Below are positions 1 through 41,821 of a stretch of DNA of 41,821 nucleotides, piece by piece. Both the position numbers and the translations under genes were made by a program. Position 1 is the first letter of the stretch; every line of letters starts with the position of its first letter. Source of the DNA: a virus; the IMG/VR virus record IMGVR_UViG_3300008738_000499, positions 1-41,821 of that record; one strand, given 5' to 3'. The notes below the pieces were generated by a model that saw only the letters and a list, made by a program, of their open reading frames with translations, was not told where the DNA came from and ran no database searches.

Positions 1-276
1 TTAGGCCGCTGGCGAGAAATCCACGTAGAACTTCTGGCCGGGCTCGAACGTGTCGAACAGCGCCGGGTTGGCGATGTGGATCTGCAGCGCCGCACTGGGC
101 GAGTATCGGGCAAACGTGTTGTCCTCGTCGGCCCCATCCGTGTCGGCGTAGCCCTGCGCGCGAGCCACGCCGTGCATGTGGAGCATTTCGCCCACCTTGT
201 TCTTTTCGTGATCGAACAGCGGCAAAACCGCACCAACCTGCAGTTTGGCGCGCATCCGGGTATTGGATTTCGGCAT
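1..276 (-). CDS. Small phage protein of unknown function (91 aa)
   Basis: The start is the ATG at 274-276, preceded on the minus strand by a good AGGAG ribosome-binding site. No membrane segment or signal is seen. The C-terminal half, with DEDNTFARYSPS followed by NPALF and PGQKFYVDF, resembles a small conserved phage protein I have seen in virion gene clusters, but I know of no assigned role. It lies at the distal end of the leftward late operon, just after the lysis cassette, and its stop codon is the very first triplet of the window, so further genes of the operon may lie outside. Longer forms reading upstream through gene 305-619 in another frame are not credible. Confidence 0.75.
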   Translation of the reverse strand: MPKSNTRMRAKLQVGAVLPLFDHEKNKVGEMLHMHGVARAQGYADTDGADEDNTFARYSPSAALQIHIANPALFDTFEPGQKFYVDFSPAA

Positions 277-304
277 AGACTTTCTCCTGTTCAAATCGAT
301 CCAG

Positions 305-619
305 TCAGGCGCCACCCTCACCGGAAACAGAACCATCCTGTTGGCTGGGCGGCTGCCCCCCCTCGGGACTTGGTGCGCCGTCGCCCTGCGCGGCCGTGTC
401 AGGCGCGCCAGCGCCTTCGCCCTGACCTTCACCGCTCGAAGGCGGCGTATCGCTGGGCGGGGCCTCGGAGGGCATTTCCGGCTCGGGCAGATCATACTCC
501 ACCGGCGGCAGCACGATGCCCAGCTCGGCCGCCTCGGCCAACGCTGCTTCATCGTGGTTGGTCAGCACCGCCAGCGCCGGGCCCAGGGCCTCGCCAGCGT
601 CGTTCGCTTCATCGCTCAT
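305..619 (-). CDS. Acidic, low-complexity protein of unknown function (104 aa)
   Basis: The chosen start is the ATG at 617-619, which has a GAGGTG ribosome-binding site six bases upstream. An alternative upstream start would add 11 residues inside the end of the spanin gene. The first half is acidic and alanine/leucine-rich, containing VLPPVEYDLPEPE. The second half is dominated by Pro, Gly, Ser and Gln and is probably disordered. No domain is recognised. It sits directly after the Rz/Rz1 genes in the late leftward operon. Function unknown. Confidence 0.65.
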   Translation of the reverse strand: MSDEANDAGEALGPALAVLTNHDEAALAEAAELGIVLPPVEYDLPEPEMPSEAPPSDTPPSSGEGQGEGAGAPDTAAQGDGAPSPEGGQPPSQQDGSVSGEGGA

Positions 620-626
620 GTGCACC

Positions 627-1175
627 TCACTGTTGGTTGGGCTGGTCGACAAGCCAGTTGTGTAGCGCTACGGCGTAGGCCGCGCTGTCGGAGCAGGCTT
701 GCACGTCCCCGGCGGATACCACGACGGAACCGTCGGGCACGCTTTCGCGAACTCCGGGATCGCCAGGCGCGGGGGCGCTGGCGGCGTCGACGGCATCACG
801 GCGAGCTGGCGCGGCGCACACGCGGTGAGCATCAGCATAGGCAGCACCAGCAGCGCGGGCTGCAGCCACTTCTTTTCCATGTTCGGTTTCTCCCACGGCC
901 GCCGCCATGCGCGAGGCCGCTTCCTGGTGTTGCACCGCGTCCTGCCACTGCTTGGTGGCCGTCGCCTGCGCGTCCTTCACATCCTGCACGTTCTTGCGCG
1001 CCGTCGCGATTTCAGCCTTCAGGCCATCGATATGGATCGGCCAGATGCTGATGCCCTCGATGCGCACCGTCTGGATGATGAGCAGCCCCACCACCACGCC
1101 GGCGATCGCCGGCAGCACAGGCGCCAGCACCTTGCGCAGCCATGCCAGGGCTATGCCGACCCACAGGCCGTTCAT
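627..1175 (-). CDS. Rz-like i-spanin (182 aa)
   Basis: This is a probable inner-membrane spanin that acts with Rz1 to disrupt or fuse the outer membrane in the last step of lysis. Residues about 10-36 form one hydrophobic transmembrane segment. A charged, alanine/glutamine-rich stretch at about 52-118 is expected to form a periplasmic coiled coil. The N-in, C-out layout, the length and the position beside a holin-like gene and an endolysin are typical of Rz. The decisive evidence is the lipoprotein gene nested out of frame within it (668-880). The start is the ATG at 1173-1175, overlapping the end of the holin-like gene. Confidence 0.85.
   Translation of the reverse strand: MNGLWVGIALAWLRKVLAPVLPAIAGVVVGLLIIQTVRIEGISIWPIHIDGLKAEIATARKNVQDVKDAQATATKQWQDAVQHQEAASRMAAAVGETEHGKEVAAARAAGAAYADAHRVCAAPARRDAVDAASAPAPGDPGVRESVPDGSVVVSAGDVQACSDSAAYAVALHNWLVDQPNQQ
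668..880 (-). CDS. Rz1-like o-spanin lipoprotein, nested in Rz (70 aa)
   Basis: A complete small gene lies entirely within the Rz frame but in another reading frame. It begins at an ATG (878-880) with a GGGAGA ribosome-binding site. The first 21 residues form a signal peptide with a basic start (MEKKW), a hydrophobic core and a lipobox LTAC, so Cys21 should be lipidated. The mature part is about 50 residues and proline-rich (PSTPPAPP, PTARPTP), as in known Rz1 proteins. It should sit in the inner leaflet of the outer membrane and bind the Rz coiled coil. Nested Rz/Rz1 architecture is well established in lambda-like and T7-like phages. Confidence 0.88.
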   Translation of the reverse strand: MEKKWLQPALLVLPMLMLTACAPRQLAVMPSTPPAPPRLAIPEFAKACPTVPSWYPPGTCKPAPTARPTP

Positions 1176-1360
1176 GTCGTCACCTGCGGCGTGCGAGGGC
1201 GGAACGTGCCGATCACGCCGATCAGGCCCGTTACCGCCGCACCGATGCCCAGCGCCTCGGCATTCTTGCCCTGCCCGGCCATCCAGGCGCCCACCAGCAC
1301 CAGGATCACGATCGCAGCCAGCGTCGCCAGGAACGCGATAAGGCTGTGCTGTTCGTTCAT
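1172..1360 (-). CDS. Small holin-like membrane protein (62 aa)
   Basis: Two hydrophobic segments, about residues 8-28 and 36-54, are separated by a short glycine-containing turn (MAGQGKNAE). The C-terminus is short and basic. Length, topology and position between the amidase and the spanins suggest a two-TM (class II type) holin that releases the endolysin. The start ATG at 1358-1360 overlaps the amidase stop (ATGA), so translation is coupled. Another candidate holin component is the coiled-coil/TM protein at 1784-2038. The sequence does not show which of the two forms the lethal hole. Confidence 0.72.
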   Translation of the reverse strand: MNEQHSLIAFLATLAAIVILVLVGAWMAGQGKNAEALGIGAAVTGLIGVIGTFRPRTPQVTT

Positions 1361-1782
1361 GCCATCCCACCCTTCAGCCAGGCCGACACGTCGAACGACG
1401 GGCAGGCCTTCTTGACGTTCGGCCATTCACGGTGGCCGCGAACAATGATGCCCGGGTGCTCGCGCTGATAGCGTTGCACCAGCTCGCGCAGCGCAGCGCG
1501 CTGGGCCGGCGTGCGCGTGTCCTTGGGATTGCCCGCCTTGTCGACGCCGCCGACATAGCAGACGCCCACGTTGCCGGTATTCGCCCCACCGACGTGCGCG
1601 CCCTTGATCGTGTCGGGCAAGGTAGCGTGCACGCTGCCATCAAGCTCGATGACGTAGTGGTAAGACGTCTGCCCGAACCGGGCGATATCCCACTGGCTGA
1701 TCGTATCCGCCTTCACGTCGCGCCCCTCGGGCGTGGCCGCGGAATGGATCGTCAGGAACTTGATAGGCCCCAAAGGTTGCAT
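1357..1782 (-). CDS. Endolysin: N-acetylmuramoyl-L-alanine amidase (Amidase_2, 141 aa)
   Basis: A zinc amidase of the T7 lysozyme/PGRP type that would cleave the MurNAc-L-Ala bond of peptidoglycan. Visible family signatures are IHSAAT (His13), YHYVIE (41-46), GAHVGG (His63), GHREW (His117) and KACPSFD (Lys125, Cys127). His13, His117 and Cys127 fit the zinc ligands of T7 lysozyme, and Lys125 and Tyr41 fit its catalytic residues. The ATG at 1780-1782 has a GGAGGG ribosome-binding site seven bases upstream. A TTG five codons earlier is ignored because it overlaps that site. There is no signal peptide, so export depends on the neighbouring holin-like protein. T7 lysozyme also inhibits T7 RNA polymerase, but no polymerase gene is present here. 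Confidence 0.93.
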   Translation of the reverse strand: MQPLGPIKFLTIHSAATPEGRDVKADTISQWDIARFGQTSYHYVIELDGSVHATLPDTIKGAHVGGANTGNVGVCYVGGVDKAGNPKDTRTPAQRAALRELVQRYQREHPGIIVRGHREWPNVKKACPSFDVSAWLKGGMA

Positions 1783-1783
1783 C

Positions 1784-2038
1784 TCAATGCCCTCCAAAAA
1801 TGGCCGCGCCGAACTTGGCGATCAGCCCACCCACAAAGCCGCTGAACACCATCAGCGCCGCCAGCGCGCCCTTGCGCTGGTTTTCCTTCGCCTCGAGCGC
1901 ATCGAGCCGTTCGCCCACGCTTTTAAACCCGTCGGTGACAGCCTTTTCGATCCGCGCCACGCTGTCTTTCACCGCGCCCATTTCCCCCTCCACGCGGCCC
2001 AGGGCGCGGCTTAGATCTTGGCTGTTTGGTTGGGTCAC
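1784..2038 (-). CDS. XhlA-like coiled-coil membrane protein (84 aa)
   Basis: The first 55 residues are polar with heptad-like spacing (RVEGEMGAVKDSVARIEKAV), and residues about 58-80 form one hydrophobic segment. A short coiled coil followed by a C-terminal TM segment is typical of the XhlA/haemolysin family found next to phage holins and endolysins, so a role in lysis or holin control is plausible. The start is GTG at 2036-2038. No strong ribosome-binding site is seen, and translation may be re-initiated from the upstream gene, which ends 10 bases away. Family assignment rests on architecture only. Confidence 0.68.
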   Translation of the reverse strand: MTQPNSQDLSRALGRVEGEMGAVKDSVARIEKAVTDGFKSVGERLDALEAKENQRKGALAALMVFSGFVGGLIAKFGAAIFGGH

Positions 2039-2048
2039 CAGGCAACCA

Positions 2049-2576
2049 TCACAGTTTGATCAGCGAGACGGGCACAGCCGCTTTGGCCAAGGTAGCCCCT
2101 GCGACGTTAGGATGCGTCCCATCCGCCCAGCAGTTGATCAGGCAGTAACCGCCCGTGCCAATTGTTTGCTGGCCGTTGCTGTCCAGCACGATCGGCGTGG
2201 CCGTCGTGCCGTCCCAATTCCGCTCAAGCTGCACGCATGGATCAAAGATCGCAGCTACCGACCCAGCACCGCTGCCCATATTTGCATTCAGATAGGCAAA
2301 AGCGCCGCTGCTACTCTTGTCGCGCAGCCAGTTGTTGATTTGCACCCGCAGATTTTCGGTAGATAGCTTGGTCTGGTTGGCATAGGTGGCGTTCGCGTCG
2401 GTGGTCATGACCCTAGGCAGGATTGTCGAGAGCAAGATCTTGCGACCCACGTTGCCTAGCGCCTTGCACATGCGCAAATACTGGGTTTGAAACCATTGCG
2501 CAGGCTGTGGTGCATCCAGGTGGACGCCAGCATTGGCTACGTTCTTCAGGCCGAACGATAATGAAACCATGCTCAT
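2049..2576 (-). CDS. SGNH-hydrolase-like protein lacking its N-terminal block (175 aa)
   Basis: The C-terminal segment GTHPNVAGATLAKAAV, preceded by WAD, matches block V of SGNH/GDSL esterases (Asp-x-x-His). The middle part, with GRKILLSTILPR followed by an INNWLRDK-type helix, fits the central strand and helix of the fold. The N-terminal block with the catalytic Gly-Asp-Ser and the block with Gly-x-Asn-Asp are not seen, because the gene starts after them. It is coupled by ATGA to the tailspike gene, so it may be a remnant of an esterase that once acted on surface polysaccharide, or an adapted non-catalytic tailspike partner. A frameshift with the preceding gene is not obvious. Confidence 0.6.
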   Translation of the reverse strand: MSMVSLSFGLKNVANAGVHLDAPQPAQWFQTQYLRMCKALGNVGRKILLSTILPRVMTTDANATYANQTKLSTENLRVQINNWLRDKSSSGAFAYLNANMGSGAGSVAAIFDPCVQLERNWDGTTATPIVLDSNGQQTIGTGGYCLINCWADGTHPNVAGATLAKAAVPVSLIKL

Positions 2577-4570
2577 GGCGCGTTACCCGCAACGATCCAG
2601 TTGACGCGTCGCGTCTGGCCGCTGGCCAACGGCCCAGAACTGTTCGCAACCAGCACGTTGCAGCCTGCGGCGGTCACGCTTGATTGCACAACGGTATAGG
2701 TTTCGTTGCCCCCATCGCCGCCGGCCGCGATCACGATCGGCGTCCCGGAGAACTGTATGAGAGAGCCGAAACTGATGGCGATCAAACCACCGGTTGCCGT
2801 CGTTCCAACCGTCGTCCCGGCCTTCGTTTTTTGCAGGCGGATATTGTTGCCGCCGCCGTCGGATACCGAAGTGGTGCAATTCCGAAACAACGTGTCAGCG
2901 TCGATCGTGACACCGTTGGTGTTGGTGCCCAACTGAATGCCGGTCGTGCAGCCGCGATACATGCCGCCCAGCACGTAATCTTCCAGGCTCACATCTGCGC
3001 CTCGCACACGCACGCCGATCTTGGTTGCGGCATAGGCCCCGTCGGCGTTGACCGTTGGCCGAATATCTGCGCTACAAACAATCGTGTTGCTGGTGCCGGT
3101 GGCGAGTGTCGGGGTAACGTCCACGGCAGTCCAAGTCGTGGACGTGCCAGCAGCAACCTGGCCGTAAAGGTCGTTGCTTTCGTCAATATGCATAAGGTCG
3201 ATGCCGACCGTCTTGATGCAGCACTCCTCGGCATTGATATGGCTGTTGCGCACGACGAACCGAGGCTGCAAGCCGTTGGTCGTGTCCTTGGCTGTCACCC
3301 CCCGCTGCACCGAGACGATTTCGAGGTCGTCAAAGACGTAGCCCTCCATCTGGCCTTCGCAGTAGATCGCGTCCTGCAGGAAATAGGCGCGGACAGACCG
3401 GAACGTAGGCGAGCCATCGGTCCCGGTGTATTTGATGCCGTAAGCGCTGGTCCGCGCATTGTCGCCGCGAAACACCACGTTTTCGAGGCGCGGCCACGGG
3501 CAATCGACCAATTCCAGCCCGATGTTGAAGCCGCAGGATGTATTCTGCCCGGCAATGAGCACATCACGCATGGTCAAGGTCTGCGACAGCGCACCGTCGC
3601 CGGTATAGGTGGCCGAATAATCCACATGCATGGGGCTGGACGCATGCACGTTGTCGGTGAGGATGGCGAAGCCCTGCAGCGTGAATGCCGTATTGAAAGG
3701 GCCTTGCCGCGAGCCGGTCAGCATCAGCCGCGCGTTGCTGGAGCAAAGCAGATACGAAATGTTCGGGCCGTGACCAACGAAAGTCACGTCGTTAGTAAAC
3801 GTGACGTTGGAGGTAATCTTGATCGTCCCCGCAGGCATCCACACCATTGCACCGTTCGGGCACTTCGAGGTGTCGTTCACAAAGGCGGCAAGGGCCTGCA
3901 TGCCGGCTGTGCTGTCGGTGCCATCGGTCTTGCAGGCGAACGGCGCATCGGTCGCAAAGATTAGGCGCTGCAGTCTGTCGCCAACTGTGCCGGTGGGGTA
4001 CGTTGCATCCAGAGACAATCCAGCAAGCCCTGCGCCCTTGCCTGATGCGCCGGAGGCGAGGTCGTTCCTAAGCCCAGCATCAGTACCGGTTCCGAAACTC
4101 ATGACTGGGTTGCCGTGGCTGTCAAATGCGAGAAACTGATTCATCCGCATTGAAGCAGGAGGCAAAGAAACTATGGATTCTCCCAGCGGCGCCATCAGCG
4201 ACCGCGTGTAGAGATCGCCCAGGCTGCGCTTGTGCTCGGTGGCGATCCGCGCGTTCTTGTCGAGCTGCTTGGCAAACGCCGTCGACGGGAATGGGCCAGC
4301 GGCGGGAAAGTCCGCGTCCTGGGTAACCGGCGTGTCGCGGTCGAACACGATCGCAGCAGCGGCCGCCGGCGCCACGTCAAACACGACGTTCCCGGATAGA
4401 ACCGCATACCCACCGGTCAGGCGCGCGCCCGCCACCAAGACCACCACATCGCTGGTTTGCGAATAGGTGAACCCCAGCGGAAAGCTGACGGTCGAGCCGT
4501 CGCCGGTATAGGTGGTAGGAAGGGTCTCAACCCCAACGGTCATAGCAACGCCCCGCACATGATCAGTCAT
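2573..4570 (-). CDS. Tailspike / tail fibre protein with T7-type N-terminus and pectate-lyase-like body (665 aa)
   Basis: Receptor-binding protein. Residues about 10-135 (TYTGDGSTVSFPLGF, then a segment ending near LDKNARIATEHKRSLGD) match the virion-anchoring N-terminal domain of T7 gp17-type fibres. From about residue 205 the pattern TDGTDSTAGMQALAAF followed by VWMPAGTIKITSNV is the start of a pectate-lyase-3-type right-handed beta-helix, as in polysaccharide-degrading tailspikes. Short beta-rich repeats continue to residue 650. The first ATG (4568-4570) has no clear ribosome-binding site. An internal ATG at 4541-4543 (MTVGVETLP) follows a GCGGGG stretch and fits the family N-terminus better. 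A hairpin element shared with the capsid gene leader lies directly upstream. Confidence 0.88.
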   Translation of the reverse strand: MTDHVRGVAMTVGVETLPTTYTGDGSTVSFPLGFTYSQTSDVVVLVAGARLTGGYAVLSGNVVFDVAPAAAAAIVFDRDTPVTQDADFPAAGPFPSTAFAKQLDKNARIATEHKRSLGDLYTRSLMAPLGESIVSLPPASMRMNQFLAFDSHGNPVMSFGTGTDAGLRNDLASGASGKGAGLAGLSLDATYPTGTVGDRLQRLIFATDAPFACKTDGTDSTAGMQALAAFVNDTSKCPNGAMVWMPAGTIKITSNVTFTNDVTFVGHGPNISYLLCSSNARLMLTGSRQGPFNTAFTLQGFAILTDNVHASSPMHVDYSATYTGDGALSQTLTMRDVLIAGQNTSCGFNIGLELVDCPWPRLENVVFRGDNARTSAYGIKYTGTDGSPTFRSVRAYFLQDAIYCEGQMEGYVFDDLEIVSVQRGVTAKDTTNGLQPRFVVRNSHINAEECCIKTVGIDLMHIDESNDLYGQVAAGTSTTWTAVDVTPTLATGTSNTIVCSADIRPTVNADGAYAATKIGVRVRGADVSLEDYVLGGMYRGCTTGIQLGTNTNGVTIDADTLFRNCTTSVSDGGGNNIRLQKTKAGTTVGTTATGGLIAISFGSLIQFSGTPIVIAAGGDGGNETYTVVQSSVTAAGCNVLVANSSGPLASGQTRRVNWIVAGNAP

Positions 4571-4573
4571 GAG

Positions 4574-4610
4574 CGAAGGGCTAATCCGCCACGCGGGGCC
4601 ACCTCTGGCG
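4574..4610 (-). promoter_or_regulatory. Conserved leader element upstream of the tailspike gene (copy A)
   Basis: On the minus strand this reads CGCCAGA, a loop containing GGCCCCG, TGGCG, then GGATTAGCCCTTCG, ending three bases before the first tailspike ATG. CGCCA (4606-4610) and TGGCG (4587-4591) can form a 5-bp stem. The same order of elements occurs before the capsid gene (17361-17399). It may be a promoter, a protein-binding site or a structured RNA leader. Nothing in the sequence decides between these. Confidence 0.5.
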
Positions 4611-4703
4611 CTTTACGGCCGCTCGCCGGGTGATCCACACCACGGGCGCCGGGGCGTTCCCGCTAGTCCGGCGCCGCTTGTTTCCCACAAGCCGCGAATC
4701 ACG

Positions 4704-7205
4704 TCAAGGCGCCGGCTGCTGGCCGCCTTCTGCGCCAAGTTCGGGCACCGCCTGCCCAGGCGCCCACCAGTAGGTTGAACCGCGTTCCTGCGCCGCGCGC
4801 TGCATCCGGGCAAAGCTCTGGTGATAATGCGGGTCGGCCATCATCTGCAGCTGGTCCAGCAACAGCCGGTTCATCGCCGCCCGGGCATACCAGGCGTTGC
4901 TGCCTGGCAGGCTGGTGCGGATCTGCTTGACCAGCTCGCTGCCGGCATGCGTCGCCTTTCCGCCGGCCGCATCCCCCAGATTGCCCAGCGTCAGCGCGGC
5001 GATCGGATCGGCAATGGCACCCAGCGTGGGGCCGGCGATGAACCCGGTTACGGGGCCGGCCGTGCCGCGATCGCCGGCAGCGCCCTGCGAAATCAGATCG
5101 CCCACGATACCCAGGCCGCCGCCGCGCACGAACGCGCGCGAAAGCCGGATCGGCGTTGGCTGCAGCGTAGGCTGCTCACCCTTGGAAATGTCGATCAGGG
5201 TATCAGCGATGAAGCCGCCAATGGTCAGGAAGATCGGCAGCGACAAGGCATACTGCAGGCGCCCCATGCCACCGCGCCCATAGATCGCGCGTTCCAGGTG
5301 CGTCATCATCCAGATCACGGAATAGGTTTTGAACTGGCTCATGCTGTGGACGATTTCGCCGCCCAGCGTGCCGCGCTCGATGCGCGAAGAATGCCCCAGC
5401 GTGGCCACGGCCGCCTGCGCGCGCAGGCTCTCCCCGGGCGTGCCGAACTTCGTTTCGCTGTCGATCAAGCTCATGAACTTCACCGCCGCCGCGATCGACG
5501 CGTCATCGCCCTGGCGCGCAAGATCGGCCGGGCGCAACAGCCGGATACTGCCCTGCTCGACCGGCCCCACGGCGCGCAGTGCATCCCATTCGCTGGGCCC
5601 GATGCCATAGCGTTCCAGCGCCAGGCGCTTGGGTTCCTGCAGATCCGCAAATGCCACGCCGGCATGCTCGCCCCAGTCTTTCATGAACGCGAGGCCCATT
5701 GCCTGCTTTGCCGCCACCGTGTGCGGCGTCAGCAGCGTGGTTTCCAGCAGGGCATTGGCGCCGCGCCGGGTGAACTCATGCATGTTGAACCGCCCGTCCC
5801 GCCACATGCGCTCGGCCCGTCCGGTCATCTCGGCAAAGACCAGGCCGGCATGCAACGCCGCTTCACGGTGCGAGGCATCGGCAGGGTTGAACGTGCGCAG
5901 CCAGGTGCCCGCTTGCTCCATCACCGGCAGGCCGTTGAATTTCGCCGTGACGCCCGCAAACATCGGATCGGTCGGCAGCGCTGAAAACGCCGCGGAACCC
6001 AGCTTGCTCATCACGTTCCAGTTGCGCACCCCGCTGAACAGTCTGGCCGTGGAACGGTTTTCCGGTGCCACCCGGGTCAACTCGCCGGAATAGTAATCCC
6101 ACAGATCGTTCAGGATTTTCGCGCCGCGCGCCGCGTCCTTTTCCAGCGGCATGCTCTTGCCGCCCTCGATCGTGGGCATGCTTTCCTTGCGCAGCATGTC
6201 ACCCATCCACCGCACCGTGGCATCAGGGTTCGGCCCCAGCACGCGCATCGCCGCGATATCGCGGCTCATGCTTTCGATATGACCGGTGATCGCGTCGAAC
6301 ACCGTGCCCACGCCAAACCGTTCGTTATAGGCGAGCCAGTCATCGGCCGATCGGAACGTGAAGAACCGGTGATCGCTGTGCCGGTTGGCCAGCTTTCCCG
6401 ATCCACTGAAAGCGCCGGGCTCGGCCGAATCCAGCCCGTTGCTGGAAATGTTGCGCCACGCCTGTTCCAGCGCCGGCTCGAGCGCTTCCTGGCTCACGAA
6501 TGGCTTGCCGGTGCTGGCATCCATCATGGCCTGCCAATCGAGCTTGGGCAGTATGAAATCCCGCCATTCCTGATAGCCGGCCTGGGCCACGGCCAATCCG
6601 TCATGGCTCTGTGGCAAGCCCCAGTCTTTGAGCTTGGGGATCGCCCCGCCTGCGGCGTTGAACTGCCCGCGTAGCCATTCCATGGTATCAGCCACGGCCG
6701 CTGCCATTTCGCGCGCGCTGTCGCTCTCCACCTTCTCGCCGCGCAGCGCGCGCACCACGTCGTCAAGCCCGGCCTGGTCGCGCACGCGGCCCAGCACGTC
6801 GCGCCCATGCGTTTGCAGGAAATCGCCCATGCGCGACCATGCCAGGCGCGCGATCGCGCCCTTGGTATTGTCCACCGACTGCACCCCGGGCACGGCTTCA
6901 TGGTGATCCATCACTGCGATTGCGAAATGCTTGGCCGATCCGCCCGCCTCGATATGCGCCTGCATCTGGCCCAGCAGGTTCTGCTGGTTGCGGATCTGCA
7001 TCAGCTTTTGCCGCCGATCGGTCAGCGCCTGAAATTCCAGCGCGTCCATCGCCTCGCGCGTGGCCAGATCCTCGGCCGCAACGTCGCCCACCTGCTTGGC
7101 GAAATTCGCGTGCAGCCGCTGATATTCGCGCGCAAAGCGATCGGCCCGCTCGCGATCGATTTTGCCTTCCTCGCGCAGCTTGGCCAAGCACACCAGAAAC
7201 GTCAC
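4704..7205 (-). CDS. Internal virion (ejection) protein, large (833 aa)
   Basis: The gene has the position and character of the last internal core protein of T7-like phages (gp16-type). The first 110 residues are charged and helical. Near residue 640 QFKTYSVIWMMTHLERA is followed by a hydrophobic segment (LSLPIFLTIGGFIADTLI) and RAFVRGGGLGIVGDLI, a pattern I associate with podovirus internal virion proteins that insert into the host envelope during ejection. The chosen start is GTG at 7203-7205, which overlaps the upstream stop as GTGA and has an AGGGGG ribosome-binding site five bases away. A GTG two codons earlier is too close to that site. The C-terminus is proline/glutamine-rich. No enzymatic domain is recognised. 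Confidence 0.8.
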   Translation of the reverse strand: MTFLVCLAKLREEGKIDRERADRFAREYQRLHANFAKQVGDVAAEDLATREAMDALEFQALTDRRQKLMQIRNQQNLLGQMQAHIEAGGSAKHFAIAVMDHHEAVPGVQSVDNTKGAIARLAWSRMGDFLQTHGRDVLGRVRDQAGLDDVVRALRGEKVESDSAREMAAAVADTMEWLRGQFNAAGGAIPKLKDWGLPQSHDGLAVAQAGYQEWRDFILPKLDWQAMMDASTGKPFVSQEALEPALEQAWRNISSNGLDSAEPGAFSGSGKLANRHSDHRFFTFRSADDWLAYNERFGVGTVFDAITGHIESMSRDIAAMRVLGPNPDATVRWMGDMLRKESMPTIEGGKSMPLEKDAARGAKILNDLWDYYSGELTRVAPENRSTARLFSGVRNWNVMSKLGSAAFSALPTDPMFAGVTAKFNGLPVMEQAGTWLRTFNPADASHREAALHAGLVFAEMTGRAERMWRDGRFNMHEFTRRGANALLETTLLTPHTVAAKQAMGLAFMKDWGEHAGVAFADLQEPKRLALERYGIGPSEWDALRAVGPVEQGSIRLLRPADLARQGDDASIAAAVKFMSLIDSETKFGTPGESLRAQAAVATLGHSSRIERGTLGGEIVHSMSQFKTYSVIWMMTHLERAIYGRGGMGRLQYALSLPIFLTIGGFIADTLIDISKGEQPTLQPTPIRLSRAFVRGGGLGIVGDLISQGAAGDRGTAGPVTGFIAGPTLGAIADPIAALTLGNLGDAAGGKATHAGSELVKQIRTSLPGSNAWYARAAMNRLLLDQLQMMADPHYHQSFARMQRAAQERGSTYWWAPGQAVPELGAEGGQQPAP

Positions 7206-9721
7206 AGGCACCCCCTCATGGCGGCCAGGGCCGCGTCTTCATCGTCCAGCTGCAGCATCAGCTGTTCCGGCGTCACCGTGCGCTGCGCATCGACCGCGAA
7301 CGGCACGGCCTGCCACTGCCCGGCATCCACACTGGCGGCCACGTCATGGGTGAAGCTGTCCGCCTGCGCCTTGGTCTCGGCCGCTGCAGGATCGATATAC
7401 CGCTGCACCATGGCCTCGGGCATGGGTGCCACCTGGGTTTCCTGCGCATTTCGCGCGGCGGCAAGCGCTTCCTTTATCGTCGCTGGCTCGGTTCGCTTTG
7501 CGATCGTCAGCGGGCCGAGATCGCCCTGTTTGCCGCGCCACTTCATGATGCGGTCAAAGTGCTCATCCAGCACGCCCGCGCGCTGTGCCATTTCGGCCGC
7601 TGCGCGGCGCACACCGGCATAGCTGCCCGCCAAGCGCACCTGATCGCCCAGGCGCAATTCCCATGCCTGGGCCGGCTTGCCGATCACCGCATCGGCCGCC
7701 GCCATTTGCGCATCGCTTGGATCAGCACCGCGTCGGGCATCATCCACGTGGCCTTGCGCAGACCGCCAATCTTCTTCACTGGCAAACTGGTCCCGCCGCA
7801 GCATCGGCTGCTCTTGATCCACCGGTGCGCGGCTGCGCCGGATTTCCGTTAAGCGCGCCGCCTCTTGCGCGCTCAACTCGAAATTGAATGTGAACCCGCG
7901 CGCGGCATTTTGATCCGGCCAATCAGCATTGTTCACGCGTGGATCGTTGGCCGGCAAGTCGGTGTAGTGAAGCGGCAGATCGCTGCGATAATCCGATGCG
8001 TACTGGCGATCGGTGCTCACCCAACGCCCGGTTTCACCATCGCCGATTGCGCCGCTGTGATACACGCGGATCATGTTATCGGCCAAAGGCGGTTCCTCGA
8101 TCGCCGCCGGCGTCGCTGCCTCGTTGTCCAGGTCAAGATCGCGTTGCGCCGCCATGCGCTCGGCTTCAACCTGCGCCCGTTCTGTCTCGAGCGCCGCCAG
8201 CATCTGATCATCGCCCGCGCCGATCGCGGCAGGCGCATCGATCGCGCCGCGCTCCTGCCCCATGCGCTCGCGCGCCCAGGACACGAAATCGCCCACCGTC
8301 ATCCCCTTCATGTAGGGGTTCACGTCGATGATCTTTTCCGAAAGCAGCGATGACAGCGGCGTATCGGGTGCGGCGCGCAGCACTTTGGGACCGTCGCCAG
8401 TGCCCAGATGATGCATGATATAGAGGTTCGCCGGGTCCACCTCGGCGCCGATCCGCTGCAGCCGCGCCGCATTGTCTTCGGTCAGGCGCCGCATCAGGCT
8501 TTCCTGCAACGCCGCATCGCCTTTCAGCGCCAGGATCGCGCCATCGCTCAACCCTGTCTTGGGAAACGCCGCGCGATAGGTGCCGATCCACGTCTGGTTG
8601 GTAAAGCCATACAGGCCCGATGCCGTCTGCCCGGGCATCGGGTTGCGTGCATTGGGGTTGCCACCGCTTTCGCTTTTGCGCACCGCAGCCAGATAGCTGT
8701 CCACCGCGCCACCCTGCGCCAGGCGCTGCGGCGTCACCATGCGCGGTCCCGGCGCGGCCGGGTCAACGATGCGCCGCTGCGCCGCATCGACCAGGCTGAA
8801 ATGCGCATCTTCGCCGGCGCTGCCCGGCTCGAACGGGTTCTTGGCCGCCAGATCGGCATCGCGGTCGATCACCGCCAGCGCGGCCGCCTGGTCGGGCGTG
8901 CGCAGTTGTTCAGGCACAGCCTTGGCAAAGGCCTTGGCAATTTCCATGGGGGAGCGGGCTTCAGGGTTCCCGATCGCCGATTTGCCCGCGCGCCATCCCG
9001 CGCCGATCGCCCGCGCCATGCCGCCGGCCGCCGCGCCAAATAGAAACGCGGTGCCCACGTTCTGCGCCAGATCGCCGGCGCTGGTTTGCTCGCCCAGGCG
9101 CGCCCGCGCGTTCATTGTCGCCGGCGTTTCCACCGCCGCGATCCCGGCATTCGCAAGGCCATCGGCCAGAATGGCGCGGCCGGCGGAAAGCTCTGCCCCG
9201 GCACCCCCAGTCGCAATCGCCAGCCCGGTCATATAGGGATCGGTAAAGCCCGCAGCCAACCCGCCAATCAAGCGTGAACTCGCGCTGCCCTGGCCAGCCA
9301 CGATCATATCGCGCTGGCGCTGTCCATCGCGTGTCAGGGCCCGATTTTCAAATGTGGCCCGATCGGTCGGTACGCCAGCAGGTAGCTTGCCCAGCTTGGA
9401 CAACCGATTGATATCGTCCCACAGCGCATCATAGTCGGTGTTATCGGGGCCACCCAGCGGGTTGACCATTTTCAGGATCGATTGATACGCAAAGAACCGT
9501 GATTTCCCTGTCGCATCGGCCATCGCCGCCAGCACCGGCGCATAGGCGCTTTGCAGCCGCACATCCTGCATGAACGGCACTTCGTCCACCGCAACGGCCG
9601 TGGCGGCTTTCGTGCTGTCCCACCAGCCTTGCGATTTCACGGCATCCAGATCGGAACCCGGCGCCTTTGGGCGCATCTGCGGTTCGTCCGGGCTGGTCTG
9701 GACAACGGATAGAACGCTCAT
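7202..9721 (-). CDS. Internal virion protein with lytic transglycosylase domain (839 aa)
   Basis: Expected to be carried in the capsid and to open peptidoglycan during DNA ejection. Residues about 338-440 form a transglycosylase-like (SLT) domain: VRKSESGGNPNARN with probable catalytic Glu351, then ASGLYGFTNQTW, and later NLYIMHHLGTGDGPKVL. T7 gp16 carries a comparable domain. Hydrophobic glycine-rich stretches at about 150-245 may interact with membrane. Residues 510-535 are coiled-coil-like. From 550 a separate region, IRVYHSGAIGDGETGRWVST, looks like the beginning of an ADP-ribosyltransferase-type fold (see findings). ATGA overlap links the gene to its upstream neighbour (9718-9721). Confidence 0.85.
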   Translation of the reverse strand: MSVLSVVQTSPDEPQMRPKAPGSDLDAVKSQGWWDSTKAATAVAVDEVPFMQDVRLQSAYAPVLAAMADATGKSRFFAYQSILKMVNPLGGPDNTDYDALWDDINRLSKLGKLPAGVPTDRATFENRALTRDGQRQRDMIVAGQGSASSRLIGGLAAGFTDPYMTGLAIATGGAGAELSAGRAILADGLANAGIAAVETPATMNARARLGEQTSAGDLAQNVGTAFLFGAAAGGMARAIGAGWRAGKSAIGNPEARSPMEIAKAFAKAVPEQLRTPDQAAALAVIDRDADLAAKNPFEPGSAGEDAHFSLVDAAQRRIVDPAAPGPRMVTPQRLAQGGAVDSYLAAVRKSESGGNPNARNPMPGQTASGLYGFTNQTWIGTYRAAFPKTGLSDGAILALKGDAALQESLMRRLTEDNAARLQRIGAEVDPANLYIMHHLGTGDGPKVLRAAPDTPLSSLLSEKIIDVNPYMKGMTVGDFVSWARERMGQERGAIDAPAAIGAGDDQMLAALETERAQVEAERMAAQRDLDLDNEAATPAAIEEPPLADNMIRVYHSGAIGDGETGRWVSTDRQYASDYRSDLPLHYTDLPANDPRVNNADWPDQNAARGFTFNFELSAQEAARLTEIRRSRAPVDQEQPMLRRDQFASEEDWRSAQGHVDDARRGADPSDAQMAAADAVIGKPAQAWELRLGDQVRLAGSYAGVRRAAAEMAQRAGVLDEHFDRIMKWRGKQGDLGPLTIAKRTEPATIKEALAAARNAQETQVAPMPEAMVQRYIDPAAAETKAQADSFTHDVAASVDAGQWQAVPFAVDAQRTVTPEQLMLQLDDEDAALAAMRGCL

Positions 9722-11715
9722 CGCACGCTCACATCGCTGATATAATCAGCGCCCTTGGCATCTTTCACGATCCGCCCGGCGGCCGTCTCCCACCGATACC
9801 GGTTGCCGCCGATCCACACCGGAAAGGCATTGCGCAGGTTCATCGTGGAGCCGGCCCCCGCCTGGCTCTTGAACGTCTGGTCGCGATTGACGGTATTGAC
9901 GAAATCCAGCTCGCTCATGCTGTCGGGCAGCACGAACACACGGTCACCCGTCCAATGCCCGATGCCGCCGATCTGGCGGCCACCCACCACGCGACCGCCC
10001 AGCGCTGCCAACGCCGCATCGCGAATATCGGTGGGGCTCAAGGTATAGATGCTGCGGTTTGTTGCTGCCAGCTTCCCCGCCAGCCACTCGCCGGCGCTTT
10101 GCTTGATCGCGGCCACATCGCCCTGCGGAATCGCCCGCAGCGCGGTATCCAGCTGGCTGCCTGCGATATTGAGCAAGGTGCGCGCGGTATCGGCGCCGGG
10201 AATTGCCTTGCCATCGGCCGTCTTCGCATGGGGCGTCAGAAATCCCGCATCCGCTTTCAGCTTGGCCCGGCCATTGAACACGGTGGCGCGATCCGTTGGT
10301 GCCAGCTGGGCTTCCTGCCGAAACCCTGCATCGCCCGGCATGATCTGTTCGGCCGCGATCGCGCGCTCATCGGCGGGAATGGCATCGAGCTGGTTGAGCA
10401 CTTCATGCCGTTGGTTCACGCCCTGGTGCACCGCCTCGCGCAGCGGCGCCACTTCGGCGTTGCTCAACAGCGGCACCGCACGGCCCGTCGTGCGCTCATA
10501 GGCACGGCGCCACTGTACCCGCGCCGCGATGCTGTTCGGATCGTTCAGGGCGATCTGGGGCGGCACGGCGCCCGCTTCCGGGTGGCTGGCGGCATAGGCC
10601 ACCGGATCGGCGTTGAACGCGCTGTCGAGCGCCCCCACGTGCCCCTGTGCCCAGTTCAGTTCGCGCTGCTGGTCGGGCGTGCGATTGGCCACGCCTGACA
10701 GTGCAGTGATGCGCTGCTGCCGCTGCAGCGGCGACATTGCACCCCACACCTTGGCATAGGAATTTTCGGCCACCAGGCCTTCCAACTTGAGCGCGCCTGA
10801 CGTGTCGCCGGCAGCACGCAGCGCCTGCGCGGTGGCCATCACCTGCGCCGTGGGCAGTTCCAGCCCCTGGCGCGCCGCCTCTTCCCAGGTGGCCGATTGC
10901 TCGTGCATCTGGGCAACGGCCTGCGCCTGCACCTGGCGCGCCTGAACGTCGCGCGTGTGGATTTCCACTTGCGCCGCGCGTTCCAGCGCGGCCAGCTGCT
11001 CACCCTTGATACCGTGATCGGTAAACCAGCCCGATTGCACCAGGCTTTTCACCTGATCGGGATCGCGCTCGGCCAGGCCGCGGCCAAACGCCAGTGCGAT
11101 GCTGGGCACCTTTTCAGCCACCAGCGCCATGCGCTGGTCAGGCGTCAGATCGGCCAGCCCATGCACGTAATCGCCCCATTGCAGCTGCAGCTGCTGCACC
11201 GTTGCAGGATCACCTGCCAGATAGGCCTGCCCTTCCAGCGTTTCGCCCAGCGCACGCGCACCTTGGTTGACCACGTTGGCCTGTTGCAGCGACTGCCAGT
11301 TCTCTGCCTGCTCGCCATACTGCGCGCGCATTTCGCCCAGCTGGCTGGCGAGCTGGCGCTGGATGCGCGTGCTGGTCTGCCCTTCGGTGACCTTGGCCGA
11401 CATGGTATCGAACACACCGGCAACGCGCTTGGCGTAATCGTTCAGATCCAGGTTGGGATCGGTCTGGATCGCATGAAGCTGCTCGGCCATCTGCTGGCGC
11501 AGCTGGGCCACCTGCAGCTGCCCTTGCGTCAGGTCCGCCTCATAGCGGTTGCGCAGATCGATTTCCTTGCGCTGCATGGCCGCCTGAACCATGTTGTTGC
11601 CAGCCTGGGCCAGCTCACCGGCAACGCCGGCGCCAAACGCCTGCGGCGTGGCGTTCATCGGCAAATCGGGCGTTGCCTGGGGAGCAGGCTCAGGCGCTAT
11701 CGACATATCAGCCAT
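9718..11715 (-). CDS. Internal virion protein, gp15-like (665 aa)
   Basis: A large, mostly alpha-helical, glutamine/alanine-rich protein without signal peptide or membrane segment. Size, composition and order (after the gp14-like gene and before the transglycosylase gene) fit T7 gp15, part of the ejection tube assembled in the host periplasm. The C-terminus, with VFVLPDSMSELDFVNTVN and PVWIGGNRYRWETAAGR, has a beta-rich character. The start is the ATG at 11713-11715, sharing one base with the stop of the upstream gene. Functional assignment rests mainly on gene order and general character. Confidence 0.75.
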   Translation of the reverse strand: MADMSIAPEPAPQATPDLPMNATPQAFGAGVAGELAQAGNNMVQAAMQRKEIDLRNRYEADLTQGQLQVAQLRQQMAEQLHAIQTDPNLDLNDYAKRVAGVFDTMSAKVTEGQTSTRIQRQLASQLGEMRAQYGEQAENWQSLQQANVVNQGARALGETLEGQAYLAGDPATVQQLQLQWGDYVHGLADLTPDQRMALVAEKVPSIALAFGRGLAERDPDQVKSLVQSGWFTDHGIKGEQLAALERAAQVEIHTRDVQARQVQAQAVAQMHEQSATWEEAARQGLELPTAQVMATAQALRAAGDTSGALKLEGLVAENSYAKVWGAMSPLQRQQRITALSGVANRTPDQQRELNWAQGHVGALDSAFNADPVAYAASHPEAGAVPPQIALNDPNSIAARVQWRRAYERTTGRAVPLLSNAEVAPLREAVHQGVNQRHEVLNQLDAIPADERAIAAEQIMPGDAGFRQEAQLAPTDRATVFNGRAKLKADAGFLTPHAKTADGKAIPGADTARTLLNIAGSQLDTALRAIPQGDVAAIKQSAGEWLAGKLAATNRSIYTLSPTDIRDAALAALGGRVVGGRQIGGIGHWTGDRVFVLPDSMSELDFVNTVNRDQTFKSQAGAGSTMNLRNAFPVWIGGNRYRWETAAGRIVKDAKGADYISDVSVR

Positions 11716-12269
11716 CAGTTGTTGATCACATACGGAGGGTTGGTAACATCATACCGGCCGTAATCTCCGAATGCCGGAGATGAAGGCGTCAGCGCACCGC
11801 TCTGGCCTGACGTGTCATAGCCATATTGCTGGCCCGACAGAGCGTAATCGCCCATGTTCTTCATCAGCCCCGATGCGGCGCCGGAAATGCCTTGGAACAG
11901 CGATTGCCGCGCGCTGAACCGGCTCATGGCAGACTGGTTTTCAAACCCGACGGCACGCGCCGCCGCCTGGCGCTGGATGCTCATCGCCGCATAGGTTTGG
12001 TTGACCCGGCTTGCCATCACCGCGTCCAGGTTAGAGCCAGTACCCATCTGGAAACCGCCAGCGCCCTGCGCCGCCAGCTGCTCGCCGATCGCGGCGCGGT
12101 ATTTCGCGTCGCTGGCGGCCGATGCGGTGGCGCCATCCATCAACGATGCCTTGGCGTTGGCGTCGGCCACCCGCGCGTTGAACAATCCCGCGCGATAGCC
12201 GGCATAACCCTGGGCGAACGTGCCCAGGGCCTGCGCGCCCATCCCGATCGCTCCCATGCTAGATGCCAT
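11715..12269 (-). CDS. Internal virion protein, gp14-like (184 aa)
   Basis: A small protein with an alanine/glycine-rich hydrophobic N-terminus (MGAIGMGAQALGTFAQGYAG), a helical middle rich in Ala, Gln and Arg, and a glycine/tyrosine-rich end. Such proteins occupy the gp14 position of T7-like phages, where the product inserts in the outer membrane at ejection. The ATG at 12267-12269 has a GAGGTGG ribosome-binding site six bases upstream and overlaps the end of the GNAT gene. Assignment is by position, size and composition. Confidence 0.72.
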   Translation of the reverse strand: MASSMGAIGMGAQALGTFAQGYAGYRAGLFNARVADANAKASLMDGATASAASDAKYRAAIGEQLAAQGAGGFQMGTGSNLDAVMASRVNQTYAAMSIQRQAAARAVGFENQSAMSRFSARQSLFQGISGAASGLMKNMGDYALSGQQYGYDTSGQSGALTPSSPAFGDYGRYDVTNPPYVINN

Positions 12270-12714
12270 CGCGCACCACCTCGAACAGTTCCACGGTCTC
12301 ACACAGCGGGCCGTGGTTCCGCATCCGCGCCACCGGGGCAAAGCCACAAGCCTTGGCCCAGCGCGCTTGGCTCGGATATTGCGCGCGTGTCAGCGCCTCG
12401 ATCCGCGCCCAGGGTGACATGCTGATCTGCAGCCGCACGAACTTGGTTACCTCAAGCGCATGGCGCCCGATCGCGTCTGACAGCAGTGCCCAGGCATTGG
12501 CATGGGTCGGAAAGATCACGGCAAAGCCGGCAGCGCCGATCACGCGCCCGCTGGCCACATCGATGCCCGCCCACGCCGGGCCGCCCGCCACCAGCTCGCG
12601 GCCATAGGCTTCGGTCATTTCCGGCGTCCACAGCCCCATGGCGCCCTGCTGGCTCACCTGCAGGTTGATCGCCGGCACATGGCTCGGCCGCAGCGGAACG
12701 AACAGCACCGCCAT
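12259..12714 (-). CDS. GNAT-family acetyltransferase-like protein (151 aa)
   Basis: The central part has GNAT-like features: a strand pair around GGPAWAGIDVASGRVIGAAG, another strand at KFVRLQISMS, and a C-terminal helix/strand ARWAKACGFAPVARMR like the acetyl-CoA-binding end of the fold. Podoviruses often carry such a gene between the tail nozzle and the internal proteins. Whether it modifies a substrate or is a structural relative is unknown. The start ATG (12712-12714) overlaps the upstream stop (TGATG). A longer reading frame upstream lies inside the tail gene and is rejected. Confidence 0.7.
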   Translation of the reverse strand: MAVLFVPLRPSHVPAINLQVSQQGAMGLWTPEMTEAYGRELVAGGPAWAGIDVASGRVIGAAGFAVIFPTHANAWALLSDAIGRHALEVTKFVRLQISMSPWARIEALTRAQYPSQARWAKACGFAPVARMRNHGPLCETVELFEVVRDGI

Positions 12715-14996
12715 CAATCCTTGTCCTCTGGCATGTAGCTGCCACGCACCATCGAAATGATCGCCGGCAAAGGCGCGCGGCTTTCCAGCACCCAGGAACC
12801 TTCGCGATCGGTGGCGCCAGCCACGACGATCTTGTCGCTCACCCCGCTGTTCAACGGGTCGGCATTGTCCATCCGCGTTGCCGCATCGCGGCGGAACACT
12901 TCGGCCAGGCGGCTTGCGAATTTTTGGCCGGCCCACAGGCCTGCCGTCTGCACCGTGCGCACCAGCACGCTGATCAGCTTTTTCTTGACCATTTCGCCCG
13001 CGCCGCCGCTATGCGGCTGTGGCAGCTTTGGCGGCAGGCCGGTGATGCGCGCCGGATAGAACAGCCCTGCACACACCTTGCTCGCCGCCTGCGGCAGCGT
13101 GATGCTGCCATCGCTGCCCACGGTCACCGGGTTCAGATACTGCCCATCGGCCAGCACCTGCACCATCTTGCCGGCCCAGCTTGTGGGAAAACCGGTGCCG
13201 CCAATGCCGATATGCGTTGCCGGCGCCCCGTCATACCAGATCGCCCCATCCAGGAACCGCGCATCGGCAATGTCGGTGCCATCGATCCACCAGGCATCGA
13301 GCACTTCCACCGATCGCAAGCCGCCCCGGTCGACCAGCAGCCACACCACATCGGGCGAACCGGCGCTATCCGGGATCACGCAGAAATCCAGCACCGTGGC
13401 CGCGCCGCCATCGAACCCGGCAATCTGGCATTCGCCCCAGCCTTTTACCTGCTGTTCCGGCGCATAGGCATGCATCAGCAGCACACCATCATTGCGAAGT
13501 GCCCAGATGATTTCCTCGCTTTCCTGCTGCCAACCCAGGCGCTTGATGCCCGGCTGTCCCAGATGCCGGCACCAGATCAGCAGGTTCGCCGCAGAATAGC
13601 GGTTCTGGATATAGTCATACCCCGCCTCGCGGATCTTCTTTCCGCCGCGCTGGACAAAGATCGTTTTCAGGCCCGATTGCACGGGCCGCACCGGCATGCT
13701 GCCAAAATGGCTTTGGCGCGTGACCATCAGATTGGTGGAGCTGGGCGCCGCCTGGCTGTTGATCGGGCCGACTGTCCATTCCGCCTTGTCGGTGGACAGC
13801 AACAACTGCAGATCTGGCGCGATCCAGTTGATCGGGTTCGATCCGGTAATGCGGAACCGGAACGACAGATCGGCCTCGAGCCGGCCCGTGTCATCGAACG
13901 TGCTGAAATTCAGGTAATCGCCAACCACCGAACCGATCACTTCGAAATCGGTAAAGAACATCAACCGATCGTTCCAGATGCACACGGCCTTGGGCCAGCC
14001 ACGATCGGCTGAAAAGCGGGCGAAATTCCAGCGCCAGCTCGTGCCGCTGGTCACCCCGCCGCCCAGGCCATACGTGGCCACCGCGCCCGGCGGGATCGTG
14101 CGTATCACCGTTCCGGTCGCCGACAGCCCATCGCTGGCTACCGCAGTAATCAGCACCTGCCCGAACTGGTCGCAATAATACGTCCAGCGCGTCCCCAGGT
14201 TCTTGCCGTTCAGATCGGTGGTATTCGTCCCGTCGTAATAGGTGCCGCTGGTGTGGGTTGGCGGCGTCGCGCCGGTCTGCCCGGCACCCACATTCTGATA
14301 GACCTTGCCTTCCCAGCGCCACAACACCCCGGCGCTCGGCACGTTCATCCCCGCTTCCCACAACGGGATCGTGGCGAAATCCTGCGCCTGCAATTGAAAC
14401 AGCGAGCCGACATGCCCCGGTCGGAATATCGCGCTCGATGCCGTCAACGTCACCACGCCCGTGGCGCCGCTGGCATAGACCGTCACGCCCTTGTCGCTGT
14501 TCTGATCGTCAAACGGGCCGCCGCTCAAGGCCAGCACGGCATAGGTGAATGCCGCAGGCCCAACGCGCGATATCTTGGCCGGAGGATAGCTTGGATGCGT
14601 CAGATAGAGCACGTCGGCTGATTGCTGCCAATACAGCGCCTGCGCGTCGGCGGCCGTATAGGGCACCGCCAGCACGACCGGACTGCCACTGCCGTCCAGC
14701 AGCTGCGCCCCGTTCGCAAAGAAATGCACCACGCCGGCACCAGCGCCATCGTCGGAAAACACCAGGGCATAGGCTTGCTGCGCGTTGAACTCGAATGGCA
14801 CGATCGTGCTGGCGCTGGCATCGGCCGTCCCCGCCGCGATCGATCCGCCGCGCTTGATGGCCGGGCCCTCCACGGTCGGCGCAAAGTTCAACAGCTCGGC
14901 AACTGCCCCGTCATAGATCGCCGCGTCCGTGCGGCCGAACAGCCGGGGCGAAACCGCCCCGCCATTGAAACTGTTTTGCAGGGCGTGAACGGGCAT
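12714..14996 (-). CDS. Tail tubular protein B / tail nozzle, gp12-like (760 aa)
   Basis: The N-terminus, with ALQNSFNGGAVSPRLFGRTD and a following stretch on being uniformly generated per particle (NFAPTVEGPAIKRGG), is the typical opening of podovirus tail nozzle proteins. The body is beta-rich with Trp/Tyr-containing repeats, and GWPKAVCIWNDRLMFF is a recognisable family motif. It should form the distal tail tube below the gp11-like ring, near the tailspikes. It follows the tail tubular A gene by three bases. The start is the ATG at 14994-14996. Only a weak ribosome-binding site is seen, so coupling is likely. Confidence 0.88.
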   Translation of the reverse strand: MPVHALQNSFNGGAVSPRLFGRTDAAIYDGAVAELLNFAPTVEGPAIKRGGSIAAGTADASASTIVPFEFNAQQAYALVFSDDGAGAGVVHFFANGAQLLDGSGSPVVLAVPYTAADAQALYWQQSADVLYLTHPSYPPAKISRVGPAAFTYAVLALSGGPFDDQNSDKGVTVYASGATGVVTLTASSAIFRPGHVGSLFQLQAQDFATIPLWEAGMNVPSAGVLWRWEGKVYQNVGAGQTGATPPTHTSGTYYDGTNTTDLNGKNLGTRWTYYCDQFGQVLITAVASDGLSATGTVIRTIPPGAVATYGLGGGVTSGTSWRWNFARFSADRGWPKAVCIWNDRLMFFTDFEVIGSVVGDYLNFSTFDDTGRLEADLSFRFRITGSNPINWIAPDLQLLLSTDKAEWTVGPINSQAAPSSTNLMVTRQSHFGSMPVRPVQSGLKTIFVQRGGKKIREAGYDYIQNRYSAANLLIWCRHLGQPGIKRLGWQQESEEIIWALRNDGVLLMHAYAPEQQVKGWGECQIAGFDGGAATVLDFCVIPDSAGSPDVVWLLVDRGGLRSVEVLDAWWIDGTDIADARFLDGAIWYDGAPATHIGIGGTGFPTSWAGKMVQVLADGQYLNPVTVGSDGSITLPQAASKVCAGLFYPARITGLPPKLPQPHSGGAGEMVKKKLISVLVRTVQTAGLWAGQKFASRLAEVFRRDAATRMDNADPLNSGVSDKIVVAGATDREGSWVLESRAPLPAIISMVRGSYMPEDKD

Positions 14997-14999
14997 GGG

Positions 15000-15599
15000 T
15001 CAGCTCGGCCAGTAGGTTGAATATCCATAGCCCCAGCGGGCCGTCACCCACGGGTCTTCATCGAAATCCTGTGGCGGGTTTTCCTGGGCATCGGTTGCCT
15101 GGGCATCGCCGAACACGTCGTTGAACGATTGGCGGCATTCGATCTTCACGTTGGCATCGCCAGTGATCTGCACCGCGATTAGCTCGGCGATCTTGTAGGA
15201 TAGCGCCAGCTCAAACAGATCGTCCCACCGCTCCACCTCGGTGCAGTCGCGCACATAGAGGATCTGCAGCGGGCTCGAATTACCCAGCAGTTTGCCACCT
15301 TCCAGCTTCCAGTCCCGCGCCTGCGGCACCGGACCATCGATATCGGCCAGGCGCACGAAATCACCCGGCAGGGTGAACTGATAGCCAAAGCCGAAGGCGG
15401 GCGGCGTCGAAAGCGCCGGCAACGCCACGCGCGTGACCGCGAAATTCCAGGTGTTGCGCCGCAGGGTCGCCTTGCGCGCGATATCCCATACCGAATCGAT
15501 CGCCACCGTCAGCCGCGTGCCCTGATCGGGATCGATCAGGCCCTCGTCCTGGGCTAGGTGCTGCGCCACCAGGGCATAGACGGTCAGCTTCGATCCCAT
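15000..15599 (-). CDS. Tail tubular protein A / gatekeeper, gp11-like (199 aa)
   Basis: The pattern is that of T7 gp11-type adaptors: an N-terminal helical part (VYALVAQHLAQDEGLIDPDQ), a motif around ARKATLRRNTWNFAVTRV where an acyl-chain of conserved Trp/Phe follows, FTLPGDFVRLADI, and a helical segment ALSYKIAELIAVQITGD. The protein forms the ring joining the portal to the tail nozzle. Length is typical. It ends three bases before the nozzle gene. The ATG is at 15597-15599 with no strong ribosome-binding site. Confidence 0.87.
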   Translation of the reverse strand: MGSKLTVYALVAQHLAQDEGLIDPDQGTRLTVAIDSVWDIARKATLRRNTWNFAVTRVALPALSTPPAFGFGYQFTLPGDFVRLADIDGPVPQARDWKLEGGKLLGNSSPLQILYVRDCTEVERWDDLFELALSYKIAELIAVQITGDANVKIECRQSFNDVFGDAQATDAQENPPQDFDEDPWVTARWGYGYSTYWPS

Positions 15600-15609
15600 G
15601 GCCGCGCGC

Positions 15610-15807
15610 TTACGCCGCCGGGAAGCTGTGCGTGGTCATGAACTGCTCGAGCTCTTCCAGGAACTTGAGCACTTCACCGCGGTTGAGCGGGCCGGTGCTG
15701 TTGTAAACCAGCGCCATGCTTTCGTTACCCAGCGTCAGCGCGCCGGTAGAAATCGTGTAATCCTTGGGCTTGTCGCCACGCTTGGCCACCACGTTAACCT
15801 GCGCCAT
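15610..15807 (-). CDS. Small protein of unknown function in the capsid-tail interval (65 aa)
   Basis: The start is the ATG at 15805-15807 with an AGGGAG ribosome-binding site. A TTG or ATG-like extension of nine residues would swallow this site and is not used. The sequence is mixed polar, with RGDKPKDYTISTG followed by VLKFLEELEQFMTTH, and shows no membrane segment. It lies between a probable head protein and the tail adaptor gene. I do not recognise a family. Confidence 0.7.
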   Translation of the reverse strand: MAQVNVVAKRGDKPKDYTISTGALTLGNESMALVYNSTGPLNRGEVLKFLEELEQFMTTHSFPAA

Positions 15808-15877
15808 CGCTTTGCTCCCTTGCTTGAAATACACAGATGCCCGGCGCGCACGCGGCGGCCGGGCATGGTGGCGGCCG

Positions 15878-16327
15878 TCAGTTGGCCGTCTGGTAGGTCA
15901 TCGCGATTTCGGCGTTGAACGCGCTGGGCAGCGCGGCGCCGGTGATCGTGATGATCAGCTGTTCCGGCGCCGCATACTGCCCGGCAACGCGCGCGGCCAC
16001 GGGACGCAGGGTATAGAGCGTATTGGCCGCCGCCGCCGCGATCGAGCCATACTTGGTGGGGTTCGCGGCGGTGCCGAACTGGATCGTGGCCCCGGTGAAC
16101 GCCGTATCGGTCTGGAACGTGATCGAATCGAACAGCGCATTGGCGGGCCATTCGTAAACAACGATGTTGTCATTGACCGCCCCCACGCCCTGCGCCACCA
16201 GCGACGCGCCAGACAGAAAGATCGAGTTGCGGCGCAGACGCGCGCCAACGATCGCGCCATCGGGAATGGCCGGCGGCAGCGAGCCATCCAGAACCCCAAG
16301 CGCTTGAAGCGAGTAACCCTTCGCCAT
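15878..16327 (-). CDS. Probable head decoration or accessory virion protein (149 aa)
   Basis: A beta-rich, alanine- and threonine-rich protein directly downstream of the capsid gene, with an AGGAGTG ribosome-binding site. Segments such as DNIVVYEWPANALFDSITFQ and QLIITITGAALPSAFNAEIA suggest a beta-sandwich. Small proteins encoded next to a capsid gene are often decoration proteins, which is the basis for the call. The sequence alone does not prove incorporation in the virion. Confidence 0.65.
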   Translation of the reverse strand: MAKGYSLQALGVLDGSLPPAIPDGAIVGARLRRNSIFLSGASLVAQGVGAVNDNIVVYEWPANALFDSITFQTDTAFTGATIQFGTAANPTKYGSIAAAAANTLYTLRPVAARVAGQYAAPEQLIITITGAALPSAFNAEIAMTYQTAN

Positions 16328-16389
16328 TCTGTTTCACTCCTGGTTGAAGCAAACCGGGCAGGCGCGGCGATCGGCCGCGCCGGCGCCGA

Positions 16390-17328
16390 TCAGGCTTCGC
16401 TGTTCTGGATATAGCCGGAAAGACCGTCCTGGGTCCGCGTCGCCGCCATCGCGCTGCGCGCATAGACCTGCGTTTCATAGTGCAGATCTTCGCGGATCGT
16501 GATGTTGGTGAACAGCCGCTCCCAAAATCCGGTATAGACCCCGGACTTGAGCCAGAACGCGTTCTTGCGCACCGTGCCCCCGGCAGTCGTTTCGGTGGTC
16601 GGCGCCTTGGTCGCATAGAGCGCGTCGGCCAGGTTCATTTCGATGATGTTGAAGCCCAGGAAGCGCAGCAGCTTCTTGCCGTCCGGGCTCATCATCCCGC
16701 CCAGCGAGGTGAACTCGCTGCTGGTGATCTGCACCTCGCGCAGCAGATCGGTGATCTGCTTGGGCGTCAGGTTGATGTACGCCTCTTCTTCGGTGAAGTC
16801 GGCGTTGCTCAGGCCCAGCACTTCGCGCGCGGCAAAGAACTTTTCCACGTTCATGCGGTTGGTGCCGCCGGCAGCAAAGCCGGTGTTGTAGGGCACGATC
16901 TGGCCGCTCGGGAACGACGTGATGATCGTGCCCTTCTTGCCGGTCTGGCGCCCACCGAAAAAGCCGTTCAGCCACTGGCGGTTCCAATAGCGGCGCAGCG
17001 CGGCCGCGCCCTGCATGACATAGCCGCCCTGCAGCGACACGCCGGCCATCAGCTGATCCTGCTTGTTGACCAGGCGGTCATAGTAATCTGGATCGGGCTT
17101 CGCCAGCCACAGGCGGTCCTGGGGCGCATCGCTCGGCGTGATCGGCACGTGGCGCTCGCGCACCGTCTGGGTATCGGCCGCGCCGAAATAGTCGTCGATT
17201 TCGGCCAGCTCGCCCGAAAGATCGCCGTCCAGGCAGGTGCCGATCAGCTCGCCGCCCTTGGGCTGCAGAGCCAGCTTCATGTTGGATTGGTACGTGACAA
17301 GAGCGGTGGTGTTGACCTGATCAACCAC
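16390..17328 (-). CDS. Major capsid protein (312 aa)
   Basis: Located after the scaffold gene and before the decoration-like gene, with a length normal for HK97-fold capsid proteins of podoviruses. Visible features include an N-terminal arm (MVDQVNTTALVTYQSNMKLA), a glycine-rich region (GRQTGKKGTIITSFPSG) and a C-terminal axial part with LRFLGFNIIEM. No protease or delta domain is seen. The start is GTG at 17326-17328 with GGAGG five bases upstream. The 190-base leader contains a strong hairpin and the element shared with the tailspike leader, fitting a need for high or separately controlled expression. Confidence 0.87.
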   Translation of the reverse strand: MVDQVNTTALVTYQSNMKLALQPKGGELIGTCLDGDLSGELAEIDDYFGAADTQTVRERHVPITPSDAPQDRLWLAKPDPDYYDRLVNKQDQLMAGVSLQGGYVMQGAAALRRYWNRQWLNGFFGGRQTGKKGTIITSFPSGQIVPYNTGFAAGGTNRMNVEKFFAAREVLGLSNADFTEEEAYINLTPKQITDLLREVQITSSEFTSLGGMMSPDGKKLLRFLGFNIIEMNLADALYATKAPTTETTAGGTVRKNAFWLKSGVYTGFWERLFTNITIREDLHYETQVYARSAMAATRTQDGLSGYIQNSEA

Positions 17329-17360
17329 GGCAGCCTCCGAAAGATGGTTTGAGCATCGAT

Positions 17361-17399
17361 CGAAAGGCTAGTCCGCTCGCCACGGGGCCGTTTCTGGCG
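17361..17399 (-). promoter_or_regulatory. Conserved leader element upstream of the capsid gene (copy B)
   Basis: On the minus strand: CGCCAGA, a loop with GGCCCCG, TGGCG, then GGACTAGCCTTTCG. It closely follows the order of copy A at 4574-4610. CGCCA (395-399 of 17 kb) and TGGCG (17378-17382) can pair, with a 12-base loop. It ends about 32 bases before the capsid GTG. Possible phage-specific promoter, regulator site or RNA leader. Confidence 0.5.
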
Positions 17400-17474
17400 A
17401 TATCGCTCGCTTGGGCGGGCCGTATCGGGGCCAGCGCTGCCGGGGCCGGCCTGGGGCGGGCTAATCCAGCGAAG

Positions 17475-17505
17475 GCCCGCCTTATCCCGCAAGGGTAAGG
17501 CGGGC
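17475..17505 (-). terminator. Strong hairpin between scaffold and capsid genes
   Basis: A perfect 10-bp stem, GCCCGCCTTA (17475-17484) against TAAGGCGGGC (17496-17505), encloses TCCCGCAAGGG, which can extend the stem by three more pairs. It lies 15 bases after the scaffold stop. No T-run follows on the minus strand, so it may be a partial terminator, an mRNA-stabilising structure or a processing site rather than a full intrinsic terminator. Confidence 0.6.
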
Positions 17506-17519
17506 GTCAAGAGCCAATC

Positions 17520-18461
17520 TCAGGCGGCGCGTTTCTTCGCTTCCTTGGCCGCTGCCACGGCTGCGATCAGGCGTTCATAGCGCGCCTTCACCGTCGGATC
17601 GCCGGCGCGCAGCTTGGCGGTTGCATCCTTGTCGCCCATGAAGCTGTCCAGCTCGGCCTGGGCGGTTTCTTCCGACACGGTAAAGCCGGGCACGGTGCCA
17701 CCGCCGCGCAGCATATCTTCGCTGGTCATCGTGCCCAGCTTGGCCATCAGTTTCAGCGCCTGGTCCACGCCGATGCCACGCCCCATGCCATCCAGCGTCG
17801 CATTGTCGATGCCCAGCACCTGCATGCCGCGCCGCGCCGTTTCGATATTCCTGTTGAAATCGGCGCCCCATTCGCTGCGCAGCGCTGCCTGCTGCGCCCG
17901 CGTCGCATTGGCTTCCGCCTGCATCGTGGCCAGCGCTTCGGCGTTGTACCATTCCACCATCCCGGCCGCCTGCTTGGCCGAAAGGCCCATCTTGTGCGCG
18001 GTTTCCTTGAAACGACCGGTGAACTCGGGGTTGGATTCGAACCCTTCCGGCGCCGTAACCTCATAGCCGTCCGGGTTTTCCGGGCGTCCCACCCGCTTCC
18101 AGAACGCGTCCCACCGTTCCTGCGGATCGTTCTCACCCGGGATCGCCGTGTGGAACGCACGTTCCGTCTGGCGATAGGCATCAACCAGCGCGCCCGGCGT
18201 GGCAAATTTCTTGTTGGCCAGCCACGCCAGCGCATCGGCATCCGTGGTCAGCCCGCGCATCCATTCCGCCGGCTCGGCAGCAGCCGCGCTTTGCCCATCG
18301 GCCGCCGCCGCCGCTGGCGCTGCCGCAGCTGCAGGTGCCGCTGCGGCCGGCGCCGCCGCTACTGCGCCATCCAGCAGGGACGATGCCCCGCCGGCGGCCG
18401 ATGCCCCCGCGCCGCCCTGATCGGCCGCGCCACCACCATTGTCACTCCCCGAAGTAGTCAT
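17520..18461 (-). CDS. Capsid assembly scaffolding protein (313 aa)
   Basis: Positioned between the Bbp19-like gene and the capsid gene. Residues 1-65 are a low-complexity Ala/Pro/Gly region. A helical middle follows (ALVDAYRQTERAFHTAIP, then a run ending in GYEVTAPEGF), a pattern common in podovirus scaffolds. The C-terminus is helical and strongly basic (AAVAAAKEAKKRAA), as expected for the capsid-binding end. Two ATGs stand in tandem. The second (18459-18461) is six bases from AGGAGG, the first only three, so the second is preferred. The scaffold should be absent from mature particles. Confidence 0.83.
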   Translation of the reverse strand: MTTSGSDNGGGAADQGGAGASAAGGASSLLDGAVAAAPAAAAPAAAAAPAAAAADGQSAAAAEPAEWMRGLTTDADALAWLANKKFATPGALVDAYRQTERAFHTAIPGENDPQERWDAFWKRVGRPENPDGYEVTAPEGFESNPEFTGRFKETAHKMGLSAKQAAGMVEWYNAEALATMQAEANATRAQQAALRSEWGADFNRNIETARRGMQVLGIDNATLDGMGRGIGVDQALKLMAKLGTMTSEDMLRGGGTVPGFTVSEETAQAELDSFMGDKDATAKLRAGDPTVKARYERLIAAVAAAKEAKKRAA

Positions 18462-18732
18462 CATGTGCCTCCTGTTGTTCAGAAATCTTGGTTTCGGTGA
18501 AATTGAGCTGGCCTTGCAGGAACAGCCACACGTCGCGGCGCCCGTTCAGCCGATAGGTTTCTTCCGGTGTCGCCCCCACGGCCGGCGCTTGCGCGCAGCA
18601 GAAATTGCGCAGCGCCGCCAGCACATGGCCAACCTCGCGGCCGTTCTCCCCATCGGTATCGAACACCACGCGGAACGACCGCGCCCGCATGCGTGCAATC
18701 GCCTGGATCACCCACGCGTTGATGCTCGCCAT
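18442..18732 (-). CDS. Bbp19-like phage protein (96 aa)
   Basis: The central segment RSFRVVFDTDGENGREV followed by VLAALRNFCC and, further on, NGRRDVWLFLQGQLNFTE matches the small Bbp19-like phage family (named after Bordetella phage BPP-1), whose genes sit between portal and scaffold genes. The role is unknown. The start is the ATG at 18730-18732, overlapping the portal stop. A GTG one codon earlier is possible. The C-terminus overlaps the start of the scaffold gene, so all three are translationally linked. Confidence 0.75.
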   Translation of the reverse strand: MASINAWVIQAIARMRARSFRVVFDTDGENGREVGHVLAALRNFCCAQAPAVGATPEETYRLNGRRDVWLFLQGQLNFTETKISEQQEAHDDYFGE

Positions 18733-20369
18733 CACGCGCCACCACCCATCGCCAGTTGCCGCGCCTTGGCCATGTTGAGCATCGCTTGCGTCGCCGCCGG
18801 CGCTGCCTCCACCAGGCTGGCCCCTTGCTGCTGTTCGGCCTTGTCCTGGCGCTTCGCCGCCACTTGATCGGGATCGAGCAGCCAGTCCGCGCGCACACCC
18901 ATCGCCTGCATCACCCCGCGCGGCGCCGCATCGGTATCGATCACGTCAAAGATCGACGGGTCGAGCTGCGCCATCGGCGTCAGCATTTCCAGCGCGCCCA
19001 TGAAATTGTGCGCATCGGCAGACCTCGCTGCGCGGGTCAGCGGATTGTCGCACTCGATCATCACGCCGGCGCCAGCCTCGCGCAGTTCTGGCGGTGGCGG
19101 CGCGATTTGCCCCGCGCGCATCAGGATATCCAGTTCGCGCTCGCACTGCGGCACCAGCGCTTCGCCGATCTGGCGGCTCACGTTCGGCGCCTGCAGCAGC
19201 ATGGCTTCCCGCTTGCGCCCCAGGTATTCCGTCGCCGTCTGGCGGTCGATCGGCTCCTGCATGATCGCGAAAACATGCACCAGGAACGCCATGTTCACGG
19301 TGTTGACCGCCTTTTCGATCGCCTTGTCGGAATAGGTCGGGTTGACCCCACTGTTGAACGGAGCAATCTGCGGTTTGCCATTGTCCATCCCGCCCGGGAT
19401 TGGCGCACCGGGCGTCATGTTCATCCGGTTGATCGTCCCGTCTGCCGGCATCAGGATCGGTGGCTGCATGCCCAGGTGAAAGGCCTTGATCGTGTCTTTC
19501 GCCATGATGTTCAGCTGGCGGATCGTCCCGATCACCTTGCCGCTCGGCCCCACGCCATAGGCGTCGTAGGGCGAAAGGATGTACCGCGAAACCGGCAGCG
19601 GGTGGGAGTAATAGCCACCCACCTGGATCAGATCGCGCGTTTCCTCCAGCATGTAGATCGACTGGATCGGGAAGCGCCGAATATCGAGCCGGCCGGGCTC
19701 ATGCGCGCTGTTGGGCCGGATCACATGCACCAGCGTGAACGCGGTATCCGGCTTGTTGTCAGCCAGTGCCTGTTTCACTTTGGGCGGCAACTGATCATCA
19801 TGAAACATTTGCGCCAGCTGCCTGGCCTTCACTTCGCGGCGGCGATGCACCGTGTCGATCCGTCCACGAAAATCATTGTCGATGAACAGCTCGCTGGGGT
19901 GCGGCGTCTGATAGAACAGGCCGCGCCCCACCCATTCATCGATCCACATGCCTGCCCAGCCATACAGCCCCAGCATCCGCCAGCGCAGCGTGTTGGCCGA
20001 TTGGAAGCCGGTATGCGCCGCATTGCGGCAGGCATGCAGCCGATCGCTGGCATGCTGCAGCCAGCGCTGCATCGCCGGCGCGTCGTTCAACGCCGAATCG
20101 CTGGTTTTCAGCAGGGTGACCTGCTCACCTTCCGGCGTCAGCATGGCGTCCATCGCCGCCACAAATGCCTCAAGGCCCATCTGCGCGGAATTTTCCGTGA
20201 TATGGCCATCACGCTGGCCACCTGGCTGACGGCGGAAAAAACCGCCCTGCTGTTCAGGATCGACCCAACGTTCGCACTCGCGCCACAGCGCTTCGCGCGG
20301 CCCGCGTTCGGTCACCAGTTCCTGATGCCGCTTCAACAGCACCTGCACTTCATCACGCACGTCAGCCAT
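18732..20369 (-). CDS. Portal protein (head-to-tail connecting protein, 545 aa)
   Basis: This is the dodecameric portal of T7-like phages through which DNA is packaged and ejected. Family features include the N-terminal ECERWVDPEQ region, MDAMLTPEGEQVTLL, YGWAGMWIDEW, PSELFIDNDFRGRIDTV, and SPYDAYGVGPSGKVIGTIRQ. The C-terminus ends in a coiled, Gln/Ala-rich tail (KRQDKAEQQQG) that probably forms the barrel. The length is usual. The start is the ATG at 20367-20369 with AGGAAAGG upstream. It belongs to the leftward packaging/head operon. Confidence 0.93.
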   Translation of the reverse strand: MADVRDEVQVLLKRHQELVTERGPREALWRECERWVDPEQQGGFFRRQPGGQRDGHITENSAQMGLEAFVAAMDAMLTPEGEQVTLLKTSDSALNDAPAMQRWLQHASDRLHACRNAAHTGFQSANTLRWRMLGLYGWAGMWIDEWVGRGLFYQTPHPSELFIDNDFRGRIDTVHRRREVKARQLAQMFHDDQLPPKVKQALADNKPDTAFTLVHVIRPNSAHEPGRLDIRRFPIQSIYMLEETRDLIQVGGYYSHPLPVSRYILSPYDAYGVGPSGKVIGTIRQLNIMAKDTIKAFHLGMQPPILMPADGTINRMNMTPGAPIPGGMDNGKPQIAPFNSGVNPTYSDKAIEKAVNTVNMAFLVHVFAIMQEPIDRQTATEYLGRKREAMLLQAPNVSRQIGEALVPQCERELDILMRAGQIAPPPPELREAGAGVMIECDNPLTRAARSADAHNFMGALEMLTPMAQLDPSIFDVIDTDAAPRGVMQAMGVRADWLLDPDQVAAKRQDKAEQQQGASLVEAAPAATQAMLNMAKARQLAMGGGA

Positions 20370-20384
20370 GTCTTGGGCCTTTCC

Positions 20385-20738
20385 TTATGCAGCCTGGGCC
20401 GGATTGGCGGGAGCATCCTGCCGGCGCACGATCGCACAGCGTTCCAGGCGCATCGTCACCTGCGGCTCGAGGCGGATCGGCGAGGGCAGCAGTTCATCGC
20501 TGATCACCTCATCGCCATGCACCACGCGCCACCCCTCGATCACCGGCGGCTTAGCCATTGCGCTGCAATCGAGGTCCACCGGCTTCATCAGCACAGCACC
20601 CATCGGATGGCCGCCATGCCAGTCTTCCGGCTTGGCATCGATCGTTGCCAACTTGGGGTTGGGCCTGCCGCGCACGATGGCAATCAGCTGCACCGGCTTT
20701 TCCAGCACCACGCTGTAAGCATTGTTGTTCGGTTCCAC
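20385..20738 (-). CDS. Protein of unknown function between terminase and portal (117 aa)
   Basis: The start is GTG at 20736-20738, supported by an AAGGAG ribosome-binding site seven bases away. The sequence is mixed beta-rich, with KPVQLIAIVRGRPNPK and EPQVTMRLERCAIV, and has no signal or membrane segment. It is placed between a small phage protein and the portal gene. I do not recognise the family. A structural or assembly role would fit the position but is not shown. Confidence 0.7.
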   Translation of the reverse strand: MEPNNNAYSVVLEKPVQLIAIVRGRPNPKLATIDAKPEDWHGGHPMGAVLMKPVDLDCSAMAKPPVIEGWRVVHGDEVISDELLPSPIRLEPQVTMRLERCAIVRRQDAPANPAQAA

Positions 20739-20752
20739 AGTGTGTCTCCTTT

Positions 20753-20992
20753 TTACGACCCAAGCGTCGTCTTGGGTCCCGGCAGCGCCTTGGCGAAACC
20801 GCTGTCGCCATTGAGGATATCGCTGGCGCCCCCGCGCCGTTGCGCCATCTTGTCGCTGGCATCGATCATGCTGCTCGCATCATCCCGAACGACAGGGACA
20901 GGCAGCTGCTGCTGCTTTGGGCCGGGCGTGACCATCGATGCCACCGTGCTCGCCGTAAATGCGGTGGCGGCCATAATCGCTGCTGCTTGCAT
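20753..20992 (-). CDS. Small phage protein with RRGGASDIL motif (79 aa)
   Basis: The start is the ATG at 20990-20992 with an AAGGAG ribosome-binding site. An upstream extension would lie within the terminase gene and is rejected. Residues 1-22 are hydrophobic. A proline-rich linker follows, and the C-terminus RRGGASDILNGDSG...KTTLG resembles small proteins widespread beside podovirus portal and terminase genes that end in a RRGxxSTIL...KTLLG pattern. Their role is unknown. Confidence 0.68.
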   Translation of the reverse strand: MQAAAIMAATAFTASTVASMVTPGPKQQQLPVPVVRDDASSMIDASDKMAQRRGGASDILNGDSGFAKALPGPKTTLGS

Positions 20993-21005
20993 CAGACTTC
21001 TCCTT

Positions 21006-22553
21006 TCAGCTGTAGATGTCCCAGTCCGATTGGACGTGGATCGGCGGCCCCTTGCGTTCGGTCCCGCGGATTTCGGCAATCACGTTCTCGCCTTCGAGCG
21101 CGGCGTATTGCTCGGCATCGGCTACGTGGGTGTAGATCGTGTCGGCAATGTCGAGATGGCCGCGCGTCTCACCCGTCCCCAGCTCGGCCTTGACATAGCG
21201 ATAGCCGCCGCTGTGGGCCTTGATCAGATGGCTGCAGCGCTCATCGATCTGGTAACCCTCGCGCTCCTTCTGCGCCCGCCAGATCGCCTCGTTGCGCAGC
21301 CCCTGGCGGTTGCTCTTGGCGCGAAAGATATGGAACCCCAGCGCCTTCTGGCAGGCCAGGCGCCAGTCCTGTTCATCGTCCTCGCGATCGGTCGCGGCGA
21401 ACATTGCCGGGTCACCCACGCACCGGATTTCATCGGGCCGGATGCCGGGAAAGTTTTCCATCAGGAAGGCGCGCAGCTTTTTGCCGAATGCCGTTGGGCC
21501 AACTTTCAGCAGGTTCTTGCCACCAGGCGCCAGGTTGACCACTTCGCCCAGCGTGCGCAGCTGGCCATAGCTGTTGCGCTGGCAGATCGCGGCAGCGGCA
21601 AACAGCCCCTGGTCGATCCCCACGATCAGCTTGTGCCGGCGATCCCACTTGAGCACCCCGGATTTGACCACATGCACCCGGTGCACAAAGTCGGAATTGA
21701 CCGCCATGCCGAACATGATCGGCACCGGCTTGTTGTCGACCATGCGGTCGACATAGCCTGGCTTGTGCCGGTTTGCCGCGACCTGCAGCACGTAATAGCC
21801 CCGTCCGCCCGGCAGGTTATGGATATTCTCGGCATCCGGCTCACGGCCGCCGGGCTGCACGAAGCGTTCGATCAGTGGGCGCTCGCCCAGGACTTTCGCC
21901 AGTTCGGCCTTGTCTTCATCCGAAAGGAAATCGCCGCCGTCTTTGGTCATCAACAGCTGATAGATATGATTTTCGATATCCGGCATGTTGAGCGAAAGGA
22001 TGATCTGCGGATCATAGACCGTTGACGGATCAAGGTCCGAAAAACGCCCGACACGGCCCGTCAGGAACGGCACCAGATCGACCGGCTGAATATCCGCTTC
22101 GTCGACGATTACCGCGTTGACTTCCCAACCACGGCAAGCTTCTTCCACCGACTGATCACCGATCGCGCGAAATTCGAACTCGCAATCGAGAATATCGCAC
22201 GGGCGTCCGTCTTCATCGCGGCGCAGCACCTTGCGAAACGCATGGGTATAGGGTGCGCGCAGGCTGAACTTGCCCTCGCTTTTGGGGATGATCTGCCACC
22301 ACGATTTCAGGATGGTGGACTCAATCGACGGATAGCTTTCGCGGATGATCCCGATGCGCGCCTTGCGCCAGATGATCCCATTGGCATCACGTACACCGCC
22401 CTGCATGGCGGCCACGCGCAGCCCCTTTTGCAGGGCGGCCATCGTCTTGCCGCTCCCCACCGGGCCGATAATCCCGCAGATGAAGGCGCGGCTGCGCATG
22501 AACGCGTCTGCGACCGGCCCCGGCGAAATCAGCTTGCGCATGGGATTGCTCAT
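21006..22553 (-). CDS. Terminase large subunit (515 aa)
   Basis: The packaging ATPase and nuclease. The Walker A motif GPVGSGKT is at 30-37 and Walker B NAVIVDEAD at 146-154. The C-terminal RNase H-like nuclease is shown by VGIDQG (Asp314), CVGDPAMF (Asp381) and a late acidic motif HLDIADTIYTH. The overall layout is that of T7 gp19-type terminases. The ATG overlaps the small subunit stop (ATGA at 22550-22553). It acts with the small subunit and the portal encoded downstream. Confidence 0.95.
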   Translation of the reverse strand: MSNPMRKLISPGPVADAFMRSRAFICGIIGPVGSGKTMAALQKGLRVAAMQGGVRDANGIIWRKARIGIIRESYPSIESTILKSWWQIIPKSEGKFSLRAPYTHAFRKVLRRDEDGRPCDILDCEFEFRAIGDQSVEEACRGWEVNAVIVDEADIQPVDLVPFLTGRVGRFSDLDPSTVYDPQIILSLNMPDIENHIYQLLMTKDGGDFLSDEDKAELAKVLGERPLIERFVQPGGREPDAENIHNLPGGRGYYVLQVAANRHKPGYVDRMVDNKPVPIMFGMAVNSDFVHRVHVVKSGVLKWDRRHKLIVGIDQGLFAAAAICQRNSYGQLRTLGEVVNLAPGGKNLLKVGPTAFGKKLRAFLMENFPGIRPDEIRCVGDPAMFAATDREDDEQDWRLACQKALGFHIFRAKSNRQGLRNEAIWRAQKEREGYQIDERCSHLIKAHSGGYRYVKAELGTGETRGHLDIADTIYTHVADAEQYAALEGENVIAEIRGTERKGPPIHVQSDWDIYS

Positions 22554-23137
22554 CGATCGGCCTCCCCATCGTCGTCCAGGGGCAGGAAATCGCCGTCGAT
22601 GATATCCTGCACCTGGGCCTCGCTATGCGTCACGCCGGCGATCACCAGATCGGAAAGCCCGGTGAAATTCATGTCCACCGCAACCGGCTGTTTCGAGTGA
22701 ATGAACGGCATGAGCGCTTCGGCGCACCGCACGCGCAGCTGCTGCGCGTCGCCATACGACAGGCGCCGCTTCACCGTGTCCATCGCCGCCGATCGCTCCA
22801 CCAGGATCTCGGGATCGGTCGCTTGAATCTGCATCAGCGTGATCGCCGGATCTTGTCCAAAGCCCAGGATGTACTTGCGGAAATCCTCGGTCCGCTTGTT
22901 CTTCACCCCGGCCGGCCGGCCGCGTCGGTTTTGCCGGGCCTGGCGCAGCACCGTCAGGTGCCCGGCTTTCGCCCCCAGCTGCTCGCGTGCGACTGCCATT
23001 TCCTCGGGCGTCACCGGTTCCAGCATCGAAAGCTGTTGTTCCTCGGCCGCCGCCGCTTCTACTAGCGCCTTGCTTTGCTCAATGAGCGCGCCGGCCTCCA
23101 CTTTTCCACCGGGTGTCTTGTTACGCCGCGTTGACAT
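22550..23137 (-). CDS. Terminase small subunit (195 aa)
   Basis: First gene of the leftward late operon. The middle carries NRRGRPAGVKNKRTEDFRKY, a basic segment common in phage small terminases, followed by helices around DPAITLMQIQATDPEI. The protein should recognise the packaging site and recruit the large subunit. The ATG at 23135-23137 is six bases from GGGAGG; a GTG two codons earlier sits too close to it. The long gene-free region directly upstream is a natural place for its binding site and for the late promoter. Confidence 0.85.
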   Translation of the reverse strand: MSTRRNKTPGGKVEAGALIEQSKALVEAAAAEEQQLSMLEPVTPEEMAVAREQLGAKAGHLTVLRQARQNRRGRPAGVKNKRTEDFRKYILGFGQDPAITLMQIQATDPEILVERSAAMDTVKRRLSYGDAQQLRVRCAEALMPFIHSKQPVAVDMNFTGLSDLVIAGVTHSEAQVQDIIDGDFLPLDDDGEADR

Positions 23138-23407
23138 GGCCACCCTCCCGATTCATCACTGACGGTGCGACGCGCCCATGTGCACACACCCGCACCCCGG
23201 CCCGCGTCGCGCTCCCAACCATCGCCCGATGCCCACACCCCGGCCCGCCGGTGGGCACCCACGATCCGGCCCCGGCTGCACCCTGGGCATGGGTCGGCAA
23301 GATCGAGCGGCGCGAAACGCCGATCCAAATCCTGTTCACGTGGTGCGCCAGCGGGCTGGGGATGTGCGCGCGCGCTTGGGGGCGCCCACCCACCCGCGCG
23401 CGCGATA

Positions 23408-23424
23408 GACCCCCCAGGGGGGTC
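23408..23424. repeat. Perfect G/C palindrome GACCCCCC-A-GGGGGGTC
   Basis: Two 8-base arms are complementary without mismatch around a single A. With a one-base centre it cannot form a normal RNA hairpin without opening inner pairs, so a dimeric protein-binding site or a packaging-cleavage site is more likely. It is about 270 bases upstream of the terminase small subunit start. Confidence 0.6.
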
Positions 23425-23774
23425 TCGCCGTTCAGCCTGACAGGCTTACGCCGCAGGCCGATTTGCCCAGCATTTCCAAGGCATTGCGCCATGCCTTCCA
23501 ACATGACCATTCCAACACGCCCCGATGCGGCGCCCGAAACCCGCAGAAATCCGCCATTCCGCCCAGCCCGCACGATCGCGGCCGCACCGCCGATCGCGCG
23601 CCCGGCCGCCAGGCCGAAAACCCCAAAAGTTTCGCCGCCCCTCCCCCGCATCACACTGCTGGGCAGCACCTGGCGCGCATCGATCGAGCCCCGGTGCAGC
23701 GCGGTGCGATATCCGCCCGCCAGAATATTCCCGGCGCGGGCGCCAGATCGGCCTATCGAGCCACCGCACGGCGC

Positions 23775-24023
23775 CAGTTGCAGCTGCAACTGCGCTGCAA
23801 CTGAACTGCAACCAACAACATACTGATATGTAAGAATAAATATGGATGGTTGCAGAGTTGCAGCGTCACACGCGCACATGTGCACGTGTGTGCGCGCACA
23901 TACGCACACGTGCGCATCGCGCGTGAGGAGGGCGCGCAACTCTGCAACCGGCAAAAATTGTGTATGAAAAACAAGCGCTTGCCAGTTGCAACGCGGTTGC
24001 ACGGCAGTTGCGCTTGCAACTGG
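23775..24023. repeat. Cluster of GTTGCA/TGCAAC motifs: candidate origin or packaging site
   Basis: An 18-bp perfect palindrome, CAGTTGCAGCTGCAACTG, stands at 23775-23792. Further TGCAAC or GTTGCA copies are at 23796, 23807, 23849, 23857, 23943, 23985, 23996 and 24015. The copies at 23796/23807 and 23849/23857 face each other around an AT-rich patch (23813-23848) that contrasts with the surrounding GC-rich DNA. A second inverted repeat, CCAGTTGCAA (23982-23991) with TTGCAACTGG (24014-24023), closes the cluster. Such iterated dyads beside an AT-rich stretch suggest an initiator-binding origin, or a terminase-recognition site given the neighbouring gene. Confidence 0.6.
23866..23925. repeat. Alternating purine-pyrimidine tract
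   Basis: About 60 bases made almost wholly of CA, TG, CG and GC steps, including the palindromes GCACATGTGC and TGTGCGCGCACA. Such tracts can adopt Z-DNA or cruciform structures under negative supercoiling. It lies inside the motif cluster, between its AT-rich patch and the right-hand dyad. Confidence 0.6.
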
Positions 24024-24363
24024 CACCCCGGACCCATTGGCATCGTCCAGCTGGCGCGCCAACCTTATCGCACGGCCAACGGGCCGGGGCAAGGACGAAG
24101 CCAGGGACAGGGCGCGAATCGCCACGCCATGCACACCGCAGCGGGCCGGGGTGAGACAGAGCGAACGGCCGCGCACCGCGACGCCTGCGGCGCCGCTGCG
24201 GCCGTGCGTAGGCGCCACCGGCAACGGCGCGCCAGGCACATCACACGGCGCTAGGTGGCTGAAATGCAGGCGATTGCGCACCGCACTTGCCCGCTTGGCG
24301 CGGGCGCGTGCTGCAATCGCACGCAGGCTCAAGGACGCGCCGAAAATTTTTCCCCGATCCATA

Positions 24364-24392
24364 TTGACTAGATTTAGTTGGTCTGAATAATA
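24364..24392 (+). promoter_or_regulatory. Rightward sigma70-type promoter of antirepressor module 1
   Basis: TTGACT (24364-24369), a 17-base spacer and ATAATA (24387-24392) form the best promoter seen in the window. An inverted repeat GGTCT-N8-AGACC (24380-24384 and 24393-24397) straddles the -10 box and may be an operator. Transcription would run through the C4 RNA into the antirepressor gene. Confidence 0.72.
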
Positions 24393-24567
24393 AGACCGTC
24401 CGAAAGCCCCGGCCAGGCTCTTGCCGATGGTCGGAAAGAGCAAGGATTGACTTCGCACGTCGCGATCGGCATCTTCCACGGTGCCTGGCGAGAGCCGGGC
24501 CGGGGTTGCAGTCCCGAGCACGACGCGCGCATCAAGCGCCATGGCCTTCCCATAGGCGCTTTTCCTA

Positions 24568-24646
24568 TGGTCGGGCGTGGTGAGGGGCGAGCAATCGCCA
24601 CCGTGTGCGCGTTCCACGGTACTGCAAACCTCGTCACGTCCGGCCA
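24568..24646 (+). ncRNA. C4-type antisense RNA, copy 1
   Basis: Closing stem TGGTCGG (24568-24574) with CCGGCCA (24640-24646, one G-U pair). Inner hairpin 1 is GGCGA-GCAA-TCGCC (24586-24599). Inner hairpin 2 is CCGTG-N9-CACGG (24601-24619). This is the cloverleaf layout of the C4 RNA of phages P1, P7 and P22, which represses antirepressor translation. The segment TACTGCA (24620-24626) can pair with TGCAGTG (24654-24660), and GCGTT in the loop of hairpin 2 with AACGC (24684-24688) just before the antirepressor ATG. Compared with copy 2 the stems differ in sequence but keep pairing. A reading frame runs through it in phase with the antirepressor, as in the icd/Ash leader region of related phages, but no start is convincing. 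Confidence 0.75.
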
Positions 24647-24689
24647 CCAGCGATGCAGTGCTGTTGGCCCTGAGAGAGGCAGCAACGCA

Positions 24690-25178
24690 ATGAACAATCT
24701 GATTTGCTTCGATTTTGCTGAACACTCGGTCCGTGTGATCGAGCGCGGCAACGATCCATGGTTCGTGGCAACCGATGTCGCTGCGGTTCTCGGATACGGT
24801 CGCGCGCCCGATATGGTTCGCATGCTCGATGACGACGAAAAGGGTGTGCACGATCTGCACACCCCTGGCGGCCAACAGCAGGCCACCATCATCTCCGAGA
24901 GCGGCCTCTACGCCTGCATCCTGCGCAGCCAGCGCCCCGAGGCGCGCGCGTTTCGCAAGTGGGTGACCAGTGAAGTCCTGCCCGCGATCCGCAAGACCGG
25001 CACTTACACCGTCGATCCCGACGTGCTGGCCTTCATCGCCGGCCGCGAGGAACTGACCGTGGCTGAATTCTTCGCCGCGCATCCCAACCGCGAGGACAGC
25101 TCCGAAACGCGCCGCGCCGTCGCGCGCGATCTGCGCCGCCAGGGCTTTGTGCGCGTCTATCGCCGGCGGGAGGCATGA
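24690..25178 (+). CDS. Antirepressor 1, BRO-N domain protein (162 aa)
   Basis: The N-terminal 105 residues are a BRO-N domain: PWFVATDVAAVLGYGRAPD, MLDDDEKGV, IISESGLYACILRSQRPEA and FRKWVTSEVLPAIRKTG are all family hallmarks. The C-terminal 55 residues (ELTVAEFFAAHPNRED, then a basic RDLRRQGFVRVYRRREA) look like a small winged helix-turn-helix. Proteins of this type in C4-controlled loci inactivate the phage repressor and promote lytic growth. The ATG lies ten bases after GAGAGG and directly follows the C4 RNA, whose sequence can pair around the start. The paralogue at 40845 shares the N-terminal domain but has a different C-terminus. Confidence 0.88.
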   Translation: MNNLICFDFAEHSVRVIERGNDPWFVATDVAAVLGYGRAPDMVRMLDDDEKGVHDLHTPGGQQQATIISESGLYACILRSQRPEARAFRKWVTSEVLPAIRKTGTYTVDPDVLAFIAGREELTVAEFFAAHPNREDSSETRRAVARDLRRQGFVRVYRRREA

Positions 25179-25181
25179 GCC

Positions 25182-25379
25182 ATGGACCTCGACAACGAAA
25201 GCCGCGCCAATCGCCTGCACCTGGCGCTGGATGGCCTTGCCGCCCTGCTTGGCAGTCAGCCCCAGGGCATCGTGGTTGAAAGCTGCCAGACGGGCTGCAT
25301 CGTCGCCCTGCTGGCCGAAGAAGCCCGCCTGCTGGCCGCCACGTTCGATCCGCGCCATCCGGCCGGGGTGAACGACTAA
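25182..25379 (+). CDS. Small protein of unknown function downstream of antirepressor 1 (65 aa)
   Basis: A leucine/alanine-rich helical protein without cysteine pairs of clear metal-site type (ESCQTGC contains two cysteines) and with no membrane signal. It begins three bases after the antirepressor stop, with GGGAGG about eight bases upstream of the ATG, so it is co-transcribed with and probably functionally linked to the antirepressor. It is followed by a bidirectional terminator. No family recognised. Confidence 0.7.
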   Translation: MDLDNESRANRLHLALDGLAALLGSQPQGIVVESCQTGCIVALLAEEARLLAATFDPRHPAGVND

Positions 25380-25389
25380 CCCCAAACCA

Positions 25390-25429
25390 ACGGCCGGCGC
25401 CCGGGCTTCCCCTCCCCGGCGCCGGCCGT
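25390..25429. terminator. Bidirectional intrinsic-type terminator
   Basis: A perfect 12-bp stem, ACGGCCGGCGCC (25390-25401) with GGCGCCGGCCGT (25418-25429), surrounds a 16-base loop. It lies between convergent genes: the antirepressor operon to the left and the leftward helicase gene to the right. There is no long T-run on either side, but the stem strength and position support termination for both strands. Confidence 0.72.
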
Positions 25430-25489
25430 CTCGCATGCGCGGCCCGCACCAGGCCACGCCGCGCGGCAAGACAGGCGGCGCGCCTCGCA

Positions 25490-27466
25490 TTACGCCGCTG
25501 CCTCGCCGGTCTGCTCTGCCATCCACTGCGCCACGGCCTCGCGCCGGCACAGCTCGGGCAAATCCTCATCATCCATAAGGTGATACAGCGGCACCAGCAC
25601 CGCGCGGATCTTGTGGCCGGCAAAGCTGATCGTGACCGATGGAATGGCATGGTCGAGCCGCGCCAGCGTCTGGCGCCAGGTGCCACCCTGCCAGCGCGAG
25701 CCCGAGAAAATCTGATCGAGCTGGCGATGCGCGTTGGCCACCGCCACGAAGCCGGGTGCGGCATAGGGCATGAACGATTCCGCGCCCCACTTGCCGTCGC
25801 CCTTGTGCTTGGGGTTGACGACTTTCAGGCCCAGCTGCTCGAGATACAGCCCCTTGTCTTCACCGGCCACCGCAGCGAGCTGGCTGGTCCGGCTCTGCAG
25901 CCAGCGCCCCAACAGTTCCGAAACCGCCTCGCGGCTATCGCGGCCGCGCGGCTGCACCAGCTCGGTCATCAGCCGGTTGACGCAGGCCTCTTCATCGCTG
26001 ATCGCGTCCGACACTTCGGACAGGCGCTGTGGTGCACACAGCGTGGCCCATTCGTGCACCTCGTCCTCATCGGGCAGCTCATCATTCAAGAGCACCCAGG
26101 CGCAGGCCAGCAGCGTGCCGAACTGGTCACACGCGCGCCCGTCATGGCCCGCCGCCGCCAGCGCCTTGTGATAGAGGCTCTTGCATTCGGCCAGGATCGG
26201 CCACGCATCGATCATGCGCCGATGCAGCTGGCGGCCAAGATCCTCGAAATTGTATCGCCCGAAATCCGGCGGCGTCACCCCGGCGCGGAACGGCCGCAGC
26301 TCCAGGATGGCCAGGCGCGATCGGTCCGACCCTTCCAGCGGCGGCATGTTGATCGAGCTGAACCAGAACGGCGACTGCAGCGTGAATTCGTGCGCGCTGT
26401 GGTCTTGGCCGCCCCGGTGCATCTTGTCGCCGCTCGATGCCACGCGCGCCAGCTCGACAACCTCGGTAATCTTGCGGTTGTCGCCGCTCGCTTCGGCTTC
26501 ATCGATCATCACCGGCACGGTGCTGTTTTTCAGGCTCTGCCGGATAGCCGCGGCGCTGGTGTTGCCGGTGCGGAACAGCGCATCGCCATAGAGCTGGGCA
26601 ATGATGCCCTGGCCTTCATCCGGGCGGCCGTTCAGTGTCGATTTGCCGGTGCCGCGCCCGCCCGTGATCCACACGTTCGATCGCCACGGCAGCGCCCCGC
26701 CGATATAGCCTTGCCCGATCGCGCCCAGCAGCAACACCGGATCGAGCGCCGGCCGCTTCCAATGCCAGGTGCGGAGCAGTTCGCTGATCTTGATCGCCGC
26801 CGCCGGCCCGGTGCTGCTCGACCACGGCCGGGGCAGCGGCACGCCGGCCGGATAGACAAATCGATCGTGCAGGCCCGTGTCATGCCACGCCAGCGCCTTG
26901 AGGCCAGCGCCGTTGACCTTCGGCGCCAGCACGCCCAGCTCATCGCCATAGTGGATCACCAGGCCGCCCCCGGGCAGCCGGTGCGCACCGCGCCCGCGCA
27001 GCCGCCCAGCAGGATCGAAGATCCCGCGCCGGCTGCATTCCATGATCATCGCCCGGCTTGCCTTGGCCTGATCGAACCCGACAATGCGCGAGGGCTCGAC
27101 CTCGACCCACTTGCCGTTGATTTGTTGCTTGACCGGCTTTGACCACTGCGGCCACTGGCTTTCCAGGAACCGCGCCTTGGCGCCAAACAGGTGCACCAGG
27201 TTGTTCTTGCCGTGCTTGTTGCCGGCCTCGAGCGACACGATTTCGCCGTTCGTGTTGAGGTAATAGCACCGCTGGCTGCCATCGAGCCCGCTCGAGGCGC
27301 CCAGCGGCACCACCGGCGCATCGAGCGGCCAGGCGTTGTCATCATCGCCCTCGCCATCCACCTCGGGCCGGTCGCCATGCTCCACCAGCGTCGGCGCCGG
27401 CGCCGGATTGTCCAGCGCCTCACCGATCGCGGCGAGCGGATCGTCATCATGCGGCCGCGCGCTCAC
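25490..27466 (-). CDS. Replicative helicase-like P-loop ATPase (658 aa)
   Basis: Probable phage replication helicase. The central ATPase has Walker A GGRGTGKST (269-277) and Walker B VPVMIDEAEA (317-326), followed by conserved-looking FWFSSINMPPL and RSRLAILEL. The order resembles DUF927-type or SF3/P4-like ATPases of phages and plasmids. The N-terminal 60 residues are acidic and disordered. The C-terminal 150 residues may bind DNA. It is the last gene of the leftward operon starting at 29770, after the Toprim protein, so the two probably act as separate primase and helicase parts. The start is GTG at 27464-27466 (GTGA overlap). Confidence 0.8.
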   Translation of the reverse strand: MSARPHDDDPLAAIGEALDNPAPAPTLVEHGDRPEVDGEGDDDNAWPLDAPVVPLGASSGLDGSQRCYYLNTNGEIVSLEAGNKHGKNNLVHLFGAKARFLESQWPQWSKPVKQQINGKWVEVEPSRIVGFDQAKASRAMIMECSRRGIFDPAGRLRGRGAHRLPGGGLVIHYGDELGVLAPKVNGAGLKALAWHDTGLHDRFVYPAGVPLPRPWSSSTGPAAAIKISELLRTWHWKRPALDPVLLLGAIGQGYIGGALPWRSNVWITGGRGTGKSTLNGRPDEGQGIIAQLYGDALFRTGNTSAAAIRQSLKNSTVPVMIDEAEASGDNRKITEVVELARVASSGDKMHRGGQDHSAHEFTLQSPFWFSSINMPPLEGSDRSRLAILELRPFRAGVTPPDFGRYNFEDLGRQLHRRMIDAWPILAECKSLYHKALAAAGHDGRACDQFGTLLACAWVLLNDELPDEDEVHEWATLCAPQRLSEVSDAISDEEACVNRLMTELVQPRGRDSREAVSELLGRWLQSRTSQLAAVAGEDKGLYLEQLGLKVVNPKHKGDGKWGAESFMPYAAPGFVAVANAHRQLDQIFSGSRWQGGTWRQTLARLDHAIPSVTISFAGHKIRAVLVPLYHLMDDEDLPELCRREAVAQWMAEQTGEAAA

Positions 27467-28173
27467 AGGGCAGACTCATCATAGGGCAACTGGTGATCGA
27501 ATCCGCGCGTGCCGGGGATGCCGCAGCGCGGACAAGGCCCCTTGTCGAACGCGACCCGCGTCGGCGCCTTGCGCACCGGCGGCGCCAGCACACGCCCGCG
27601 CGCCGCCTGGGCGATCTTGCCCCAATCGGGCTTGGGCGCGGCCTTGCGCACCACGCCAAGCCCGCTCGGTTCGGGGGTTGCCTGGGCCGGCACGGCAGGG
27701 GGTAGTGCGACCGGCCCAGGCTTGCCGGTAACGGGGGACGGGAGGACCGCCGCCGGCAATGCGAAATCAGGTGCCGTCTCTCCGGCTGTCACGTCCATAA
27801 ACTCAGACGTTGCAGGCCGGGACCGCCCCCGGCCGGGCCTACTCACACGCTCCGCAACAGGGCGGTCCGCGCCCCGCGCTTCATCACGCGCTTTCGCTTG
27901 GGATTCTGTCCAGGTTTGATCGGCATTCGCAGGGTCTTCGCCCTCGAGAGGACCCGTGGTGGCCCCGCTTGTTACTGCCGCTGCCGATCCATCCCGGCCG
28001 CACCTGGCGTCGGCCGCTACGTGCTCCACCACGGGCAACTGTAAATCGATCAGGGGGATGGAACCAGAAACCTCGATCCGTTCGGGCTGAGCCTGTCGAA
28101 GCCCCCCGGCACCACGCCCCACCCACATCGGCGGCAACACCGCCGCACGCCGCACGCTGGCACGAAAGAACAT
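27463..28173 (-). CDS. Proline-rich protein with C-terminal CxxC motif (236 aa)
   Basis: The start is taken as the ATG at 28171-28173 (MFFRASVRR), eight bases after the Toprim gene stop. The middle is low-complexity (Pro, Ala, Gly, Arg). The C-terminus GPCPRCGIPGTRGFDHQLP contains one CxxC pair, which with the later His could bind metal. Residues about 24-32, LRQAQPER, are translated from a sphingomonad hairpin repeat inserted in the gene. Position between primase-like and helicase-like genes suggests a replication accessory role, but no family is recognised. Confidence 0.62.
   Translation of the reverse strand: MFFRASVRRAAVLPPMWVGRGAGGLRQAQPERIEVSGSIPLIDLQLPVVEHVAADARCGRDGSAAAVTSGATTGPLEGEDPANADQTWTESQAKARDEARGADRPVAERVSRPGRGRSRPATSEFMDVTAGETAPDFALPAAVLPSPVTGKPGPVALPPAVPAQATPEPSGLGVVRKAAPKPDWGKIAQAARGRVLAPPVRKAPTRVAFDKGPCPRCGIPGTRGFDHQLPYDESAL
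28079..28104. repeat. Sphingomonad REP-like hairpin element, copy 1
   Basis: The core CTGAGCCTGTCGAAG is shared with the copy at 32788-32813. It is flanked by GGGCT and AGCCC arms that can pair. In copy 2 the arms are GCCCT and AGGGC, so both arms change together while pairing is kept. This short palindrome is extremely common in sphingomonad chromosomes (established knowledge from memory). Here it lies inside a coding sequence without breaking the frame. Confidence 0.75.
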
Positions 28174-28181
28174 GCCCGCGC

Positions 28182-29285
28182 TCACGCTGCGCGCCCCTGC
28201 TGCCGGGCCTGCGCCCGCGCCGCATCCACCCATTCGTCGATGTCCTTGTATTGCGCAGGCGGAAACACCAGGCGCACGTCGCCCACGCGCGATTGCTGCG
28301 ATGCCACCACCTTTTCCAGGGTGCGCACCGCGTCGTCGTTGTCGTCGCGATCGGCCACGATCACCAGGCGCGCCACGCGCGGCGGGAACACGATCGCGCC
28401 CATGTTGCCCAGGCTCACCCCCGCCACGATGCGGTATTCTGGCCTGATTTCGCGAATGGCCAGGCACTTTTCGATGCCTTCGGCCATGTAAACCGCTTCA
28501 TCGGCGGTCATCTTGCCCATGCTCTTGCCGCTGGCGCCCTTGGAAATCGGGATGAACCCGCCCCACGGCCGCCCCAGGCACAGCTTGGCTTTCGGCACGG
28601 CCAATTTCGTCCACCCCCGTTCGGGGCACGGCTGCAGGAAGGTGCGATGGCACCCCACCAGCTCGCCGCTGGGCAGATAGATCGGCGCCAGCATCGCTGG
28701 CTCTTTTTGCCGCGTGTCCTTCTGCCACACGCGATCGAATTTCAGCCCGTTGGGCCACCGCCCATCCACGGCGAGGCGACCGCGCCCCAGCAGGTAGGCT
28801 TCCGCCGGCGTGCCCGCGATCGCCCGCGCGTTTTGGTTCAGATAGAGCCCGCGCGCGTCCTTGATCGCCTTGGCATTCTCTGCGTTCTGCTCGGCCTGGC
28901 GCCGCTCACGCTGCTGCGCCAGATGCCGGGCCCGCGCGGCGCGCTCTTCCGGGCTGATCGTGGTGACACGCCCGCCCCACCCGTCATCGATGCCCAGCCA
29001 TTCCTTGGCCAGCGCCACAGCTGCACCCTTGCCAGCGAGCCCTTGCGTGCGCGTCATCAGGTCGAGCATGTCGCCGTAATCGCCGGTCGCCCAATCGTTC
29101 CATGTCCCACGCTTGACGCCCTTGAGGCGCACAACCAGCGAGCCGCCAGGTGCTCCAGACAGATCGCCGGCCGCGAAATAATTACCCTCTTCACGGCCAC
29201 CCGGCAGACACCGCCGCGCCACCTCCAAGGCGTTGTCGCGCAACTCCTGTTCGATCTCGCTGACTGATTTGGGCGTGGCGCTCAT
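28182..29285 (-). CDS. Toprim-domain primase-like protein (367 aa)
   Basis: Residues about 262-345 form a Toprim domain: YMAEGIEKCLAI (Glu269) and LVIVADRDDND (Asp312, Asp314) are the catalytic and magnesium-binding motifs. Upstream, TPAEAYLLGRGR and APIYLPSGELVGCHRTFL match the region preceding Toprim in phage primases of the DUF7146 type. The N-terminus (SGAPGGSLVVRLKGVKRGTWNDW) resembles a primase N-terminal region but lacks the usual cysteine zinc site. It probably synthesises primers for the helicase encoded downstream. The ATG at 29283-29285 overlaps the previous stop (ATGA). Confidence 0.85.
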   Translation of the reverse strand: MSATPKSVSEIEQELRDNALEVARRCLPGGREEGNYFAAGDLSGAPGGSLVVRLKGVKRGTWNDWATGDYGDMLDLMTRTQGLAGKGAAVALAKEWLGIDDGWGGRVTTISPEERAARARHLAQQRERRQAEQNAENAKAIKDARGLYLNQNARAIAGTPAEAYLLGRGRLAVDGRWPNGLKFDRVWQKDTRQKEPAMLAPIYLPSGELVGCHRTFLQPCPERGWTKLAVPKAKLCLGRPWGGFIPISKGASGKSMGKMTADEAVYMAEGIEKCLAIREIRPEYRIVAGVSLGNMGAIVFPPRVARLVIVADRDDNDDAVRTLEKVVASQQSRVGDVRLVFPPAQYKDIDEWVDAARAQARQQGRAA

Positions 29286-29542
29286 TCCGCCACCTGCGCC
29301 GCGTGCTTGCCTTCGGCCACGTCGGCCGCTTGGCATAGATCCGCTGCCACGCCCTGCATCTGCTCGGCCACCCAGCGCGCCTGCTCGATCGTCAGCGCGG
29401 CATCGGGCGCATAGGGGCCGCTAAGCCACACGTGCCAGCCAAGCGCATCATTGCGACGCGCCATCGCGGCGGCGGCGCTGCGAACGCCCCGCGTCGCTTC
29501 CAGCGCGCCCGGCCGCTGATCCCAGGTGCCCCCCGCATCCAT
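29282..29542 (-). CDS. Small protein of unknown function in the replication operon (86 aa)
   Basis: A tryptophan- and alanine-rich protein, with ALGWHVWLSGPYAP and a helical TIEQARWVAEQMQG segment. No signal, membrane segment or metal site is seen. It lies between the Cro-like regulator and the primase-like gene. The ATG at 29540-29542 is preceded by AGGCGG and starts three bases after the upstream stop. Not recognised. Confidence 0.65.
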   Translation of the reverse strand: MDAGGTWDQRPGALEATRGVRSAAAAMARRNDALGWHVWLSGPYAPDAALTIEQARWVAEQMQGVAADLCQAADVAEGKHAAQVAE

Positions 29543-29545
29543 GGC

Positions 29546-29770
29546 CTACGCCGCCTCTTGGCGATCGACGAAGAAATCATCCGCCGCCACCGCGCCGGCC
29601 GTCAGGCTCATCAGCGCGCGGATATGTTCGGCTCGGGGGATGACGGTTCCGCGCTCCCACTGGTGCCACGTGCGGCGGGCTACGTTCATGCGCTTGGCGG
29701 CAGCGGCCTGAGACAGACCATGCTGCCGGCGCCAATTGCGCAGCTTGTAGGTGATCGTCTGGCTGGTCAT
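29546..29770 (-). CDS. Cro-like XRE-family regulator (74 aa)
   Basis: A single HTH domain fills the protein: LRNWRRQHGLSQAAAAKRMN (about 10-29) followed by ARRTWHQWERG (recognition helix about 31-41). It is divergent from the CI-like gene and heads the leftward replication operon, the usual place of Cro. The ATG (29768-29770) has no good ribosome-binding site. A plausible leftward promoter would start transcription at or within a few bases of the ATG, suggesting a leaderless mRNA. Operator O1 lies in the promoter spacer, giving direct control. Confidence 0.85.
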   Translation of the reverse strand: MTSQTITYKLRNWRRQHGLSQAAAAKRMNVARRTWHQWERGTVIPRAEHIRALMSLTAGAVAADDFFVDRQEAA

Positions 29771-29776
29771 GCCGCA

Positions 29777-29805
29777 GTCGTAACCTCACAGGTTACCCTT
29801 GACAA
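29777..29805 (-). promoter_or_regulatory. Leftward promoter of the replication operon
   Basis: On the minus strand TTGTCA (29805-29800), a 17-base spacer and TACGAC (29782-29777). The expected start falls at about the ATG of the Cro-like gene. The spacer contains operator O1. The -10 match is moderate. Its -35 box overlaps that of the rightward repressor promoter on the other strand. Confidence 0.5.
29780..29796. promoter_or_regulatory. Operator O1 of the lysogeny switch
   Basis: GTAACCTCACAGGTTAC is a 17-base dyad with perfect 7-base arms and a 3-base centre. Two further 17-base sites with the same ends (GTAAC-N7-GTTAC) occur at the rightward early promoter. Likely bound by the CI-like repressor and/or the Cro-like protein. 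Confidence 0.75.
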
Positions 29806-29827
29806 TTCCATGTAACTTAGAAGATCA
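29799..29827 (+). promoter_or_regulatory. Rightward repressor-maintenance promoter
   Basis: A consensus -35 TTGACA (29799-29804) with a weak -10 at about 29822-29827 (AGATCA). The predicted start is only a few bases before the first ATG of the repressor gene. A single GTAAC half-site lies in the spacer at 29812-29816, which may allow autoregulation. Confidence 0.5.
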
Positions 29828-29838
29828 CTTTTTCCACA

Positions 29839-30216
29839 ATGGGAACGATTGTACCTTTCATCGCGATGGCCGACATGCCCAACCGCGTATTCGAGCTGCG
29901 CCGTGCGCGCGGCCTTTCCCAACAACAGCTTGCCAATCTGGCCGGTTGCTCAAAGATGCACATCTCGGGCGTAGAGCGCGGCACCCGTGATTTTTCGTTC
30001 TCCCTGATGCGCCGCCTGGCTGAGGTGTTCGGCATTCCGATCGCGGAACTGCTATCGCGCGATGACAATCCAGGATTGCTTGCGCTCGAAGAAAAGCAGC
30101 TGCTCGACACATATCGCGCCGCGCCCAAAGAGGATCAGGACAAAATCCTTAAGGTAGCGGAAACCATCGCACCGTTCCGCCACGCGAATGATGACAGCGA
30201 TAGGCATACCGCTTAG
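29839..30216 (+). CDS. CI-like repressor, XRE family (125 aa)
   Basis: The HTH domain is clear: FELRRARGLSQQQLANLAGC, then SKMHISGVERGTRD and a third helix with LAEVFGIPIAELLS. The C-terminal 45 residues (ALEEKQLLDTYRAAPKEDQD) are a short helical oligomerisation-type region seen in compact phage repressors. There is no peptidase (LexA-like) domain, so inactivation by RecA cleavage is unlikely, which fits control by antirepressors. Three starts are possible: 29839, 29866 (MADMPNRV) and 29875. None has a ribosome-binding site, and the predicted transcription start makes the first nearly leaderless. Confidence 0.85.
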   Translation: MGTIVPFIAMADMPNRVFELRRARGLSQQQLANLAGCSKMHISGVERGTRDFSFSLMRRLAEVFGIPIAELLSRDDNPGLLALEEKQLLDTYRAAPKEDQDKILKVAETIAPFRHANDDSDRHTA

Positions 30217-30260
30217 AACAAAAATTCCCTATGCATTCGAGTCGGGGAGGGGGCTACTCG

Positions 30261-30521
30261 ATGCTGCCAATGCTGGCCTTTTTCATCGCTGGCTTTCTGG
30301 CGCCTGTATGGCCTTGGGGCCTGATCGCCGCCCCGATCATCCAATTTGCCGCTCTTATGTTGAGCCGCTGGCCGCAGCTGATGCTGTGGTGGGAAAGATC
30401 GCCGGTCGACGTGGTGCGCATTGTCGCCACCAGCGTGGCCGGCACCACCGTCTTGCATTGCGCAATTATGTTCATTGCCAACCTTACAAAGTTCGGCATC
30501 ACGGGCGTTCCGCCGTGGTGA
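30261..30521 (+). CDS. Small membrane protein beside the repressor (86 aa)
   Basis: Two to three hydrophobic segments are visible: about residues 1-35 (two closely spaced), and about 55-75 (VATSVAGTTVLHCAIMFIAN). The start at 30261 is preferred because GGAGGGGG stands eight bases upstream. An ATG at 30231 lacks a site. It is co-directional with the repressor and probably expressed in the lysogen, so a role in superinfection exclusion or host-envelope change is a reasonable guess. No family recognised. Confidence 0.62.
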   Translation: MLPMLAFFIAGFLAPVWPWGLIAAPIIQFAALMLSRWPQLMLWWERSPVDVVRIVATSVAGTTVLHCAIMFIANLTKFGITGVPPW

Positions 30522-30533
30522 CAGGCGTCCGGC

Positions 30534-30550
30534 GTAACACCAAAGGTTAC
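30534..30550. promoter_or_regulatory. Operator O2
   Basis: GTAACACCAAAGGTTAC: 17 bases with GTAAC/GTTAC ends like O1 and O3. It lies just upstream of the -35 box of the early promoter. Confidence 0.65.
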
Positions 30551-30558
30551 ATTCCCGC

Positions 30559-30587
30559 TTGACAGGTAACGTGTAGAGTTACAGAAC
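30559..30587 (+). promoter_or_regulatory. Rightward early promoter with overlapping operator
   Basis: Perfect -35 TTGACA (30559-30564). The -10 is weak (CAGAAC at 17 bases spacing). Operators O2 and O3 flank and overlap it, so repressor binding should block it in the lysogen. It would drive the early operon beginning at 30618. Confidence 0.55.
30566..30582. promoter_or_regulatory. Operator O3
   Basis: GTAACGTGTAGAGTTAC: 17 bases with the same ends as O1 and O2, placed in the spacer of the early promoter. O2 and O3 are centred 32 bases apart, three helical turns, which would favour cooperative binding on one face. Confidence 0.68.
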
Positions 30588-30617
30588 TGCCCCCGTTGAT
30601 CCCCAACGGAGGCATTC

Positions 30618-30983
30618 ATGGCTTCACGCGCACACCGGTTGCCGCCGGATGATCCCGGCGCCACCACCGTCAATCTTTGGTTTATCCGCCGCGAGCTGGG
30701 CCAGGAAGGCTACAGCGACCGCCGCACCGTCACCTATGTCACCAAGCTGATCGCGGAACACGATTTCCCGCCGCCGCTGCCCGCCATGCGCAAGGGCAAC
30801 GTTCTGACCAGCGATGTGACGATCAACAGCACCTGGCCGCGCGCAGCCGTGGAAAGCTGGATCGAAAGCTGGCTGCCCCCGGGCGCCGCTGCAGCGATCG
30901 ACAAGAAGGCCCAGGCCGCTGCCGCCGCCGAAATCGATGCCAACGCCGGCAACCTGCGACTCATTCGCGGGGGCCGGGCATGA
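30618..30983 (+). CDS. First early protein, possible DNA-binding protein (121 aa)
   Basis: Strong ribosome-binding site GGAGG before the ATG. The N-terminal half (TVNLWFIRRELGQEGYSDRR, then TYVTKLIAEHDFPPPLP) resembles the short winged-helix layout of AlpA/excisionase-type proteins, with the target-residue recognition phrase FPPP and a following strand. A basic/alanine-rich C-terminus follows. As first gene of the repressor-controlled early operon it could be an excisionase or early regulator. This is only a structural impression. Confidence 0.6.
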   Translation: MASRAHRLPPDDPGATTVNLWFIRRELGQEGYSDRRTVTYVTKLIAEHDFPPPLPAMRKGNVLTSDVTINSTWPRAAVESWIESWLPPGAAAAIDKKAQAAAAAEIDANAGNLRLIRGGRA

Positions 30984-31270
30984 GCGATGATTTTCCCGAA
31001 CTCACCCCGCTTGAAACGGCGTATCGCGAAGCTCTAACCGCAGCGCGCCAGACGTTCATTGCCGCAGTCATGGCGGACAAGACCGCAACCGGCCGCGACA
31101 TCCACGTCGGCCTCATGTGCACGTTGATGGGCGAATTCACGCACATCCTCGGATCGTTCCCGCCGGCTTTGGCGCAGCGTTACATCGACCTGTTTTGCGC
31201 GGAAATCGCCGGGCAAGTCGCGCTTTCGCGCGCTGATCGCGAAGCTGAACGCGGGAGCACCGCGCAATGA
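30980..31270 (+). CDS. Small early protein of unknown function (96 aa)
   Basis: Begins at the ATG overlapping the previous stop (ATGA). Mostly helical, with ETAYREALTAARQTFIAAVM and LCAEIAGQVALSRADREAER-like segments, no cysteine pairs and no TM. Translation is coupled at both ends. Not recognised. Confidence 0.62.
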   Translation: MSDDFPELTPLETAYREALTAARQTFIAAVMADKTATGRDIHVGLMCTLMGEFTHILGSFPPALAQRYIDLFCAEIAGQVALSRADREAERGSTAQ

Positions 31271-31554
31271 GCCTCGACACGCTCCGCGCGAACATGCGCC
31301 AGCAGATGATCGGCCACGGCATGGCGCCCGATGTGGCATCTGTCGCTACCGACCTTGCTTTTCACGCCGCTGAAGAGGCCAGGGAAACGCTGATGCGCAT
31401 CGCGTTCAGCCACCCCAATCAGTACATGGGCTTGACCGCACTGTCCGCATCGATCGGCGTGCTGCGTCATCTTCTCGACGTCACCGAAAAGGCGACTGTC
31501 AGCGTAGCGCGCGAGGCCGGCGCCACGGTCCTGCACCGCACGGTGCAGGGATGA
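31267..31554 (+). CDS. Small early protein of unknown function (95 aa)
   Basis: Starts in an ATGA overlap with the previous gene. Helical and methionine-rich near the N-terminus (MRQQMIGHGMAPDVASVA), with a hydrophobic but not clearly membrane-spanning middle. It resembles its upstream neighbour in size and helical character, though I see no clear sequence relationship. Not recognised. Confidence 0.62.
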   Translation: MSLDTLRANMRQQMIGHGMAPDVASVATDLAFHAAEEARETLMRIAFSHPNQYMGLTALSASIGVLRHLLDVTEKATVSVAREAGATVLHRTVQG

Positions 31555-31688
31555 TCCGCCGCCTGATCGCCACCGCCGATCGCGCCATGATCGCTGCCGA
31601 TCGCCTGCCCGGCGTGGTGCTGATCCTGGCGTTCTATCTGGCGCTCGAAATGGTCGGCCAGCTGGCCATGCGGATCATGGCGCAATGA
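31551..31688 (+). CDS. Very small membrane protein (45 aa)
   Basis: Begins in an ATGA overlap with the previous gene and ends in an ATGA overlap with the next, which strongly supports its reality despite its size. Residues about 20-40 (GVVLILAFYLALEMVGQL) form one hydrophobic segment after a basic N-terminus (MIRRLIATADRA). A role as an early membrane peptide or host-takeover factor is possible but unproven. Confidence 0.58.
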   Translation: MIRRLIATADRAMIAADRLPGVVLILAFYLALEMVGQLAMRIMAQ

Positions 31689-31909
31689 CACGGCCAGGCG
31701 ACGCGATTCAGCCGCCGTTCCGCGCCATCGCGCGGCACCAGGCCGTCGCCCTGGCCAAAACCAGCTGGCACCGCCGCCTGCCGCTCAATCGCTGCGACCG
31801 GTTCAGCTACGCGGCGCCCGGCCGCCCGGGTGGCCACGCCACCAAGGCGTCCTTGCGCGGTCACGTCGGCAAGAAAGTCCTGTTCCACGTCCTCACCGAT
31901 CCCCTCTGA
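31685..31909 (+). CDS. Small basic protein of unknown function (74 aa)
   Basis: Starts in an ATGA overlap. Rich in Arg, His, Pro and Gly, with TSWHRRLPLNRCDRF and GHVGKKVLFHVLTD. The basic character suggests nucleic-acid contact, but no family is recognised. It is followed 18 bases later by a gene with its own ribosome-binding site. Confidence 0.58.
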   Translation: MTRPGDAIQPPFRAIARHQAVALAKTSWHRRLPLNRCDRFSYAAPGRPGGHATKASLRGHVGKKVLFHVLTDPL

Positions 31910-31927
31910 TTTTTCGGAGCAATCGCG

Positions 31928-32311
31928 ATGAACGAGCTTCCCCCGTCCGCAAATCAGGCTGCACAATCCGGCCCTTCGGGTGCGGATAGAGGGGAAGGCG
32001 CCCGGGCGGCAACGCCATCCACGCGGGTCACCGCCGCCCCGGCGACGCAAACCGATTTCGTGCCGGTCAAAGCCATGGAAGAGATCCTGGCTGAACGGCA
32101 CCGCCAGATCCACCAGTTCGGCCACACGCCGCAGCAGGATCTGACCCTCCCACTGGCCCACTTCGCGCGCGAGCTGTCCAAGCGCGGCCTCGCGATCACC
32201 GAATACGTCCAGTTCCACAAGCCGCGCAATGCGCGCCGCCACGCCATCGCCCTGGCCGCCGTGGCCATGGCCCTGATCGACCGCATCGACGCGGAATTTC
32301 CCGGAGAGTGA
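31928..32311 (+). CDS. Possible dATP/dGTP diphosphohydrolase-N-like protein (127 aa)
   Basis: After a disordered N-terminus (about 45 residues), EEILAERHRQIHQFGHTPQQ and RRHAIALAAVAMALIDRID resemble a phage domain with an AERxRQI...G.TP..D opening and a late ALxxAxIDR helix, found in MazG-like or dGTP-diphosphohydrolase N-terminal families. If correct, it may adjust nucleotide pools. The metal-binding residues of a full enzyme are not all evident, so function is uncertain. GGAG lies seven bases before the ATG. Confidence 0.6.
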   Translation: MNELPPSANQAAQSGPSGADRGEGARAATPSTRVTAAPATQTDFVPVKAMEEILAERHRQIHQFGHTPQQDLTLPLAHFARELSKRGLAITEYVQFHKPRNARRHAIALAAVAMALIDRIDAEFPGE

Positions 32312-32315
32312 AGCC

Positions 32316-32642
32316 ATGAGCGAAAAACGAGGTTTCAAGCCGGTGCCCGGTTTCCAAGAGACGCAGGCCACCGCCGAACACTTCCTGATGAACGGCACCT
32401 GCCGGGAAATCAACGGCACCCACAGCTGCCCAGCGACAAACATGGTGGTCGTTTCGGACGGCCCCATCGCCATGATCCCGCTGCAGGCAGCGCGTGGCTG
32501 CATCTACGTTGGCATGACGCCCGATGGCGTGCGCCATTTCGCCGCGCAGCTGGTCGACGTGGCGAACACGATCGAGGCGCAGTTCAACAGCGAAGTGAAC
32601 CAGCACCTGGCCGCTACCCTCGCCAAGCGAGCCGACCAGTGA
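32316..32642 (+). CDS. Early protein of unknown function (108 aa)
   Basis: GGAGAG ribosome-binding site before the ATG. A mixed alpha/beta protein with MNGTCREINGTHSCP, a central strand region NMVVVSDGPIAMIPL and a C-terminal helix. Two cysteines, no clear metal site. The upstream gene ends four bases before. Not recognised. Confidence 0.62.
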   Translation: MSEKRGFKPVPGFQETQATAEHFLMNGTCREINGTHSCPATNMVVVSDGPIAMIPLQAARGCIYVGMTPDGVRHFAAQLVDVANTIEAQFNSEVNQHLAATLAKRADQ

Positions 32643-32914
32643 AGCCCCGCTCGCTCAACGACGCCCAGCGCGACCTGTATCTGCGCGTCGCCGCCTCGCG
32701 CGAAATGGAAGATCCGGCCTACACCGAAGACTTCCCGGCCGACTGGCCCGATGCGCCCCCGCCGTGCCCGTCGATCTACCGCGATCCCGTTCGCCCTGAG
32801 CCTGTCGAAGGGCAGGCACCCAAGCGCGACCTGTGGATGACGCGCCTGGCCGCCGCATGGCTGTTCCTGGGCGCCAGCCTCTGCGCCTTCGCCGCTTCTA
32901 TCCTGCTGAGGTAA
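32639..32914 (+). CDS. Small protein with C-terminal membrane segment, carrying a REP insertion (91 aa)
   Basis: GTG start (32639) overlapping the upstream stop (GTGA). The N-terminal part is acidic and polar. Residues 51-58 (RPEPVEG) come from the sphingomonad hairpin repeat at 32788-32813, inserted in frame. Residues about 70-90 (AAAWLFLGASLCAFAASILL) form a TM segment, so a tail-anchored membrane protein is likely. Function unknown. Confidence 0.6.
   Translation: MKPRSLNDAQRDLYLRVAASREMEDPAYTEDFPADWPDAPPPCPSIYRDPVRPEPVEGQAPKRDLWMTRLAAAWLFLGASLCAFAASILLR
32788..32813. repeat. Sphingomonad REP-like hairpin element, copy 2
   Basis: Core CTGAGCCTGTCGAAG with arms GCCCT/AGGGC, the compensating variant of copy 1 (28079-28104). 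Lies inside a small early gene and is read as RPEPVEG. Confidence 0.78.
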
Positions 32915-32917
32915 GCC

Positions 32918-33136
32918 ATGGCTGTTACCGAAACCAATCTTTCCGCACAGATGCGCTTCCAGGCGCTGGCGCGGCCCGAGCTGGCGGATCAGTTGCTGCC
33001 GCTCGCCCAGGCATTCGATGAAGCCACCGCAGGCTTCTACGCAGATCCGCAGACCGTCACCGCGATGCAGTTCCTGGGCGCCTACGCGCGGGCACGCATG
33101 GTGTACTGCGAAGTGACGGGGGAGCCGCTGGCATGA
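32918..33136 (+). CDS. Small early protein of unknown function (72 aa)
   Basis: ATG with GAGG about six bases upstream. Helical, alanine-rich, with LARPELADQLLPLAQAFDE and AMQFLGAYARARMVYCE. No TM or metal site. ATGA coupling to the next gene. Not recognised. Confidence 0.62.
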   Translation: MAVTETNLSAQMRFQALARPELADQLLPLAQAFDEATAGFYADPQTVTAMQFLGAYARARMVYCEVTGEPLA

Positions 33137-33387
33137 CAGGCCGCCCCCTTTACAGATGCATGGGCAGCACGTTCTGCAACCATGTGCCGGGCACGTGCAC
33201 GGCTACCCGAGACGCCCTCTCATCTGGGCCTGTCGATGAAGCCAATGCCAACCTTGGCGACTTGCCATCGCGGTTGATTGGTTGGGCAGGAAAAGCACGC
33301 ATCCAAGGCCGCGATCGGATCGAACTTGATCTGGCGACCGTGGATCGCATCATTGCTGCGCTCCGCTCGAAAGAGCCGTTGGCATGA
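33133..33387 (+). CDS. Small early protein of unknown function (84 aa)
   Basis: Starts in an ATGA overlap. The N-terminus has three cysteines within 15 residues (YRCMGSTFCNHVPGTC), which might bind a metal. The C-terminal half is helical (ELDLATVDRIIAALRSKE). Codon use is somewhat less GC-rich than its neighbours. Not recognised. It precedes the methyltransferase gene in an ATGA overlap. Confidence 0.6.
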   Translation: MTGRPLYRCMGSTFCNHVPGTCTATRDALSSGPVDEANANLGDLPSRLIGWAGKARIQGRDRIELDLATVDRIIAALRSKEPLA

Positions 33388-34106
33388 CCCCCAACCGCTC
33401 CACCGCCGTGATGGCCCGCCGCATCGAGCCGCCAGACAGCCTTGACTATTTCCCCACGCCGCCCTGGACCACCCGCGCGGTGTGCGAGTTCCTGATCTCC
33501 CACGGCGAACCGCTGGAAATCCAGCGCGGGTGGGACCCGTGCTGCGGCGAGCTGCACATGGTGCTGCCCATGCGCGAGTTCTTCGCCCAGGTCCACGCGA
33601 CCGACGTGTTCCGCTACAACCAGGATCACGGCATCTATGATTTTCTCGACGATCACGCGCCCTTGCCGGTGCACGCGGTCGACTGGATTTTCCTGAACCC
33701 GCCGTTCAACGTCGGCACCCGCTTCATCGAGCGCGCCCAGCGCCTGGCGCGCCGCGGCGTCGCCGTGATCGCCCGCACCGCGTTCGATGAAGGCGGCGAC
33801 CGCTACGATCGCCTGTTCGCCCCCGATCGCGCGCCCACCTGGCAGATCGCGTTCAGCGAGCGGATCGTCATGCTCAAGGGCCGCCTGATCAAGAGCGGCG
33901 CCCCCGATCCGTTCAACCCGGACGAGCACGGCCAACCCCGCCGCGCCAGCAGCGCCACGGCCTACAGCGCCTTCATCTGGCAACCCGGCCAGCACGACAC
34001 CCGCAAGCGCTGGATCGGCCCCGGCACCCGCACGCGCCTCGAGCGCGACGCGGATTACCCCGACTATTCCCACCTTTTCCCCGCACAGAAAGGACCGCTG
34101 CTGTGA
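33384..34106 (+). CDS. DNA N6-adenine methyltransferase-like protein (240 aa)
   Basis: Class I SAM-dependent methyltransferase. Motif I is WDPCCGELHM (50-59), and motif IV is NPPF (105-108), the catalytic signature of amino-methylating DNA enzymes. The opening DYFPTPPWTTRAV is characteristic of phage adenine methyltransferases. No restriction gene is adjacent, so it is an orphan enzyme, probably protecting phage DNA from host restriction or marking it. Length is near the usual value. ATGA overlap upstream and GTGA overlap downstream. Confidence 0.85.
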   Translation: MTPNRSTAVMARRIEPPDSLDYFPTPPWTTRAVCEFLISHGEPLEIQRGWDPCCGELHMVLPMREFFAQVHATDVFRYNQDHGIYDFLDDHAPLPVHAVDWIFLNPPFNVGTRFIERAQRLARRGVAVIARTAFDEGGDRYDRLFAPDRAPTWQIAFSERIVMLKGRLIKSGAPDPFNPDEHGQPRRASSATAYSAFIWQPGQHDTRKRWIGPGTRTRLERDADYPDYSHLFPAQKGPLL

Positions 34107-35008
34107 CCAGCTGGAAGCCCGATATCATGATTTACCATGCCAACTGCGCCGACGGCTTTGGCGCCGCATGGTCCGCGTGGATGCGCTGGGGTGATGACGT
34201 CACCTACATTCCGGCAAGCTATGGCGATGCGCCCCCCGATGTTCTCGGAAAGCACGTGCTGATCGGTGATTTCAGTTACAAATCCGATGGCCTGGCGTCG
34301 CTCAAGGGCGCCGCAAGCGTCGTGATCATCGACCATCACAAGACGGCCGAAGAGGATCTGCGCCACTACCGCCGCTTCATTGACAAGCCGTGGCGTTTTA
34401 CGCCCGACGTGGTTACCAGCATGGCCGATGATTTGCGCCGCAATGGCTATCCACCCATCAACGCGCTTTTCGACATGAACCGCGCCGGCGCGCGTATGAT
34501 GTGGGATTTCTGTTTTCCCGAAGACCCTTTGCCCAAACTCATCAAGCTGATCGAAGATCGCGATCTGTGGTTGTTCAAAATTCCCGAAACCAAAGCTTTT
34601 GGGGCTTGGCTGCGGTGCGAACCATTCGATTTCGAGCGCTGGCAGTCGATCGCCGGCGAACTTGAGGATGAAGATGGATCGGCCGCGATCATGGCGGAAG
34701 CGGCCGCGATGCAGCGCTTCATGGATCAAAAGGTTCGCGAGATAGCGGCCCTCGCGCGGCTTTCCCGTGTAGCTGGCTTCTCCGTCCCGGTATGCAATTG
34801 CCCCCCGATGTTCGCGTCCGAAGTGGGGCATGCGCTCTTGCTGGCGCATCCCAGCGCGCCGTTCGCGGCCTGCTATTCCGATCAAGGCAATTCCCGCGGG
34901 TGGTCTCTGCGGTCAGCTGATGATCGGGAAGATGTGTCAATCATCGCGCGGAAATTCGGCGGCGGCGGCCACCGGAATGCGGCAGGGTTCGGAGTTCCAC
35001 TCGCATGA
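34103..35008 (+). CDS. DHH-family phosphoesterase (301 aa)
   Basis: All signature motifs are visible: HANCADG (12-18), GDFS (55-58), DHH at 77-79, EDRD at 151-154, and the DHHA1 domain motif GGGGHRNAAG at 286-295. The family includes RecJ, nanoRNases and pAp phosphatases. This size with one DHH and one DHHA1 domain fits a short oligonucleotide or nucleotide phosphohydrolase. In the phage it may recycle short RNAs or nucleotides. GTG start (34103) with AAGGA eight bases upstream, overlapping the previous stop. Confidence 0.87.
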   Translation: MTSWKPDIMIYHANCADGFGAAWSAWMRWGDDVTYIPASYGDAPPDVLGKHVLIGDFSYKSDGLASLKGAASVVIIDHHKTAEEDLRHYRRFIDKPWRFTPDVVTSMADDLRRNGYPPINALFDMNRAGARMMWDFCFPEDPLPKLIKLIEDRDLWLFKIPETKAFGAWLRCEPFDFERWQSIAGELEDEDGSAAIMAEAAAMQRFMDQKVREIAALARLSRVAGFSVPVCNCPPMFASEVGHALLLAHPSAPFAACYSDQGNSRGWSLRSADDREDVSIIARKFGGGGHRNAAGFGVPLA

Positions 35009-35265
35009 GCGGCCCCGGCCACAACAGCGGCACCGACGCCGCCGACGATCGCCTTCGCCTCTTTGTCGAGCGCGTCGAGCGCCTCGAGGAGGAAAAGAAG
35101 GGCATCGCAGACGATATCCGCGACGTTTACAGCGAGGCCAAGGCCAACGGCTATGACGCCAAGATCATGCGCCAGATCGTGCGCCTGCGCGCCATGAAGC
35201 CCGACGATCGCCGCGAAATGGAAGCGGTGCTCGACGTCTATAAAAACGCGCTGGGGATCGACTGA
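35005..35265 (+). CDS. GapR/DUF2312-like nucleoid protein (86 aa)
   Basis: The core reads RLRLFVERVERLEEEKKGIA, then DIRDVYSEAKANGYDAKIMR and VRLRAMKPDDRREMEAVLD, the order seen in GapR: a long dimerising helix followed by a basic DNA-binding part. GapR binds overtwisted AT-rich DNA ahead of replication and transcription in alphaproteobacteria. A phage copy could support phage replication or compete with the host protein. Compared with host GapR it lacks a long N-terminal extension. ATGA overlap upstream. Confidence 0.85.
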   Translation: MSGPGHNSGTDAADDRLRLFVERVERLEEEKKGIADDIRDVYSEAKANGYDAKIMRQIVRLRAMKPDDRREMEAVLDVYKNALGID

Positions 35266-35564
35266 TGCCCCGCCGCCCCGCCCGGTCCAATCAACCCCCG
35301 CGCCACCGCCTGCGCGTGCGCGAGGAAGAGATCATGGACCGGTTCGACGCGGGCATGACAGCGGCCGAAATCGCCGCCGCGCTGGGCATCGGCATAAACC
35401 GCGTGCGCAAGGTCATCTACGGGCTCGAAGACGATGACCACGATCGCAAGCAGATCGCCCGCGCCGCCGCCCAGCTGCTCGCCACCCTTCGCCAGGTAAC
35501 CCAATGGGAGAACCCCCATGCACTGCCAGATTTGCGGACGAAAGCAGTTCCTGCGCGCCGATAA
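35265..35564 (+). CDS. Helix-turn-helix protein (99 aa)
   Basis: The segment IMDRFDAGMTAAEIAAALGI followed by GINRVRKVIYGL (about residues 23-54) is a simple helix-turn-helix of the sigma-region-4 or Hin-recombinase type. A basic N-terminus precedes it. The ATG overlaps the GapR-like stop (TGATG), so both may be made together. The last 47 bases overlap the next gene. Target unknown. Confidence 0.68.
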   Translation: MPRRPARSNQPPRHRLRVREEEIMDRFDAGMTAAEIAAALGIGINRVRKVIYGLEDDDHDRKQIARAAAQLLATLRQVTQWENPHALPDLRTKAVPARR

Positions 35565-35916
35565 CACCGTGCGCCTTCACCACGTGCAGGGCGATATCTG
35601 CGCCGGCAGCCATTTCCCGCCGATCGAGGTCGATAACGCCTGGCTGATCGAACAGGCCAAGCGCGCCAAGGCCGAATGCGCCGCCGCGCGCCGCCGCATG
35701 TCGCAGCTGATCCAAAACCGCGCGAACTATATCCCGCCCGATCTGCAGATCCGCATCGACCAGCTCGCCAACAAGGCCCAGCGCCTCACCCGCCGCGCGC
35801 GCCGCATCGAAAACTGGCCCGCCCGCTACGAAGCCCAGATGCGCGACCGTGGCTGGGCCGACGTGCCCCCAGCCTACCTGCTGGCCCGCCACCGCGAACA
35901 GAGGATCGCAGCGTGA
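35518..35916 (+). CDS. Protein with N-terminal zinc-ribbon-like motif (132 aa)
   Basis: The N-terminus HCQICGRKQFL followed by HHVQGDICAGSH supplies two CxxC/H-type pairs fitting a small zinc site. The rest is helical and strongly basic (KRAKAECAAARRRMSQL, RLTRRARRIEN). This suggests DNA or RNA binding. GGGAGA lies before the ATG. Overlaps its neighbours at both ends. Family not recognised. Confidence 0.65.
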   Translation: MHCQICGRKQFLRADNTVRLHHVQGDICAGSHFPPIEVDNAWLIEQAKRAKAECAAARRRMSQLIQNRANYIPPDLQIRIDQLANKAQRLTRRARRIENWPARYEAQMRDRGWADVPPAYLLARHREQRIAA

Positions 35917-36569
35917 AAGCGCCGCGCGTACTGATCGGTTGCGAGCGTAGCGGCGTCATGCGCCGCGCCTTTCTGACGCGCGGCTTCGATGCATGGTCGA
36001 ACGACATTGAGGCGGCCGACGACGGTAGCAACCGGCACATTCGCGGCAACTTGCTCGACCTGCTCGATGAAGCGTGGGACTTGCTTGCCGTTATGCACCC
36101 ACCATGCACGCGCCTGTGCAACAGCGGCGTGCGCTGGCTCTACATCGGCGGCAAAAAGGTCAACGGCCCCGACGAACAGGGCTGGGCCAATTTGCATGCT
36201 GCCGCCGCGTTTTATCGTGCTTGCCGGGAACGTGGCAACATACCGCGCCGAGCACTGGAAAATCCCGTCATGCACCGCCATGCGATCGAGCTGACAGGCC
36301 GGCCGCGCGTTCGCTTCGTTCAACCGCACTGGTTTGGCGAGCCCTATTTCAAAGCCACCGGGTTCGAGCTGATCAATCTGCCACTCTTGCAGCCGACCAA
36401 CCGCCTGACGCCGCCCAAGGCCGGCACTGCCGAACACCGGCAATGGTCGAAAATCCATCGCACTGCCCCAAGCGCCGATCGCGCGCGTATCCGCTCCGAG
36501 ACATTTCCCGGGCTGGCCGCCGCATGCGCCGATCAATGGGGCGCCCTTCTTTGGGAAGATGCAGCATGA
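35913..36569 (+). CDS. Cytosine-C5 methyltransferase-like phage protein (218 aa)
   Basis: Motif I-like VLIGCERSGVMRRAF (6-20), an acidic strand end AWSNDIE (27-33), the Pro-Cys motif IV-like HPPCTRLCNSG (62-72, Cys65) and ENP (116-118, in the place of the ENV motif VI) follow the order of C5 DNA methyltransferases. The late part PHWFGEPYFKATGF is typical of a compact phage family. It lacks a long target-recognition domain, so specificity or even activity is uncertain. GTG start (35913) overlapping the upstream stop. Confidence 0.78.
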   Translation: MKAPRVLIGCERSGVMRRAFLTRGFDAWSNDIEAADDGSNRHIRGNLLDLLDEAWDLLAVMHPPCTRLCNSGVRWLYIGGKKVNGPDEQGWANLHAAAAFYRACRERGNIPRRALENPVMHRHAIELTGRPRVRFVQPHWFGEPYFKATGFELINLPLLQPTNRLTPPKAGTAEHRQWSKIHRTAPSADRARIRSETFPGLAAACADQWGALLWEDAA

Positions 36570-37141
36570 CCCCCCAGCCACCCAGCACGCGCTATCCCGC
36601 GATCACCATCGACCAGGTGCTGGCAGAGATCGAGCGCGAGGCGCAATGGCGCGCCCGGGCCTATCCGGCGATGATCCAGAAAATGCGCCTCACCGCCGAA
36701 GCGGCCGCGCTCGAGCAGCGCTTGTGCGAGGCCTGGGCGGCCGACGTGCGCCGCTATCGCACCTGGGCCGCCACGCCACCCGTGCCGCCGCACCAGCCCC
36801 AGGCGCGCGTGCTGGGCTTTACCTGGGCCGATCGCCGGCAAGGCCTCGCCCGCGAGCTGGACCGCCGCGCCCGGCTCTATCCCAAGTGGATCGCCGCCGG
36901 CAGGCTCGACCCCGCCGCCGCCCACCTGCAGACCGATCGCCTCACCGTGCTGGCCGATATCTATGATGATGGCTGGGACTGGCACGATACCTTCGGCCGC
37001 CGCCCACCCTTCGGCAAAGGCATGAGCCAGGAACCGGCCGACGAAGCCGACGCCGAATGCCGCCACCAATGGGCCGCCCACGTTCACCACGTCCACACCG
37101 CCCGCGCCGGCGGCCAACCCCAGGAGCAACTTGCGCTATGA
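36566..37141 (+). CDS. Early protein of unknown function (191 aa)
   Basis: The ATG overlaps the methyltransferase-like stop (ATGA). A helical protein with many Arg, Ala and Trp residues: LAEIEREAQWRARAYPAMIQ, TWADRRQGLARELDRRARLY and IYDDGWDWHDTFGRR. No membrane segment. It is likely soluble and may contact nucleic acid, but I do not recognise the family. An unsupported upstream extension in the same frame lies inside the previous gene. Confidence 0.62.
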   Translation: MTPQPPSTRYPAITIDQVLAEIEREAQWRARAYPAMIQKMRLTAEAAALEQRLCEAWAADVRRYRTWAATPPVPPHQPQARVLGFTWADRRQGLARELDRRARLYPKWIAAGRLDPAAAHLQTDRLTVLADIYDDGWDWHDTFGRRPPFGKGMSQEPADEADAECRHQWAAHVHHVHTARAGGQPQEQLAL

Positions 37142-37767
37142 GAACCTTCCCGATCAAGGAAGCCTATGACGACGCCATGGCGCAGCTCGAAGAATACCAC
37201 CAGCGCCGTGCGGAAAACCCTTCCCATTTCGGGAACGACTTGTTCGGCGCATGGGATGGAACACCGGAAAAGGGACCGACACCGCTAATCTGTCACAGCG
37301 GTAGCTGGATGCATCCCGCCGGGCTGGTCTGGTGCGTCCACAAATACACTTGGCCGCTCGATTACATCTATTGCTTTGGCAAGGCATGGGAAAGCCGGGG
37401 CGAGCGAACCGACCCGCTGTTGACGATCGACATACGCGACCTGCCTAAAGAATTCATTGGCCGCTTCAAGCTGCAGGTCACCAGCGCCAACGGCCACCAC
37501 CGCAAGGCGCATCGCACCGTGCTCGGCCGTGCCTTCGCCGCCAACTTTGACTTCGCCGCCCACGCGCGCACGATGAACGCACGCGATCTAGCCGAAGTTG
37601 CCGCGCGCAAAGAGCGCGACGCGCAGCTGAAAGAGCAGCGGCAGCAAATCGCGCAGAACACGGCCACTGCCCACGACATGACCGGCAAATGCGCATGGTG
37701 CGGCAACGCTGCACCGCTGCTGGAAACCGGCATCTGCACCCCCTGCGATGACGAAATCCCTTTCTGA
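37138..37767 (+). CDS. Protein with C-terminal CxxC zinc-finger-like motif (209 aa)
   Basis: The ATG overlaps the previous stop (ATGA). The N-terminal 140 residues are a mixed globular region with several Trp and His (SGSWMHPAGLVWCVHKYTWP). A helical linker (ARKERDAQLKEQRQQIAQN) leads to KCAWCGNAAPLLETGICTPC, a four-cysteine zinc ribbon. Function unknown; nucleic-acid or protein binding by the ribbon is plausible. Confidence 0.68.
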   Translation: MRTFPIKEAYDDAMAQLEEYHQRRAENPSHFGNDLFGAWDGTPEKGPTPLICHSGSWMHPAGLVWCVHKYTWPLDYIYCFGKAWESRGERTDPLLTIDIRDLPKEFIGRFKLQVTSANGHHRKAHRTVLGRAFAANFDFAAHARTMNARDLAEVAARKERDAQLKEQRQQIAQNTATAHDMTGKCAWCGNAAPLLETGICTPCDDEIPF

Positions 37768-37804
37768 ACCCGCGCCGGCGGCTCCCGGCATTCAAGGAAA
37801 GACC

Positions 37805-38188
37805 ATGGAAAGCTCCTCTCTCACGGCGACGGATGCCGTCAGCGCCGCCGGCGCCACGGCCCCGCGCGTCACGCTGGAAAGCATGAAGGATAAGATCGCA
37901 TACTTGGCCTATTTGACGGCCGCAGATGCCATTTCCTGCACGGGTGACTGCGAAGGCGAATCGCTCGTTATCGAGATTCACCCCACCAGCGGCCTGCCCA
38001 CCGAACTCGACCTTCTCACGCTGTGCATCATCACCATGCAGAACGGCTTTACCGTGATCGGCAAGAGCGCACCGGCCAGCGCAGCCAACTTCGATCCCGA
38101 AAAGGGGCGCCTGTTCGCCTATGAAGATGCTATCCGGCAGCTGTGGCCGTTGGAAGGCTACGCCCTGCGCGAGAAGCTGGCCGCCTGA
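37805..38188 (+). CDS. Gp49/66-family phage protein (127 aa)
   Basis: The C-terminal half matches the Phage_gp49_66 family: LLTLCIITMQNGFTVIGKSA, ASAANFDPEKGR and AIRQLWPLEGYALREKL are hallmark segments. The family is widespread in phages (named from N4 and Sf6 proteins) and lacks a firm function. The ATG at 37805 has AAGGAAA upstream. A start at 37748 would overlap the previous gene and adds 19 residues without similarity. Confidence 0.82.
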   Translation: MESSSLTATDAVSAAGATAPRVTLESMKDKIAYLAYLTAADAISCTGDCEGESLVIEIHPTSGLPTELDLLTLCIITMQNGFTVIGKSAPASAANFDPEKGRLFAYEDAIRQLWPLEGYALREKLAA

Positions 38189-38302
38189 TCATTCCCCACC
38201 TGGGCGGCGGGACAGGCCCCCAAAGGCCAGACATTGACCGCCGCCCCCTTTTCGAGTCACAGAATAACCGGCGCTGGCCTTTGCCAGCCCTATGGTCGAA
38301 GG

Positions 38303-38677
38303 ATGGCCGTCCCCATGGACAACGAAACCCAAAGAGAACTGTTTGCCCGCGCCGTCGAAGCCCTCGGCGGCAAGCGCGATGCCGCTACCGCCATGGGCCG
38401 CACCGATCGCAATGTGCTGCGCTGGATCAAGGGCGAACGCCGCCTGCATGACGACGTGCTCGAGGATATCTGCAAGGCCCTGATCGCCCATGCCGATCTG
38501 TGCCGCGAGCTGGAGCGCCAGCTCCACCCCGCATTCGGTGGCAACCGCAGCCCCGCCCAGGCCAAGCCGCCACTCCACGGCGGCGGCCGCAAGCGCACCC
38601 CGGAACAGACCGCCACGATCGAAGCCGCCAAGGCCAAGCTGGGCCTCAACCCGGTCAACACCCGGGAGGCAGACTGA
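38303..38677 (+). CDS. HTH DNA-binding protein upstream of the integrase (124 aa)
   Basis: Residues about 9-55 (LFARAVEALGGKRDAATAMG, then RTDRNVLRWIKGERRL) form a Cro/YdaS-like helix-turn-helix. The C-terminal part is a basic, proline-rich tail. Located two bases before the integrase ATG, it could be an excisionase-type or integrase-regulating factor. Starts at 38303 (MAVP) or 38315 (MDNE). A hairpin GCTGGC-CTTT-GCCAGC lies just upstream at about 38273-38288. Confidence 0.65.
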   Translation: MAVPMDNETQRELFARAVEALGGKRDAATAMGRTDRNVLRWIKGERRLHDDVLEDICKALIAHADLCRELERQLHPAFGGNRSPAQAKPPLHGGGRKRTPEQTATIEAAKAKLGLNPVNTREAD

Positions 38678-38679
38678 CC

Positions 38680-40002
38680 ATGGCGCAGATCCGCATCCCC
38701 TGCTTGGTCGACAAGACCAACAAGGCCGGCATCACCAGCTGGTACTGGCAACCCAGCGCCACGCTCGCCAAGGCGGGGTGGAAGGCCGTCGCCCTGGGCA
38801 AGGACCGCGCCGCCGCCATGGGCGCCGCCGAAAAGCGCAACGAAGAGGTGGAGGCATGGAAAGCCGGCGGCGCCCGCCCGCGCGAGGTCAAGAAGCGCGA
38901 GAAGGCCGGCACCTTCGGCCACTTGCTCGCGCGCTACGAGAAGGAATTTCTCGACGCCAAGAACGACCGCGGTGAATTCATCATCGCGCGATCGACCGCG
39001 CGCACCTATCGCACCGCGCTCAAGCGCCTCAACGCCTGGGCCGGTGACTTCCCCCTGGCCTACATCACGCCGGCCCGCGTCAAGGCCCTGCGCAAGGCCA
39101 TGACGGCGCCGGAAAGCAAGGGCGGCATTGGCCACCACGCTGCCCACAGCACCCTGAAACAGGGCCGCCAGGTCTTCGCCTTTGCCGAGAGCGAGGATCT
39201 GATCGCCAAGGGCAGCAATCCTTTCGCCAGCTTCGGCTTGGCCGCACCGCCCCCGCGCGACGTGATCTGGTCGCCGGCGGCGCGCGAGGCCATGGTGCTG
39301 GCCGCCTATGAGCTGGGCATGCCCTCGATGGCGCTGGCGATCATGCTGGGCTTTGCCACCGGCCAGCGCGAGGCGGATTACCTTGCGATGACTCATCGCC
39401 ACTACGCCGCGATCCCAGAGCACAAGATGCAGCCGGAAGACTATGCCACCCTGGCCGCCCTCGCGCCCGATGGCGTGGTGCGCGGCCTGCGCGTGAAGCA
39501 GCAGAAGACCGGCGCCTGGGTAGAGGTTCCCGTCACCGGCCTTGTCCGCTGGGCGCTGGAAAGTAACATCGAAACAGCGCGCCAGTTAGGCAGCACCATG
39601 ATCATTCTGGACGACACGCGCCACATCCCGGGCGAGCCGGCCGCCACTTACGCATGGGCAACGGAATCGGCGCAGAAGGCCGGCCAGACGCGCTTTCAGC
39701 GCGATTTCGTCAGAGTGCGCGAACAGGCAATCATCGTTGCCGAATACGACAACGACAACGACCTGGCCGAAGAACTCGCGACGCTTCAATACGGTGACCT
39801 GCGCCGCACTTGCGTGGTCTATCTCGGCGAGCTGGGGCTGGACGCCCACCTGATCGCCGCGATCACCGGCCACGATATCGATGAAACGCAACGCATCCTG
39901 AAAACCTACATGCCCCGCACCACCGGCCGCGCCGCGCGCGCCATCGCGCTCGCCACCGTCCGCCAGGCGCAGGATGCCGAACGCAAGGAGCAAAGCGCAT
40001 GA
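38680..40002 (+). CDS. int: Tyrosine integrase (440 aa)
   Basis: Site-specific recombinase of the phage integrase family. An N-terminal arm-binding-like region (1-60) and a core-binding SAM-like domain (80-180) precede the catalytic domain. Visible catalytic residues are Arg230 (GQREADYL), Lys276 (KQQKTG), Arg375 (GDLRRT), His398 (ITGHD) and Tyr410 (KTYMP). The residue three places before Arg375, usually His, is Gly372 here. The ATG follows GGGAGG. No tRNA gene is adjacent, and no attachment-site repeat can be recognised from this window alone. Confidence 0.93.
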   Translation: MAQIRIPCLVDKTNKAGITSWYWQPSATLAKAGWKAVALGKDRAAAMGAAEKRNEEVEAWKAGGARPREVKKREKAGTFGHLLARYEKEFLDAKNDRGEFIIARSTARTYRTALKRLNAWAGDFPLAYITPARVKALRKAMTAPESKGGIGHHAAHSTLKQGRQVFAFAESEDLIAKGSNPFASFGLAAPPPRDVIWSPAAREAMVLAAYELGMPSMALAIMLGFATGQREADYLAMTHRHYAAIPEHKMQPEDYATLAALAPDGVVRGLRVKQQKTGAWVEVPVTGLVRWALESNIETARQLGSTMIILDDTRHIPGEPAATYAWATESAQKAGQTRFQRDFVRVREQAIIVAEYDNDNDLAEELATLQYGDLRRTCVVYLGELGLDAHLIAAITGHDIDETQRILKTYMPRTTGRAARAIALATVRQAQDAERKEQSA

Positions 40003-40235
40003 GCCGCATCACCCCCGACACCAGCCCCAAGGTGGAATGCCGCATCGAAAGCGCCGAAGGCCCGGTGCACGTCACCGTGCGCCTCGGAGGCGCGGTGCTG
40101 AAACAACTGCCGCGCATGCAGAATGGCATTCCGCCGCTGCCCGTTGGCCTGATCCATCTTACCTTGGACGAGGCCCGCGAGCTTGCCCAGGACTTGACCG
40201 ACGCGATCGAGGAGTTGGATCGTGAACTCCCCTAA
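39999..40235 (+). CDS. Small protein of unknown function after the integrase (78 aa)
   Basis: Starts in an ATGA overlap with the integrase stop. N-terminal beta-rich part (VHVTVRLGGAVLKQL) and C-terminal helix (LDEARELAQDLTDAIEELDR). Four bases overlap the convergent gene on the other strand. Not recognised; co-translation with integrase suggests linkage to recombination. Confidence 0.65.
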   Translation: MSRITPDTSPKVECRIESAEGPVHVTVRLGGAVLKQLPRMQNGIPPLPVGLIHLTLDEARELAQDLTDAIEELDRELP

Positions 40236-40588
40236 GGCAGCTTGCGAGCCTGCTGATCTTCAAGCGCGTGGCGGGTGATCGTAATCATGGCAATAAAGCT
40301 TTCCTGCGCCATCTTGTCCGGGATGTCAGCAGGTGTATCGGGGGACAGATAGGTGAACGTGTAGTTGCGATAAACATCGCGCAGCCTTCGGTAATCGCCA
40401 AAGCATTTTTCTGCTGCTGCATCCACACTAGACCGTATTGATAGTCCCTCATTTCGTTCGTTGGCGCTTTCTATCACGAGGCATAGCTGCAAAGCGTTCT
40501 GCGCCGTTTTTACCAGTTCAAATGCACGCTCACGGACTTCTGGAGGCGCAACTGGCGCAATTGCAGCAGCTAGCGCGATCCAAAACAT
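40232..40588 (-). CDS. Probable exported small protein, leftward (118 aa)
   Basis: The only leftward gene in the right end. The N-terminus MFWIALAAAIAPVAPPEV is a hydrophobic signal-like segment with a possible Ala-x-Ala-type cleavage region, followed by a polar helical domain containing two cysteines (LQLCLV, EKCFGDY). AGGGGG lies before the ATG. Its DNA is visibly less GC-rich than the flanks, suggesting a separately acquired lysogeny gene (moron). Function unknown. Confidence 0.62.
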   Translation of the reverse strand: MFWIALAAAIAPVAPPEVRERAFELVKTAQNALQLCLVIESANERNEGLSIRSSVDAAAEKCFGDYRRLRDVYRNYTFTYLSPDTPADIPDKMAQESFIAMITITRHALEDQQARKLP

Positions 40589-40599
40589 AATACCCCCTA

Positions 40600-40628
40600 T
40601 TGCCCATCGAGTCGGGCAGGACTATAGC
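40600..40628 (+). promoter_or_regulatory. Possible rightward promoter of antirepressor module 2
   Basis: TTGCCC (40600-40605), 17 bases, TATAGC (40623-40628). An inverted repeat TGCCC-N8-GGGCA (40601-40605 and 40614-40618) overlaps it. Position relative to the C4 RNA parallels the promoter of module 1, though closer. Confidence 0.45.
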
Positions 40629-40699
40629 TTGGGCCGCGCAGTAAGTCCTGCGCAGGTGATTGGCGTCACCTATGTCAAAGGCGCGGCCCGCGCCACGAT

Positions 40700-40720
40700 A
40701 CCCGTGTCAGCGGGTTTTCT
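40700..40720 (+). terminator. Intrinsic terminator-like hairpin before C4 copy 2
   Basis: ACCCG (40700-40704), a six-base loop and CGGGT (40711-40715) followed by TTTTCT. A similar position in module 1 (24550-24570) holds CATAGG-loop-CCTATG. The hairpin directly precedes the C4 RNA and may separate it from upstream transcription or be part of processing. Confidence 0.55.
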
Positions 40721-40722
40721 TA

Positions 40723-40799
40723 TGGTCGGGCGCGTTGCGAGCACCTTCGGGTGCGCCGTTTGCCTTTGAACGGTACGCCAATCGTGGCGCGTCCGGCCA
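40723..40799 (+). ncRNA. C4-type antisense RNA, copy 2
   Basis: Closing stem TGGTCGG (40723-40729) with CCGGCCA (40793-40799). Hairpin 1 is GCACC-TTCG-GGTGC (40741-40754). Hairpin 2 is CCGTT-N8-AACGG (40756-40773). Two antisense segments are perfectly complementary to downstream sites: ACGCCAAT (40775-40782) to ATTGGCGT (40805-40812), which is the exposed loop of the hairpin CACCAACA/TGTTGGTG (40798-40819); and GCCTTTGAA (40762-40770) to TTCAAAGGC (40829-40837), which covers the ribosome-binding site of the antirepressor. This is the known logic of C4 RNA in P1 and P22. Confidence 0.88.
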
Positions 40800-40844
40800 C
40801 CAACATTGGCGTGTTGGTGTCGGACCTTTTCAAAGGCGACCGAC

Positions 40845-41582
40845 ATGAGCAGTGCACTGCTATCCTACCAATTCAACGATGAACCTGTCCGCGTCACGAT
40901 GGTCGATGGTGAACCTTGGTTCATTGCAAACGACCTCTGCGCCGTGCTGGATATCCGCAACCCACGGGATGCGGTTTCCGCGCTCGATGATGACGAAGCT
41001 GGTGTCGTCATTACCGACACCAGCGGCCAGCGCCGCGAGATGAAGATCGTATCCGAGAGCGGGATGTATGCGCTGATCTTTCGTTCGCGAAAGCCGGAGG
41101 CCAAGCGGTTCCGCAAGTGGGTGACGGCCGAAGTCCTGCCCTCGATCCGCAAGACCGGCCGCTATGAACTGCCGGGGCTGGAAGAGCCGCCCGTCCAGGC
41201 GCTCGATTTCGATCCCATCCGTCTCTCGGCCGGCGCCAACGTCGTGCGCCTCGCCATGCGCCTCTATGGCCCCGTCGCCGCGCGCCGCCTCTGGCCCCAG
41301 CTCGGCCTGCCCGCCGTCCTGCCCGATGGCGAGGCCGCCCTCGATGGCGATCCCATCGCCGCGCCCCTGCGCGCCTTCCTGGCCGATCGGCAGGAAACCA
41401 CCATCCAGCAGGCCGCCGATGGCATGGGGCTTGTCGATATCGATTGGTCCACCCGCCACCGCATCGGCAAGCTGCTGCACCTCTGGGGCTGGAAGTGCCG
41501 CACCAAGAAGGTCCACCGCCGCGCCGCCCGCGTCTTCACCCGCCCCACCGATGGCGCCGTGATCGAAGGGAGCGCCGCATAA
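40845..41582 (+). CDS. Antirepressor 2, BRO-N domain protein (245 aa)
   Basis: BRO-N domain in residues about 8-110: PWFIANDLCAVLDIRNPRD, ALDDDEAGVV, IVSESGMYALIFRSRKPEA and FRKWVTAEVLPSIRKTG. The C-terminal 125 residues differ from antirepressor 1 and end in a winged-helix-like RIGKLLHLWGWKCRTKKVHR. It probably inactivates the phage repressor or a repressor of another prophage. The ribosome-binding site AAAGG, eight bases before the ATG, lies inside the segment complementary to C4 copy 2, so translation should be blocked while the RNA is made. Confidence 0.88.
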   Translation: MSSALLSYQFNDEPVRVTMVDGEPWFIANDLCAVLDIRNPRDAVSALDDDEAGVVITDTSGQRREMKIVSESGMYALIFRSRKPEAKRFRKWVTAEVLPSIRKTGRYELPGLEEPPVQALDFDPIRLSAGANVVRLAMRLYGPVAARRLWPQLGLPAVLPDGEAALDGDPIAAPLRAFLADRQETTIQQAADGMGLVDIDWSTRHRIGKLLHLWGWKCRTKKVHRRAARVFTRPTDGAVIEGSAA

Positions 41583-41821
41583 TGGCCATGATCTATTGCA
41601 GCGGCATCAATGCCAACCCAGCGATTCTCGACGCCGCCCGCCAACTGGCGATCAACAGCGACCTCGACCCCGAAACCCTCGAAAACATCCAGCAAAGGAT
41701 CAATCGCATCGCCGCGCGCCGCGTCATGGAAGGCCTGCTCAAAGACCCTGCCAACGACAGCCGCACGATGCCTCGCCACACACCACGACGCATCGGGCCC
41801 GGCGCCACGAACGACGCCTGA
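41582..41821 (+). CDS. Small protein downstream of antirepressor 2 (79 aa)
   Basis: The ATG shares a base with the antirepressor stop (TAATG), so it is translationally coupled. Helical (PAILDAARQLAINSDLDPETL, shortened here, and RINRIAARRVMEGLL) with a basic C-terminal tail. The antirepressor 1 operon also ends in one small gene, but the two small proteins show no evident similarity. Its stop is the last triplet of the window. Confidence 0.68.
   Translation: MAMIYCSGINANPAILDAARQLAINSDLDPETLENIQQRINRIAARRVMEGLLKDPANDSRTMPRHTPRRIGPGATNDA

Follow-up and report, generated by a model that had tools for sequence, protein, structure and literature searches.

A complete C4 immunity module, by its sequence features, ahead of an antirepressor gene in a presumed sphingomonad podovirus

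Does the segment in front of an antirepressor gene near the end of this phage sequence encode a C4 antisense RNA, and which sites would such an RNA address? C4 from P1 has been described as a 77-nt product of RNase P, with a b′ segment that covers a ribosome site and an a′ segment that gives specificity (PMC5320573). The window analyzed here is the whole 41.8 kb IMG/VR record in which the locus lies. It contains an integrase gene and tail tubular-type genes; its portal and tail genes match the PHROG head-tail adaptor and tail tubular families, and Burkholderia phage BcepC6B has a TerL similar (29%) to the one predicted here. The portal/head-tail adaptor is shared at 100% identity with G006, which carries the same C4-1 (the second C4 RNA of this phage, described below), at 91% with G007, another carrier of two C4s, and at 60% with a Novosphingobium sp. 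FSW06-99 prophage. The latter match and the PHROG families make plausible the sphingomonad podovirus that a preliminary description had seen in this IMG/VR contig, and a temperate sphingomonad podovirus is a fair reading of the sequence. C4 RNAs are present but uncommon in the sphingomonad order, with at least 6 of 299 sampled genomes carrying one.

The RNA, its two antisense words and their four sites

The features of the locus, hereafter module 2, and of the presumed repressor region are as follows.

29546–29770 (−) and 29839–30216 (+): divergent helix-turn-helix repressor-like genes
40600–40628 (+): likely promoter of the C4-ant2 operon, TTGCCC-17 nt-TATAGC, read from the sequence
40636–40653 (+): 5′ leader hairpin GCGCAG-TAAGTC-CTGCGC (helix 1), which covaries in 42 aligned leaders
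40655–40670 (+): a1 hairpin GGTG-ATTGGCGT-CACC, its loop (40659–40666) complementary to a′
40675–40682 (+): b1 target TCAAAGGC, complementary to b′
40680–40694 (+): possible antiterminator GGCGCG/CGCGCC, 6 bp, sharing the final 3 nt of b1 (p = 0.006 in shuffles of this locus)
40687–40721 (+): G-C-rich, terminator-like hairpin(s), CCCGC...GCGGG or ACCCGT-GTCA-GCGGGT by folding, then a T-run, TTTTCTT; nearly all loci are alike in its position
40718–40804 (+): C4 antisense RNA of module 2 (C4-2), RF01695
40762–40770 (+): b′ antisense word GCCTTTGAA, loop of hairpin 2
40775–40782 (+): a′ antisense word ACGCCAAT, unpaired linker
40800–40817 (+): a2 target hairpin CCAAC-ATTGGCGT-GTTGG, its loop (40805–40812) complementary to a′
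40829–40837 (+): b2 target TTCAAAGGC, covering the Shine-Dalgarno of ant2
40845–41582 (+): ant2, BRO-N antirepressor of 245 aa (PF02498, E=1.3e-24; phrog_130 anti-repressor Ant, E=1.9e-51)

A covariance search of the full window places the Rfam C4 family (RF01695) at 40718–40804 of the + strand, over model positions 1–87, with 67.1 bits and E=4.9e-11, well over the curated cut-off of 45 bits. The minimum-energy fold of 40723–40801 consists of one closing stem, two inner hairpins and an unpaired linker, like the C4 model. The preliminary description had proposed a C4 cloverleaf here, with this very search as a check, and both the match and the predicted fold bear it out; its span for the RNA, 40723–40844, does contain the molecule but fuses it with its target. 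By the offset of the P1 misc_RNA annotation, the mature RNA would comprise about 40724–40801, and the GGT at 40724 is consistent with GGW, the cleavage motif reported for 5′ maturation of C4 (PMC5320573).

Two antisense words had been described, each with one perfect match downstream, and both matches are exact: a′ pairs over 8 nt with the loop of the a2 hairpin, and b′ pairs over 9 nt with TTCAAAGGC at the ant2 ribosome site, where the Shine-Dalgarno AAAGG lies within the target, 8 nt ahead of the ATG at 40845. The count of two, in turn, overlooked the upstream copies a1 and b1, which raise the number of perfect target matches to four; exact complementarity to C4-2 extends over 9, 8, 8 and 9 nt at a1, b1, a2 and b2, respectively. 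On the + strand of the window, ATTGGCGT occurs at 40659 and 40805 only and TCAAAGGC at 40675 and 40830 only, and 300 local shuffles, read on both strands, produced no instance of ATTGGCGT followed by CAAAGGC within 45 nt. Because both target words recur upstream of C4, module 2 has the full P1 layout, a1-b1-C4-a2-b2-ant. The downstream gene, in the same orientation and already described as an antirepressor, is of the BRO-N/Ant kind by PF02498 and phrog_130. Judged by sequence features, of which it has every one that marks the C4 family, module 2 is a genuine and complete C4 immunity module; its processing, the repression it would exert and the role of a1/b1 we infer from work on P1, P4 and Gifsy-1.

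Pairing specificity across loci and within one phage

An exact two-ended C4 pattern scan, from which L042 and L063 were left out for a chance-like or odd C4, yielded 37 stretches from viruses and 24 from genomes; where hosts of the latter are named, they are Alphaproteobacteria, except for one MAG labeled only Proteobacteria. For 51 distinct C4s (50 from the alphaproteobacterial set plus N15), the longest complements of a′ and b′ were sought within 125 nt upstream and 100 nt downstream, with flanks swapped between loci as the control. Matches of at least 7 nt were found at the RNA's own locus in 88% (a1), 90% (b1), 82% (a2) and 90% (b2) of cases, versus 10%, 16%, 9% and 9% with swapped flanks. 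With 6 nt or more demanded at a2 as well as b2, 45 of the 51 C4s match their own sites, and 75 of 2550 cross pairs (3%) match. Between loci the antisense words differ and all four sites change with them, direct evidence that the pairing is under selection.

The same phage carries a second module (module 1).

24506–24512 (+): a1, TTGCAGT, 7 nt complementary to a′ (24621–24627)
24523–24528 (+): b1, ACGCGC, 6 nt
24534–24563 (+): terminator-like hairpin plus T-run, by folding
24563–24651 (+): second C4 RNA (C4-1), RF01695, 52.0 bits
24654–24659 (+): a2, TGCAGT, 6 nt
24684–24688 (+): weak b2, AACGC, 5 nt, between the Shine-Dalgarno and the ATG
24690–25178 (+): ant1, BRO-N antirepressor of 162 aa (PF02498, E=8.5e-24; phrog_130)

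C4-1 matches its own a1, b1, a2 and b2 over 7, 6, 6 and 5 nt, so that b2 pairing in module 1 is weak; with only 5 nt, located between the Shine-Dalgarno and the ATG, translational control may be weaker there than in module 2. The two modules use different antisense words, and C4-2 matches the module 1 sites over 3–5 nt. On the ant1 Shine-Dalgarno, b′ of C4-2 could form 8 pairs, two of them G-U; we do not claim cross-control of ant1 by C4-2, as its a′ has no match to a2 of module 1. In the elements and genomes with several C4s (this window, G007, Haematospirillum and a Novosphingobium MAG), no C4 fits the a and b sites of another together.

Several side observations belong with these loci. The stretch before module 1 has no convincing gene; at 23770–24030 it contains a cluster of GTTGCA/TGCAAC words in direct and inverted repeats, which adjoins alternating GTGCAC/CGCACA tracts and includes 43-nt arms (23770–23812 and 23985–24027) that are 77% complementary. 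These repeats could be operators or an origin. On the minus strand of L033, two C4 RNAs lie about 230 bp apart, at 8587–8668 and 8360–8441; the former has no matching targets nearby and looks decayed, and it may be an orphan or a trans-acting copy. In L006, L015, L022, L038 and L057, the frame after C4 begins unlike BRO-N antirepressors; C4s of alphaproteobacteria may hence also have targets of other kinds.

The leader and the role of the upstream sites

We posit that a single transcript starting near 40635 would carry a1-b1-C4-a2-b2-ant2, and that C4 would be excised from it, as by RNase P in P1, to act in trans on further copies. The linker word a′ would kiss the loop of the a2 hairpin and the loop word b′ would cover the ant2 Shine-Dalgarno, so that the antirepressor would not be translated and lysogeny would hold; the divergent repressor-like genes are probably the Cro/CI-like switch on which the antirepressors would act. 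That 40718–40804 is a C4 antisense RNA repressing ant2 translation is, in our judgment, very probable. Pairing of a′/b′ with a1/b1 may add a second level of control by favoring termination at the T-run hairpin between b1 and C4, and termination at this point would limit transcription of both C4 and ant2. If true, this attenuator would provide feedback on C4 together with a second block on the antirepressor.

Boxes resembling TTG and TATA, 17 nt apart, stand at the equivalent site upstream of many other C4 loci; the promoter at 40600–40628 is weak by consensus, its −35 box being poor, and a consensus promoter scanner made no call there. Pairing of the a1 hairpin holds in 98.8% of cells of the 42-leader alignment, and each of its four pairs shows compensatory changes. 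Applied to the leader as a whole, RNAalifold recovers no more than the 5′ and a1 hairpins, because indels misalign the terminator. The T-run hairpin directly 5′ of C4 is nevertheless near-universal (z<−1.5 in 44 of 51 loci), is followed in most loci by 4–5 T per 8 positions, and has modest covariation despite imperfect alignment. Its 5′ arm can alternatively pair with GGCGC at the 3′ edge of b1 in an antiterminator-like helix, and this overlap of antiterminator and b1 recurs in most loci and in P7 and is readable in P1. Across the 42 leaders, the antiterminator helix has no compensatory changes, its conservation being in sequence only; shuffles of single loci are mostly non-significant, and the combined p of 1.7e-9 comes from related sequences. 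Folding of the module 2 leader further indicates that a 6-bp hairpin ahead of the T-run is compatible with the putative antiterminator, leaving a small terminator hairpin in both states, and a clean two-state switch is thus not evident in this module. We therefore rejected a covariation-proven antiterminator and, given the missing compensatory changes and the coexisting hairpin, put forward attenuation as a hypothesis: for module 2 taken by itself, termination before C4 favored by a1/b1 pairing is suggestive, if somewhat short of probable. We are more tentative still about the general case, in which b1 would enter the antiterminator strand of C4 systems, C4 pairing would shift the RNA to a terminator before C4 for feedback and a second block, and two such modules with non-overlapping a′/b′ words would run independently in one phage.

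The same observations bear on a simpler scheme, in which C4 only covers the ant2 ribosome site, a1/b1 either titrate C4 as a decoy (sponge) or are a leftover duplication, and the T-run hairpin insulates the RNA or aids its processing. The lack of compensatory changes in the antiterminator helix and the small terminator hairpin that forms in both states speak for this scheme, as does Gifsy-1, whose terminated leader IsrK activates the antirepressor mRNA in trans (PMC4825925). Yet a1/b1 fit a′/b′ as strictly as the downstream sites do, they lie at fixed distances from a T-run hairpin found in nearly all loci, and in the N15 record that position carries an annotated, putative Rho-independent terminator; we regard the decoy or duplication as a serious possibility that falls below an even chance. 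That C4-2 is a relic, with a conserved fold and an RNA that is unexpressed or non-functional in this phage, would accord with the poor −35 box and has a precedent in the decayed-looking C4 of L033, but module 2 has four perfect words of 8–9 nt, an unbroken closing stem and an open antirepressor frame, which makes decay quite improbable. Chance alone, which might be invoked because GC-rich sequence easily makes hairpins, is already refuted as a source of both cloverleaf and complementarity by the Rfam E-value, the unique word pairs and the covariation over 51 loci, and we give it practically no weight. Translational repression of ant2 by C4-2, with attenuation as a possible addition, is the reading that we carry forward.

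Relation to known C4 systems

RF01695 scores exceed the cut-off in P1 (68.8 bits), P7 (69.6), N15 (78.8), phiKO2 (71.8), P4 (74.9) and Gifsy-1 (69). C4 had been said to be known from P1, P7 and P22; the first two hold, whereas P22, which has no RF01695 match even at E<=10 and whose ant is controlled by sar RNA (PMC12197685), was named in error. P1 and P7 share with module 2 the RNA family, the order a1-b1-C4-a2-b2-target and a hairpin ending T-rich between b1 and C4; in the P1 record, translational repression is assigned to a2/b2, and a1/b1 are entered as putative targets. They differ in their antisense words and in having one C4 found in each, compared with two modules in this phage, and P1 has icd as first target gene and ant1 after it, whereas C4 of module 2 directly precedes the BRO-N antirepressor. 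N15 and phiKO2 also match RF01695, and N15 has a1/b1 and its annotated putative terminator upstream of C4, but both are linear phage-plasmids of enterobacteria with a target operon of icd and antA.

Two further relatives bring transcription into play. P4 CI RNA (RF01695 match at NC_001609 8420–8507) resembles C4-2 in being a processed RNA with complementary sites on both sides; it pairs with seqA on its upstream side and seqC on its downstream side, and transcription terminates prematurely as a result (PMC4825925). Unlike C4-2, it controls replication genes in this way, with no antirepressor involved. In Gifsy-1 (IsrK/STnc1160/orf45-anrP; match at NC_010392 34131–34214, the RNA downstream of IsrK), a leader with a ATTGGCGT hairpin loop and a T-run hairpin precedes the C4-like RNA and then the antirepressor, as in module 2. 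A Rho-independent terminator closes the IsrK leader; experiments showed that part of transcription reads through it into a stable RNA and the antirepressor operon, and the authors suggested that the stable downstream RNA might modulate the IsrK terminator (PMC4825925); the difference is that terminated IsrK activates the antirepressor via the small frame orf45. With P4 and Gifsy-1 over the cut-off, three separately described systems are tied into one RNA family. The a1/b1 leader itself matches no Rfam family. A conserved motif tied to C4, c4-a1b1, is listed by Weinberg et al. (2010, PMC2864571) for gammaproteobacteria and phages; presumably, the 5′ and a1 hairpins of the present leaders represent this motif in alphaproteobacteria.

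C4 of the P1 and N15 type is thus already known, and what is added here is the upstream a1/b1 pair, a second independent module and a comparative specificity code. At the level of sequence, alphaproteobacterial phages possess the whole of a P1-style C4 immunity switch. A two-word specificity code is defined by some 50 naturally varying sets of the four target sites, and this collection makes testable both the role of the upstream a1/b1 copy, still “putative” in the P1 record, and the reason why some phages keep two C4-antirepressor pairs that do not match each other.
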